Origin: a virus
IMG/VR virus record: IMGVR_UViG_3300042888_001929
Coordinates: 1-40,920 of that record
DNA: 40,920 nt
Reading direction: 5' to 3' (one strand)
The position numbers were made by a program, and so were the translations under genes. The notes under the pieces are model-generated. The model worked only from the letters and a program-made list of their open reading frames with translations. It did no database searches and was not told where the DNA came from. Positions 1 to 40,920 of the stretch are shown here, in pieces; position 1 is the stretch's first letter; every line of letters starts with the position of its first letter.

Positions 1-1
1 A

Positions 2-196
2 CAAGCATTTAGATGGTTTAGAGAGAAGTATGATTTATTTGGAGTTGTAGAAGGAAAAGGATATGACTACAAAAGATATTACGTTTATAGTATTAATGGT
101 AAATGGCATCCATCTCGACCTGGGTTAGATACATACGAAGAAGCAGAACTCGCTTGTTTAATTAAATTAATAGAAATAGTAAAAAATAATGAATAA
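2..196 (+). CDS. 3' end of a duplicated hypothetical phage gene (cut by window edge)
   Basis: The frame is open from position 2 to TAA at 194-196, and the start lies before the window. The visible 64 residues contain QAFRWFREKY and end in TYEEAELACLIKLIEIVKN, nearly the same as the end of the next gene, so the two are tandem paralogs. It overlaps the next ATG by 8 bp, which suggests translational coupling. The family is not recognised. Confidence 0.8.
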   Translation, partial: QAFRWFREKYDLFGVVEGKGYDYKRYYVYSINGKWHPSRPGLDTYEEAELACLIKLIEIVKNNE

Positions 197-563
197 AGAA
201 TTTGTACCTTACGAAGAGTCGTTAGCTTTAAAAGAATTAGGATTTGATGAACCTTGTTTAGCACATTGGTATAATGAAACACCAACAAACTCAGAAGGTC
301 AGTGTCTTGTTTATTATAAAAAACCTTGGGATAATCAAAAGATTATAAACGGAGTTATTAGAGACTATTATTTTGCACCAACCTACTCCCAAGCATTTAG
401 ATTTTTTAGAGAGAAGTATAACGCTCATATATACCCACAAAAGTTTACAGATAATACTTGGTATGTTAGTTGGGCAGATTGGGAAAGTCCTGTATTTGAA
501 ACCTACGAAGAAGCAGAACTTGCTTGTTTAATTAAATTAATAGAAATTGTAAAAAATAAATAA
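189..563 (+). CDS. Hypothetical protein, tandem paralog of the preceding gene
   Basis: A 124-residue, aromatic-rich soluble protein with no signal peptide or membrane segment. Its last third, from QAFRFFREKY to the end, closely matches the upstream partial gene, including the nucleotide sequence of the 3' end, which points to recent duplication. The ATG overlaps the upstream stop by 8 bp and the next gene starts 1 nt after its stop, so the three genes form one operon. No function can be assigned. Confidence 0.8.
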   Translation: MNKEFVPYEESLALKELGFDEPCLAHWYNETPTNSEGQCLVYYKKPWDNQKIINGVIRDYYFAPTYSQAFRFFREKYNAHIYPQKFTDNTWYVSWADWESPVFETYEEAELACLIKLIEIVKNK

Positions 564-564
564 T

Positions 565-972
565 ATGAAAAAAATATATCTAGATGATGTTAGAACACCT
601 GTGGACCCAAGTTGGGTGGTTGTTAGAAATTACGAGCAATTTGTAGATAAAATTAATGAAATTGGTTTAGAGAATATTGAATTGATTTCATTAGATCATG
701 ACTTGGGTGATAGTGCCATGGTAGAATGGTATAATAATGTTTATCACAATTATGAATTGAATTATGATAACATCACCGAAAAAACTGGAATGGATTGTAC
801 CAAATGGTTAGTGGAACAATGGATGGATGGTAAACCAGTTGTAGATGTTGTTATTCATTCCGCAAATGCTATTGGTAGTGGTAATATGATGGGTTATATT
901 AACAATTACAGACACATTAATAGATTACCACAAAATTGTGTTAGAGTTCAAATTGATCACACAGTTTACTAA
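565..972 (+). CDS. Cyclic-phosphate processing receiver-domain (cREC) protein
   Basis: A 135-residue stand-alone domain. It shows LDDVRTP at residues 6-12, SLDHDLG at 42-48 and HSANAIGSGNM near 98-108. I recognise this pattern as the cyclic-phosphate processing receiver family, receiver-like domains linked by context to repair of RNA ends with 2',3'-cyclic phosphates. The sequence shows the acidic LDD pair and the conserved H/N motif; the biochemical role is inferred from the family. It lies just before a 24-gene tRNA region, so repair of tRNAs cut by host anticodon nucleases is a reasonable hypothesis. It starts 1 nt after the upstream stop (operon). Confidence 0.75.
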   Translation: MKKIYLDDVRTPVDPSWVVVRNYEQFVDKINEIGLENIELISLDHDLGDSAMVEWYNNVYHNYELNYDNITEKTGMDCTKWLVEQWMDGKPVVDVVIHSANAIGSGNMMGYINNYRHINRLPQNCVRVQIDHTVY

Positions 973-983
973 ATAATCTTTTT

Positions 984-1014
984 TTTGGAATTGTAATTTT
1001 TATGTATATCTTTG
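984..1014 (+). promoter_or_regulatory. Bacteroidota-type promoter (TTTG-19-TATCTTTG)
   Basis: TTTG at 984-987, 19-nt spacer, TATCTTTG at 1007-1014. It lies 21 nt upstream of the 65-residue gene at 1036 and probably also serves the tRNA-Met behind it. Confidence 0.75.
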
Positions 1015-1035
1015 TAGTGTTAAAAAAATACGATT

Positions 1036-1233
1036 ATGAAAAACAACCCAACAATCAAAATACCTCAAAATGCGTCTGAAATGATGTTAACCACGAATGA
1101 TGACATTATTCAATCAATACCACCTGATGATGAGTTCTCAGAGTGGGATGTAACCTTAATGGATGGTTTAGAAAACGAACCACCGTACAACCTTACAGAT
1201 GATTGGGATAACATCAACGGAGATTTGGTGTAA
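1036..1233 (+). CDS. Small acidic hypothetical protein
   Basis: A 65-residue strongly acidic protein (many D and E, C-terminal DDWDNINGDLV) with no signal peptide or membrane segment. A clear host-type promoter lies immediately upstream and a tRNA-Met gene starts 16 nt after the stop, so gene and tRNA are probably co-transcribed. Small acidic early phage proteins are often host-takeover factors or DNA mimics, but nothing here proves that. Confidence 0.65.
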   Translation: MKNNPTIKIPQNASEMMLTTNDDIIQSIPPDDEFSEWDVTLMDGLENEPPYNLTDDWDNINGDLV

Positions 1234-1249
1234 TTCTAAACATCCTAAT

Positions 1250-1323
1250 GGACCCTTAGCTCAGATGGTCAGAGCGGCGCGCTCATAACGCGAAGGCCGC
1301 AGGTTCAAGTCCTGCAGGGTCCA
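1250..1323 (+). tRNA. tRNA-Met(CAT), elongator-like
   Basis: Acceptor GGACCCT/AGGGTCC, anticodon loop CTCATAA, T arm GCAGG-TTCAAGT-CCTGC, discriminator A followed by CA. The G1-C72 pair argues against an initiator. CAT could also be an Ile2 tRNA if lysidine-modified. Confidence 0.95.
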
Positions 1324-1346
1324 CAAACAAATAAAAATAAACTATT

Positions 1347-1514
1347 ATGCAACTAATATTTAACATTATCGTAACAATTTTATTTTTCTTACTTAGTATT
1401 ATGTGGGGGAAAAAAAGTCTTTTAGACGTTTCAGTTAAAACCTTACTATTTGGGTTATCTATTTACGGATTAATTTTAGTTATGTCGCATTTTGGTTATA
1501 TCATAAAACAATAA
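1347..1514 (+). CDS. Small two-helix membrane protein
   Basis: Encodes 55 residues: MQLIFNIIVTILFFLLSIMW, a KK-containing turn, then a second hydrophobic segment FGLSIYGLILVMS. It is predicted to be an inner-membrane hairpin. It lies 24 nt after tRNA-Met and 3 nt before a lipoprotein gene. The family is not recognised; a superinfection-exclusion or holin-like role is possible but unsupported. Confidence 0.6.
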   Translation: MQLIFNIIVTILFFLLSIMWGKKSLLDVSVKTLLFGLSIYGLILVMSHFGYIIKQ

Positions 1515-1517
1515 TTT

Positions 1518-1793
1518 ATGTACAGCGGAAAAATAATAAAACAATTTTCGGTAGGGTTATTAACAATAATAATATCAGGTTGCAACTTTGATATGAACAA
1601 AAAACCTGAACCAAATACGGTATCACAACCTGTTGAAATTAAACAACTTGGTACATCTACAGAACCATATGATAGATATTATCAAATTTACACTTTAGAA
1701 GGATGTGAATATATTGTGGTAGATTTTGGAAACAATAAATGGGGAACCCACAAGGGAAATTGTAAGAATCCAATTCACAATAAGACAAAATAA
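1518..1793 (+). CDS. Putative lipoprotein
   Basis: A 91-residue protein with a hydrophobic leader FSVGLLTIIISGC, lipobox ISGC and lipidated Cys at about residue 22. The mature part carries EGCEYIVVDF and a THKGNC pattern. The short spacing (3 nt on either side) places it in an operon with the membrane protein and methylglyoxal synthase genes. Phage lipoproteins on the envelope can block superinfection; that is family-level knowledge, not shown here. Confidence 0.65.
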   Translation: MYSGKIIKQFSVGLLTIIISGCNFDMNKKPEPNTVSQPVEIKQLGTSTEPYDRYYQIYTLEGCEYIVVDFGNNKWGTHKGNCKNPIHNKTK

Positions 1794-1796
1794 TTT

Positions 1797-2183
1797 ATGA
1801 AAATAGCGGTTATTGCACACGATGGAAAAAAGGCTGACATGGTTGCCTTTGTAATGAAAAGATTGGAATTCTTCAAAAGGGTTGATGTTATTGCAACGGG
1901 AACAACAGGAAAACATATTGAACACGCAGGATTAGATGTTCAATGTATGAAGTCAGGACCACTTGGTGGTGATGCCCAAATTGCGTCAATGATTGCCGAT
2001 GGTGAAATCTCAGGGGTTGTATTCTTTATTGACCCGTTGGAAGTTCATCCTCACCAAGTTGATGTAAACATGTTGTTAAGGATTTGTAATGTGTATAACA
2101 CACCTTTGGCAACAAACTACATGACCGCATCATATATTATTTCAGGTTTGGAAAAAAAGTTGAACCAGGAGTTGGCAAGTTAG
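1797..2183 (+). CDS. mgsA: Methylglyoxal synthase
   Basis: A 128-residue protein that matches bacterial methylglyoxal synthase over its full length: AHDGKK (H8, D9), ATGTTG at 33-38 (phosphate binding), GPLGGD at 54-59 with the catalytic Asp at 59, FIDPL near 78-81, and H86/D89 in the HPHQVDV segment. The enzyme converts dihydroxyacetone phosphate to methylglyoxal plus phosphate in the cytoplasm, bypassing lower glycolysis. It is slightly shorter than the E. coli enzyme at both ends, but all core motifs are present, so it is probably active. A metabolic gene of this kind is unusual in a phage. It lies 3 nt after the lipoprotein gene (same operon). Confidence 0.92.
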   Translation: MKIAVIAHDGKKADMVAFVMKRLEFFKRVDVIATGTTGKHIEHAGLDVQCMKSGPLGGDAQIASMIADGEISGVVFFIDPLEVHPHQVDVNMLLRICNVYNTPLATNYMTASYIISGLEKKLNQELAS

Positions 2184-2201
2184 AAAAAAGTATTATCTTT
2201 G
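2172..2201 (+). promoter_or_regulatory. Bacteroidota-type promoter
   Basis: TTG at 2172-2174 and TATCTTTG at 2194-2201, inside and after the end of the methylglyoxal synthase gene. It lies about 20 nt upstream of the ATG at 2222. Confidence 0.6.
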
Positions 2202-2221
2202 TATTACCAATTTTAATAACT

Positions 2222-2521
2222 ATGATAAACAATACAACAAAATTAGCAAAACTAACAAGTTTTTATGATACCACACTCAAAGCAACACCAAATCAACTAG
2301 TTGAAATATTAGGTGAAATGACCCATAAAGGATCTGGCGACGGAAAGGTGTCAATGGAATGGGTTAGAGAAATGGGTGAAGAAGAAATAATTACAATATA
2401 TGATTGGAAATATTATCGCAATATTGAGATGGATGAAGAAATTGAATGGCACATTGGAGGATATAATAAAGCCACTACCGAATTAGCAAAAGAAAAAATT
2501 TTAACACTTTTAAATAAATAA
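2222..2521 (+). CDS. Hypothetical protein
   Basis: A 99-residue soluble protein, probably helical at both ends (TTKLAKLTSFYDTTLKA and TTELAKEKILTLLNK), with a central WVREMGEEEIITIYDWKYY segment. It has its own host-type promoter and is followed 4 nt later by another small gene. The family is not recognised. Confidence 0.65.
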   Translation: MINNTTKLAKLTSFYDTTLKATPNQLVEILGEMTHKGSGDGKVSMEWVREMGEEEIITIYDWKYYRNIEMDEEIEWHIGGYNKATTELAKEKILTLLNK

Positions 2522-2525
2522 ACAT

Positions 2526-2783
2526 ATGCCAGAATTTGACACATACGTAGATGTTGATGTAGATGACTATATATCAGCATGTAGTAAACGAGAAATTGAT
2601 GAACTTATTGACGCATTAATTGAGGATGGACATATTAGTCCAAGCGCAGCAAAACTACCCAATCATCTTGGGTTTTTAGAAAGTCTTTTCTTTGAAAAAA
2701 TGGAAAAGTTAAAAGAAAAATATTATCGTCTTTCAAAAGAAGATGAAAGTATTTTGGAAGATTTATTTAAAAAATACTTATAA
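2526..2783 (+). CDS. Hypothetical protein, charged and helical
   Basis: An 85-residue protein with YISACSKREIDELIDALIED followed by a basic-acidic coiled C-terminus. It starts 4 nt after the upstream stop and is likely co-transcribed with 2222-2521. No function recognised. Confidence 0.65.
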   Translation: MPEFDTYVDVDVDDYISACSKREIDELIDALIEDGHISPSAAKLPNHLGFLESLFFEKMEKLKEKYYRLSKEDESILEDLFKKYL

Positions 2784-2809
2784 GAATTGACTTTTAGGGT
2801 TTTTGACTA

Positions 2810-2817
2810 TATTTATA
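2810..2817 (+). promoter_or_regulatory. TATTTATA late-type motif
   Basis: TATTTATA sits 8 nt upstream of the ATG of the mini-gene at 2826, in the same orientation as at the other late-type genes. Confidence 0.4.
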
Positions 2818-2825
2818 AAAACATT

Positions 2826-2915
2826 ATGAAAAATTTGAACACATTTAATAGAACAGAACCAACACCGGCAAACGACGGATTAGGTAATCTATGCTTATGT
2901 TCAGATCTTAAATAA
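2826..2915 (+). CDS. Possible 29-residue peptide gene
   Basis: The frame starts MKNLNTFNRTEPTPANDG and ends with LCLCSDLK. It is preceded by a TATTTATA motif and followed by a strong terminator, so it fills a complete mini transcription unit. The small size and lack of known homologues leave coding status uncertain; it could be an RNA leader. Confidence 0.35.
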   Translation: MKNLNTFNRTEPTPANDGLGNLCLCSDLK

Positions 2916-2940
2916 TGGAATAATAAAAAGCCAAATTTAA

Positions 2941-2972
2941 AAACCCTGAACATAAAAAGTTCGGGGTTTTTT
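2941..2972 (+). terminator. Rho-independent terminator
   Basis: Stem AACCCTGAAC/GTTCGGGGTT (2942-2951 with 2959-2968), loop ATAAAAA, followed by a T-run to 2972. Confidence 0.85.
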
Positions 2973-3000
2973 GTTTTATAAGGTTTTTTGATTATCTTTG
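2970..3000 (+). promoter_or_regulatory. Bacteroidota-type promoter for tRNA-Pro/Asn/Gly
   Basis: TTTG at 2970-2973 (overlapping the terminator T-run), 19-nt spacer, TATCTTTG at 2993-3000. It lies 28 nt upstream of tRNA-Pro. Confidence 0.75.
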
Positions 3001-3027
3001 TAGTGTTCTTTGAAATATGGAAAATAT

Positions 3028-3100
3028 AGAGTAGTTGACTAATTGGTAGGTCCCTTATTTTGGGGGTAAGTGCGTGCAAGTTCGAGTCTTGCCTACTCTA
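3028..3100 (+). tRNA. tRNA-Pro(TGG)
   Basis: Acceptor AGAGTAG/CTACTCT, anticodon stem CTTAT/GTAAG with loop TTTGGGG (G37), T arm GCAAG-TTCGAGT-CTTGC, discriminator A then CA. Confidence 0.92.
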
Positions 3101-3106
3101 CATAAT

Positions 3107-3181
3107 GTCTCTTTAGCTCAGTTGGTTTAGAGCAATTGTTTGTTAAACAATAGGTCACAGGTTCAAGTCCTGTAGGGGACG
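3107..3181 (+). tRNA. tRNA-Asn(GTT)
   Basis: Acceptor GTCTCTT/AGGGGAC, anticodon arm ATTGT-TTGTTAA-ACAAT, T arm ACAGG-TTCAAGT-CCTGT, discriminator G then CA. Confidence 0.95.
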
Positions 3182-3260
3182 CAAATGTGTCTCGGTCCGC
3201 TCTGACGAAAGTCAACGACGAGGTCTCGGTGGACATAACGCGTCTGATTCCACCCAAAAT
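3182..3260 (+). other. Inter-tRNA island
   Basis: 79 nt with no ORF. It holds a GACGAAAGTC hairpin and is richer in G+C than the neighbouring genes. The same GACGAAAGTC hairpin occurs in the leader of the tmRNA gene. No known RNA family recognised. Confidence 0.3.
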
Positions 3261-3332
3261 GCGAGTATAGTATAGTGGTTATTATGCCTTCCTTCCAAGT
3301 AGGATACGCCGTTTCGATTACGGCTACTCGCT
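3261..3332 (+). tRNA. tRNA-Gly(TCC)
   Basis: Acceptor GCGAGTA/TACTCGC, anticodon loop CTTCCAA, T arm GCCGT-TTCGATT-ACGGC, discriminator T as expected for Gly, then CT. Confidence 0.92.
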
Positions 3333-3360
3333 CTGAGTCGGTTTTTGTTCCTTTTCTTGG

Positions 3361-3368
3361 TATTTATT
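3361..3368 (+). promoter_or_regulatory. TATTTATT late-type motif
   Basis: It sits 14 nt upstream of the GIY-YIG endonuclease start at 3383, in the coding orientation. Confidence 0.4.
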
Positions 3369-3382
3369 GAGAAAAGGAATTT

Positions 3383-4063
3383 ATGCCAAGAAAACAACAC
3401 AAATATCATTACATTTATAAGACAACAAATATTATAAATGGAAAATTTTACATTGGGATGCACTCAACCAGTAATTTAGAAGACGGTTATATGGGTAGTG
3501 GTGAAAGAATAACAAGAAGTTTAAAAAAATATGGTAAAGAAAATTTTAAAATTGAGATTTTAGAAATGTTACCAAATAGAGATTTATTAAAAAAAAGAGA
3601 GAAAGAAATTGTAAACCAAACATTATTAGAAGATAAATTATGTATAAATTTAGTTTATGGTGGGGGTGGAGGTTTTATAAGTCCTGAAGGTGTTAAAAAA
3701 GGTAGAAAAACAACTGATAAAATATTACAAGAAAGATATGGTGATAATTTTTTAAGTGTGATTTTCAAAAATTATTATAAAACGGTGACACCTGAAAAAA
3801 GAAAAATACAACTTGAAAAAATAAAACAAAGTAAGATTGATTCTGGTTTTGATTTTGGTGGTACTTTTAGAGGAAAAACCCACAAAGATGAAACAAAAAA
3901 AATAATTGGTGAAAAAAATGCAATACATCAAAAAGGTGAAAAAAATTCACAATTTGGTACTTGTTGGATAACAAATGGAAAAGAAACTAAAAAAATTAAA
4001 AAAATTGACTTATATTTGTATCCTGAATGGGAATTAGGTAGAACTATAAAAAAGACGATATAA
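3383..4063 (+). CDS. GIY-YIG homing endonuclease
   Basis: A 226-residue protein. The N-terminus reads HYIYKTTNIINGKFYIGMHS, the GIY-YIG pattern (here YIY...FIG-like), followed by SLKKYGKENFKIEIL and an EKEIVNQ helix with the expected catalytic Glu. The C-terminal half has a NUMOD3-like GKTHKDETKK segment and a GEKNSQFGTCWITNG repeat seen in phage homing endonucleases. Such enzymes cut double-stranded DNA and spread by repair. It is free-standing between tRNA-Gly and a 297-nt non-coding island, so it is probably a mobile intruder in the tRNA array. Its last codons overlap a tRNA-like minihelix (4053-4106). Confidence 0.9.
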   Translation: MPRKQHKYHYIYKTTNIINGKFYIGMHSTSNLEDGYMGSGERITRSLKKYGKENFKIEILEMLPNRDLLKKREKEIVNQTLLEDKLCINLVYGGGGGFISPEGVKKGRKTTDKILQERYGDNFLSVIFKNYYKTVTPEKRKIQLEKIKQSKIDSGFDFGGTFRGKTHKDETKKIIGEKNAIHQKGEKNSQFGTCWITNGKETKKIKKIDLYLYPEWELGRTIKKTI

Positions 4064-4106
4064 AATAAATTGGAATAAAGTTGGTTCGAAACCGACTATC
4101 GTCTCA
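4053..4106 (+). ncRNA. Armless tRNA-like minihelix overlapping the endonuclease stop
   Basis: Perfect 7-bp acceptor-like stem AGACGAT (4053-4059)/ATCGTCT (4098-4104) plus a 5-bp T arm GTTGG-TTCGAAA-CCGAC. Between them lie only about 20 nt with AAATTGG resembling a D loop; an anticodon arm is absent. The 5' strand encodes the last codons of the endonuclease. It could be a decayed tRNA or a processing signal. Confidence 0.5.
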
Positions 4107-4401
4107 CTGAGTAAGAGATACTCATAAGATTTGACACCTTTGCTTTAAAATGGTGTAGTTGTCGCCCACCACGACTTTAGAGGAGGGGGTCATGGGAATA
4201 AAGGATACTGGCATGTTTCCTCCCAGTAATGCTGATTTATATTTTCATGTGGTAAGACACTAATGCGTTTGTTTTTAAGAAAACTAAACCGTTAAAATCT
4301 ACTTATCCGCAATCTCAGGATGGGGAGCCAACCAAGCTAAACTACGATACGGGTTAATACCTGTGGGTTAGGGGTGACGGTCAGGAAAGACTGACAATTT
4401 T
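4107..4401 (+). ncRNA. Structured non-coding island, function unknown
   Basis: 295 nt with no credible ORF. Visible hairpins include ACACC/GGTGT, GTCG-CCCACCA-CGAC, GGAGG/CCTCC across about 45 nt, and GTCAG/CTGAC near its 3' end followed by AATTTT. It lies between the homing endonuclease and tRNA-Asp. I looked for group I intron core motifs because of the endonuclease and did not find them. Confidence 0.4.
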
Positions 4402-4474
4402 GGTCTCATGGTTGAATGGTTACAATTCCACCCTGTCACGGTGCGAGATACGGGTTCGAATCCCGTTGAGACCG
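4402..4474 (+). tRNA. tRNA-Asp(GTC)
   Basis: Acceptor GGTCTCA/TGAGACC, anticodon loop CTGTCAC closed by CACC/GGTG, T arm ACGGG-TTCGAAT-CCCGT, discriminator G (expected for Asp) then CA. Confidence 0.93.
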
Positions 4475-4480
4475 CAAAAA

Positions 4481-4554
4481 GCCTCCTTAGCTCAGCTGGC
4501 TAGAGCAACTGATTTGTAATCAGTAGGTCGTTGGTTCGAATCCGACAGGAGGCT
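4481..4554 (+). tRNA. tRNA-Thr(TGT)
   Basis: Acceptor GCCTCCT/AGGAGGC, anticodon arm ACTGA-TTTGTAA-TCAGT, T arm GTTGG-TTCGAAT-CCGAC, discriminator T then CA. Confidence 0.95.
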
Positions 4555-4585
4555 CATTTTTAATTTTAAAATAAACAAAAATTGT

Positions 4586-4693
4586 ATGAAAAAACTAAAA
4601 GAAATTTCGGGAAAAGATGTGATAGTTATTCTTGTATTTATTGCGTGGGTTGTTGGAATGGTTTATATATTATCTAATACAAAAATCGTATAG
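4586..4693 (+). CDS. Small single-span membrane protein
   Basis: Encodes 35 residues: a basic N-terminus MKKLKEISGKD followed by one hydrophobic segment VIVILVFIAWVVGMVYIL. It lies between tRNA-Thr and tRNA-Ala. No family recognised; it is credible because of its clean membrane topology and A-rich start context. Confidence 0.5.
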   Translation: MKKLKEISGKDVIVILVFIAWVVGMVYILSNTKIV

Positions 4694-4701
4694 TAAACAA
4701 T

Positions 4702-4775
4702 GGGGATGTAGCTCAGTTGGCTAGAGCGCTTGATTTGCATTCAAGAAGTCGTGGGTTCGAGTCCCTCCTTCTCCA
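4702..4775 (+). tRNA. tRNA-Ala(TGC)
   Basis: Acceptor GGGGATG/CTTCTCC includes the G3-U70 wobble that is the alanine identity element. Anticodon arm CTTGA-TTTGCAT-TCAAG, T arm GTGGG-TTCGAGT-CCCTC, discriminator A then CA. Confidence 0.93.
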
Positions 4776-4793
4776 CAAATAAATAAATAAAAT

Positions 4794-5141
4794 ATGGCAC
4801 ATCCTAATATACACGCAAAAAGTTCCGCAAAAAAGTTTGGTGGGAAACCTGAAGACTACATTCATTTACACGAGTGGTTAGATGAAACCAAAAGTTGGAT
4901 GGGAGATTCTTTGCATAGAATGTTCAGACATCATAGTGAGGGTATTTTTGAAATGGAAAAAAAGTTTGGGACAGAATTCATTAATAGTGATGAAAAAATT
5001 GTTTACACTCGTTATGTTGGAGAACAACACGTAAAAGAAGATTGTAACAATTATTTACCATCGGCAAAAGAATGGATGAACAATATTTTAGAAAATAAAC
5101 GACCTCAATGGATGTTGAGGACACTTAAAATAGAAGATTGA
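4794..5141 (+). CDS. DUF6915-like phage protein
   Basis: A 115-residue protein starting MAHPNIHAKSSAKKFGGKPE, then DYIHLHEWLDETKSWMGDSLHR. This resembles a family of unknown function (DUF6915) found in phages and bacteria, with HA-SSAKK-GG and HEW-D-TK as hallmarks. Histidine-rich segments such as HRMFRHHSEG may bind a metal, but no catalytic role is known. It lies 18 nt after tRNA-Ala. Confidence 0.6.
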   Translation: MAHPNIHAKSSAKKFGGKPEDYIHLHEWLDETKSWMGDSLHRMFRHHSEGIFEMEKKFGTEFINSDEKIVYTRYVGEQHVKEDCNNYLPSAKEWMNNILENKRPQWMLRTLKIED

Positions 5142-5149
5142 TATTTATT
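5142..5149 (+). promoter_or_regulatory. TATTTATT late-type motif, 3 nt before ATG
   Basis: It follows the stop of 4794-5141 directly and ends 3 nt before the ATG at 5153. If it is a promoter, the mRNA would be leaderless. Confidence 0.45.
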
Positions 5150-5152
5150 GTT

Positions 5153-5872
5153 ATGATAGAAATTTTAACTTCAGAAGAAAAAAAATACTTAAACAGAACT
5201 TGTAACTATCTTGCGTCATTAGGTATGACAGAAGGTCTAATTGGTGTTGAAATGGATTCAGACCAATATGACTTATCACATGAAAATATTGATTGGAAAT
5301 ACATTCAACATTTTGATAATAACTATAGAGCAGAACTACCTGAAGGATTACTACCAATTCTTAAAAAAGTAATGAATCATGTTATTGATGAGGATTTATA
5401 TGATTATCCTGATATTGACTCAATGAGTTATCAAAGAATTGAGATTGAAATTGATTGTACCCGAAAAGAACTTACAGTAAGTCACAATTATTCATATTAT
5501 GGTAGAGGAGATGGTAGCTCAGTTGAATATGATTCTGATGAAGATAAAGAAAGATTTGATAAGTGGATGGAAGAAGACATGCAAGATGTTGAGGTCCCAA
5601 GTGATGGTATTTTAACTTTAAGTTACAATGGCGGTGGAGATTCTGGTTATATTGAAAGTTCATTTGACGAAGTCTTGGATGCGGTTCCTGCATCAATTGA
5701 AAATTGGTGTTATAGTCAACTTGAAAGTCATTTCGGTGGTTGGGAAATCAACGAAGGTTCTGACGGACGATTCATCTTTAATTTCAACAATTCAACCGTT
5801 GATTTAGACCATACTTACAACACAGAAGAAAGTGAATCAAATACTTTGTTTGAGGTTAACTTTTCAATATAA
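5153..5872 (+). CDS. Hypothetical acidic protein
   Basis: A 239-residue strongly acidic protein. I chose ATG 5153 over the upstream TTG at 5138 because the TTG overlaps the previous stop and a TATTTATT motif sits 3 nt before 5153. The middle contains GDGSSVEYDSDEDKE and the C-terminal part YSQLESHFGGWEINEGSDG. No membrane segments. I do not recognise a family with certainty. Confidence 0.7.
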   Translation: MIEILTSEEKKYLNRTCNYLASLGMTEGLIGVEMDSDQYDLSHENIDWKYIQHFDNNYRAELPEGLLPILKKVMNHVIDEDLYDYPDIDSMSYQRIEIEIDCTRKELTVSHNYSYYGRGDGSSVEYDSDEDKERFDKWMEEDMQDVEVPSDGILTLSYNGGGDSGYIESSFDEVLDAVPASIENWCYSQLESHFGGWEINEGSDGRFIFNFNNSTVDLDHTYNTEESESNTLFEVNFSI

Positions 5873-5904
5873 GTTGTAATCTTTAATTTTATTTCCTAAA
5901 TTTG
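5873..5904 (+). promoter_or_regulatory. Bacteroidota-type promoter for tRNA-Leu/Arg/Leu
   Basis: GTTG at 5873-5876, 20-nt spacer, TAAATTTG at 5897-5904, 22 nt upstream of tRNA-Leu(TAA). Confidence 0.65.
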
Positions 5905-5926
5905 TATTAAGAAAGAAACCAAAGTC

Positions 5927-6011
5927 GCCTGGGTGGTGTAACGGTAGCCACGCTAGACTTAAAATCTAGTGGACATAAACGTCCGTGCGGGTTCAAGTCC
6001 CGCCTCAGGTA
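5927..6011 (+). tRNA. tRNA-Leu(TAA)
   Basis: Acceptor GCCTGGG/CTCAGGT, anticodon arm CTAGA-CTTAAAA-TCTAG, long variable arm GGAC-ATAAAC-GTCC, T arm GCGGG-TTCAAGT-CCCGC, discriminator A then CA. Confidence 0.95.
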
Positions 6012-6018
6012 CAAATAT

Positions 6019-6092
6019 GGTCTCATAGCTCAGATGGATAGAGCAACGGTTTTCTAAACCGTAGGTCGTAGGTTCGAATCCTACTGGGACTA
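6019..6092 (+). tRNA. tRNA-Arg(TCT)
   Basis: Acceptor GGTCTCA/TGGGACT, anticodon arm ACGGT-TTTCTAA-ACCGT, T arm GTAGG-TTCGAAT-CCTAC, discriminator A then CA. Confidence 0.95.
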
Positions 6093-6096
6093 CAAA

Positions 6097-6190
6097 ATCA
6101 TTATCGTACCTTAGTGAGATACGACGCAATTTATACACTTAAACAACACGGGAGGGGCGTCTTTCCCGATGTGGCTGAAGCGATAATGAT
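6097..6190 (+). ncRNA. Structured RNA with closing helix and inner pseudoknot
   Basis: A perfect 10-bp helix ATCATTATCG (6097-6106)/CGATAATGAT (6181-6190) encloses 74 nt. Inside, GACGC (6123-6127) pairs with GCGTC (6157-6161), and CGGGA (6149-6153) with TCCCG (6164-6168). These two helices cross, giving an H-type pseudoknot. It lies between tRNA-Arg and tRNA-Leu. No known family recognised. Confidence 0.55.
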
Positions 6191-6194
6191 ATTT

Positions 6195-6275
6195 GCCCCG
6201 ATGGTGGAATGGTAGACACTCAAGTTTTAGGAACTTGTGTCGTAAGACGTGTCGGTTCGAGTCCGACTTGGGGTA
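6195..6275 (+). tRNA. tRNA-Leu(TAG), CCA encoded
   Basis: Acceptor GCCCCGA/TTGGGGT, anticodon arm CAAGT-TTTAGGA-ACTTG, long variable arm, T arm GTCGG-TTCGAGT-CCGAC, discriminator A. CCA follows at 6276-6278, unlike most tRNAs here. Confidence 0.95.
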
Positions 6276-6288
6276 CCAAAAAAAAATA

Positions 6289-6319
6289 TTTGACAAATAC
6301 GAAACTTTTCGTATTATTG
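6289..6319 (+). promoter_or_regulatory. Bacteroidota-like promoter
   Basis: TTTG at 6289-6292, 19-nt spacer, TATTATTG at 6312-6319 (one mismatch to TAnnTTTG). It lies upstream of the mini-ORF at 6336. Confidence 0.5.
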
Positions 6320-6335
6320 TAATAATTATAAAACA

Positions 6336-6419
6336 ATGAGAACATCAATTAAACATATGTCGTCGATTATTAAGCAACAAGAGGTATTCTGTAGCTGGTA
6401 TCGTCATATGCAAAATTGA
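6336..6419 (+). CDS. Possible 27-residue peptide
   Basis: MRTSIKHMSSIIKQQEVFC followed by SWYRHMQN. It lies between a promoter and a strong terminator, as does the mini-gene at 2826. The transcript is likely real; the peptide is uncertain. Confidence 0.3.
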   Translation: MRTSIKHMSSIIKQQEVFCSWYRHMQN

Positions 6420-6470
6420 GTTCGGATATTAGGTAGTACGTTAATAACAAGTTAGAAATAACAAGATATT

Positions 6471-6508
6471 AAAACCCCGAACTTTGAAAAAAAAGTTTGG
6501 GGTTTTTT
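6471..6508 (+). terminator. Rho-independent terminator
   Basis: AAAACCCCGAACTTT pairs with AAGTTTGGGGTTTT across an A-rich loop, followed by T residues. It closes the 6312-6470 transcript. Confidence 0.85.
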
Positions 6509-6537
6509 GTTTTTATCAAACTTTCGTATTACCTTTG
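6506..6537 (+). promoter_or_regulatory. Bacteroidota-type promoter for tRNA-Val/Glu
   Basis: TTTG at 6506-6509 (in the terminator T-run), 20-nt spacer, TACCTTTG at 6530-6537, 45 nt upstream of tRNA-Val. Confidence 0.65.
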
Positions 6538-6582
6538 TATTCACAAACAAGAAGAAAGTTCTTTGACATCTTGGAAAAAAAT

Positions 6583-6656
6583 AGTCCTTTAGCTCAGTTG
6601 GTTAGAGCATCTGGTTTACATCCAGAGGGTCGTAGGTTCGAGTCCTACAGGGACTA
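6583..6656 (+). tRNA. tRNA-Val(TAC)
   Basis: Acceptor AGTCCTT/AGGGACT, anticodon arm TCTGG-TTTACAT-CCAGA, T arm GTAGG-TTCGAGT-CCTAC, discriminator A then CA. Confidence 0.95.
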
Positions 6657-6663
6657 CACAATT

Positions 6664-6735
6664 GGCCCTTTCATCTATCGGTTAGGATATTAGGTTTTCA
6701 TCCTAAAAAGACGGGTTCGACTCCCGTAGGGGCTA
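6664..6735 (+). tRNA. tRNA-Glu(TTC)
   Basis: Acceptor GGCCCTT/AGGGGCT, anticodon arm TTAGG-TTTTCAT-CCTAA, T arm ACGGG-TTCGACT-CCCGT, discriminator A then CCG. Confidence 0.93.
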
Positions 6736-6742
6736 CCGTAAA

Positions 6743-7020
6743 GTCGGGGAGTAGGTTTTTATGTTGGTTGGTACCTACTCCCCCAGACAAAAAGAAATTG
6801 ATAATGGTTTTCTCCATTCAACGGATGTCGACAATCCAGAATGGAATCAGAATTCATCACCCTTTGCTGAGGCCTCATTAAAACTCAGGAAGCAATTAAG
6901 ATTGGGACGAGACGGGTATCCCAACATTATCAACAATATTGTGTTGTTCCTGTGAGATAGGAATGAAATAGTCGGACGTATTTTAAATGTAATACTGTTT
7001 GCACAACACAGAGGACTTCT
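6743..7020 (+). ncRNA. Structured non-coding island with four hairpins
   Basis: It begins with an 11-bp hairpin GGGGAGTAGGT (6746-6756)/ACCTACTCCCC (6773-6783). Further hairpins are TTGGGA/TCCCAA (6902-6924), CAACA/TGTTG (6931-6946) and TTCCT/AGGAA (6947-6963). A 64-codon open frame at 6761-6955 starts inside the first hairpin and is probably accidental. It lies between tRNA-Glu and tRNA-Phe. Confidence 0.4.
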
Positions 7021-7033
7021 CAACCTCAAATTT

Positions 7034-7106
7034 GGTGTGATAGCTCAGTAGGTAGAGCAGTAGACTGAAAATCTACGTGCCGGTGGTTCGATCCCACCTC
7101 TCACCA
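7034..7106 (+). tRNA. tRNA-Phe(GAA)
   Basis: Acceptor GGTGTGA/TCTCACC, anticodon arm GTAGA-CTGAAAA-TCTAC, T arm CGGTGG-TTCGATC-CCACC, discriminator A then CG. Confidence 0.94.
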
Positions 7107-7182
7107 CGGAGTCCCGAAATAACGGGAAACCCCCACTCCCACATGGCAGCCAGTCCGTTAACCTGGTGAAGTGGGGTAAAAT
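7107..7182 (+). other. Inter-tRNA island with hairpins
   Basis: It holds TCCCG-AAATAA-CGGGA and a CCCCACT-type strand that can pair with AGTGGGG about 40 nt later. It directly precedes tRNA-like element A. No ORF. Confidence 0.3.
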
Positions 7183-7313
7183 GGTCAGGTGGCGGAATTG
7201 GTAGACGCTATGTGGTAAAGCTAACCACAAACAAAGCTGTGACGGACTCAAAAGTACAATGAGTTGAAATAGAAGATTACGCACGGTTATAGGTTCGAAT
7301 CCTGTCCTGATTA
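7183..7313 (+). ncRNA. tRNA-like element A (131 nt)
   Basis: Acceptor GGTCAGG/CCTGATT (two G-U pairs), Leu-type D arm GTGGCGGAATTGGTAGACGC, T arm ATAGG-TTCGAAT-CCTGT, discriminator A then CA. The core has a TGTGGT-AAAGCTA-ACCACA hairpin where an anticodon arm would be, but the loop lacks U33. About 60 further nt include ACTCA/TGAGT. It is the longest insert close to a real tRNA-Leu shape. Confidence 0.7.
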
Positions 7314-7322
7314 CAAAAAAGA

Positions 7323-7354
7323 TTTGGTGAATTAAAATATTAAACATATCTTTG
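7323..7354 (+). promoter_or_regulatory. Bacteroidota-type promoter
   Basis: TTTG at 7323-7326, 20-nt spacer, TATCTTTG at 7347-7354, 19 nt upstream of the ATG at 7374. Confidence 0.78.
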
Positions 7355-7373
7355 TATTGTTAAAAAAATAGTC

Positions 7374-7682
7374 ATGGAAGATAAAAAATCATTAAATAAA
7401 ATCAAAAGAGAAACGCAATTGTTTTGGCTTGGTGAAAATCGCCTTATCAAATGGTCGGATATTAAGCATTTACAATTAGAAGATGATGATGTAATCAGGT
7501 CATCATGGGAAGAGGACGATGATGACGGACGCGGGCTCTATGTCGGAGAAATCACTAGAATGGTTGAAGAAACTGATGAACAATATCAAAAACGTCTATC
7601 TAATAATGAACTACATAATAAATGGGAAAAAGAAAGACGTTACGAAAGTTATTTAAAACTTAAAAAAGAGTTTGAAGAATAA
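7374..7682 (+). CDS. Hypothetical charged protein
   Basis: A 102-residue protein with an acidic middle (LEDDDVIRSSWEEDDDDGRG) and a helical charged C-terminus ending KLKKEFEE. It has its own promoter, and tRNA-like element B starts 5 nt after its stop, so gene and element share a transcript. No known family. Confidence 0.65.
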   Translation: MEDKKSLNKIKRETQLFWLGENRLIKWSDIKHLQLEDDDVIRSSWEEDDDDGRGLYVGEITRMVEETDEQYQKRLSNNELHNKWEKERRYESYLKLKKEFEE

Positions 7683-7687
7683 AATAT

Positions 7688-7778
7688 AGTCAGGTGGCGA
7701 AATTGGTAGACGCAGTCCTCGGGATAATGTCAAGAGGGTCGCGCCCTCAATTTACAGGTTCGAATCCTGTCCTGGCTA
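7688..7778 (+). ncRNA. tRNA-like element B (91 nt)
   Basis: Acceptor AGTCAGG/CCTGGCT (the one change is a U-G wobble), D arm GCG-AAATTGGTAGA-CGC, T arm ACAGG-TTCGAAT-CCTGT. The core holds a GAGGG-TCGCG-CCCTC variable-arm hairpin but no regular 5-bp/7-nt anticodon arm. It starts 5 nt after the 7374-7682 stop. Confidence 0.72.
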
Positions 7779-7843
7779 CAAAGGCAGATTGTTACTAATT
7801 CATAGCACCTGAAGAAAGTGGGAATGTCATAGAATTAGAATTT

Positions 7844-7933
7844 AGTCAGGTTGCGGAATGTTAATAATTAACTTAGTGCAAGAATTAAGCTAACTAATAG
7901 TGGCGAGGAACCACAACTAAGTTAATTATTAAC
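7844..7933 (+). ncRNA. tRNA-like element C, 5' half fused to a long hairpin
   Basis: AGTCAGGTTGCGGAATG matches the start of the family, but no T arm or 3' acceptor follows. Instead a perfect 17-bp inverted repeat (7860-7876 with 7917-7933; arm GTTAATAATTAACTTAG) encloses 40 nt with a GTGG/CCAC hairpin. It appears to be a degraded or rebuilt copy. Confidence 0.5.
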
Positions 7934-7944
7934 CATAAAAAAAA

Positions 7945-7976
7945 TTTGGCGGATTAAAATATTATACATATCTTTG
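7945..7976 (+). promoter_or_regulatory. Bacteroidota-type promoter for tRNA-like D
   Basis: TTTG at 7945-7948, 20-nt spacer, TATCTTTG at 7969-7976. Element D begins only 14 nt downstream, so the transcript would start with the tRNA-like RNA. Confidence 0.75.
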
Positions 7977-7990
7977 TATTGTTATAAAAT

Positions 7991-8076
7991 AGTCAGGTGG
8001 CGCAAATGGATGACGGTCAAATAGGAGATAATATCAATAGGATGAAAGTATACAGGTTCGAATCCTGTCCTGACTA
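7991..8076 (+). ncRNA. tRNA-like element D (86 nt)
   Basis: Acceptor AGTCAGG/CCTGACT and T arm ACAGG-TTCGAAT-CCTGT are intact. The D region GCGCAAATGGATGACGG pairs poorly. The 35-nt core between the D region and T arm shows no anticodon stem. Element F is identical apart from the first base. Confidence 0.72.
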
Positions 8077-8091
8077 CTAAAATTAAATGTT

Positions 8092-8256
8092 ATGGAAACG
8101 ATTAATATTACAACAGAAGAACTAAAAAAATTAGTTGAAACAGCAATTCAATTTGGGATCGATAGTCCTGAATTAGTCCCAAACCAAAAAGGAAGAGAAA
8201 AAATTGCAAATTGGATGGTAGATAACACCATTAAAGATATAAAAGGACAAAGGTAA
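8092..8256 (+). CDS. Hypothetical 54-residue protein
   Basis: METINITTEELKKLVETAIQ, then FGIDSPELVPNQKGREKIAN and a C-terminal helix. It reads like a small folded helical protein. It sits between tRNA-like elements D (15 nt before) and E (6 nt after). No family recognised. Confidence 0.6.
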   Translation: METINITTEELKKLVETAIQFGIDSPELVPNQKGREKIANWMVDNTIKDIKGQR

Positions 8257-8262
8257 TAAAAT

Positions 8263-8371
8263 AGTCAGGTGGCGGAATTGGTCACCAAAGTAAGCCGTCT
8301 CCAAGCTTTGTGTAAAAGAGATGAATGCCTAATTTGAAAACTACTTACAGGTTCGAATCCTGTCCTGACTA
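8263..8371 (+). ncRNA. tRNA-like element E (109 nt)
   Basis: Acceptor AGTCAGG/CCTGACT and T arm ACAGG-TTCGAAT-CCTGT are intact. The 5' part reads GGTGGCGGAATTGGTCACC. The core contains CAAAG/CTTTG with a 15-nt loop, not a tRNA anticodon arm. It starts 6 nt after the stop of 8092-8256. Confidence 0.7.
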
Positions 8372-8523
8372 CAAAAATATGAAATTGAAAGGATAAATTA
8401 CGTAATAGTCCAATCAATCAAGGGTTAACATCTCAAATGGTATGGATTTAGCGGTCCAAAGAGTATGGCAGGGGTTAACCATCAAAAACTTGGGAACGAC
8501 CGATATGCCTTCATATTTCTTAT
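8372..8523 (+). other. Island between tRNA-like E and F
   Basis: No ORF of useful length. GGTTAAC and GTTAACC segments about 50 nt apart can pair. No known RNA recognised. Confidence 0.3.
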
Positions 8524-8609
8524 GGTCAGGTGGCGCAAATGGATGACGGTCAAATAGGAGATAATATCAATAGGATGAAAGTATACAGGTTCGAATCCTG
8601 TCCTGACTA
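8524..8609 (+). ncRNA. tRNA-like element F (86 nt), near-identical copy of D
   Basis: Acceptor GGTCAGG/CCTGACT (G-U at the first pair). The remaining 85 nt equal element D although they lie 533 nt away, which suggests recent duplication or gene conversion. It lies 27 nt before the next gene. Confidence 0.72.
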
Positions 8610-8636
8610 CAAAATTAATAATTTAAATAAACAAAT

Positions 8637-8975
8637 ATGTTACCAAATTATCATACAAAATTAAATTTTGACGATGTCATAATCGTATCAACTAAAGAAT
8701 TTCCGGGGATATTTTTTCCGGCTAAGATTGAACAAATCGTTGAATGTAATTTTATGGATAAAAATTCCATTAAAGTGGGTCGACCTGTTGGTGTTTACTA
8801 TCAATATAATCTTAGAACCGTTGATTACGAAGATAACCCATTTATTAATTTTCCTAATGTAGACACTAATTTCCTTACTTGGGACGAACTAAATAGTTTT
8901 GACACTTTGGATAGGTGGGTTGAAAATATGGGTTATTTTATGAAAGGTGTGATTAAAATAGAAAAGATTGGATAG
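8637..8975 (+). CDS. Hypothetical protein
   Basis: A 112-residue soluble protein beginning MLPNYHTKLNFDDVIIVSTK with beta-strand-rich composition (FPGIFFPAKIEQIVECNF) and a C-terminal GYFMKGVIKIEKIG. It is flanked by tRNA-like elements F and G. The family is not recognised. Confidence 0.65.
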   Translation: MLPNYHTKLNFDDVIIVSTKEFPGIFFPAKIEQIVECNFMDKNSIKVGRPVGVYYQYNLRTVDYEDNPFINFPNVDTNFLTWDELNSFDTLDRWVENMGYFMKGVIKIEKIG

Positions 8976-9024
8976 AATGAAGTTGGATATTTAGAAAATA
9001 TATTCTCAAAAATCAAATAAAAAT

Positions 9025-9134
9025 AGTCGGGTGGCGGAATTGGTTAGACGCTAAGTGTGGGTTCGTAACCCTTGACCGTCTGGTAACAGATACACAGAGT
9101 AACACTCGTACAGGTTCGAATCCTGTCCTGACTA
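9025..9134 (+). ncRNA. tRNA-like element G (110 nt), CCA encoded
   Basis: Acceptor AGTCGGG/CCTGACT (the change makes a G-U pair), intact D arm GCG...CGC, T arm ACAGG-TTCGAAT-CCTGT, discriminator A and CCA at 9135-9137. In the core, AGTGT/ACACT closes a branched region holding GGG-TTCGTAA-CCC (a 7-nt loop with CGT in anticodon position) and TCTG-GTAA-CAGA. Confidence 0.7.
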
Positions 9135-9137
9135 CCA

Positions 9138-9326
9138 AGTTAACCACACTAAGACTAGAAACGTGGTGACGGATCGGAAAGACGACAAAACTACCACGAT
9201 GCTTCCCGTAAGATCAGCACTATTTTCAGTGGTGATTTCTCCACGTAAACGAATAGCCCAAGGCATAAGTTATGGTGGATTACCAAACCTATCCTTAATG
9301 GACGCATTAAGTGAAGTTTGGGACAT
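9138..9326 (+). ncRNA. Structured island between tRNA-like G and H
   Basis: ACGTGG pairs with CCACGT, CCAAAC with GTTTGG, and CTTAATG-GACG-CATTAAG forms a strong 7-bp hairpin inside the latter. The open frame 9163-9393 crosses these hairpins and element H and is not credible as a gene. Confidence 0.4.
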
Positions 9327-9431
9327 AGTCAGGTGGCGGAATTGGTTAGACGCTAAACCATTAGAGATAAAATGTAGATTCTCAGTAAGGTAATATACTA
9401 CATTATACAGGTTCGATTCCTGTCCTGACTA
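9327..9431 (+). ncRNA. tRNA-like element H (105 nt)
   Basis: Acceptor AGTCAGG/CCTGACT, D arm GCG-GAATTGGTTAGA-CGC, T arm ACAGG-TTCGATT-CCTGT, discriminator A then CA. The core has AATGTAG/CTACATT (7 bp) instead of an anticodon arm. It lies 17 nt before the next gene. Confidence 0.7.
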
Positions 9432-9448
9432 CAAAATAAATAAAAATT

Positions 9449-9706
9449 ATGGAAAGATTAGTGCTTGATTATACTCATTGTTCTGAACCAGAATGTTGGG
9501 AACATAATATTCCTTTTGAATATGAATCAAAAGAGAAATTTATATTTGATGTGATTGAATATCCAATGTTACTTAATTCTCTAATTGAATGTGTATATGA
9601 ATGGATGTTGGATCCGGCTTATGAACATAAGATAGAGTTATTAGAAAATATTGATCAATATATTTTTACATTAGATGAATGGTTTGAAAAAAATAAAAAA
9701 ATATGA
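9449..9706 (+). CDS. Hypothetical acidic protein
   Basis: An 85-residue acidic protein, MERLVLDYTHCSEPECWEHN at the start, helical after residue 25, rich in E, D and aromatics. The start of the next gene overlaps its stop by 4 nt (ATGA), so the two are translationally coupled. No family recognised. Confidence 0.68.
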   Translation: MERLVLDYTHCSEPECWEHNIPFEYESKEKFIFDVIEYPMLLNSLIECVYEWMLDPAYEHKIELLENIDQYIFTLDEWFEKNKKI

Positions 9707-9933
9707 AAGAAATACTTGAAAATAAAGATGTTGGTGATTACGTACATGTTGATGGTTATACATCAATGGCACAACAAAACTTCCGTAAAACATCTATAAT
9801 TGGAGTTGATTATAAATTTGATCCTGATACAGGTGATAAATTTAAAATTCTTCAGATTGATAATGGTGAATGGTTTGATAGCCGGAATGGTGGTTGTTAC
9901 TCAAATGAAAACTCAATGTATTATATTGAATAG
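9703..9933 (+). CDS. Hypothetical small protein
   Basis: A 76-residue protein with KDVGDYVHVDGYTSMAQQNF and a beta-rich C-terminal half (KFKILQIDNGEWFDSRNGGC). It is coupled to the upstream gene by an ATGA overlap and followed 6 nt later by tRNA-like element I. No function recognised. Confidence 0.65.
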   Translation: MKEILENKDVGDYVHVDGYTSMAQQNFRKTSIIGVDYKFDPDTGDKFKILQIDNGEWFDSRNGGCYSNENSMYYIE

Positions 9934-9939
9934 TTATTT

Positions 9940-10081
9940 AGTCAGGTGGCGGAATATAGACGCAGAAGTTAGAAGAGAGGGATTATCAATGTTGGTTAGT
10001 GGATTAATTACCTTGTCTAATGGATTAAATAACACACACCAACTATTATGTGTTATACAGGGTTGTATCCTGTCCTGACTA
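9940..10081 (+). ncRNA. tRNA-like element I (142 nt)
   Basis: Acceptor AGTCAGG/CCTGACT. Short D arm GCG-GAATATAGA-CGC. The T stem ACAGG/CCTGT is kept, but the loop is GTTGTAT, the most divergent T loop of the family. The core holds GTTGG/CCAAC and an 8-bp ATAACACA/TGTGTTAT hairpin. Confidence 0.65.
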
Positions 10082-10139
10082 CACTAATTAAGCTAGTTTA
10101 TGAACAGCCTTTGAGGTGAGATGCTCTCATTAGAATGGA

Positions 10140-10209
10140 AGTCAGGTAACTTAACTGGTAAAGGGGGTTGCGATAGTTTCCGTTACAGGTTCGAATCCTG
10201 TCCTGACTA
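10140..10209 (+). ncRNA. tRNA-like element J (70 nt)
   Basis: The shortest copy. Acceptor AGTCAGG/CCTGACT, type I-like D region ACTTAACTGGTAAAGG, T arm ACAGG-TTCGAAT-CCTGT. The stretch GGGGGTTGCGATAGTTTCC fills the anticodon position but forms only weak G-U-rich pairs. It is the copy closest in size to a normal tRNA. Confidence 0.65.
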
Positions 10210-10211
10210 CA

Positions 10212-10332
10212 AAATTAACTGAGGAACCGAATAAGAAAGTAGGTAATAAGGTGTGGGATAGTTACGAATAACCACGATGGAAATTGGGATTATAACTCAA
10301 GCGTAAATAGGTTATAATTAGTAAGTTAATTT
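10212..10332 (+). ncRNA. Structured island between tRNA-like J and K
   Basis: AAATTAACT near 10213 and AGTTAATTT near 10324 can close the region. Inside are GTGG/CCAC and ATTATAAC/GTTATAAT hairpins. Their loops carry TTACG and CGTAA, which are complementary and could form a kissing interaction. No ORF. Confidence 0.4.
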
Positions 10333-10339
10333 TTTAAAT

Positions 10340-10443
10340 AGTCAGGTGAGCGGAATGGCTATCGCACTGCAAAAACAGTTCTTATTTCGACATAAGATAA
10401 CCAAGTGAAAGGCACTATACAGGTTCGAATCCTGTCCTGACTG
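10340..10443 (+). ncRNA. tRNA-like element K (104 nt)
   Basis: Acceptor AGTCAGG/CCTGACT, D arm GCG-GAATGGCTAT-CGC, T arm ACAGG-TTCGAAT-CCTGT, discriminator G then CA. The core has ACTG-CAAAAA-CAGT (6-nt loop), CTTAT-TTCGAC-ATAAG and AGTG/CACT hairpins. Confidence 0.7.
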
Positions 10444-10453
10444 CAAAATTTTT

Positions 10454-10484
10454 TTTGTTATTTAATATATTTTTTGTATTTTTG
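10454..10484 (+). promoter_or_regulatory. Bacteroidota-type promoter
   Basis: TTTG at 10454-10457, 19-nt spacer, TATTTTTG at 10477-10484, 20 nt upstream of the ATG at 10505. Confidence 0.7.
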
Positions 10485-10504
10485 TATCCTAATCAAAAGA
10501 CAAT

Positions 10505-10726
10505 ATGAAAAGAAAGACTATAAATGTGGATTTAGTGAAAGAAAAGGTTAATAAGTTATTATCTAATCCAAACATTATAATGGAGGAGAAATTGGGTGTA
10601 ATAACAATGATTGAGTATGTATTACATGAAACCAACAATTATAATGGTTTTATGTATTTAACACTTAATAATGGTGAGGCTCCAAAACTTGGTACTGATG
10701 AATGGGTAAGTAGGAAATATTTTTAA
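10505..10726 (+). CDS. Hypothetical protein
   Basis: A 73-residue basic N-terminal and helical protein (MKRKTINVDLVKEKVNKLLS) ending in GTDEWVSRKYF. It has its own promoter and an A-rich start context with no Shine-Dalgarno sequence. No family recognised. Confidence 0.65.
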   Translation: MKRKTINVDLVKEKVNKLLSNPNIIMEEKLGVITMIEYVLHETNNYNGFMYLTLNNGEAPKLGTDEWVSRKYF

Positions 10727-10732
10727 AAAAGA

Positions 10733-10764
10733 TTTGGTGGATTAAAATATTATACATATCTTTG
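10733..10764 (+). promoter_or_regulatory. Bacteroidota-type promoter
   Basis: TTTG at 10733-10736, 20-nt spacer, TATCTTTG at 10757-10764. The surrounding sequence is nearly the same as at 7323-7354 and 7945-7976, a duplicated promoter block. Confidence 0.78.
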
Positions 10765-10784
10765 TATTCCAATAATAAAAAAAG

Positions 10785-11132
10785 ATGGAAAAATTAAGTA
10801 AAAAATATAAGACCTATTCTATAACAATGTACCGTAGAGGTATGGAGTTGGAAGTGATATGTGTAACCACAAGTAAGAAAAAATTTGCCGCGTTATGTGA
10901 TATGCCCATCTCGAATGTTAATAACCATGGTTACTCATATGATTTACGTTATCCAATCTGTAATGAAAATCCAGATAAGTTATACGCAAAACCAGGAATG
11001 GGTGGTGAAATAATGTATATCACAGAAAGAGGTGTGATAAAACCGTTGGAGGACTACATTAAGTTAATTGTCGAACATAGGGAAAAATATAAATCGTATA
11101 AAGATTATTTAGAAAAAACAAATCAAAGATAA
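10785..11132 (+). CDS. Hypothetical protein
   Basis: A 115-residue basic protein. The middle has VTTSKKKFAALCDMPISNVN and NHGYSYDLRYPICNENPDKL. The C-terminal helix is lysine- and tyrosine-rich. A host-type promoter lies 20 nt upstream and tRNA-like element L 7 nt downstream. The KKFAAL-DMPISNVN segment resembles a small helix-turn-helix, but this is weak. Confidence 0.65.
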   Translation: MEKLSKKYKTYSITMYRRGMELEVICVTTSKKKFAALCDMPISNVNNHGYSYDLRYPICNENPDKLYAKPGMGGEIMYITERGVIKPLEDYIKLIVEHREKYKSYKDYLEKTNQR

Positions 11133-11139
11133 AACAAAT

Positions 11140-11229
11140 AGTCAGGTGGTTTAAAGTTGGTTCGACTCCAAGATAGGATATGGTATCGTTGCGATTGGAA
11201 ATTTACAGGTTCGAATCCTGTCCTGACTA
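11140..11229 (+). ncRNA. tRNA-like element L (90 nt)
   Basis: Acceptor AGTCAGG/CCTGACT and T arm ACAGG-TTCGAAT-CCTGT. The D arm is lost (TGGTTTAAAGTTGG). The core TCCAA/TTGGA closes a 23-nt loop that contains GATA-TGG-TATC. It follows the upstream gene by 7 nt. Confidence 0.68.
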
Positions 11230-11359
11230 CTGACACGCACGGCAGCCGAAATGTAAAAGCGCTCAATGATTAGGCAATGCGAACGAACACACGGTCTACC
11301 TCACAGTGCGTAGGTAAGCTTCAAGGATCGTTGACAGCTCGGAATAGACGAGCAAATTT
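11230..11359 (+). ncRNA. Structured island with a possible pseudoknot
   Basis: ACGCAC (11235-11240) can pair with GTGCGT (11306-11311), which lies in the loop of the TACCT/AGGTA hairpin (11297-11301 with 11312-11316), so the two helices cross. A GCTCG-GAATAGA-CGAGC hairpin lies near the 3' end. It is G+C-rich for this genome and has no ORF. Confidence 0.4.
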
Positions 11360-11501
11360 AGTCAGGTGGCGGAATTGGTTAGACTCGCTAATATAGGTAT
11401 CGAAAGATAGACGATTCTACTCCGCAGGGTCATATTAGTCTATCCTAAAGTGATATGAGTAGACGCAATAGGAGTTACAGGTTCGAATCCTGTCCTGACT
11501 A
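11360..11501 (+). ncRNA. tRNA-like element M (142 nt)
   Basis: Acceptor AGTCAGG/CCTGACT, T arm ACAGG-TTCGAAT-CCTGT. The core is elaborate: CTAATAT/ATATTAG (7 bp) encloses TATC-GAAA-GATA with a GNRA tetraloop, followed by a GTCTATC...TAGAC hairpin. This is a folded insert rather than random decay. Confidence 0.68.
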
Positions 11502-11590
11502 CAAAAGTGTTGAGTTCAAATCCCAGTAGGGAAGTTTATAAAGTATCTAAATAATAATTTAATTTAAAAACAAAAAAATAACTTACGAAG

Positions 11591-11839
11591 ATGAAAAGTT
11601 CAAGTAGTATCATTAATAGACAAAAAGAAATAGATAAGTTAAGAACAGAGTTGGAAACAATTTTAGCTAAAACTAAACACTTATCTAAAGGTGAAATAGG
11701 AACAAAAGGATATAATAAGGTTATAGACGAATTGAAAAATAAAATATTAGAACTTGAACAGAGAACTAAATTAGATAGGATTAAAATTGGTGAAGGTGTG
11801 GATGATTTAAGTGATAATAGATTTAAAAGATATAAATGA
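11591..11839 (+). CDS. Hypothetical coiled-coil protein
   Basis: An 82-residue protein with heptad-like KEIDKLRTELETILAKTKHL and IDELKNKILELEQRTKL segments, so probably an antiparallel coiled coil. It is flanked by tRNA-like elements M and N. No function recognised. Confidence 0.62.
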   Translation: MKSSSSIINRQKEIDKLRTELETILAKTKHLSKGEIGTKGYNKVIDELKNKILELEQRTKLDRIKIGEGVDDLSDNRFKRYK

Positions 11840-11912
11840 TATTACTTCTACCGTTTTGCAGCTACCAGAAGGGCGGGATTTAGAACGATAAACTTTAAAT
11901 AAAAATAAAATT

Positions 11913-12095
11913 ATGGAAAATAAATGTTATCAAGCAACTAATGAAGATTTACGTGAATCAGATTTAGAACATTACGAAAAATTATCAACAGAATGTCATC
12001 ATTGGTCGAGTGGTATTCCAAGAGCAATAAACTTTTACTATGATTATAAGAGTATGAGTATATGGGAAAAGATAAAATTAGCATTTAAGAAATAG
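11913..12095 (+). CDS. Hypothetical small protein ending in a tRNA-like element
   Basis: 60 residues, MENKCYQATNEDLRESDLEH, with an amphipathic IWEKIKLAFKK C-terminus. Its stop codon TAG (12093-12095) shares two bases with the first acceptor bases of tRNA-like element N. Cleavage at the element's 5' end would therefore remove the stop's last two bases. Confidence 0.62.
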   Translation: MENKCYQATNEDLRESDLEHYEKLSTECHHWSSGIPRAINFYYDYKSMSIWEKIKLAFKK

Positions 12096-12207
12096 TCAGG
12101 TGGCAGAATGGTAGATGCATGATGATAAAGTAGGGTTCGGATGTACTCGGAGGAAATTGATTCAGTTAGGTGTACAACTAATACAGGTTCGAATCCTGTC
12201 CTGATTA
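12094..12207 (+). ncRNA. tRNA-like element N (114 nt)
   Basis: Acceptor AGTCAGG/CCTGATT (G-U wobble), D arm GCA-GAATGGTAGA-TGC, T arm ACAGG-TTCGAAT-CCTGT, discriminator A then CA. The core has AGTT/AACT and no anticodon arm. It overlaps the stop codon of the preceding gene. Confidence 0.7.
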
Positions 12208-12530
12208 CAAATCTCAGGAGTAATTAATCTGAGACTGAGTGATTCGAAACACTCGATTGATTATGGTGTAATGGCGCACAACACCCCCCGCTGAAGTTCG
12301 AGTCTTCAGATTAGGTACGGTAACCAGGGGAGTAAGATTAAGGTTCGAATCCTTTTTAATCGGCAATTGGTAGTAAAATGCGTAGGTTGATAAGCGTGGA
12401 GAGACGTGACGCAAGGGTACACACTAAGGATAGGTAGTAATACCCAACTCTCTAATGGTGTGTGAAGCTGGGCCCAAACTTATGGTCGCTAGGCGGGATT
12501 CTTGATAAAGTCAACCACTACCTTTTACAT
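12208..12530 (+). other. 323-nt island with tRNA-like T-arm remnants
   Basis: No credible ORF. CTCAG/CTGAG is followed by three T-arm-like hairpins: GAGTG-ATTCGAAA-CACTC, CTGAAG-TTCGAGT-CTTCAG, and AAGG-TTCGAAT-CCTT with TAATC after it. GATTA upstream can pair with TAATC to make a poor acceptor stem. It looks like decayed tRNA genes or more divergent tRNA-like elements. Confidence 0.4.
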
Positions 12531-12606
12531 GTTGGCTATAGCTCAGTTGGTTTAGAGTGCTTGATTGTGGTTCAAGAGGTCACGGGTTCGACTCCCGTTA
12601 GTCACC
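12531..12606 (+). tRNA. tRNA-His(GTG)
   Basis: Extra G at -1 facing C73, anticodon arm CTTGA-TTGTGGT-TCAAG, T arm ACGGG-TTCGACT-CCCGT, followed by CA. The acceptor has one mismatch (T1-C72). Confidence 0.9.
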
Positions 12607-12611
12607 CAAAT

Positions 12612-12703
12612 AGGTTGGGATCCCTAGTGGTAGCGGCGTTAATCATGATAATCAAGCCACAAGTATCTAGTAAGAAGTGACAGATGGGTTCGTCACGACC
12701 TAA
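12612..12703 (+). other. Degenerate tRNA-like region
   Basis: AGGTTG at the 5' end can pair with CGACCT at the 3' end, and GTGAC/GTCAC surrounds GGGTTC near the 3' end. No regular T or anticodon arm, so it is a weak tRNA-like candidate. Confidence 0.25.
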
Positions 12704-12712
12704 AAATATTTT

Positions 12713-12743
12713 TTTGTTAATATGGTATTTTTATGTATATTTG
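12713..12743 (+). promoter_or_regulatory. Bacteroidota-type promoter
   Basis: TTTG at 12713-12716, 19-nt spacer, TATATTTG at 12736-12743, 19 nt upstream of the ATG at 12763. Confidence 0.7.
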
Positions 12744-12762
12744 TATTCCAAACAATAAACAT

Positions 12763-13158
12763 ATGATCAGACTAAATACAAATTTAAATAATTTAAATCA
12801 CAGAGAAATTAGAAGAATTGTTGATAAAACAATAAGATATAGTGTATTTAAATTTGGAATTAACAAAAGAAAAGGATGTTGTACTGTTGTAGTTAAGAAT
12901 CAAAGTAAAAACGCCGAAATTCAAAATTTTGGTGAGTATAATCCTGATACTAATACTATTTATATCTTTAAAAACAATTGTAAGAATGTTAAAGATGTAA
13001 TTGAAACAACATTACATGAATATGCCCACACATTACAACCAATTGTAAGTAGGTATTATAAAATGTTAAAAACACATGGATATGAAAAGCATCCAATGGA
13101 AATCGAAGCAAGAAAACATGAAAAATATTGTAAAGAAGCTTGGATTTTAATAAAATAA
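12763..13158 (+). CDS. Zincin-type metallopeptidase-like protein
   Basis: 131 residues from ATG 12763. An in-frame ATG at 12733 lies before the promoter's -7 element and is not used. HEYAH at residues 85-89 is the HExxH zinc motif in TTLHEYAHT, with a possible third ligand in HPMEIEARKHE downstream. This pattern occurs in small phage and SprT-like zincins. A basic N-terminal half may bind nucleic acid or a partner. The substrate is unknown. Confidence 0.72.
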   Translation: MIRLNTNLNNLNHREIRRIVDKTIRYSVFKFGINKRKGCCTVVVKNQSKNAEIQNFGEYNPDTNTIYIFKNNCKNVKDVIETTLHEYAHTLQPIVSRYYKMLKTHGYEKHPMEIEARKHEKYCKEAWILIK

Positions 13159-13162
13159 TTAT

Positions 13163-13170
13163 TAGGTTTG
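13163..13170 (+). promoter_or_regulatory. -7 element for tRNA-Ser(TGA)
   Basis: TAGGTTTG, 12 nt upstream of tRNA-Ser. No clear -33 TTTG. Confidence 0.45.
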
Positions 13171-13182
13171 TACCTATTAAAT

Positions 13183-13272
13183 GGAGAGGTGGCAGAGCGG
13201 TCGAACGCGGCGGTCTTGAAAACCGTTTTAGGGGAGACTCTAACGGGGGTTCGAATCCCTCCCTCTCCGCCA
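13183..13272 (+). tRNA. tRNA-Ser(TGA), CCA encoded
   Basis: Acceptor GGAGAGG/CCTCTCC, anticodon arm CGGT-CTTGAAA-ACCG, long variable arm, T arm GGGGG-TTCGAAT-CCCTC, discriminator G and encoded CCA (13270-13272). Confidence 0.95.
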
Positions 13273-13870
13273 AGTAAAGAGAACCGTGAGTCCGCGGATG
13301 GAAACAACCATAGGACGATCAAACGTCATACTTTACTTAAGACCCCACGATTAACGAAAAGTACTTGTTCGTTATGGTGTGTGACCCTGACTTGAAGGCT
13401 TCAAGGCTATGGGGGAGGTAACACAGAGTGAAACTTGTATAATCTTTCATGAACGAGATTAATTGATTGGGTGAAATTCCGTCAGGTACATTGGAATCTC
13501 AAATTAGAAGAGTTCCCCATTATGGATTAAGGGGGTAAGGGGCTTTAATTAGTCGTAATAGAATCCACAAGTCGTAAGAATACTGAACAATCTTACGGTA
13601 CACACTCTTCTTCCGAGTGAGACTCACCACGTAACTTTGGGGGTAGGGTGAAGATGTTCTGAGGATAGCACTGAACGCTATGTTGAAAACTCTATGACAA
13701 ACCGATTAGATAAGTAAACATGGACGGAGTGTGAAAGTACAGACCCACCGTGGATGGTTACTATTGTCTAACAAATCTTAGACATATCGGTGTGGGATAC
13801 TATATCGCCAAATCTAAAACTTAAAAGGTTCTCTCAAAATGGCGTGGGGATGATTTAGAACCTTTTTTTA
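13272..13870 (+). ncRNA. Large structured RNA, about 600 nt, ending in a terminator
   Basis: No credible ORF. Many local helices are visible: AAGTAAAG/CTTTACTT (13272-13279 with 13331-13338) around ATGG/CCAT and GACG/CGTC; AACGAA/TTCGTT; CTTGAAG/CTTCAAG; CGTAAGA/TCTTACG; CACTC/GAGTG; ATAGC/GCTAT; GTCTAA/TTAGAC. It ends at a Rho-independent terminator, so it looks like one transcript or a run of small RNAs behind tRNA-Ser. I could not match it to RNase P, group I or II intron, or rRNA signatures. Confidence 0.5.
13823..13870 (+). terminator. Rho-independent terminator with long loop
   Basis: AAAAGGTTCT (13823-13832) pairs with AGAACCTTTT (13857-13866), followed by further T residues. It ends the 600-nt non-coding region just before tRNA-Ile. 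Confidence 0.75.
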
Positions 13871-13871
13871 T

Positions 13872-13943
13872 TGTCACGTAACTCAGCGGTAGAGTTCTTC
13901 CCTGATACGGAAGCGGTCATAGGTTCAAATCCTATCGTGACAA
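13872..13943 (+). tRNA. tRNA-Ile(GAT)
   Basis: Acceptor TGTCACG/CGTGACA, anticodon arm CTTCC-CTGATAC-GGAAG, T arm ATAGG-TTCAAAT-CCTAT, discriminator A then CA. Confidence 0.94.
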
Positions 13944-13949
13944 CACAAT

Positions 13950-14024
13950 GTCTTCGTAGCTCAGTTGGTTTAGAGCACTAAACTTTTAATTTAGGGGTCA
14001 TGGGTTCGAGCCCCATCGGGGACA
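13950..14024 (+). tRNA. tRNA-Lys(TTT)
   Basis: Acceptor GTCTTCG/CGGGGAC, anticodon arm CTAAA-CTTTTAA-TTTAG, T arm ATGGG-TTCGAGC-CCCAT, discriminator A then CT. Confidence 0.94.
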
Positions 14025-14129
14025 CTACCCTATCAAATAGTTTAATCCACGGGTAAAAAGAAAACACGGGTCCGAGTACCCGATGGTCTCACCGTAATTG
14101 TGGTAATCGGTGAATTGATAAAATATTAA
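14025..14129 (+). other. Inter-tRNA island
   Basis: It holds a T-arm-like CGGG-TCCGAGTA-CCCG hairpin and CACCG/CGGTG. Possibly a decayed tRNA. No ORF. Confidence 0.3.
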
Positions 14130-14200
14130 GGTCGGTTGGCCGAGTGGTTAGGCATCGGTCTGCAAAACCGCTTACACAGGTTCAAATCCTGTACCGACCT
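14130..14200 (+). tRNA. tRNA-Cys(GCA)
   Basis: Acceptor GGTCGGT/ACCGACC, anticodon arm CGGT-CTGCAAA-ACCG, T arm ACAGG-TTCAAAT-CCTGT, discriminator T (usual for Cys) then CA. Confidence 0.95.
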
Positions 14201-14212
14201 CAAAAAAAATAC

Positions 14213-14293
14213 ACGTCAGTGGCCGAGCGGCTTAGGCAACAGTCTCCAAAACTGTAAGTTAATTTAACGGGGGTTCGAATCCTTCCTGGCGTG
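14213..14293 (+). tRNA. tRNA with CCA anticodon (Trp) on a type II body
   Basis: Acceptor ACGTCAG/CTGGCGT, anticodon arm ACAGT-CTCCAAA-ACTGT (anticodon CCA, reads UGG), discriminator G. Unlike a normal tRNA-Trp it has a 13-nt variable region with a GTTA-ATT-TAAC stem and a Ser/Leu-like D arm TGGCCGAGCGGCTTAGGCA. It is the only Trp anticodon in the window. It could be charged by TrpRS or mischarged by SerRS. Confidence 0.85.
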
Positions 14294-14301
14294 CAAAGGT
14301 T

Positions 14302-14390
14302 GATTAGGGAATGATTGTACTGATAGTTCGAGAGTGAATACTGACTAGTACAATCGGAGTTGGGAGGTATTCACCTAAGTAATGCTAATC
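14302..14390 (+). ncRNA. H-type pseudoknot RNA with closing helix
   Basis: GATTAG (14302-14307)/CTAATC (14385-14390) encloses two crossing perfect helices. The first is a 9-bp helix, GATTGTACT (14313-14321) with AGTACAATC (14347-14355). The second is an 8-bp helix, GTGAATAC (14334-14341) with GTATTCAC (14367-14374). Order S1-S2-S1'-S2' is a classical H-type pseudoknot. It lies between the Trp- and Tyr-anticodon tRNAs. No family recognised. Confidence 0.65.
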
Positions 14391-14393
14391 GTA

Positions 14394-14426
14394 AAAACAG
14401 ATGTCCACTCGACCATCTTCTGTTTT
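14394..14426 (+). terminator. Terminator-like hairpin
   Basis: AAAACAGA (14394-14401)/TCTGTTTT (14419-14426) directly after the pseudoknot RNA. The T-run is short, so termination efficiency is uncertain. Confidence 0.45.
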
Positions 14427-14434
14427 CCTTATTT

Positions 14435-14516
14435 GGGAGCGTCGCATAGCGGCAATTGCTGCGGACTGTAACTCCGCCCTCTTTAGAGTTCATAGGTTCG
14501 AGTCCTATCGCTCCCA
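14435..14516 (+). tRNA. tRNA-Tyr(GTA)
   Basis: Acceptor GGGAGCG/CGCTCCC, anticodon arm GCGGA-CTGTAAC-TCCGC, long variable arm as in bacterial Tyr, T arm ATAGG-TTCGAGT-CCTAT, discriminator A then CA. Confidence 0.95.
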
Positions 14517-14523
14517 CAAAAAT

Positions 14524-14596
14524 TGTCCTGTGGTGTAATTGGCAACACGTCTGGTTTTGGTCCAGAAGAGTATAGGTTCGAGACCTGTCGGGACAA
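14524..14596 (+). tRNA. tRNA-Gln(TTG)
   Basis: Acceptor TGTCCTG/CGGGACA, anticodon arm TCTGG-TTTTGGT-CCAGA, T arm ATAGG-TTCGAGA-CCTGT, discriminator A then CA. Confidence 0.95.
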
Positions 14597-14600
14597 CAAT

Positions 14601-14675
14601 GGTCTTATAGTTTAATTGGATAAAACATTTTGCTACGGACAAAAAGACGTTAAGGTTCGAGTCCTTATAAGACTA
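14601..14675 (+). tRNA. tRNA-Arg(ACG)
   Basis: Acceptor GGTCTTA/TAAGACT, anticodon arm TTTTG-CTACGGA-CAAAA (A34 would be read as inosine), T arm TAAGG-TTCGAGT-CCTTA, discriminator A then CA. Confidence 0.94.
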
Positions 14676-14680
14676 CAAAT

Positions 14681-14752
14681 TGCGATATAGCTCAGTGGTA
14701 GAGCACTTGATTCATATCCAAGATGTCAAAGGTTCAATTCCTTTTATCGCAA
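14681..14752 (+). tRNA. tRNA with CAT anticodon (Met or Ile2)
   Basis: Acceptor TGCGATA/TATCGCA, anticodon stem CTTGA/CCAAG with one A-C mismatch, loop TTCATAT, T arm AAAGG-TTCAATT-CCTTT, discriminator A then CT. As the second CAT tRNA here it may be an Ile2 tRNA modified by TilS. Confidence 0.9.
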
Positions 14753-14776
14753 CTTATTTTTTTCCAAATGGAAAGG

Positions 14777-14784
14777 TATTTATT
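14777..14784 (+). promoter_or_regulatory. TATTTATT late-type motif, 3 nt before ATG
   Basis: In the coding orientation, ending 3 nt before ATG 14788. Confidence 0.45.
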
Positions 14785-14787
14785 AGT

Positions 14788-15255
14788 ATGGATAAAATTA
14801 CGATAAGCAAAGAGCAATTATTTAAGGTAATGCATTTAAATGAAGCCGAAAAAAAAGAAACTGCTGATGATATTGCTGAGGATGGGGATATTGTTGATAT
14901 GATTTCAACATTACTTCATTCAAGAAGTCAGACTCATGTATTTCATTGGCAAACAAAATCACAATCATCATTTGCTGAGCACAAAGCCTTACAAAAATAT
15001 TATGAAGGATTAGATGGATTAGTTGATGGTATTGTTGAAAGTTACCAAGGTAAAAACGATTTGTTAACAGGTTATAAAACGATTAAAATGGTTGATTATA
15101 AGTCAACAGAACAACTAATAACTTACTTTAAAGGATTAGATGATAATATTGAAAAAAATAGAAAATCGGTTAAAGAGTCTTTTATTCAAAATCAAATTGA
15201 TACTGTTCAGGAATTAATTTATAGTACTCTTTATAAATTGAGATTCTTAAAATAA
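14788..15255 (+). CDS. Dps/ferritin-like phage protein (DUF5856-like)
   Basis: 155 residues from ATG 14788; the frame is open into the tRNA upstream, but this ATG follows the TATTTATT motif. The segment LLHSRSQTHVFHWQTKSQSS followed by EHKALQKYYEGLDGLVDGIV has the helix-1/helix-2 look of Dps-type four-helix bundles (H, HW, H, YY, D). It probably belongs to the phage DUF5856 family. Metal binding or DNA protection is inferred from the family, not shown. A terminator follows at 15281. Confidence 0.65.
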   Translation: MDKITISKEQLFKVMHLNEAEKKETADDIAEDGDIVDMISTLLHSRSQTHVFHWQTKSQSSFAEHKALQKYYEGLDGLVDGIVESYQGKNDLLTGYKTIKMVDYKSTEQLITYFKGLDDNIEKNRKSVKESFIQNQIDTVQELIYSTLYKLRFLK

Positions 15256-15280
15256 GATAATTTTTTATTAGAAATAATTT

Positions 15281-15313
15281 ATCCCTCTGAGTTTGAAATT
15301 CAGGGGGATTTTT
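15281..15313 (+). terminator. Rho-independent terminator, loop holds next promoter's -33
   Basis: ATCCCTCTGA (15281-15290)/TCAGGGGGAT (15300-15309) followed by T residues. The loop GTTTGAAAT contains the -33 TTTG of the following gene. Confidence 0.8.
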
Positions 15314-15322
15314 TTATATTTG
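15292..15322 (+). promoter_or_regulatory. Bacteroidota-type promoter
   Basis: TTTG at 15292-15295, 19-nt spacer, TATATTTG at 15315-15322, 18 nt upstream of ATG 15341. Confidence 0.7.
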
Positions 15323-15340
15323 AATTTAAGAAATTAAAGT

Positions 15341-15658
15341 ATGTTAAAGAGAAATAGAAAATCATTTCAAAAAATTGTTAAAGAATATAAAGACGCCACC
15401 CCATACGAAATATGGGAAGGAGTTAGAGATAATTTCATCTTTGGATTTATAGGTGCAACCTTGGTTGTGTTCATTGCAACCAAGACAGATTTGGCGGTAT
15501 TGTTAGGATATATTACCTACTATTTTTTTATGGGTAAGATTGTTAACAGACCAAAGTATGTTACCGATTTAGGTAAGATGATTGTGTTTCCAATACCGTC
15601 CGCTCTCGGAGCATTTACAGGATATAAATTAACTTATGTCCTATTAGAATTAATATAA
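15341..15658 (+). CDS. Integral membrane protein
   Basis: 105 residues with a basic N-terminus MLKRNRKSFQK. Hydrophobic segments lie around residues 30-46 (FIFGFIGATLVVFIAT), 50-64 (AVLLGYITYYFFM) and 82-102 (VFPIPSALGAFTGYKLTYVL). Own promoter, and a strong hairpin terminator after the stop. No family recognised; a holin role cannot be excluded. Confidence 0.68.
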   Translation: MLKRNRKSFQKIVKEYKDATPYEIWEGVRDNFIFGFIGATLVVFIATKTDLAVLLGYITYYFFMGKIVNRPKYVTDLGKMIVFPIPSALGAFTGYKLTYVLLELI

Positions 15659-15661
15659 AAA

Positions 15662-15714
15662 ATTATTAGTGTTCCAAAACTCTATTTTTTTATTAATTTT
15701 GGAACACTAATAAT
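15662..15714 (+). terminator. Perfect 18-bp inverted repeat, likely bidirectional terminator
   Basis: ATTATTAGTGTTCCAAAA (15662-15679) is repeated inverted at 15697-15714, with a T-rich 17-nt loop. It lies between the membrane protein gene and tRNA-Ser(GCT). Confidence 0.7.
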
Positions 15715-15718
15715 ACAA

Positions 15719-15804
15719 GGAAGGTTACCCAAGTTGGTGAAGGGGTCAGTTTGCTAAACTGATAGGATGTAAAAGTCGCGAGGGTTCGAGCCCCTCACCT
15801 TCCG
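15719..15804 (+). tRNA. tRNA-Ser(GCT)
   Basis: Acceptor GGAAGGT/ACCTTCC, anticodon arm CAGT-TTGCTAA-ACTG, long variable arm, T arm GAGGG-TTCGAGC-CCCTC, discriminator G then CA. It is the last tRNA of the array. Confidence 0.95.
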
Positions 15805-15845
15805 CATAGTTTGACAAAAAGAATTTTAAAAATTATAATTAATAC

Positions 15846-17111
15846 ATGGAAAAATTATCACACGTAGGAAACAACATTGTAGGTTCTGAAATCATCAAAA
15901 TCTCTCAACAAATCAAAGAAATTTCAAAAACAAAAAAAGTCCAAAATTTAACAATTGGTGATTTTGATTCAAGCATAAATCCAATCCCCGAAAAACTTAA
16001 AGATTACATCATTGATTCCTACAATGAAAATCTAACTAATTATCCATTGTCTGCTGGTCAATTAAATCTTAGACAATCAGTTAGTGAATATCTTAAGAAA
16101 AGACAAGGTATAGATTATAACGAAAATGAAATATTAGTTGGTGGTGGAGTTCGTCCATTAATTTATACTGTTTACAAAGCATTGGTTAATAACGGTGAAG
16201 GAGTTATCTATCCTGTACCATCTTGGAATAACAATCACTATAGTTTTTTACATGGAGCGGTTAAACAAGAAATTGAATGTAAACCTGAGAACTCATTTTT
16301 TCCAACAGCGTCAGATATTGACATGGCAATTAATGATAAAACATCTTTAATTTGTATTTGTTCACCACAAAACCCAACAGGTCGTGTAATCAATCCTGAG
16401 GTATTAAAGAGTATTTGTGAATTGGTGGTGAATGAAAATAACGTCAGGTCATCACAAGTTGGATCAAGACCCTTGTATTTGTTTTTTGACCAAATCTATT
16501 CTGACTTAACTGTTGAGGGTTTATTTGTTCACCCATTAACGTTATGCCCTGAAATCCGTGATTATTTGATTTGTGTGGATGGTATCTCTAAATCACTATG
16601 TGCCACAGGTATTAGAGTTGGTTGGATGTTTGGTCCACAAGACATTATAGGTAAGATGACAGAGATTTTCTCACACATTGGGGCTTGGGCACCAAAACCA
16701 GAACAAAACGCAGTTGCAAGGTACCTAAATGATTATGATAATATGGTTGAATTTGTTAATTCAAAAACAAAACAATATTCAGATATTTCAAACAAAATAT
16801 GTGATAAAATCCAAGAATTAAAAGATAAAGGATTCCGTATTGATTACCAAAGGCCTGAAGGTGGAATTTATATTTCAATTTATTTGGGTGAGTCTTTATC
16901 GTTTCCGACTATTGAAAGTTATATCAAATTTTTAATTAATAGATGTAGTATTGGGTTGGTACCTTTTGAATATTTTGGTTCAAAAGAAAACAAGGGATGG
17001 TTTAGAATGTCAATTGGAGGTGTAGACCCAAACAATGTTGAGGAAATTTTAAATCATCTTAATGTCTTAACCTATGAGTCATTAGAAGAAATTGGTTCTT
17101 GGATGATTTAA
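15846..17111 (+). CDS. PLP-dependent class I/II aminotransferase
   Basis: 421 residues, full length for fold-type I aminotransferases. NPTGR at 176-180, DQIY at 215-218 (the Asp contacts the PLP ring nitrogen), SKS at 248-250 with K249 the PLP-binding lysine, GIRVGW at 256-261, and RMSIGG near 388 with the carboxylate-binding Arg. It should transfer amino groups between an amino acid and a 2-oxo acid; the substrate cannot be read from the sequence. All key residues are present, so it is likely active. It starts 41 nt after tRNA-Ser(GCT) and may be co-transcribed with it. It could modify a cell-wall or surface precursor, or be a metabolic gene. Confidence 0.93.
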   Translation: MEKLSHVGNNIVGSEIIKISQQIKEISKTKKVQNLTIGDFDSSINPIPEKLKDYIIDSYNENLTNYPLSAGQLNLRQSVSEYLKKRQGIDYNENEILVGGGVRPLIYTVYKALVNNGEGVIYPVPSWNNNHYSFLHGAVKQEIECKPENSFFPTASDIDMAINDKTSLICICSPQNPTGRVINPEVLKSICELVVNENNVRSSQVGSRPLYLFFDQIYSDLTVEGLFVHPLTLCPEIRDYLICVDGISKSLCATGIRVGWMFGPQDIIGKMTEIFSHIGAWAPKPEQNAVARYLNDYDNMVEFVNSKTKQYSDISNKICDKIQELKDKGFRIDYQRPEGGIYISIYLGESLSFPTIESYIKFLINRCSIGLVPFEYFGSKENKGWFRMSIGGVDPNNVEEILNHLNVLTYESLEEIGSWMI

Positions 17112-17142
17112 AAAATTAATCATCAATAATTGACAAATATGA

Positions 17143-17150
17143 TATCTTTG
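17143..17150 (+). promoter_or_regulatory. -7 element for lipoprotein gene
   Basis: TATCTTTG, 68 nt upstream of ATG 17219. No clear -33 at 19-20 nt spacing; TTG at 17130 is too close. Confidence 0.5.
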
Positions 17151-17218
17151 TCTATACTTATTAAATCAATAACGAAACAATTACAAACAATTTATAAATA
17201 AAAAAAAAACAAACAATT

Positions 17219-17389
17219 ATGAAACAAATCGTAGCATTATTCGCAATCGTAGCATTAGCCTCTTGTGGAAACGGAACATCAACAACTGAAGTTAAATCAA
17301 CTGATTCTACCGTGGCAACTGTTGATTCAACATTAATAACAGACACAACATTTATCGTTGATTCAACCATTTTTGTTGAGACTAAGTAA
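17219..17389 (+). CDS. Small Thr/Ser/Val-rich lipoprotein
   Basis: 56 residues. Signal MKQIVALFAIVALAS with a LASC lipobox (lipidated Cys 16), then a short low-complexity mature part with repeats such as VDSTL and VDSTI. It has the typical look of Bacteroidota small lipoproteins, so it may be of host origin. A bidirectional terminator follows. Confidence 0.7.
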   Translation: MKQIVALFAIVALASCGNGTSTTEVKSTDSTVATVDSTLITDTTFIVDSTIFVETK

Positions 17390-17408
17390 TTAGACCTTAA
17401 TGAAACAA

Positions 17409-17436
17409 AAAACCCACCAATTGGTGGGTTTTTTTA
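17409..17436. terminator. Bidirectional terminator
   Basis: Perfect palindrome AACCCACCAATTGGTGGGTT (17411-17430), with a T-run on the plus strand and an A-run on the other side. It separates the plus-strand lipoprotein gene from the minus-strand hydrolase gene. Confidence 0.88.
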
Positions 17437-18528
17437 TTTTAATAGACCTTTAATTCTATTTATATTTTCTTCTATTTTTTTAGGGTCTTTCTTTTCAAAA
17501 GATTTTTTTAAATTTCTATATGAATTAATGAAAAGTTTTGAATATTCGTTTTTACCATATAAATCACTGTCTTTATCCTTTTCTTTATTCTTGTCTTTAC
17601 CTTTTGATTTTTTTTCTTTATCTGTATTAATATTTTCTCTGTTTTTATTTAAATCGTACAAAGTAACTTTAACATCTGAATCTGTTTTACCTATTGTTGT
17701 TCCTTTACTAACAGATTGACCCTTTTGAACTAAAGGTGTTGAAATACCACAGTATTCTAAATACCCCACGTCACTACCATTATCAAATTTAATAACAATT
17801 TGATTATCACAATTTGAATTATAATAACTTGTTATTACACCCTCCACAGGACTTTTAATCTTTGAGTTATTTTCTTTTGGTATTACAATTGAACCGTATC
17901 TTGATTCTATATTATTACCAAAACTTGAATATACTTTTTCTTCATTAATCCCAACAGCGTTTAATATGGATTTACCAATTTCTCTTGCGAATGAACCAGC
18001 CTTTTCAGTACTTGACGATGTATTGTCTGAAGAAGTTTTTGGTTCCTCACTTGTAGATGAAGTAATATTTGATATGTGAACGTGGTTATCATGGTTTGGA
18101 AATCCAAAAGTTAAAACTGACTTAGGGTTACTTGATCCTTCGGCATTTTTGGTATAACCCATTGAAACTAATGCACTAACTAATTTGTCGGCATCAGCTC
18201 TATTTGAAGGACTAACGGATTTACCATTAATTATTGCAATATCAACAGCGTTTCCTGATGGGTGTCTACTTGCATTACCGCTTTTAGTTTTTTTACCATG
18301 GCCACTTACTGCGGTTGTAATATCTACTTTAAGACCAACGGACTTTGCAGCGACTTGAATATCCCGTAAAAGGGTGGTGTTAATATTGTCAGATGAAGGA
18401 TTACCATCACCAATACTTTTAAAATCCACGTTATCGTATACATCAATGGCTTCAGACACATTCTTATTTTCAAGAATTGTATCATAAAGTGATATTATAT
18501 CTTTAATTAATTTTGTTTGACTACTCAT
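17434..18528 (-). CDS. Cell-wall hydrolase: M15-type peptidase plus M23-like domain
   Basis: 364 residues. The N-terminal domain carries the M15/DD-carboxypeptidase zinc pattern: SRHPSGNAVD (H89, D96) and NHDNHVHIS (H149, H151). A Ser/Thr-rich linker follows. The C-terminal region (about 215-290) resembles an M23/lysostaphin-type fold (SPVEGVITSYY, GQSVSKGTTIGKT) but lacks the usual HxH pair (YLEYCG there), so that domain is probably binding-only. A Lys/Asp-rich low-complexity stretch precedes the helical C-terminus. There is no signal peptide. It is likely an endolysin or tail-associated peptidoglycan hydrolase. A TATTTATA motif lies 4 nt before the start. Confidence 0.78.
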   Translation of the reverse strand: MSSQTKLIKDIISLYDTILENKNVSEAIDVYDNVDFKSIGDGNPSSDNINTTLLRDIQVAAKSVGLKVDITTAVSGHGKKTKSGNASRHPSGNAVDIAIINGKSVSPSNRADADKLVSALVSMGYTKNAEGSSNPKSVLTFGFPNHDNHVHISNITSSTSEEPKTSSDNTSSSTEKAGSFAREIGKSILNAVGINEEKVYSSFGNNIESRYGSIVIPKENNSKIKSPVEGVITSYYNSNCDNQIVIKFDNGSDVGYLEYCGISTPLVQKGQSVSKGTTIGKTDSDVKVTLYDLNKNRENINTDKEKKSKGKDKNKEKDKDSDLYGKNEYSKLFINSYRNLKKSFEKKDPKKIEENINRIKGLLK

Positions 18529-18532
18529 ATAA

Positions 18533-18540
18533 TATAAATA
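18533..18540 (-). promoter_or_regulatory. TATTTATA late-type motif (minus strand)
   Basis: Reads TATTTATA on the minus strand, 4 nt before the hydrolase start codon. Confidence 0.5.
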
Positions 18541-18561
18541 GTTTATTATAAATAAAAAAAA

Positions 18562-18580
18562 AACCGACTAATTGTCGGTT
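18562..18580 (-). terminator. Rho-independent terminator (minus strand)
   Basis: AACCGAC/GTCGGTT with a 5-nt loop, followed on the minus strand by a long T-run. It ends the PspC operon and overlaps the end of the 42-codon gene. Confidence 0.85.
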
Positions 18581-18696
18581 CTTTTGGTGTAAGTTAATCT
18601 GTTAACTTCAGGTTTAATAACCACATCAGATTTAATTTTTTTAGATTTAAATATTAATTTAAAAAAATTTACAAATATTTCTTTTATTTTTTTCAT
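18568..18696 (-). CDS. Small basic hypothetical protein
   Basis: 42 residues, MKKIKEIFVNFFKLIFKSKK followed by a polar tail. The ATG overlaps the TGA of the PspC gene (ATGA), which supports translation. The N-terminus is an amphipathic basic helix that could sit on the membrane beside PspC. No family recognised. Confidence 0.55.
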   Translation of the reverse strand: MKKIKEIFVNFFKLIFKSKKIKSDVVIKPEVNRLTYTKRTDN

Positions 18697-18875
18697 ACTA
18701 TTTTGTTTGGTGTTGATATCCATAGTAATAAATATGTAAAAATGATTGGAAATGGTGTAAACATTAAAACAACAAATAAAATCCTAATTAGTGAATCATC
18801 AATATTAAAATAATTTCCTAATCCTCCACATACACCACCAATTATTCCTGAATTTGACCTACATAGTTTTTTCAT
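18693..18875 (-). CDS. PspC-domain membrane protein
   Basis: 60 residues. MKKLCRSNSGIIGGVCGGLG, then NYFNIDDSLIRI and a hydrophobic segment LFVVLMFTPFPIIFTYLLLW. This matches the PspC core (RS...IGGVCGGLAxYF-ID-xLxR), a membrane-stress domain of bacterial phage-shock systems. A phage copy may dampen or mimic the host membrane-stress response, for example around lysis. It is ATGA-coupled to the downstream 42-codon gene. Confidence 0.88.
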   Translation of the reverse strand: MKKLCRSNSGIIGGVCGGLGNYFNIDDSLIRILFVVLMFTPFPIIFTYLLLWISTPNKIV

Positions 18876-18879
18876 AAAT

Positions 18880-19065
18880 TTAATTAAAATTTTTATTATT
18901 TAGTTCTTTAATAGTTAAATCATTATTTTTCCAACTTTTCCAATTTTCAAAATCTTTCAAATCTTCTAATGTTTTTTCATGGACCAAAACAAACCCTTCG
19001 GGAGCGATATTAGATAATTTTAACATCGGACCTTCTTTTTTTAAAATTTCTTTAATATTAATCAT
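18880..19065 (-). CDS. Hypothetical small protein
   Basis: 61 residues, with PMLKLSNIAPEGFVLVHEKT in the middle and a charged helical C-terminus. It overlaps the end of the HAD gene by 8 nt and precedes PspC by 4 nt, so it belongs to the same minus-strand operon. No function recognised. Confidence 0.65.
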   Translation of the reverse strand: MINIKEILKKEGPMLKLSNIAPEGFVLVHEKTLEDLKDFENWKSWKNNDLTIKELNNKNFN

Positions 19066-19633
19066 TTAAAAATTTGATTACTTTTTCTTTTATTCCCGAT
19101 TGTTTGATCCCTTCATTACCATTTGGAGTTAAGACAAAGTTATCCAACCCCCAATCCTTCCAAGATTCCCCATTTTTACCCATGTTCAAATCATCAATTG
19201 AGACCCAATGAGTAATCTCAGGATGGTCATGTAGGTATTGTTTAATTTCAATAACTCGACTCATTTCCAAATCCCATTTTGGGTTCCAAACCCAAACATC
19301 TTTATTATACCAAGTACAATTACCTAGATTTAATGTAAATGCGATAGGTTTTTTAATAATCCCTTTGGATTCATAATATTTACCCATCTCTTCAAGAGTT
19401 GCAAAATTTTTCCAATCTGATGAAACCACAATTTCTGCTCCTGTTTCTTCCAAAATTTCGTTAAGGATGTTAATCGCCTTTTGATTGAAATTATCAAAAC
19501 GATATTCAAGTGGTATTTCATTCATTGAGATGGATGTATTCCGTTCACCCCATTTTTTTTGTTTCTTATGTCGACTTCCCCATTCGGTTAATAAACAAAT
19601 TACACCGTCATGATCTAAAAATATAACTTTCAT
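19058..19633 (-). CDS. HAD-superfamily phosphatase (RNA-repair HAD type)
   Basis: 191 residues. Motif I is FLDHDGV at 5-11 (nucleophile and acid/base Asp). Motif II is in EIVVSSDWKN near 67-76, and SIDDLNMG near 144-151 gives motif IV. The VVSS-WK pattern and overall length fit the HAD domain of Swiss-army-knife RNA repair proteins, which is expected to remove phosphates from nucleic-acid ends. With the cREC protein at 565-972 it makes a second candidate RNA end-processing enzyme. A strong promoter lies 4 nt before its ATG, so the mRNA is probably leaderless. Confidence 0.75.
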   Translation of the reverse strand: MKVIFLDHDGVICLLTEWGSRHKKQKKWGERNTSISMNEIPLEYRFDNFNQKAINILNEILEETGAEIVVSSDWKNFATLEEMGKYYESKGIIKKPIAFTLNLGNCTWYNKDVWVWNPKWDLEMSRVIEIKQYLHDHPEITHWVSIDDLNMGKNGESWKDWGLDNFVLTPNGNEGIKQSGIKEKVIKFLND

Positions 19634-19637
19634 AAAG

Positions 19638-19668
19638 CAAAGATAAGATATTTATACTTAAATACAAA
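19638..19668 (-). promoter_or_regulatory. Bacteroidota-type promoter (minus strand)
   Basis: On the minus strand, TTTG (19668-19665), 19-nt spacer, TATCTTTG (19645-19638), only 4 nt before the HAD gene ATG. This predicts a leaderless mRNA. Confidence 0.75.
19649..19656 (+). promoter_or_regulatory. TATTTATA late-type motif
   Basis: Plus-strand TATTTATA, 50 nt upstream of ATG 19707 and inside the spacer of the opposing HAD promoter. The two promoters could interfere. Confidence 0.35.
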
Positions 19669-19706
19669 GCTTAGTCGCATAAATTTTTAATGCACACATA
19701 TGGACG

Positions 19707-19931
19707 ATGACAGTAGAAAACAAAACTTGGAGGAGGGTATTCCAAGACAATTTATCCCAACTATTTCTAATGATAGCACTATTCTTCAATCCTTTTGGGT
19801 TCGATGCTGTTCAGTATGGACTAATCTTATGGACAGGAAGTTTATGGAAAGCCAACTTTGTGTTGTATTGTGTTGCGGTAGTATTTTTTGGATTATATAT
19901 CTACTTTCGCAGATTATCTAAAAAACCTTAA
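19707..19931 (+). CDS. Small two-span membrane protein
   Basis: 74 residues with hydrophobic segments QLFLMIALFFNPFGFDAVQY and ANFVLYCVAVVFFGLYIYF, ending in a basic RRLSKKP. The stop overlaps the end of the convergent minus-strand gene by 4 nt. No family recognised. Confidence 0.65.
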   Translation: MTVENKTWRRVFQDNLSQLFLMIALFFNPFGFDAVQYGLILWTGSLWKANFVLYCVAVVFFGLYIYFRRLSKKP

Positions 19932-21445
19932 AGCTCACTTAATTGTCCTGATTTGAATGCCTCAAAATTCGGACCTTTTTTCAAATAAAACTGATTACCT
20001 TTTTTGTCGTAATCTAATATTCCTGCTAATCTTGCTGAGTTAAATAACCCACTTAGTTGTCCTCTAAATGCTGATGGTATCTGCCAATTATTTTGATTTT
20101 TATGAGAATAGTATGGTTTTCCGTTAACGTCTTTTTTCTGTAGTGAACCTATATCAACTAAAAAATCTAATTTTGTTCCTTTGTTATCTGAGTCTAAATA
20201 ATCAACTAGTTTTTTAATTAATCCAGAATCTTTTCTTTTAAATGTGAATCCGTAACTACTTCTATTTGGAGTCCAAGTTGACTTTCCTCCGTGAACTAAA
20301 GACATAAATTCAGGAGATTGTTTCATTTTATCAACAACCCTCCTAGTGATTTGATAGTTTATATCTTCAGATATTTTTTTAATCTCATTATCGGTTTGGA
20401 GTTTTGGTATATTATATTCTAAGTTAAAATCTAACTTTTCAATATGTAAATCAAAGTCAAGAGTGGTATTACTATCATCCCAACTAAATCCGATACTAAG
20501 AACTAAAAGAGAGGGGTAGTTAATATCATAATTTAAAACAATCATAACCGTATATTGGTCAACATATTCACCATCAATAGAAATGTTCATCTCCATTGCT
20601 GCGTGATTTGTCATATCATCATTAATATCTAATGGTAATAATAGATTTGGGTTAGAATACTCAATTCCGACTGATTCTTTAGTTTTTAATTCTCCACTCA
20701 CAGTATATAAACCTTCACTAAAAAGTTTTTCAAATAAATCGTATTTTGATTTAAGAACACTTTCCTCGTAATTTTTTCTAACCAGCTCAATAACTTTTGG
20801 TGCTCCAAGACTAAAAATATCTTGTTCTCTTGAGCTCATTGGAGTGTCTGTCGCGTCATACCAAGTTTCTGTATTGGGTGTTATATGTATTGCTATCTTA
20901 TAAAACTTATTTGATTGGTCAAAATTCTTTAATATTATGTAATATAATCCCTGGTTACCAATTGTATGGGTTTCAAAATAAGATGATTGACTTTCCATTG
21001 CGGTGCACCATCTTGTACCAGCACCATATTTACAAGATGCTCTATAAGTTAATGGTTTAACTATTAAAATATTCTTATCTTCAAATATTTTTTCCGCTCC
21101 TGATGCATCAAACTTATTTAATTGTGATTTTGAAGATGTGATATGTGACTGTATCGCATTTTTTAATCTATCAAGGTTGTATTGATTAATATCTTTAATT
21201 TCTAAAGATTGTTTGAATCTGTCAAAATCTTTAACAAGTTCTATCGCGTCGTCAATTTCCTCATTGGATGTGTTTGGGTGTAATTCTCGTAATACGAAAT
21301 CGGCATATTTGAAATTGGTATCTGCTAAATCAGAAATACCTAAAATAAAATCCAATGTTTCAGGATATTCTTTAAATTTATTAGAGTATTTTTTTCGTAA
21401 ATCTTCTTTACGACCTTCTTTTATAAGGATTGGAGTTAATCTCAT
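19928..21445 (-). CDS. Large phage protein, paralog of 22059-23873
   Basis: 505 residues from ATG 21445 (3 nt after a TATTTATA motif); an upstream in-frame start at 21481 lies before the motif. It shares with 22059-23873 the N-terminus IKEGRKEDLRKKY and a core reading LTYRASCKYGAGTRWCTA then YYIILK. This AS-C-YGA-T-WCTA core is common in large phages and of unknown function; the paired Cys and Trp suggest a conserved site. The C-terminal half is beta-rich and different from the paralog. It lies back-to-back with the tmRNA terminator. Confidence 0.75.
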   Translation of the reverse strand: MRLTPILIKEGRKEDLRKKYSNKFKEYPETLDFILGISDLADTNFKYADFVLRELHPNTSNEEIDDAIELVKDFDRFKQSLEIKDINQYNLDRLKNAIQSHITSSKSQLNKFDASGAEKIFEDKNILIVKPLTYRASCKYGAGTRWCTAMESQSSYFETHTIGNQGLYYIILKNFDQSNKFYKIAIHITPNTETWYDATDTPMSSREQDIFSLGAPKVIELVRKNYEESVLKSKYDLFEKLFSEGLYTVSGELKTKESVGIEYSNPNLLLPLDINDDMTNHAAMEMNISIDGEYVDQYTVMIVLNYDINYPSLLVLSIGFSWDDSNTTLDFDLHIEKLDFNLEYNIPKLQTDNEIKKISEDINYQITRRVVDKMKQSPEFMSLVHGGKSTWTPNRSSYGFTFKRKDSGLIKKLVDYLDSDNKGTKLDFLVDIGSLQKKDVNGKPYYSHKNQNNWQIPSAFRGQLSGLFNSARLAGILDYDKKGNQFYLKKGPNFEAFKSGQLSEL

Positions 21446-21448
21446 ATA

Positions 21449-21456
21449 TATAAATA
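21449..21456 (-). promoter_or_regulatory. TATTTATA late-type motif (minus strand)
   Basis: Minus-strand TATTTATA, 3 nt before ATG 21445. Confidence 0.5.
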
Positions 21457-21464
21457 TATGGGAA

Positions 21465-21496
21465 ACAAAAAACCCCATCACAAGGACAGGGTTTTA
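21465..21496 (-). terminator. Terminator of the tmRNA gene
   Basis: On the minus strand AAAACCC pairs with GGGTTTT (21495-21489 with 21475-21469), followed by T residues. It starts 10 nt after the tmRNA 3' end. Confidence 0.7.
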
Positions 21497-21505
21497 TGTT
21501 AAATG

Positions 21506-21893
21506 TGGAGTAGCGCGGATTCGAACCGCGGTCTTCCCTACTCAATAATAAATGACTACACGTTTAGGATAATGTTTGCTAACATTCCAAAATTCACAAT
21601 TCCCTTATTTTTAAAGTGGTTCGGTTTACTGAGAACTAATCCTCCACTTGTTTCTTTTAGGATAGAAACCACACCCTATAGAGATTTATGTTCCAAGGTT
21701 AATATCTCCCCGACCTGAATATAGTTTTGCTTACGCTACTTCTACAAGCTCATCTTGTTTTACAAGACCTAATAGAGCCATTTTGTTTAACACGTTGCCG
21801 TATAATTGTTATTACCATAGATTTAAGTGATAGGAAACATCTCACTACGTGCCACCGATTACAGACATATGAAATCAATTGCCTTTCTACCCC
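21506..21893 (-). ncRNA. ssrA: tmRNA (transfer-messenger RNA)
   Basis: Read on the minus strand. Acceptor GGGGTAG (5' end, 21893-21887) pairs with CTACTCC (21513-21507), discriminator A. The T arm is GCGG-TTCGAAT-CCGC, preceded by CTAAACGTGTAGT, which matches the conserved CUAAGCAUGUAG of tmRNAs. Near the 5' side, CACGTAGTGAG and CACTTAAATCT match Bacteroides tmRNA as I know it. An internal reading frame at 21799-21731 starts GGC (aligned with the Bacteroides resume codon) and ends ...DELVEVA then TAA, giving a 22-residue tag. It would rescue stalled ribosomes and tag the nascent chain for proteolysis. Encoded length is 388 nt. Confidence 0.9.
21731..21799 (-). other. tmRNA proteolysis-tag reading frame
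   Basis: 22 sense codons from GGC to TAA: begins GNVLNKMALL and ends KQDELVEVA. The hydrophobic C-terminal VA replaces the usual LAA. If translation instead resumes at the internal GCT the tag is ALLGL...VEVA (15 residues); alignment with Bacteroides favours GGC. Confidence 0.75.
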
Positions 21894-21997
21894 ATAAATT
21901 AAAGAACTTAAAAATCACTTTCGCCCCCTGTATAGACTTTCGTCGGATGTTTAAGGTCAGCCTTAACTATTAAGGGAGCCACCCGTGATTTGTTGTA

Positions 21998-22028
21998 CAA
22001 AGGTAATAATAAATATGGAAATTCCAAA
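21998..22028 (-). promoter_or_regulatory. Bacteroidota-type promoter of the tmRNA gene
   Basis: On the minus strand, TTTG (22028-22025), 19-nt spacer, TACCTTTG (22005-21998). It gives an approximately 100-nt leader (21894-21992) with CCTTA-ATAGT-TAAGG and GAC-GAAA-GTC hairpins that must be removed, probably by RNase P. Confidence 0.72.
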
Positions 22029-22037
22029 CAAATATGG

Positions 22038-22045
22038 TATTTATA
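22038..22045 (+). promoter_or_regulatory. TATTTATA late-type motif
   Basis: 13 nt upstream of the GTG start at 22059 and adjacent to the divergent tmRNA promoter. Confidence 0.45.
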
Positions 22046-22058
22046 ATAAAAATCAACG

Positions 22059-23873
22059 GTGATAATAATAGAAGGTAAAAAAGAAGATGTTTCAAAACGT
22101 CTAAAACAGAGGTTTGAATACGATAGTTCATTCATTGACCGTATGCTATCTGTAGACCCAACAGGGTACAAATACGTTGATTATATTGCTAAACAACTTG
22201 AAAAATTAATCCCACAACTTGCAGGACGAAAGGGTGGTCTTAATATAACACAACAAGATGCAATCAAAGACATCTTATCAATGGTTATTCCATGGTTTCA
22301 TAATAATGTTAATAGAATAACTGAAGACGATATTTGGAAAGCGGAAACAATTTTTAGAGAACAAAATGGTATGGTACCAAATATTGAAGGGATTGCCAAA
22401 TCATTTAAAGACATTGCCCAGTATGAAGATCCTGAGTTTATTAAAACTTTGATGGATATTATTGATTCTAAAAAAACCGAAAGAGAAAAAGAAAGGGAGT
22501 TAAAGAGTCAGGCTGAGAGATTATATGAAGATGATGATGTATTGGTGATTAGACCAAAATCATATGCAGCATCATGTTATTATGGTGCAAACACAAAATG
22601 GTGTACTGCCGGTAAGGGAAGTTCGGGTTATTATGATAGGTATGCCAATAGAGGTTTGTTATATTACTTTATTAAGAAAAAAGAAAATAAGAAAATGGCC
22701 TTATACAGAAATACAGAAGATAGAACAAATGAAGTCTATAATGCCCAAGATACTGAAGTAACTGTGAATGATTTAAGAGAGACCTTCCCAAATCAAAATG
22801 ATTTAATTGACGATTTAATAGGTGTTGGAGAATTTATTAAAACACTTAGAGAGTTTTCCAAAGGTAAAATTGATTCTCGTGAATTGGAAGATTCTGACGA
22901 AGCAATTCTTAAAGTTAAACCTTCAGACCCATTAGGACAAAGTACAATTATAATTGATTTTGGAGACGATACAAAATTCTTTAAATCACTAGACATATCT
23001 GAAGACGACCAATGGTTTTTAAATGGAATAAATTCACATTATGGTAGTTATGAATTTATGGATTCATATCAAGTAGAACAAGATTTTAAAGAAGGTTATG
23101 TAGTCTATGGTGACCTCAATAAAGAAAATAAGGAAAAGTTAAAAGAAATTGCCGAATTAATATTACCAGGGGAAGAATTTGATTTGGATAACGACGAATA
23201 TAGAGTTAGATTATCGGAAACATTATTAAATTTATTTGATGATGAAATGGATTGGATTCTTGGTGATTATGTTTCCGAAAAGAATAGTGAGATGCAAACA
23301 ACCGCTCAAACATCAATTGAAAAAGAAATTAATAGTTTTTTGGAATCTATTGGGTTTGTACTTTTTAGAGATTACGACCAAATTGCAACTACCGCAGCCA
23401 ATTTATTAATGTGGTCCGCAAGATTACAACTACCAAAAATAGATATAATATCTTTATTTAATCAAATAATTGAATATTCAGGCACTAGACGACTAGGTGG
23501 TTGGTCTGAAGATTCATATGAATATCAAGATTATGATAATTTTGATTTAGTATCTTTTAATAACTCTGTTGAACGTCAATTTGAAAAAATTTTAGAAAAA
23601 CTTGATGAGGATGAAGATGCTGGTGGAGAGAAAATTAAAGAGTTTTTAGGGTTTAGAGGTAGAATTGTTAAAAAATTTGGATTAAATAAATGGAACAAAT
23701 TGCCTAGTGATAAAACTGTTTCATTTAAAGTTGAAGGGTTTGACCGAGAAGAAATGAAAGTTATTATTCGTGTTGAAAAACAATATAAAGGTATGAGACA
23801 ATTAAAATTGTCTGAAGAAAATTTCAATAATTTATTATATTCCCCACAATTATTTGATTTATTTGAAGTTTAA
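22059..23873 (+). CDS. Large phage protein with AS-C-YGA-T-WCTA core
   Basis: 604 residues with a GTG start at 22059. N-terminus IIIEGKKEDVSKRLKQRF; central motif KSYAASCYYGANTKWCTAGK followed by YDRYANRGLLYYFIKKKENK. It is a paralog of the minus-strand gene on the other side of the tmRNA. The remaining length is helical and acidic. The family is widespread in large phages without assigned function. Late-type motif upstream, so probably virion-associated or late; this is inference. Confidence 0.75.
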   Translation: MIIIEGKKEDVSKRLKQRFEYDSSFIDRMLSVDPTGYKYVDYIAKQLEKLIPQLAGRKGGLNITQQDAIKDILSMVIPWFHNNVNRITEDDIWKAETIFREQNGMVPNIEGIAKSFKDIAQYEDPEFIKTLMDIIDSKKTEREKERELKSQAERLYEDDDVLVIRPKSYAASCYYGANTKWCTAGKGSSGYYDRYANRGLLYYFIKKKENKKMALYRNTEDRTNEVYNAQDTEVTVNDLRETFPNQNDLIDDLIGVGEFIKTLREFSKGKIDSRELEDSDEAILKVKPSDPLGQSTIIIDFGDDTKFFKSLDISEDDQWFLNGINSHYGSYEFMDSYQVEQDFKEGYVVYGDLNKENKEKLKEIAELILPGEEFDLDNDEYRVRLSETLLNLFDDEMDWILGDYVSEKNSEMQTTAQTSIEKEINSFLESIGFVLFRDYDQIATTAANLLMWSARLQLPKIDIISLFNQIIEYSGTRRLGGWSEDSYEYQDYDNFDLVSFNNSVERQFEKILEKLDEDEDAGGEKIKEFLGFRGRIVKKFGLNKWNKLPSDKTVSFKVEGFDREEMKVIIRVEKQYKGMRQLKLSEENFNNLLYSPQLFDLFEV

Positions 23874-23893
23874 GAATAAATTTCTTATATTTG
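23862..23893 (+). promoter_or_regulatory. Bacteroidota-type promoter, leaderless output
   Basis: TTTG at 23862-23865, 20-nt spacer, TATATTTG at 23886-23893, ending 4 nt before ATG 23898. Confidence 0.72.
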
Positions 23894-23897
23894 CTTC

Positions 23898-24737
23898 ATG
23901 AATAATTTAGAACTACTAAAAAACGTATTAAGCGTTCCAACTAAGACATATCAAGAAGAAAGAATGGTTGCGTTTTTGGTTAATTGGTTAACCGAAAATA
24001 ATATTACACATTTTGTTGATGAATATCATAACGTATATGCAACAAAACAAGAATCGTCAGAATTACCTGAAGATTTTTATTTCCCATGTGTTATTTCCCA
24101 TACTGACACCGTTCACAACATTGACACAATTAATATTAAGGAAGAAATGTTATTCAATGCTCAAGGAGAGGAAAAACTATCTTACAAAGCGTATAACGAC
24201 CAAGGAAACCCAACTGGTATTGGTGGTGATGACAAATGTGGTGTTTTTGCTTGTTTAACTTTACTACAAGAATTACCAAATGTTAAAGCCGCGTTCTTTG
24301 TATCCGAAGAAACTGGTTGTCATGGTTCACTTAAAGCGAGTAAAGAATTTTTTAAAAATGTTGGGTATGGAATTCAATTTGACGCACCTGAAAATTGGAT
24401 GATTACAGAAAAATGTTTTGGCCAAGTATTGTTTGACAGGGATACAGAATTTTTTGAGGCTTGTGATAAAGTTTTGACTGAAGGAATGAATCAAAATGAT
24501 ATGGAGTACATGGTTCACCCTTACACTGACGTATATGCCCTAAGAAGTAAGTTTAACTTCTCTTGTATTAACATTTCGATTGGATATTACAATTATCACA
24601 CAAAACATGAATATGTGGTAGTTGAAGATGTTTTTAACGGAATTGATCTGGGTAAGAAAATGATTGAAAACCTTGGGAATAAATTACACTACAAGAAATC
24701 AGTTAATTACGACTGGAAAACTCGGTTAGTATTTTAA
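23898..24737 (+). CDS. M20/PepT-like zinc aminopeptidase
   Basis: 279 residues. SHTDTVH at 67-73 (first zinc His and Asp), GIGGDDKCG at 107-115 (bridging Asp), SEETGCHGS at 136-144 (catalytic Glu pair), and YNYHTKHEYV near the C-terminus (last His ligand). This is the metal-site layout of M20-family peptidases. The lid/dimerisation domain is reduced, since the protein is shorter than the roughly 400 residues of PepT. It probably hydrolyses small peptides in the cytoplasm. A terminator (24745-24772) overlaps its end. Near the tmRNA and Clp genes it could recycle peptides from degraded proteins. Confidence 0.85.
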   Translation: MNNLELLKNVLSVPTKTYQEERMVAFLVNWLTENNITHFVDEYHNVYATKQESSELPEDFYFPCVISHTDTVHNIDTINIKEEMLFNAQGEEKLSYKAYNDQGNPTGIGGDDKCGVFACLTLLQELPNVKAAFFVSEETGCHGSLKASKEFFKNVGYGIQFDAPENWMITEKCFGQVLFDRDTEFFEACDKVLTEGMNQNDMEYMVHPYTDVYALRSKFNFSCINISIGYYNYHTKHEYVVVEDVFNGIDLGKKMIENLGNKLHYKKSVNYDWKTRLVF

Positions 24738-24922
24738 TTATAAGTCGGATGAGAAATTATCCGATTTTTTTTGTCTTTAGGTTCATTGTCATGACCACAT
24801 TTATGACAAATATATAGGTCATCACCACCATCAGAAATATCCCAACTATGTGGACACTCATCACATAAAACTTTACCGTCTTTAACGGTTTCTCTGATAA
24901 TTCTTCTGATTAACTCTTTCAT
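24734..24922 (-). CDS. Zinc-ribbon protein
   Basis: 62 residues from ATG 24922. Two CxxC pairs, CDECPHSWDISDGGDDLYIC and CHKCGHDN, make a zinc ribbon of a type repeatedly found at the ends of phage structural proteins. The basic N-terminal helix KELIRRIIRETV may bind nucleic acid. A TATTTATA motif lies 4 nt before the start. It overlaps the end of the peptidase gene by 4 nt, convergent. Confidence 0.75.
   Translation of the reverse strand: MKELIRRIIRETVKDGKVLCDECPHSWDISDGGDDLYICHKCGHDNEPKDKKNRIISHPTYN
24745..24772 (+). terminator. Rho-independent terminator
   Basis: TCGGAT/ATCCGA with an 8-nt loop and eight T residues. It ends the peptidase transcript and lies inside the 3' end of the opposing zinc-ribbon gene. 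Confidence 0.85.
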
Positions 24923-24926
24923 CAAA

Positions 24927-24934
24927 TATAAATA
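24927..24934 (-). promoter_or_regulatory. TATTTATA late-type motif (minus strand)
   Basis: Minus-strand TATTTATA, 4 nt before ATG 24922. Confidence 0.5.
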
Positions 24935-24939
24935 TATAA

Positions 24940-24966
24940 AAAAAGGGGGATTTTCATCCCCCTTCT
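24940..24966 (-). terminator. Terminator of the Clp ATPase gene
   Basis: AAGGGGGAT/ATCCCCCTT with loop TTTC; on the minus strand it is followed by a T-run. Confidence 0.88.
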
Positions 24967-24969
24967 TAA

Positions 24970-26985
24970 TTATCGTCCTTTCTTTTGGACCACCACATTT
25001 TCATCCACTACTTTGATGAGATAAGTTTTACCCTCAATCATCTTACCTGTTAGAACTTCTTCAGACAATAGGTCTTCAACCTTATCTTGAATTGCTCTTT
25101 TCAATGGACGAGCTCCGTATAATTCATCATAACCAATCTTAGCAAGATACTCAACCAATGAATCATCGTATGTGATGTTGTATTTCATGTCTACAAGACG
25201 AACTACCAACTTCTTTAATTCAATGTCTGTAATCTTTTTAATATCCTCTTGAGATAAAGAATTAAATACGATTGTATCATCAATACGATTTAAGAACTCA
25301 GGAGAAAAGAAATTCTTCATTTCTTTCATTAACATTTGTTTCTTAGCTTCTTCATTACTATATGCGTTTGAAGAGAAACCAATACCTGTTCCAAATTCTT
25401 GTAGTTTCTTAACCCCTAAATTTGATGTCAAGATAATCAAGGTATTCTTGAAGTTAATCTTACGACCTAAACTATCTGTCACATGACCATCATCCAAGAT
25501 TTGAAGTAAAACAGTGAATACATCTTTGTGTGCTTTTTCCACCTCGTCAAACAAGATAACTGAATATGGTTTGTTTTTAACTTTTTCAGTTAACAATCCA
25601 CCTTCTTCATAACCAACATAACCCGGAGGAGCTCCCACTAATTTAGAAATACTATGTTTCTCTTGGTATTCTGACATATCCACACGGATAAGTGAATCTT
25701 CAGAACCAAACATTTCCTTAGCCAATTGTTTTGCCAAGTATGTTTTACCAACACCAGTAGAACCCAAGAACACGAATGAGCCAATTGGACGGTTAGGGTC
25801 TTTAATGCCCAAACGGTTTCTTTTAATAGATTTTGCAATCTTAACAACAGCGTTGTCCTGACCAATAACTTTACCAATTAAGTTTTTGTCTAAATCTAAC
25901 AATGATTTTGTGTCATCAACGCTCATTTTGTTTACAGGAATTTTGGTCATGTTTGAAACAACATCGTATACGTGTTCCAACAAGATGGTTTGTTTTTCCT
26001 TCGCCAATTGTTCTTCAAACTTAATTTTTTCTTGCTCAAGTTTTATTAACAATTTCTTCTCCTTGTCACGAAGTTCTGCTGCTTGTTCGTAGTTTTGTTT
26101 TTTAACCACATCAATTTTTTGTTGTTTGATATCTGCAGCCTTCTTTTTAAGGTCTTCAATAACATCAGGAACTTTTAAGTCAGTTTGCATTCTTGCCCCA
26201 ACCTCATCCAAGATGTCAAACGCTTTGTCAGGAAATTCACGGTCAGTGATATAACGGTCTGCCAACTTAACACAAGTTTCAATAACCTCATCACTGTAAT
26301 TTACCTTGTGGAAGTTTTCGTATTTGTCACGAACATTCTTAAGGATTTGAATTGTTTCATCAACTGATGATGGATCAACAATTACTTTTTGGAATCTACG
26401 TTCTAACGCTCCGTCTTTTTCAATGTTCTTACGGAATTCATCCAATGTGGTTGCTCCAATACATTGAAGTTCACCACGAGAAAGTGCTGGTTTAAAGATG
26501 TTTGAACCATCCATTGAACCTGAAGAATTACCTGAACCAACCAAAGTGTGAATCTCGTCAATAAACACAATGATGTTTGGATTCGCCTGAAGTTCTTCAA
26601 TAATCACTTTCATTCTTTCTTCGAATTGTCCACGGTATTTGGTACCAGCAACAACTGAAGTTAGGTCAAGGTTAACAATACGTTTGTCAATTAAGTTACG
26701 AGGACATTCCCCATTAACAATTTTAATTGCCAAACCTTCAACAAGAGCAGTTTTACCACAACCAGGTTCACCAATAATAATTGGGTTATTTTTCTTTCTA
26801 CGAGATAAAATCTGAGCAATTCTCAAAATCTCTCGGTCACGACCAATAACAGGGTCAAGTTTACCCGCCTCAGCTAATTTATTTAGGTCTCTACTGAAGT
26901 TGTCTAATACAGGTGTGTTTGAATCTGCAGATGATTTTGATTTTTTACTCATCATTTTGTCGTCATCGTCCATTAAGTCGTTCAT
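24970..26985 (-). CDS. ClpC-type AAA+ unfoldase lacking the N-domain
   Basis: 671 residues from ATG 26985. Two AAA+ modules: Walker A GEPGCGKT at 72-79 with Walker B VFIDE near 140-144, and Walker A GSTGVGKT at 408-415 with VILFDEVEKAH near 476-486. The short middle domain carries a UVR-like NYEQAAELRDKEKKL (about 298-312), which points to ClpC rather than ClpB. GIGF at 534-537 matches the ClpP-docking loop. The substrate-binding N-domain is absent: the protein begins just before LDNFSRDLNKLAEAGKLDPV. It should unfold proteins and hand them to host ClpP. A UVR protein is encoded divergently and a tmRNA lies 3 kb away. Confidence 0.93.
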   Translation of the reverse strand: MNDLMDDDDKMMSKKSKSSADSNTPVLDNFSRDLNKLAEAGKLDPVIGRDREILRIAQILSRRKKNNPIIIGEPGCGKTALVEGLAIKIVNGECPRNLIDKRIVNLDLTSVVAGTKYRGQFEERMKVIIEELQANPNIIVFIDEIHTLVGSGNSSGSMDGSNIFKPALSRGELQCIGATTLDEFRKNIEKDGALERRFQKVIVDPSSVDETIQILKNVRDKYENFHKVNYSDEVIETCVKLADRYITDREFPDKAFDILDEVGARMQTDLKVPDVIEDLKKKAADIKQQKIDVVKKQNYEQAAELRDKEKKLLIKLEQEKIKFEEQLAKEKQTILLEHVYDVVSNMTKIPVNKMSVDDTKSLLDLDKNLIGKVIGQDNAVVKIAKSIKRNRLGIKDPNRPIGSFVFLGSTGVGKTYLAKQLAKEMFGSEDSLIRVDMSEYQEKHSISKLVGAPPGYVGYEEGGLLTEKVKNKPYSVILFDEVEKAHKDVFTVLLQILDDGHVTDSLGRKINFKNTLIILTSNLGVKKLQEFGTGIGFSSNAYSNEEAKKQMLMKEMKNFFSPEFLNRIDDTIVFNSLSQEDIKKITDIELKKLVVRLVDMKYNITYDDSLVEYLAKIGYDELYGARPLKRAIQDKVEDLLSEEVLTGKMIEGKTYLIKVVDENVVVQKKGR

Positions 26986-27070
26986 ATATTTTATAGATTT
27001 TTTACAAAGTAACAACAAATTTTATACATCTCCAAATAATTTGTCAAATTGTCAGTAATATTTTTTTATA

Positions 27071-27085
27071 ATGACATAATGTCAT
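27071..27085. promoter_or_regulatory. Perfect palindrome, candidate operator
   Basis: ATGACAT-A-ATGTCAT, 15 nt, in the divergent intergenic region between the Clp ATPase and UVR genes, downstream of the Clp promoter. It fits a dimeric repressor site or a stem in the Clp leader. Confidence 0.45.
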
Positions 27086-27117
27086 ATAATATTTGTTTTA
27101 TCTGAAAAAATGACTTA

Positions 27118-27125
27118 TATTTATC
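27118..27125 (+). promoter_or_regulatory. TATTTATC late-type motif
   Basis: 59 nt upstream of the UVR gene, in the coding orientation. Confidence 0.35.
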
Positions 27126-27147
27126 AAAGGAATAAATTTTGATACCA

Positions 27148-27178
27148 CAAAGATATAAAATAAATTTACAAAAACAAA
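27148..27178 (-). promoter_or_regulatory. Bacteroidota-type promoter of the Clp gene
   Basis: On the minus strand, TTTG (27178-27175), 19-nt spacer, TATCTTTG (27155-27148). It gives a leader of about 155 nt that includes the ATGACAT palindrome. Confidence 0.6.
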
Positions 27179-27184
27179 AAAAAT

Positions 27185-27583
27185 ATGTTTAACAAAAGAA
27201 ACTTTAATTTTAACTTTGACGAGTTAATAGCTCGTTATGAAAAAATGATGGAAGATTTCCATAAAACGGATTGGTCGGAAAAAAGTTATGAATCACCTGA
27301 TGGTTCATATAAAGTGACTAGTTACTATAAGGTATTTGATTTATCAGATTTAGACAAGTCAAAACAAATGAGTAAAGAAGAATACCTTAAGATTAAACTT
27401 CAAAGGGCAATTGAAACTGAAGATTTTGAATCAGCAATTAAATTGAGAGACCAAATTAAAAACTTAGAATCAAATCAAGAAGAAATTGAAAAAGTTGAAC
27501 TTGAATTGAAAAAAGCAATTAAGGAACAAAACTTTGAAATGGCGATTGAACTCAGGGATGAATTAAAAAAACTGAAGTCTTAA
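27185..27583 (+). CDS. Double UVR-motif protein, possible Clp adaptor
   Basis: 132 residues. The C-terminal half has two UVR motifs in tandem: KLQRAIETEDFESAIKLRDQ and LKKAIKEQNFEMAIELRDEL. UVR motifs occur in UvrB/UvrC and in McsA, a ClpC-associated protein, and also in the ClpC middle domain. It is divergently encoded from the phage ClpC-type ATPase, whose own middle domain has a UVR-like motif, so an adaptor or regulator role is the best guess. The N-terminal half is not recognised and has no CxxC zinc site as in McsA. Confidence 0.75.
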   Translation: MFNKRNFNFNFDELIARYEKMMEDFHKTDWSEKSYESPDGSYKVTSYYKVFDLSDLDKSKQMSKEEYLKIKLQRAIETEDFESAIKLRDQIKNLESNQEEIEKVELELKKAIKEQNFEMAIELRDELKKLKS

Positions 27584-27586
27584 ATG

Positions 27587-27614
27587 AAACCCTCACCAAA
27601 TGGTGGGGGTTTTG
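27587..27614 (+). terminator. Rho-independent terminator
   Basis: AACCCTCACC/GGTGGGGGTT with a 4-nt loop followed by T residues, directly after the UVR gene. Confidence 0.82.
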
Positions 27615-27622
27615 TATTTATA
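27615..27622 (+). promoter_or_regulatory. TATTTATA late-type motif, 3 nt before ATG
   Basis: Immediately after the terminator and 3 nt before ATG 27626. Confidence 0.5.
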
Positions 27623-27625
27623 TAC

Positions 27626-27808
27626 ATGAAACCTTTTGAATTATATTTAAATGGATCTTTAACTTTAAGAGAACTACTTAATACATATATTGAGTTAAGA
27701 CAGCATTTCCAAGAATATTTAAAACCATTAATGGAAAAAATAAACGAATTAACCCCACTAAGTAAAGATGGCTATAGTCAAAGAAGAAATCAACGGGACG
27801 AAGATTAA
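27626..27808 (+). CDS. Small hypothetical protein
   Basis: 60 residues from ATG 27626, MKPFELYLNGSLTLRELLNT, helical and charged. The open frame extends upstream through the terminator, but the motif and terminator fix this start. Its last 41 nt overlap the start of the KTSC gene in another frame, indicating tight packing. No family recognised. Confidence 0.6.
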   Translation: MKPFELYLNGSLTLRELLNTYIELRQHFQEYLKPLMEKINELTPLSKDGYSQRRNQRDED

Positions 27809-28010
27809 AAACGAAATAAAATCGTCAAATATTAAATCAACTGAATACGATACTGAAACAAAAGATTTAGTTGTTGAATTTAATAACGGAGCAAAATACA
27901 AATACGATGGGGTTCCCCATCAGGTTTATACAAAACTTAGGTTAGCAGAATCTCAAGGTAAATTTTTTACCACAGATATCGCAAAAAAATACCCATATAA
28001 AAAACTTTAA
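27768..28010 (+). CDS. KTSC-domain protein
   Basis: 80 residues. SSNIKSTEYDTETKDLVVEF, NGAKYKYDGVPHQVYTKLR and SQGKFFTTDIAKKYPYKKL match the KTSC domain (named after lysine-tRNA synthetase-associated C-terminal versions), a small beta-rich module common in phages. As a stand-alone domain it may bind RNA or protein; its function is not established. It overlaps the previous gene by 41 nt. Confidence 0.82.
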   Translation: MAIVKEEINGTKIKNEIKSSNIKSTEYDTETKDLVVEFNNGAKYKYDGVPHQVYTKLRLAESQGKFFTTDIAKKYPYKKL

Positions 28011-28019
28011 TAATCCTAC

Positions 28020-28027
28020 TATTTATA
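28020..28027 (+). promoter_or_regulatory. TATTTATA late-type motif
   Basis: 4 nt before ATG 28032. Confidence 0.5.
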
Positions 28028-28031
28028 TAGG

Positions 28032-28757
28032 ATGAATAGTTTTCAAAAAATCCTTGATAGTTTTTCTATTAAGGACACATTAAACCCAAAAATTTGGGAA
28101 TCCCCAAAAGAACCTAACAAAGCGGTTATGATACCAAAAGTTAGAAAAGCTCTTACGCGTATTGCGGAAGAGTTTATTGATTATTTGGGTGATGATGTTT
28201 TTGTGGACGATATTCATCTCACAGGTTCATTGGCAAATTTTAATTGGTCAGAATTTTCAGATTTTGATTTACATGTAATTGTTGATTTACAACAATACGA
28301 AAACCAAAGTGAATTGTATAAAGAATTGTTTAATTTAAAAAAACAAGTTTTCAACGACAAACATAATATTAAGATTTTTGGTTATGATGTTGAGTTATAT
28401 GCTCAAGATGCAGAAGAACCACATTATAGTTCGGGAGTTTATTCTGTTATGAATGATGAATGGATTAGTAAACCAAAAAAATTCAAGAATGAAATTGATA
28501 AAGGTGTGCTTGAAAAAAAGATAAAAACTTGGACAGAAAAGATTGATACTGCAATTGACGAGGGCAAAGATTTAGAAACAATTAAGACTAAACTCAAAGA
28601 TTATAGAAAGGCTGGGTTAGAAAAAGATGGTGAATTATCTTATGAAAATTTAGTCTTTAAGTTTTTAAGAAGGTCAGGTCACATAGAAAAATTATTTGAT
28701 ACCGTGAATAAAGAGACAGATAAAGAGTTGTCTGTTGAAAGAACAATTCAAGAATAA
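28032..28757 (+). CDS. Nucleotidyltransferase-superfamily protein
   Basis: 241 resid. LTGSLANFNWSEFSDFDLHV gives the pol-beta-type GS...D-D signature (GS 65-66, D77, D79), and DVELY near 119-123 supplies the third acidic residue. The C-terminal part is helical. Family members transfer nucleotides to proteins, RNA or small molecules; this type is often found near phage structural genes with unknown substrate. Late-type motif 4 nt before the start, so probably late. Confidence 0.75.
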   Translation: MNSFQKILDSFSIKDTLNPKIWESPKEPNKAVMIPKVRKALTRIAEEFIDYLGDDVFVDDIHLTGSLANFNWSEFSDFDLHVIVDLQQYENQSELYKELFNLKKQVFNDKHNIKIFGYDVELYAQDAEEPHYSSGVYSVMNDEWISKPKKFKNEIDKGVLEKKIKTWTEKIDTAIDEGKDLETIKTKLKDYRKAGLEKDGELSYENLVFKFLRRSGHIEKLFDTVNKETDKELSVERTIQE

Positions 28758-28780
28758 TTAAATTATTCGTATGAATCATA

Positions 28781-28788
28781 TATTTATT
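28781..28788 (+). promoter_or_regulatory. TATTTATT late-type motif
   Basis: 17 nt upstream of ATG 28806, opening the structural module. Confidence 0.45.
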
Positions 28789-28805
28789 AAGAAAAATTAA
28801 TACAC

Positions 28806-29000
28806 ATGGCAACATATTCCGCAAATACACAATACGAGTATACCGTTGAGATTTTAGGTAATTTTAGTGGTGGTTCAATTACAGAGGGAGGTCCAGCTAA
28901 TGGGTTTGCCCCTCATCCCGTATTTTCTAATGCTGATAATGAACCAATCGTGCAACTAAACGCAATAACCTTAGGTGGTTTTAACGGATTAAATAATTAA
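28806..29000 (+). CDS. Small hypothetical (structural module)
   Basis: 64 residues, beta-rich and glycine-rich (YTVEILGNFSGGSITEGGPA), no signal peptide. It precedes a large acidic protein gene by 18 nt. Possibly a small virion component; no family recognised. Confidence 0.6.
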   Translation: MATYSANTQYEYTVEILGNFSGGSITEGGPANGFAPHPVFSNADNEPIVQLNAITLGGFNGLNN

Positions 29001-29018
29001 AATATAAAATAAAAAGAT

Positions 29019-30251
29019 ATGGCAGATTTAAAACCAATTGGTAGTGAAAAACTAAAAGGCCAAGACAAACTAAATAGAATTATGGAAATTGCTCGTTTTA
29101 ACGAAGTAATGCCAAAAGCAATTAACGAAACTGCAAAATCTGAATATTCAGTAGCTCTTGCCGACGGAAACAAATATGAAATTGTTAGAGAAAGACAAGG
29201 GTATATTATTAAGAAAACTATTTCAGAATCTGAAACTGAATATATTGAACCTATGAAAAATAGGAAATATTATTCATCGTATTCACAAGCGTTTAAAAGG
29301 TTAAATCTTGTTGCTGGTGAATTAAATAGACTTAATGAAAATGATGAAGGTATTTCTTTATATGGTGAACAAAAAAAATTCACATTAAAAACACCAAAAC
29401 CAGCACCATCACCTGAAATGGAGGCTCCTATGGCTCCTCCAGCAGCACCACCATCAGTACCTTCACCTGAATTACCACCATCACCGATGGGAGGAGAAGA
29501 AGACATGGGAATGGAAGACATGGGAATGGAAGACATGGGAATGGAAGACATGGCACCTGAGACTGATGTTGAAGATATTGATGTTGATACTGAAGAAGGT
29601 GGAGAAGACCAAGTTACTTTTAAATCAATCCAAAAACTTACAGGTAAATTAACTCAAAAAATTAGAACACTTGATAGTCAAGAAGGAATGACTTCTGAAG
29701 ACATCAAATATGTAATTAATATGGTATTATCTTCATTAGATTTAAAATCATTATCTGAGGAAGATATGGAAGACATTATGTCCAAATTTGAAGAAGATGA
29801 AACTGAAGATTTTGGAGCTGAAGATGATATGGACGGTGAAGATATGACTGACGATACTGAAGTTGAAGATATTCAAACTGATATGGATGTTCCTGTTGAG
29901 GGTTATGAAATGGAAGAAGAAGATTATGGTAATGGAGCAATCTTTGATAGTATCTTTGGTGAATCAAAAGTAGATAAAGTAATTTCAAAATATTTTGAGG
30001 TTTCTAAAAAAGAAATCAGAGAAGGTAAAGAAAAACAAATTCAAGAAACTGCTAAGAAAAAAGCTGTAGTTAATCAGATTATGGAATCAGTTGTTAAAAT
30101 GACTGAAACTATTGAACAAGAATTAGCTGCGAAAAAATTTATAAAAGAAAATTTAAATTCTAAGTTTGTTGGAATTACAAACAAAAAGAATTTAGTTTTT
30201 GAAACTAAAGCAGGTCAAGTAAGAATTACACCAAACGGAGATTTAATATGA
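29019..30251 (+). CDS. Acidic low-complexity virion-associated protein
   Basis: 410 residues. A basic N-terminal region with YSSYSQAFKRLNLVAGELNR is followed by a Pro/Ala-rich linker, a methionine/acidic repeat (three GMEDM units) and a long Asp/Glu-rich region. The C-terminal part is helical. Composition resembles scaffold or internal core proteins, and it lies at the head of the packaging/portal operon. The ATG of the next gene overlaps its stop (ATGA). Confidence 0.68.
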   Translation: MADLKPIGSEKLKGQDKLNRIMEIARFNEVMPKAINETAKSEYSVALADGNKYEIVRERQGYIIKKTISESETEYIEPMKNRKYYSSYSQAFKRLNLVAGELNRLNENDEGISLYGEQKKFTLKTPKPAPSPEMEAPMAPPAAPPSVPSPELPPSPMGGEEDMGMEDMGMEDMGMEDMAPETDVEDIDVDTEEGGEDQVTFKSIQKLTGKLTQKIRTLDSQEGMTSEDIKYVINMVLSSLDLKSLSEEDMEDIMSKFEEDETEDFGAEDDMDGEDMTDDTEVEDIQTDMDVPVEGYEMEEEDYGNGAIFDSIFGESKVDKVISKYFEVSKKEIREGKEKQIQETAKKKAVVNQIMESVVKMTETIEQELAAKKFIKENLNSKFVGITNKKNLVFETKAGQVRITPNGDLI

Positions 30252-30643
30252 GCTATTTAACTTATGTTAACGGACTAGGTCCTAACTATAAGGGAGATAA
30301 TTTATACGAATTTATATTTTCAGATAGTTTGGATGTTTGGGGAGAATCTTGGGAGAGTAAACCTTCCAACGGTTATCCAACTCCACCTGAATTACAATAC
30401 ATTAAGAAAGTAGGAGTTCTGAGAAATACTGATTTAAAATTGGAATTGATTCAGAACTCCGATTTTTTTTGTATGATAGACGCAATAGATGATGTTGTTG
30501 CGTTAGCCTGGGAAACTGAAGAATCTGAAGGACAAAAAAGAATGGTGTTTAGATTTGGAAGTACCGAGCAAGAAATTAAAGATAAACTCTACGAAAGAGA
30601 TTTGATTTTAGAATTTGAAAAAAAGTTAATATATGAAAGTTAA
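30248..30643 (+). CDS. Hypothetical protein in structural operon
   Basis: 131 residues beginning MSYLTYVNGLGPNYKGDNLY with WGESWESKPSNGYPTPPELQ. ATGA overlap with the upstream gene and 11-nt overlap with the next indicate coupled translation. No domain recognised. Confidence 0.65.
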   Translation: MSYLTYVNGLGPNYKGDNLYEFIFSDSLDVWGESWESKPSNGYPTPPELQYIKKVGVLRNTDLKLELIQNSDFFCMIDAIDDVVALAWETEESEGQKRMVFRFGSTEQEIKDKLYERDLILEFEKKLIYES

Positions 30644-31514
30644 TAAAAAAGCCCTTGAATTGATTGATAAAGGTTTATCATCTAAAACAGTTAGTAAATT
30701 AACTGAATCACAGATTAATGTATTACATAAAAAATTATTTGTTGAAGAAACAATGGTATCAAAAACAGATGCTGAGACAATTAGTAAATTAAAAAGTGAA
30801 AAAAAACCATTTCAAGTTTATGAAAAAGAACTGGATGAAGAAGAAGAAGTAACTTTAGACCCAAATAAAGATACTGAGACTCAAGACCCTCATCAAGTAG
30901 GTCCTTCATCAGATGATGGATTTGGTGATGAAACGGATGGTATGGGAATGATGGAAGAAAAAGATGGTCCAAATCCTTGGGCTATTTGTCATTCACAAGT
31001 TGGACCTAAAAAATCAAGAAAATGGGAAAGATGTGTTAGAGAAGTAAAAAAACAATTGAAAGAAGGGAAAAATCCTGTATCTTTGTTCTTGGAAACTCAA
31101 ATAGAAAGAATAGTGGAAAAACATATACCCCCAAGAATTACAAAAGGAGATTTAATGAAGGTTCTTTCAGAATCAGAACCAACAACTGCTCCAACAAAAC
31201 CAAAAACAAAACCTGGTACAAAACCTGATACAAGACCAAGACCATCTCATCCTGGTAAAAATCCAAACCCTGGTGAGAATCCTGCTCCAAAGGCTAAAAA
31301 GAGTGAAACAAAGGAACAACAAACCTCACCTGCACCAACAACAAAACCAGCACCAACAAAACCTGGTACAAAACCTGATACAAGACCAAGACCATCTCAT
31401 CCTGGTAAAAATCCAAACCCTGGTGAGAATCCTGCTCCAAAGGCAAAAAAAGTTTCTCCTGAACAGGCTAAAGATAAAGTGATTGATGTGATAATGAACT
31501 TATTAAAGAAATAA
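30633..31514 (+). CDS. Structural-module protein with duplicated Pro/Lys-rich tail
   Basis: 293 residues. The middle holds NPWAICHSQVGPKKSRKWER followed by CVREVKKQLKEG, a short Cys-containing motif I have seen in phage proteins of unknown role. The C-terminal third carries two copies of a roughly 30-residue Pro/Lys-rich unit (KPGTKPDTRPRPSHPGKNPN then PGENPAPKAKK), encoded by two exact 90-bp repeats. The tail is probably disordered. Confidence 0.68.
   Translation: MKVNKKALELIDKGLSSKTVSKLTESQINVLHKKLFVEETMVSKTDAETISKLKSEKKPFQVYEKELDEEEEVTLDPNKDTETQDPHQVGPSSDDGFGDETDGMGMMEEKDGPNPWAICHSQVGPKKSRKWERCVREVKKQLKEGKNPVSLFLETQIERIVEKHIPPRITKGDLMKVLSESEPTTAPTKPKTKPGTKPDTRPRPSHPGKNPNPGENPAPKAKKSETKEQQTSPAPTTKPAPTKPGTKPDTRPRPSHPGKNPNPGENPAPKAKKVSPEQAKDKVIDVIMNLLKK
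31205..31294 (+). repeat. 90-bp exact direct repeat, copy 1
   Basis: Identical to 31355-31444 (offset 150 bp), inside the gene at 30633-31514. It encodes the Pro/Lys-rich unit. The identity at the DNA level indicates recent duplication. Confidence 0.9.
31355..31444 (+). repeat. 90-bp exact direct repeat, copy 2
   Basis: Second copy of the 31205-31294 repeat; the 60 bp between them encode a Thr/Pro/Lys-rich spacer. Confidence 0.9.
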
Positions 31515-31517
31515 TTT

Positions 31518-32804
31518 ATGGCAAAGAAAATTAACGAACAAATTGATTACGGGAATACACCTGAAAGAATGGACCCAAACTTAGAAAGAAAGTTAGCAAG
31601 TCCTGAAGGACTTTATGCAACAAATCCTGCAATGACAAAAGGTCCTCAGGATGTTCAAAGATTGGTTAGTAAAAGATTTCAAAAAGTTGCTGATAAATTA
31701 AGAGAGGTTACAGGTATTCAAGACCTTAGTTCAAGACAAGTTCAAGGAATGGTTTATCAAGAAATGATGAGAAAACTTCCTAATATTATGAGAATTGAGA
31801 GCGCTCACAAGGATGAACTCATAGAGTTGGCAATAGAGGCGTCTTTAGATGAGGCCGAAGTTCCTGCAGATTGGTACCAAATCGAGGCGACTTTAGGTAT
31901 GCCAGATACTGGTAATTTTAGATTTGAACCTGAAGATGAAGAAGAAGATGAGGAAGAAAAAGAACAACCTTTAGAATTTCCATCTTTTGATGTTGAAGAT
32001 TTAACTGACGAAGAAATTTTAGAGTTAGAGAAACACAAAAGAAACATTATCAACGCAATTATTCAAGGTGCTGCAAAAAAAGGACATTACCTTTTCCAAA
32101 AACCTGAAATTAAATCGAGATTAGATGCAATTGACCCGTCTTTATATAGAGATTATTTGGGTATCATGGCAATCAATGATTTCATGTATTTTAGTATGGA
32201 GCAAATGATTGAAATGATGAGTCAAACAGGTCAAGGTGTTGCAGGTAAAGTTGAATTAGGTGACGCCGATGAAGATGAAGATGGTGAAGAAGGTGAATCA
32301 CAATCCGACACAAAAATCATGGCCACAGGTATGATTTTCCCAATTCTTTGTCATGAAATTATTAAAGGATTAGAAGAAGCTAAAGGTAGACACGGACTAC
32401 CAAAAGAGCCAGGTCTTCGTCAAAAAGTACAAGGTCAAACAGACATTTTATCTAACGAACCAATGCAATTAAGAATCGGTCCTGAAATAGTTGAAAAAAT
32501 TAGATTTGCATTACCCGATAAAATGTACGACCAAGATAATAAAGGACTAATAAACTGGTTCCATATATTGTTATACCAAATACCAGCACAAGAGTTTTTA
32601 GAAATTATTGGAAATGCCATCTCTGAAGATTCTTCAAAAGTTAGAAAAGCAACTTCAAGATTTGAAGAAATTATGAAAGAAGCTATTCAAATGAAAGAAG
32701 AATTTGAAAACTACAAAGAAGAGGAAAATATTGATTCAGATGAGGATGAAGATGATGGTTTAGATGACTTTTTAGGTGGTTTAGGTATATCATTACCTAA
32801 ATAA
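31518..32804 (+). CDS. Hypothetical structural-module protein
   Basis: 428 residues. The N-terminal region is helical (VQRLVSKRFQKVADKLREVT), with acidic tracts near residues 135-150 and at the C-terminus (DSDEDEDDGLDDFLGGLGIS). It immediately precedes the terminase gene (6 nt). The position is that of a terminase-partner or assembly protein, but I do not recognise a gp16-type small terminase in it. Confidence 0.7.
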   Translation: MAKKINEQIDYGNTPERMDPNLERKLASPEGLYATNPAMTKGPQDVQRLVSKRFQKVADKLREVTGIQDLSSRQVQGMVYQEMMRKLPNIMRIESAHKDELIELAIEASLDEAEVPADWYQIEATLGMPDTGNFRFEPEDEEEDEEEKEQPLEFPSFDVEDLTDEEILELEKHKRNIINAIIQGAAKKGHYLFQKPEIKSRLDAIDPSLYRDYLGIMAINDFMYFSMEQMIEMMSQTGQGVAGKVELGDADEDEDGEEGESQSDTKIMATGMIFPILCHEIIKGLEEAKGRHGLPKEPGLRQKVQGQTDILSNEPMQLRIGPEIVEKIRFALPDKMYDQDNKGLINWFHILLYQIPAQEFLEIIGNAISEDSSKVRKATSRFEEIMKEAIQMKEEFENYKEEENIDSDEDEDDGLDDFLGGLGISLPK

Positions 32805-32810
32805 CATTTT

Positions 32811-34574
32811 GTGAATAGAGAACAACTTATTATAGAATTAACGAAGTGCATGAGGAATACTCCTTACGCACTTCGAACTTATTTACAGACATACGATAAT
32901 ACCGTATCAAAATACGTCCCATTAGATTTATTCCCAGACCAAGTTAGTTTAATTGAAGATTACGACAAATACAATGAGAACATTGCATTAAAGTATCGTC
33001 AGGCAGGTGTATCAACAGTAACCGCCGCTTGGATATCAAAAAAATTGGCATTTGCCCAAAAGAACAAACCTGAAAAAATCCTTATTATTGCCAACAAGTT
33101 AGACACATCAATGGAGATGGCTAACAAGGTTAGAGGGTTTACTGAACAATGGCCCGCGTGGGTTGGTATTTCATTCTCAAAAGAAAAAAACTCCCAAAGA
33201 CACTTTAAACTTAATAATAATTGTGAAGTTAAGGCTGTTGCAACATCAAAAGATGCTTTGAGGGGTTATACTCCAACAATTCTTGTTTTTGACGAGGCGG
33301 CGTTTATTGAAGCGGACTCAGATTTTTGGTCTGCGTGTATGGCATCCCTATCAACAGGGGGTAAAGTAATTGTAGTATCTACTCCAAACGGATATGACCA
33401 AATTTACTATGAGATTTACGACCAATCATTAAGGAATATGAATGATTTCAAAATATCTGAGATGTTTTGGTATCGTGACCCAAGATATACAAAAGATTTG
33501 TATATGGTTAAAACAAACGATTTGGTTCATTTTTTATTAAATAGAGAAGAATATACTGATAAGGATATTATTAACTTGTCAATGGAAAATCCATATGACA
33601 GAGACCATTCAATCGTAACTGATTACATTAGTCAGGGATATAAACCATGTTCATCATGGTTTGAAAGTATGGTTAAGAAGTTAAAGTTTGACCGAAGAAA
33701 AGTTGCTCAGGAATTGGAATGTAACTTCTTGGGTTCAGGTGATAATGTATTTGAATCAGAATTGATGCAAGGTATTGCCAAAAATACTTTACGTGAGCCT
33801 CAAGCTAAACTTATGGGTGGTTCATTATGGATATTTAAAGAACCCGTAAACGGTCACAAATATGTAATGGGTGTGGATGTATCAAGAGGTGACTCTGAAG
33901 ACTTCTCGTGTATTCAAATCATTGATTTTGATGAAAGAGAACAAGTGTTAGAATACGTTGCAAAAATCCCACCTGATGTATTAGCAGAAATTGCATATAA
34001 ATGGGGAACAATGTATAATGCTTATTGTGTTATTGACATCACAGGTGGTATGGGTATTTCTACTGCAAGAAAGTTACAAGAGTTAAATTATCAAGCTGGA
34101 TTATATGTTGATAATGTTGATACAAGTAATAAGTGGAAATGGGACCCAAAAATAAATGATAAAATACCAGGGATTAATTTTAATTCAAAAAGAGTTCAAA
34201 TTATTGCAGCGTTTGAAGAGGGTGTAAGGCATGGGTTTAAAGTATATTCAAATAGATTATACAATGAAATGAATACATTTATTTATATCAATGGAAGACC
34301 TGACCATCAAAAAGGACATCACGATGACTGTATTATGGGTGTTTCTATGGCATTATATGTTGCAGAAAAATCATTCCAATCTTTAGAAAAAGTTACGAAT
34401 CATACAAAGGCGATGATAAATTCATGGGCAACAACTGTGAATGAAAATAAAAACTCTTCCGACTTTTTTAATCCAATGGTTCCACAAATGGGAAGAGACA
34501 ATAATTTAAATAATAATGGGGCTGCAACTAAGGCCGACTATCAAAAATACGGTTGGTTATTTGGATCTCGTTAA
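32811..34574 (+). CDS. Terminase large subunit (T4 gp17-like)
   Basis: 587 residues with a GTG start. ATPase domain: RQAGVST at 63-69 (Walker A) and TILVFDEAAF at 156-165 (Walker B plus catalytic Glu), then STPNGY coupling motif at 190-195. C-terminal RNase H-type nuclease: MGVDVSRGD (D356), CVIDITGG (D409) and HHDDCIMG near 500. It packages DNA into the prohead by ATP hydrolysis and cuts concatemers. The portal gene follows directly; the T4 tail sheath and tube genes that normally lie between are not here. Confidence 0.95.
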   Translation: MNREQLIIELTKCMRNTPYALRTYLQTYDNTVSKYVPLDLFPDQVSLIEDYDKYNENIALKYRQAGVSTVTAAWISKKLAFAQKNKPEKILIIANKLDTSMEMANKVRGFTEQWPAWVGISFSKEKNSQRHFKLNNNCEVKAVATSKDALRGYTPTILVFDEAAFIEADSDFWSACMASLSTGGKVIVVSTPNGYDQIYYEIYDQSLRNMNDFKISEMFWYRDPRYTKDLYMVKTNDLVHFLLNREEYTDKDIINLSMENPYDRDHSIVTDYISQGYKPCSSWFESMVKKLKFDRRKVAQELECNFLGSGDNVFESELMQGIAKNTLREPQAKLMGGSLWIFKEPVNGHKYVMGVDVSRGDSEDFSCIQIIDFDEREQVLEYVAKIPPDVLAEIAYKWGTMYNAYCVIDITGGMGISTARKLQELNYQAGLYVDNVDTSNKWKWDPKINDKIPGINFNSKRVQIIAAFEEGVRHGFKVYSNRLYNEMNTFIYINGRPDHQKGHHDDCIMGVSMALYVAEKSFQSLEKVTNHTKAMINSWATTVNENKNSSDFFNPMVPQMGRDNNLNNNGAATKADYQKYGWLFGSR

Positions 34575-34575
34575 C

Positions 34576-34583
34576 TATTTATA
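34576..34583 (+). promoter_or_regulatory. TATTTATA late-type motif
   Basis: 28 nt upstream of the portal gene start. Confidence 0.5.
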
Positions 34584-34611
34584 TTATCAAGGTAATTAGT
34601 AAATTTAACAT

Positions 34612-36480
34612 ATGAGCGATAATAATCTTACGGTATGGCAGAGGCTGTCAAAAACATTTGGACCTAATTCATTATTAAAACAAGATTATCCAACTTTTAA
34701 GTTTGATAAGAAAGAACTTTTGCGTACTCCAAATCGTGATGATTATGAAAGAGAAAAACTTCAAGCGCAACAAACATTTTATTTAACAAACCAATGGGCT
34801 AAGGTTGAAAACAACCTATATTCTCAAGCCATTTACTATGAACCATCAAGATTATCTGCTCAGTACGATTACGAATCAATGGAGTACACTCCTGAGATTT
34901 CAGCCGCATTAGACATATATTCTGAAGAATCTACAACAACAAATGAAGATGGTTTTATCCTTCAAATTTATTCTGAATCAAAACGTATTAAATCTGTATT
35001 AGCCGATTTATTCAACAACGCACTTGATATTAACACCAACTTACCAATGTGGACAAGAAACACTTGTAAGTATGGTGATAACTTTGTTTATCTTAAATTA
35101 GACCCTGAAAAGGGTATTATTGGTTGTCAACAATTACCAACAATTGAAATTGAACGTCATGAGGTTGGAGTTAGCGCAAAAATTACTGTGGATATTACAC
35201 AAGAAAAAGATGAGAATAAAAAGGCTCTTCATTTTACTTGGAAAAACAGAAATATGGAATTCCAATCATGGGAAGTTGCTCACTTTAGATTATTAGGTGA
35301 TGACCGAAAACTTCCTTATGGCACTTCCATGTTAGAAAAGGCAAGACGTATATGGAAACAATTATTGTTATCTGAAGATGCAATGTTAATCTATCGTACA
35401 TCAAGAGCACCTGAAAGAAGAATGTTTAAAGTCTTTGTCGGTAACATGAATGATGATGATGTTGAAGCATACGTAAACCGTGTTGCAAACAAATTCAAAA
35501 GAGAACAAATTGTTGACGCTAAAACAGGAAATGTTGATATGAGGTTTAACCAAATGGCTGTAGATCAAGATTATTTTATCCCTGTTCGTGACCCAGCCGC
35601 GCCAGACCCAATTACAACATTACCAGGAGCAACTAACTTATCAGAGATTGCCGATATAGAATATATCCAAAAGAAATTATTAACAGCTCTTCGTGTTCCT
35701 AAAGCATTTTTAGGTTTTGAAGAAGTTGTAGGTGATGGTAAAAATTTATCATTACAAGATATTCGTTTTGCTCGTACAATCAACAGAATTCAAAAAAGTA
35801 TGATTGCCGAGTTAAATAAAATTGCAATTGTTCATTTATTCTTATTAGGGTTTGAGGACGAGTTACAAAACTTTACATTAGGTTTGTCTAACCCATCTAC
35901 ACAAGCAGACTTATTAAAAATTGATGTATGGAAAGAAAAAGTTTTATTGTATAAAGATTTAGTTTCAGATCCAGGAAACGGTATTCAACCTACATCTTCT
36001 ACTTGGGCTAAGAAACACATCTTTAATTGGTCTGACGAAGAAATTAGATTAGATTTACAACAACAAAGAATTGAAAGAGCTGTTGGTGAAGAACTTAAAG
36101 CAACTCCTACAGTTATCACTAAGACAGGTTTATTTGATAATATAGATAAACTTTATGGTAATACCACAGGAGGTACCGCAACAACCGCAGCAACAACTAC
36201 AGGTGGTGAAGAATCATTTGGAGGTGGAGCAGGATTTGAAACCGCACCACCACCTGCGGGAGGTGGAGAAGAAGTTGCACCACCAGCTGAAGGTGGGGCA
36301 CCTGAAGGTGGGGCACCTGAAGGTGGAGAAGCCGCAGTTACTCCAGAATCAAGAATGAAAAACATGAATTTATTGATTGAAAGTAACTTATTAGAGGGGT
36401 CAACATTTTTAGATTTAGGTCAAGGTCAACAATCTTTAGGAGAAATTTCAAAAGAATTGGATAAGTTACTAAACTCCTAA
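34612..36480 (+). CDS. Portal protein (T4 gp20-like)
   Basis: 622 residues. Recognised by TSRAPERRMFKVFVGNMNDD, DYFIPVRDPAAPDPITTLPG, then NLSEIADIEYIQKKLLTALR with VPKAFLGFEE, the characteristic gp20 core. The dodecameric portal ring is the DNA entry and exit channel at the capsid vertex. The C-terminal 90 residues are an unusual Gly/Ala/Pro/Glu-rich low-complexity tail with GGAPEGGAPEGG repeats, followed by a short helical end. Confidence 0.95.
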   Translation: MSDNNLTVWQRLSKTFGPNSLLKQDYPTFKFDKKELLRTPNRDDYEREKLQAQQTFYLTNQWAKVENNLYSQAIYYEPSRLSAQYDYESMEYTPEISAALDIYSEESTTTNEDGFILQIYSESKRIKSVLADLFNNALDINTNLPMWTRNTCKYGDNFVYLKLDPEKGIIGCQQLPTIEIERHEVGVSAKITVDITQEKDENKKALHFTWKNRNMEFQSWEVAHFRLLGDDRKLPYGTSMLEKARRIWKQLLLSEDAMLIYRTSRAPERRMFKVFVGNMNDDDVEAYVNRVANKFKREQIVDAKTGNVDMRFNQMAVDQDYFIPVRDPAAPDPITTLPGATNLSEIADIEYIQKKLLTALRVPKAFLGFEEVVGDGKNLSLQDIRFARTINRIQKSMIAELNKIAIVHLFLLGFEDELQNFTLGLSNPSTQADLLKIDVWKEKVLLYKDLVSDPGNGIQPTSSTWAKKHIFNWSDEEIRLDLQQQRIERAVGEELKATPTVITKTGLFDNIDKLYGNTTGGTATTAATTTGGEESFGGGAGFETAPPPAGGGEEVAPPAEGGAPEGGAPEGGEAAVTPESRMKNMNLLIESNLLEGSTFLDLGQGQQSLGEISKELDKLLNS

Positions 36481-36488
36481 TATTTATA
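36481..36488 (+). promoter_or_regulatory. TATTTATA late-type motif
   Basis: It begins directly after the portal stop codon, 16 nt before ATG 36505. Confidence 0.5.
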
Positions 36489-36504
36489 TTGAAAACACAC
36501 CATA

Positions 36505-37203
36505 ATGACTTTCGGAAAAATCAAATCCATAATTGAAAACAATCTAATTGAATCCTACAAAGATGAAAAGGAATTCAAGAAATCGCTAAAAGAATTCAAA
36601 CATAATGTTTTGAACAACAAAACCATGTCTAAATTGTATTCTTTATACGAACAATTGAGCACACCTCAAGGACTAAACGAATCTGACGCTAAAGACTTTT
36701 TAGAAGAAGGTATTAGTTTAATCCAACAATTACTGCCAAGTATTAAATTACCAAAACCTTTATCAGAGAATGTTAAGAACAAATATTCTGACATTGATGC
36801 TCTTGTCTATACAAATAAATTAAATTTGTTAGAGAGAGTAAATTCTAAAAAAAATATTACAAGTGTGTTAACCTCAACAAATGATATTGTTAAAGAATCT
36901 ATTAATATTCCATTGAAATCAATGGTTAGTATTGCAAATCAAACTTTAAACAAATATGTCGATAATCTTGATGAGTCATCTAAAAAAGAATTCCTTCAAT
37001 TAATCTCTGAAGATTCTAAATCTCTTGAAGACAAATTTGAAACTATTCGTGAAAGTGCTATTGGCAAACTTAATATCATCTTAGAAAAAGAAGAGGAGTT
37101 TGAATTAAAGACAAAATTGTCTGAAACCATAGATAGGTTAAAAACTGAAAAGTTTGACCAATTGAATTTCCTTAAGTTAAAGAACTTGGAAGAATCAATT
37201 TAA
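36505..37203 (+). CDS. Helical hypothetical protein between portal and protease
   Basis: 232 residues, almost entirely helical and charged, starting MTFGKIKSIIENNLIESYKD. The position between gp20 and gp21 homologues suggests a prohead core protein, as in T4 gp67/gp68, but it is longer and no homology is visible. The end overlaps the convergent bS21 gene by 9 nt. Confidence 0.68.
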   Translation: MTFGKIKSIIENNLIESYKDEKEFKKSLKEFKHNVLNNKTMSKLYSLYEQLSTPQGLNESDAKDFLEEGISLIQQLLPSIKLPKPLSENVKNKYSDIDALVYTNKLNLLERVNSKKNITSVLTSTNDIVKESINIPLKSMVSIANQTLNKYVDNLDESSKKEFLQLISEDSKSLEDKFETIRESAIGKLNIILEKEEEFELKTKLSETIDRLKTEKFDQLNFLKLKNLEESI

Positions 37204-37383
37204 AGAATTTTTTACTTTTTGAACATACGACGCTTTTAATATTTGAGATCGTCTTACCACAGATTTTTTAACAAATTCTTTTTTTTCAAATAGAATTTGA
37301 TTTTGTTTAGTTTTAATAACTTTAGATTTTAAAGTTTTTAAGGCCTTTTCTATTCCGTCTTTTTTTATTTTTACTATTAGCAT
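37195..37383 (-). CDS. rpsU: Ribosomal protein bS21 homologue
   Basis: 62 residues from ATG 37383; a longer frame upstream is not needed. MLIVKIKKDGIEKALKTLKS at the N-terminus and KKSVVRRSQILKASYVQKVK at the C-terminus match Bacteroidota bS21, whose C-terminal part reads like PSVVRRAQIQKAQYIQ. bS21 binds the 30S platform near the 16S 3' end. In Bacteroidota it helps sequester the anti-Shine-Dalgarno sequence (established knowledge). A phage version could change which mRNAs are translated. It is the only minus-strand gene within the structural module. Confidence 0.88.
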   Translation of the reverse strand: MLIVKIKKDGIEKALKTLKSKVIKTKQNQILFEKKEFVKKSVVRRSQILKASYVQKVKNSLN

Positions 37384-37481
37384 ATTATTACAAATATCAC
37401 AATTTTTTAAAAATTTTTGACAATGGGTATAATTTGTGTTATGTTTTAACAAACAATAAACATTGACATCAATGAAATTTA

Positions 37482-37913
37482 ATGAAAAAAGGAAAAAGTG
37501 TAAAGTTAAATCTATTCAGTCCGATAAAATCGGTGTATGGTACTGTAGATTCTAAAAATTTAAAATCATTATACATAAACATTCAATCATGGGTATCTCC
37601 CAAATTTGACCACGACAATTGGAATAGGGTCGTGTGTAATTTAAACCGAGAAATCAAACATTCCGTATTTAATTCAATTGATACAAGTCTTTTTAAAGAA
37701 AATAGTATTGTTGATTTGGATTTAAGAACAAGTGGGATATCCCACGGAAAAAAATCATTTTTTAATTTAGAAGTTAATTTATATACCAACCAAGAATTTG
37801 ATTTTAAATCTATCGAATTAAAAGAATCGGTTAAAAAAATAGTAAGAAGTATTATAAGGGATAATGTTATTGAAAACAAATACTTTGATTTTTCAGTGTC
37901 AAAAACTAAATAA
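37482..37913 (+). CDS. Hypothetical protein
   Basis: 143 residues, basic, beta-rich in the middle (SIVDLDLRTSGISHGKKSFF), no membrane segment. It lies between bS21 and the prohead protease. No family recognised. Confidence 0.65.
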   Translation: MKKGKSVKLNLFSPIKSVYGTVDSKNLKSLYINIQSWVSPKFDHDNWNRVVCNLNREIKHSVFNSIDTSLFKENSIVDLDLRTSGISHGKKSFFNLEVNLYTNQEFDFKSIELKESVKKIVRSIIRDNVIENKYFDFSVSKTK

Positions 37914-37937
37914 AAACAATAAATAACTCCTTTGATA

Positions 37938-37945
37938 TATTTATC
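37938..37945 (+). promoter_or_regulatory. TATTTATC late-type motif
   Basis: 13 nt upstream of the protease gene. Confidence 0.42.
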
Positions 37946-37958
37946 TTAAAAACTATTA

Positions 37959-38681
37959 ATGAAACAATTAAGAATTTTAGAAGCAAGTGAAGTCGGTCAT
38001 GGCATATTAATTGAGACGGATGCGGGTTGGGTTTCTCCAAAAGACATACGTAATTCCGAAATGTTAAAGGAAGCAACTAACTTAGATTATAGAAATCCAT
38101 TTGAATTTTATGCCGTATTACAAAAGTACGATACTCCAAATAGAAACGGAAGATTTTATCCTGAAAGAATATTAAAAAGAGAAGCTGAAAACTATAAGAA
38201 GGCAATAGCCAAGGGACTATCAACTTCAGAACTTAACCACCCTGAATCATCTTTAATTGATTTAGATAGAGTAGCACATATCATTACTGATATATGGTGG
38301 GATAAAAATATCCTAATGGGTAAACTTAAATTATTAACATCACCAGGATTCCATGAAAGAGGTATTGTTTCAACAAAAGGAGACCAAGCAGCTAACTTAA
38401 TGAGACAAGGTGTAACCATGGGAGTTTCTTCAAGAGGAGTCGGTTCCTTAAAAAAGGTTGGAGAAAGAAATGAAGTACAAGAGGATTTTGAATTAATTTG
38501 TTTTGACTTAGTGTCTTCACCATCTACACCAGGAGCTTATTTATTTACTAATCCTGAAGATAGAAACAAGTATGAAGAAAACTTAGAAGAAGAAAAAAGA
38601 CATAAAACACCAGAAAATTCAGAATTCCAATCCAAAGGAGTTGACTTAATGAGAAAATTAACCGATTATTTGGGAAAATAA
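37959..38681 (+). CDS. Prohead core protease (T4 gp21-like)
   Basis: 240 residues. TSELNHPESSLIDLDRVAHI carries the catalytic His (H94) and GVTMGVSSRGVGSL the catalytic Ser (157-158), as in T4 gp21 and related U9/S78-type prohead proteases. It cleaves scaffold and capsid proteins during maturation and degrades the core. It sits directly upstream of the scaffold and capsid genes, as in T4. Confidence 0.92.
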   Translation: MKQLRILEASEVGHGILIETDAGWVSPKDIRNSEMLKEATNLDYRNPFEFYAVLQKYDTPNRNGRFYPERILKREAENYKKAIAKGLSTSELNHPESSLIDLDRVAHIITDIWWDKNILMGKLKLLTSPGFHERGIVSTKGDQAANLMRQGVTMGVSSRGVGSLKKVGERNEVQEDFELICFDLVSSPSTPGAYLFTNPEDRNKYEENLEEEKRHKTPENSEFQSKGVDLMRKLTDYLGK

Positions 38682-38689
38682 AAATAATT

Positions 38690-38899
38690 ATGGAAGAAAA
38701 ATTTTTTGTAGCGAAAGTTCAGTACGATTTACCTGATGAAAACAGCGGTAAAATTAAAAAAATCAGAGAAGAAAAACTTGTAAGAGGATATTCTGTTACC
38801 GATGTAGAAGCAAAGGTTACGGCAAAATATGAAGGTTTTACTCATGATTGGAGAATTACTTCAGTATCCGAAAGTAAAATAGATGAAGTTATTAAATAA
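38690..38899 (+). CDS. Small hypothetical, DUF4494-like
   Basis: 69 residues, FFVAKVQYDLPDENSGKIKK, EEKLVRGYSVTDVEAKVTAK. The layout (beta strand, charged turn, VxGYSVTDVEAKV helix) resembles the DUF4494 family of Bacteroidota, with moderate confidence. It lies 8 nt after the protease gene, with a strong terminator behind it. Confidence 0.6.
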   Translation: MEEKFFVAKVQYDLPDENSGKIKKIREEKLVRGYSVTDVEAKVTAKYEGFTHDWRITSVSESKIDEVIK

Positions 38900-38921
38900 T
38901 TGATTTAAATTCAATTTATCT

Positions 38922-38949
38922 AAAGTGGTCAATTTTGACCACTTTTTTT
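38922..38949 (+). terminator. Rho-independent terminator
   Basis: AAAGTGGTCA/TGACCACTTT (38922-38945) followed by a T-run. It ends the protease transcript. Confidence 0.88.
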
Positions 38950-39067
38950 TTGCTCGAACATATTTATATGTTGATATAATATTGTATTTCCACAAAATTA
39001 TTAATCATAAAACATTAAAAAATAAAAGATATATAATTAAAAAACGATATTTTTTGTTTTTTGGTAA

Positions 39068-39075
39068 TATTTATT
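39068..39075 (+). promoter_or_regulatory. TATTTATT late-type motif
   Basis: 24 nt upstream of the scaffold gene. A second ATTTATAT occurs near 38961. Confidence 0.42.
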
Positions 39076-39099
39076 AGTTAAAATAAATAGATTTTCTAT

Positions 39100-40677
39100 A
39101 TGAAAGAAAACAAATTAGTTCAAGAGGCTCTTATTCAAATGAAACAAGTTGAAGAAGCTATAGCCGCAAATGCAAAAGGAATACTTGCTTCTACTATGAA
39201 GGAAGAAATCAATCAACTAGTAAAAGAATCTCTTTCCGAGCAATCTGACGAAGATGAGGTTGAATTAGATGCTGACATGGATATGTCCGCTGATAATGAT
39301 GAAGTAGACATGGATATGGACATGGAATTGGATGATGAATCTGACGATATGGAAATGGACTTTGGTATGGATTCAGACGAAAGTCCAATTGATTTAACTG
39401 ATGCTTCTGACGAAGAAATTTTAAAAGTATTCAAAGCTATGGGTGAAAATGACGGAATCATCGTTAAAAAAGACGGTGAAAATGTTCATTTAACTGATAA
39501 TGATGCTGATGTAGAATATCTTGTTAAGCTTGGTGAATCTGAAGACGACATGATGGAAGATGATATGATGTCTGATGATATGATGGAAGATGATATGATG
39601 TCGGATGATGGAGAATTTGATGAATCAGTTGATGATGTTATTGATGCTATTTTTAGTGGAAATATGTCAAAAGTAGATTCTAAAGATATGTCTGAAGAGG
39701 ATGAAGAAGTTGTTTACGAAATCACATTAGATGACGATTCTGAAATGATGGAAGAAGATGACATGGAAGATTCTGAAATGATGGAAGAAGATGACATGGA
39801 GGATTCTGAAATGATGGAAGAAGATGACATGGAGGAAGATGACAACATGATGGAATCTAAAAACACAATTAAACCTAAAGGTGTTGGTATGGGTAAACCT
39901 AAATTTAGTTACAAGAAAACAACAGGTGGATTTAAAGAAGACATGAAACAAGGTCCTAAATCTGTTGGTACTGGTAAAGCTAAATTTGATTACAAAAAAG
40001 GTGCTAACATGGAAGGTAAATCTAAAGTTGTTAAAGCTGAAACTAAGGAAGGTAATTACGGAATGAATAAGGGTGAAAAATCTAAAACCATGAAAGGTAA
40101 AGAAGATTACACCACTAAAAAAGGTATGACAAATTCTAAAGGAGAAAAGGCTTTTGAAAAAGAAGAGACCAAAGAAGCTGCAAGAACTTATGGTATGGGT
40201 TCTAAAGAAGGTCGAGGTTTAAGAAAGGGCATCACTAATAACAGAAACTATGTTTATGGTAAAAATGGTGTTAAAGTTGAATCCACACAAGAAGAAGTTA
40301 GAATGTTGAGAGAAAAGAATGAAGAATACAGAAAAGCATTAAATGTTTTCAGAGAAAAACTTAATGAAGTTGCGATCTTTAATTCAAACTTAGCTTACGC
40401 TACAAGATTGTTCACAGAACACTCAACTACTAAAAAAGAAAAAATAAACATCCTAAGAAGATTTGACAATGTTCAAACTTTAAAAGAATCTAAAAGTCTT
40501 TATAAGTCAGTCAAAGACGAATTATCTAAGGTAGATACAAAATCAATTAATGAATCAGTAGGTGCAAAATTAAATAAAACAGTAACTACAGGTTCATCAA
40601 CTACTCTAATTGAATCAAAAACTTATGAAAATCCTCAGTTCTTAAGAATGAAAGATTTAATGGGTAAATTAGGGTAA
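39100..40677 (+). CDS. Acidic scaffold-like prohead core protein (gp22 position)
   Basis: 525 residues. The N-terminal 40 residues are helical. Then comes a Met/Asp/Glu repeat region with MEDDMMSDD units and three DSEMMEEDDME units, a Lys/Gly-rich repeat region (GVGMGKPKFSYKK, SVGTGKAKFDYKK), and a helical C-terminus (EEVRMLREKNEEYRKALNVF). The place between protease and capsid is that of T4 gp22, and the charge bias fits a core that is proteolysed, but direct homology is not visible. It is unusually long and repetitive. Confidence 0.75.
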   Translation: MKENKLVQEALIQMKQVEEAIAANAKGILASTMKEEINQLVKESLSEQSDEDEVELDADMDMSADNDEVDMDMDMELDDESDDMEMDFGMDSDESPIDLTDASDEEILKVFKAMGENDGIIVKKDGENVHLTDNDADVEYLVKLGESEDDMMEDDMMSDDMMEDDMMSDDGEFDESVDDVIDAIFSGNMSKVDSKDMSEEDEEVVYEITLDDDSEMMEEDDMEDSEMMEEDDMEDSEMMEEDDMEEDDNMMESKNTIKPKGVGMGKPKFSYKKTTGGFKEDMKQGPKSVGTGKAKFDYKKGANMEGKSKVVKAETKEGNYGMNKGEKSKTMKGKEDYTTKKGMTNSKGEKAFEKEETKEAARTYGMGSKEGRGLRKGITNNRNYVYGKNGVKVESTQEEVRMLREKNEEYRKALNVFREKLNEVAIFNSNLAYATRLFTEHSTTKKEKINILRRFDNVQTLKESKSLYKSVKDELSKVDTKSINESVGAKLNKTVTTGSSTTLIESKTYENPQFLRMKDLMGKLG

Positions 40678-40721
40678 CAAATAAAAATTTTAAATAAACT
40701 AAAAACAAAACAAAAACTAAA

Positions 40722-40920
40722 ATGGGAGCATTATTAGAATCAGGTCTTGTTGGTAATATCGGGTTAAAACACCTTAAAGTTATCAAGGAAGACACAATCA
40801 ACAAATGGGACAAATTAGGCTTTTTAGAAGGTCTTAAAGGTCACATGAGAGAAAACGTAGCTCAATTATACGAAAACCAAGCATCATTTTTAATTAATGA
40901 AGCATCATCTACATCTGATA
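40722..40920 (+). CDS. Major capsid protein (T4 gp23-like), 5' part
   Basis: The first 66 residues are visible, cut by the window end: MGALLESGLVGNIGLKHLKV then INKWDKLGFLEGLKGH and LYENQASFLINEAS. The KW-L-LEG and LENQ-type helix is typical of the N-terminal prosequence of gp23-like capsid proteins, removed by the prohead protease. The position after protease and scaffold supports this. It should form the capsid hexamers. Confidence 0.8.
   Translation, partial: MGALLESGLVGNIGLKHLKVIKEDTINKWDKLGFLEGLKGHMRENVAQLYENQASFLINEASSTSD

What the first reader, a model, noticed from the sequence alone, without database searches (positions are those of the whole stretch)
7183..12207. A family of 13 tRNA-like RNAs with a fixed top half and a hypervariable core
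Thirteen copies (A, B, D-N) carry the acceptor AGTCAGG/CCTGACT, a TACAGG-TTCGAAT-CCTGT T arm and mostly a tRNA-Leu-type D arm. The region where an anticodon arm belongs is different in each, and total length runs from 70 to 142 nt. No copy has a normal 5-bp/7-nt anticodon arm with U33. Several cores form their own folded inserts, for example a GNRA hairpin in M and a branched junction in G. So the acceptor/T-arm minihelix, the part seen by RNase P, RNase Z and the CCA enzyme, is kept while the decoding half has been exchanged. I know of no described RNA family like this. Ideas: decoys for host anticodon nucleases, processing signals, or scaffolds presenting variable RNA inserts.
Basis: partly seen in the sequence, partly recalled or inferred. 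Interest (0 to 1): 0.92.

Follow-up and report, generated by a model that had tools for sequence, protein, structure and literature searches.

The report
Phage tRNA-shell RNAs with swappable cores
Many uncultured phages carry families of small RNAs that keep the top half of a tRNA but replace its decoding half with diverse, selected, interchangeable folded cores; what the cores do is unknown, and no described RNA family I could find looks like this.

Summary
Thirteen tRNA-like copies sit on the + strand between window positions 7183 and 12207, and a fourteenth (C) is only a 5' half. The same shell occurs in more than 300 fetched loci, mostly uncultured phage contigs: an AGTCAGG/CCTGACT acceptor, usually a tRNA-Leu-type D arm, and an ACAGG-TTCGAAT-CCTGT T arm. 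I found about 590 distinct copies, and 544 of them gave 339 core families. Only 12 stretches turned up in 257 Gb of prokaryote genomes.

The copies are not decayed tRNAs. A 5' 26-mer search finds the partner T arm in nearly all cases, and core stems change with compensation (45 double changes against 11.7±2.8 expected). Near-identical cores occur in unrelated surroundings, with homology ending at the RNA's mature ends. Some D-loop inserts are shared by copies with different cores. End signals (C74, U-1) match ordinary tRNAs.

Best reading: the tRNA shell provides maturation and stability for exchangeable structured RNA payloads. That the payloads act against host defences is inference only. 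An anticodon-nuclease decoy is unlikely, because no anticodon arm is present. Rfam recognises only the shell, as weak tRNA. Not shown: expression, processing, targets.

The parts
7183..7313 (+). Copy A, tRNA-like RNA, 131 nt, acceptor GGTCAGG/CCTGATT
7688..7778 (+). Copy B, 91 nt, acceptor AGTCAGG/CCTGGCT; ARAGORN calls it tRNA-Ser but no 5-bp/7-nt anticodon arm
7844..7932 (+). Copy C, 5' half only (acceptor strand and partial D arm), no T arm; long inverted repeat instead
7991..8076 (+). Copy D, 86 nt; core identical to F; weak predicted fold of its own
8263..8371 (+). Copy E, 109 nt; core homologues in L311 and L211 in other contigs
8524..8609 (+). Copy F, 86 nt; duplicate core of D
9025..9134 (+). 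Copy G, 110 nt, acceptor AGTCGGG; core predicted to form several hairpins
9327..9431 (+). Copy H, 105 nt
9940..10081 (+). Copy I, 142 nt, T stem intact, T loop changed to GTTGTAT
10140..10209 (+). Copy J, 70 nt, shortest; non-Leu D region
10340..10443 (+). Copy K, 104 nt, G73
11140..11229 (+). Copy L, 90 nt; D region replaced by a second T-arm-like sequence
11360..11501 (+). Copy M, 142 nt
12094..12207 (+). Copy N, 114 nt, acceptor AGTCAGG/CCTGATT; core homologue in L316

Best explanation
These are small structured RNAs housed in a tRNA shell. The acceptor stem, T arm, elbow and usually the D arm are kept so that the RNA is cut out of the phage tRNA-array transcript by tRNA enzymes and protected by the tRNA-like top (inferred from sequence). 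The anticodon and variable arms are replaced by a folded core, and the core is the functional payload (selection on its structure is shown). Cores, and sometimes D-loop inserts, are swapped between phages by recombination at the constant shell or at its ends (exchange is shown, route inferred). The high diversity, the multi-copy sets and the rapid exchange suggest that the payloads act in trans in phage-host or phage-phage conflict, each against a different target (inference; about 1 in 3).
For: Shell and core occur together: searching with one core alone (fam3) gave 41 of 41 places with a T arm and, where the 5' side is held and complete, an acceptor/D-arm half; some have re-paired acceptors (AGTGGTA/TGCCGCT) or re-paired T stems. 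A divergent paralogue found by a core-only model is also in the shell. Core structure is selected: across 95 families there are 45 compensated double changes against 11.7±2.8 (maximum 20 in 200 permutations), and 99 broken pairs against 165±8 (minimum 139); fam3 pairs are 100% kept, with double changes; clear examples are L017/L039, L039/L103/L258 and L010/L055. Exchange: of pairs with cores 90-97% alike in different loci, 247 of 266 have both flanks unrelated, against 118 of 218 for ordinary tRNAs; identity falls to the random level outside the RNA ends; the same D-loop inserts occur with different cores. tRNA-type ends: C74 is encoded in 98% without CCA, and U-1 in 81%, as in ordinary tRNAs of the same loci. 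U8, A14A15, GG18-19 and the D stem are kept in 96-100% of Leu-type copies with a normal-sized D loop. All 166 loci with two or more copies carry them on one strand. The shell sequence is nearly fixed, while ordinary tRNA-Leu genes in the same loci show 49 acceptors in 66 genes.
Against: There are no expression or processing data. Single-sequence fold scores of the window's own copies are modest (z -0.34 to -1.9), and in the search sample only E and N have core homologues elsewhere apart from a near-identical contig. The RNA-strand test by G-U against A-C changes is weak (643 against 511, non-independent). No payload target was found: cores are not antisense to their own phage locus, and two core families were not found in 297 Bacteroidota genomes each, a weak negative. 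The conflict role has no direct support.
Confidence: 0.6

Rival explanations
1. They are translation-related molecules: charged by a synthetase that ignores the anticodon (LeuRS, SerRS or AlaRS type) and used as amino-acid donors, EF-Tu or ribosome ligands, with the core only spacing or tuning them.
For: The tRNA-Leu-type D arm and elbow are kept (434 of 544 copies). E. coli LeuRS and SerRS do not read the anticodon (established knowledge).
Against: A73, invariant in ordinary tRNA-Leu of the same loci (66 of 66), is only 81% in the family, with 14% G. Many cores replace the D arm too. Core folds are specific and conserved, which spacing would not need.
Confidence: 0.13
2. They are processing punctuation: tRNA-like cut sites that separate small open reading frames in a long transcript, and the core has no role of its own.
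For: Copies alternate with small ORFs and tRNAs on one strand. End signals match those of tRNAs.
Against: Cores are conserved and compensated across contigs with unrelated neighbours. A cut site does not need hundreds of distinct selected cores.
Confidence: 0.12
3. They are DNA elements: recombination sites or cassettes (in the manner of integron attC sites) whose conserved ends pair and whose centre varies.
For: Exchange boundaries coincide with element ends. Length range and end-conserved, centre-variable anatomy resemble attC (from memory).
Against: tRNA-only features are kept: U8, A14, G18G19, the T loop, C74 and U-1. Ordinary tRNAs also move with sharp ends. No linked recombinase stood out among neighbouring genes.
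Confidence: 0.08
4. They are decaying tRNA pseudogenes or remnants of tRNA genes broken by insertions.
For: Copies C and I in the window are degraded, and a minority of copies elsewhere lack a 5' partner (59 T arms without one).
Against: Both halves are retained together (135 of 149 by a strict test). Core stems are compensated. The shell is near-fixed where ordinary tRNA acceptors vary.
Confidence: 0.03
5. They are intron-bearing tRNAs whose cores are spliced out to restore an anticodon arm.
For: Insert-like cores sit where the anticodon arm belongs.
Against: Many copies are shorter than an ordinary tRNA-Leu (from 54 nt), no common catalytic core is seen, and no anticodon arm can be rebuilt at the junction.
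Confidence: 0.02

Closest known systems
tRNA scaffold used to express recombinant RNA (PMC3753655 and earlier work)
   Same: Payload RNA is placed in a tRNA shell for processing and protection
   Different: That one is man-made; here natural, phage-borne, with hundreds of selected cores
Bacterial Y RNAs of the YrlA type (tRNA-mimicking module)
   Same: Non-coding RNAs that mimic tRNA; one YrlA-like RNA lies in the same array in L120
   Different: Y RNAs have a permuted tRNA-like module and a Ro60-binding stem (known features, from memory); the family here has normal tRNA order with an acceptor stem and T arm
tmRNA
   Same: tRNA-like top joined to non-tRNA sequence
   Different: No reading frame or pseudoknot ring common to copies; acceptor lacks the G3-U70 alanine signal; the phage has a separate tmRNA (window 21503-21893)
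Phage pseudo-ToxI RNAs (PMC3475682)
   Same: Phage-encoded structured RNA that evolves by expansion and recombination against host defence
   Different: Tandem repeats without a tRNA shell; no ToxI match to these cores in Rfam scans of the window and nine loci
tRNA-Other pseudo-tRNA of Bacillus cereus (PMC3399842)
   Same: tRNA-like element not used in translation
   Different: Single chromosomal gene within a larger RNA; no exchangeable cores
GOLLD and ROOL RNAs (PMC12286853) and theta ribozymes (PMC10879173)
   Same: Phage non-coding RNAs in or beside tRNA arrays; GOLLD is in two of the same arrays
   Different: Different folds; no tRNA shell with variable core

Membership tests
Canonical tRNA | 7-bp acceptor stem, T arm with TTCRA loop, T8 and D arm | tested here: met
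   the T-loop motif was also required by the finder, but the 5'-only and core-only searches support it
Canonical tRNA | 5-bp/7-nt anticodon arm with U33 | tested here: not met
   4 of 336 against 1.9 in shuffled cores and 32 of 36 in tRNA-Leu
tmRNA | tRNA-like domain plus tag reading frame, G3-U70 | tested here: not met
   Acceptor pair 3-70 is T-A in the consensus; Rfam and ARAGORN call no tmRNA in the array
YrlA Y RNA (RF02553) | Match to covariance model above gathering score | tested here: not met
   No match for window copies; L120:4495-4593 gives 40 bits against 69 and is a separate, permuted RNA
Type III antitoxin RNA (ToxI-like) | Pseudoknot repeat array beside or mimicking a toxN locus | tested here: inconclusive
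   One core family (fam1) can be drawn as an H-type pseudoknot with 99.5% pairs kept but little covariation; no Rfam match
Integron attC site | Terminal core sites bound by an integron integrase, linked intI | not tested
   No integrase stood out in neighbouring gene clusters, but no dedicated search was made
GOLLD RNA (RF02032) | Match to covariance model | tested here: not met
   GOLLD found as a separate RNA in L126 and L120, not in copies
tRNA pseudogene | Relaxed constraint, random loss of either half | tested here: not met

The most novel reading that the evidence does not exclude
Uncultured phages share a community-wide library of many hundreds of RNA payloads (Chao1 about 817 core families from this sample) in one standard tRNA shell, exchanged like cassettes and acting in trans as RNA effectors against host or competitor functions: an RNA counterpart of gene-cassette arsenals.
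Probability: 0.3. Interest if true: 0.95.

Novelty: categorically new. Interest (0 to 1): 0.86.

Why it matters
If the reading holds, nature has evolved the tRNA-scaffold trick used in laboratories, and phages use it to carry and trade structured RNAs. It would add a large class of phage RNA genes that gene callers miss or label as odd tRNAs, and it offers hundreds of natural structured RNAs with unknown targets, possibly including new ways to block host defences. The question is directly testable by RNA sequencing and by expressing single copies.

Tried and rejected
Antisense to the phage's own locus: complementary k-mer matches were about as expected for 10-13 bases and fewer than in other loci for 14-16 bases. 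Only neighbouring DNA (up to 15 kb) was tested.

Host RNA mimicry by two core families: no match in 297 Bacteroidota genomes each with models that find known members. The large-scale scan scores few candidates per genome, so this is a weak negative.

Cores outside the shell: almost none. The clearest repeated exception is a separate spacer RNA that a mis-called copy had swallowed.

A common leader hairpin (GGAAWAGA) before copies: 3 of 588, the same as the reversed control.

Linked protein gene: no single neighbour dominates. The family spans T4-like phages and phages with a Terminase_3-type terminase.

RNA intermediate with CCA: encoded CCA is only 2.4% of copies, so no sign of reverse transcription of mature RNA.

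Anticodon-nuclease decoy: rejected as stated, because there is no anticodon arm.

Literature: ten searches of a CC-licensed PubMed Central library found nothing like it. Preprints and most subscription papers were not covered.
Full report
WHAT IS IN THE WINDOW. The window is a 40,920-base uncultured virus record with T4-type terminase, portal and prohead protease. The terminase is about 26% identical to that of Flavobacterium phage immuto. It has 24 ordinary tRNA genes by Rfam (ARAGORN counts 25 because it includes copy B) and a minus-strand tmRNA. Between 7183 and 12207 lie 13 tRNA-like copies and a 5' half-copy (C), all on the + strand and separated by small open reading frames and other non-coding stretches. 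Rfam scores most copies as weak tRNA, 27-42 bits.

IT IS A LARGE FAMILY. With two further viral scans there were 594 copies, 544 of them distinct, in 318 loci. Two core-directed scans brought this to 700 copies, about 590 distinct. In 257 Gb of prokaryote genomes only 12 stretches matched, in metagenome bins. No record of 50,697 deposited phages gave the exact ends as a significant match. A 735-kb metagenomic huge phage has one member with a re-paired acceptor AGTTAAG/CTTAACT. Whole records carry from 1 to 13 copies. The family occurs with T4-type and Terminase_3-type terminases, so it is not one phage lineage.

THE SHELL. Starting from the 5' 26-mer alone, 135 of 149 places have the T arm and pairing acceptor strand. 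Most of the 14 misses show T arms with one-base changes, and two clearly lack one. In Leu-type copies with a normal-sized D loop, U8, A14A15, G18G19 and the D stem are 96-100% kept. Position 74 is C in 98%, without encoded CCA, exactly as in the ordinary tRNAs of the same loci, and U precedes the RNA in 81%. Ordinary tRNA-Leu genes of these loci have 49 different acceptor sequences in 66 genes, while the family acceptor is nearly fixed. When it changes, the pairing is often restored by a change on the other strand. A73 is 81% against 100% in tRNA-Leu, so leucine charging is probably not the shared purpose.

THE CORES. Of 544 distinct copies there are 339 core families, 236 of them seen once (Chao1 about 817). 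There is no anticodon arm beyond chance. A structure predicted from one member was tested on its most divergent relative in 95 families. Compensated double changes were 45 against 11.7±2.8 in permutations, and broken pairs 99 against 165±8. In the fam3 alignment all ten core pairs hold in all sequences, with two pairs changed on both sides. Fam1 can be drawn as a pseudoknot, but it varies too little to prove it. The direction test for RNA (G-U over A-C) leans the right way but is weak.

EXCHANGE. Cores 90% or more alike often lie in unrelated surroundings. In the 90-97% band this is 247 of 266 pairs, against 118 of 218 for ordinary tRNAs. Around such pairs identity is at the random level right up to the RNA ends. 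This also holds for members without the Leu-type D arm, where the shared 5' stretch is only about 7 bases. D-loop inserts recur with different cores, for example L306 with L123, L264 with L065, and L120 with L059. Homologous recombination in the constant shell explains most of this simply; for non-Leu members whole-gene movement seems needed (inference).

HOW IT MOST LIKELY WORKS. Shown from sequence: a conserved shell, selected cores, exchange, and tRNA-type end signals. Inferred: excision by RNase P and RNase Z, CCA addition, and stability from the tRNA-like top. Weakly inferred: payloads act in trans in phage-host conflict, by analogy with pseudo-ToxI RNA of phage PhiTE (PMC3475682). Decoys for anticodon nucleases are unlikely since the target arm is missing.

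COMPARISON. Ten literature searches and the Rfam scans gave no matching family. The nearest natural tRNA mimics (tmRNA, Y RNAs, tRNA-Other) differ in anatomy. The nearest in concept is the man-made tRNA scaffold. GOLLD and a Y-RNA-like gene lie in some of the same arrays, so these arrays seem to collect non-coding RNAs. The literature library excludes preprints and most subscription papers, so 'undescribed' is provisional.

Noticed in passing
window 11231-11330: A second conserved RNA (TGACACGCACGGC...GTGCGTAGGTAAG) follows copy L; homologues 77-84% identical sit among tRNA-likes in L009, L042, L053, L075, L253, L324 and L302; not in Rfam.
   Followed up: partly
L126:153-560 (-) and L120:5497-5635: GOLLD RNA (306 bits and a cut-off 69-bit match) in the same arrays as the tRNA-like copies.
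   Followed up: no
L120:4495-4593: YrlA-like RNA below threshold (40 bits): T arm first, then D arm, inside an outer stem, i.e. a permuted tRNA mimic.
   Followed up: partly
L330:3253-3319: HDV-like ribozyme candidate below threshold (33 bits) between tRNA-like genes.
   Followed up: no
window ~12259-12361: Another tRNA-like stretch with a different acceptor (GATTA.../...TAATC) and no clear anticodon arm.
   Followed up: no
window 7844-7932: Half-copy C carries a long inverted repeat (GTTAATAATTAACTTAGT / ACTAAGTTAATTATTAAC) where core and T arm should be.
   Followed up: no
L399 about 1420-1530 (LR756501, 735-kb phage): A family member with a fully re-paired acceptor AGTTAAG/CTTAACT in a huge phage.
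   Followed up: partly
L074, L308: In phages with a Terminase_3-type terminase, copies sit just before the terminase genes.
   Followed up: no
L038 and L195: The same shell also holds a normal tRNA-Lys(UUU) with a compensated anticodon stem.
   Followed up: partly
all loci: C74 is encoded in 98% of ordinary phage tRNAs here although CCA is not; perhaps a 3' processing signal of these hosts.
   Followed up: partly
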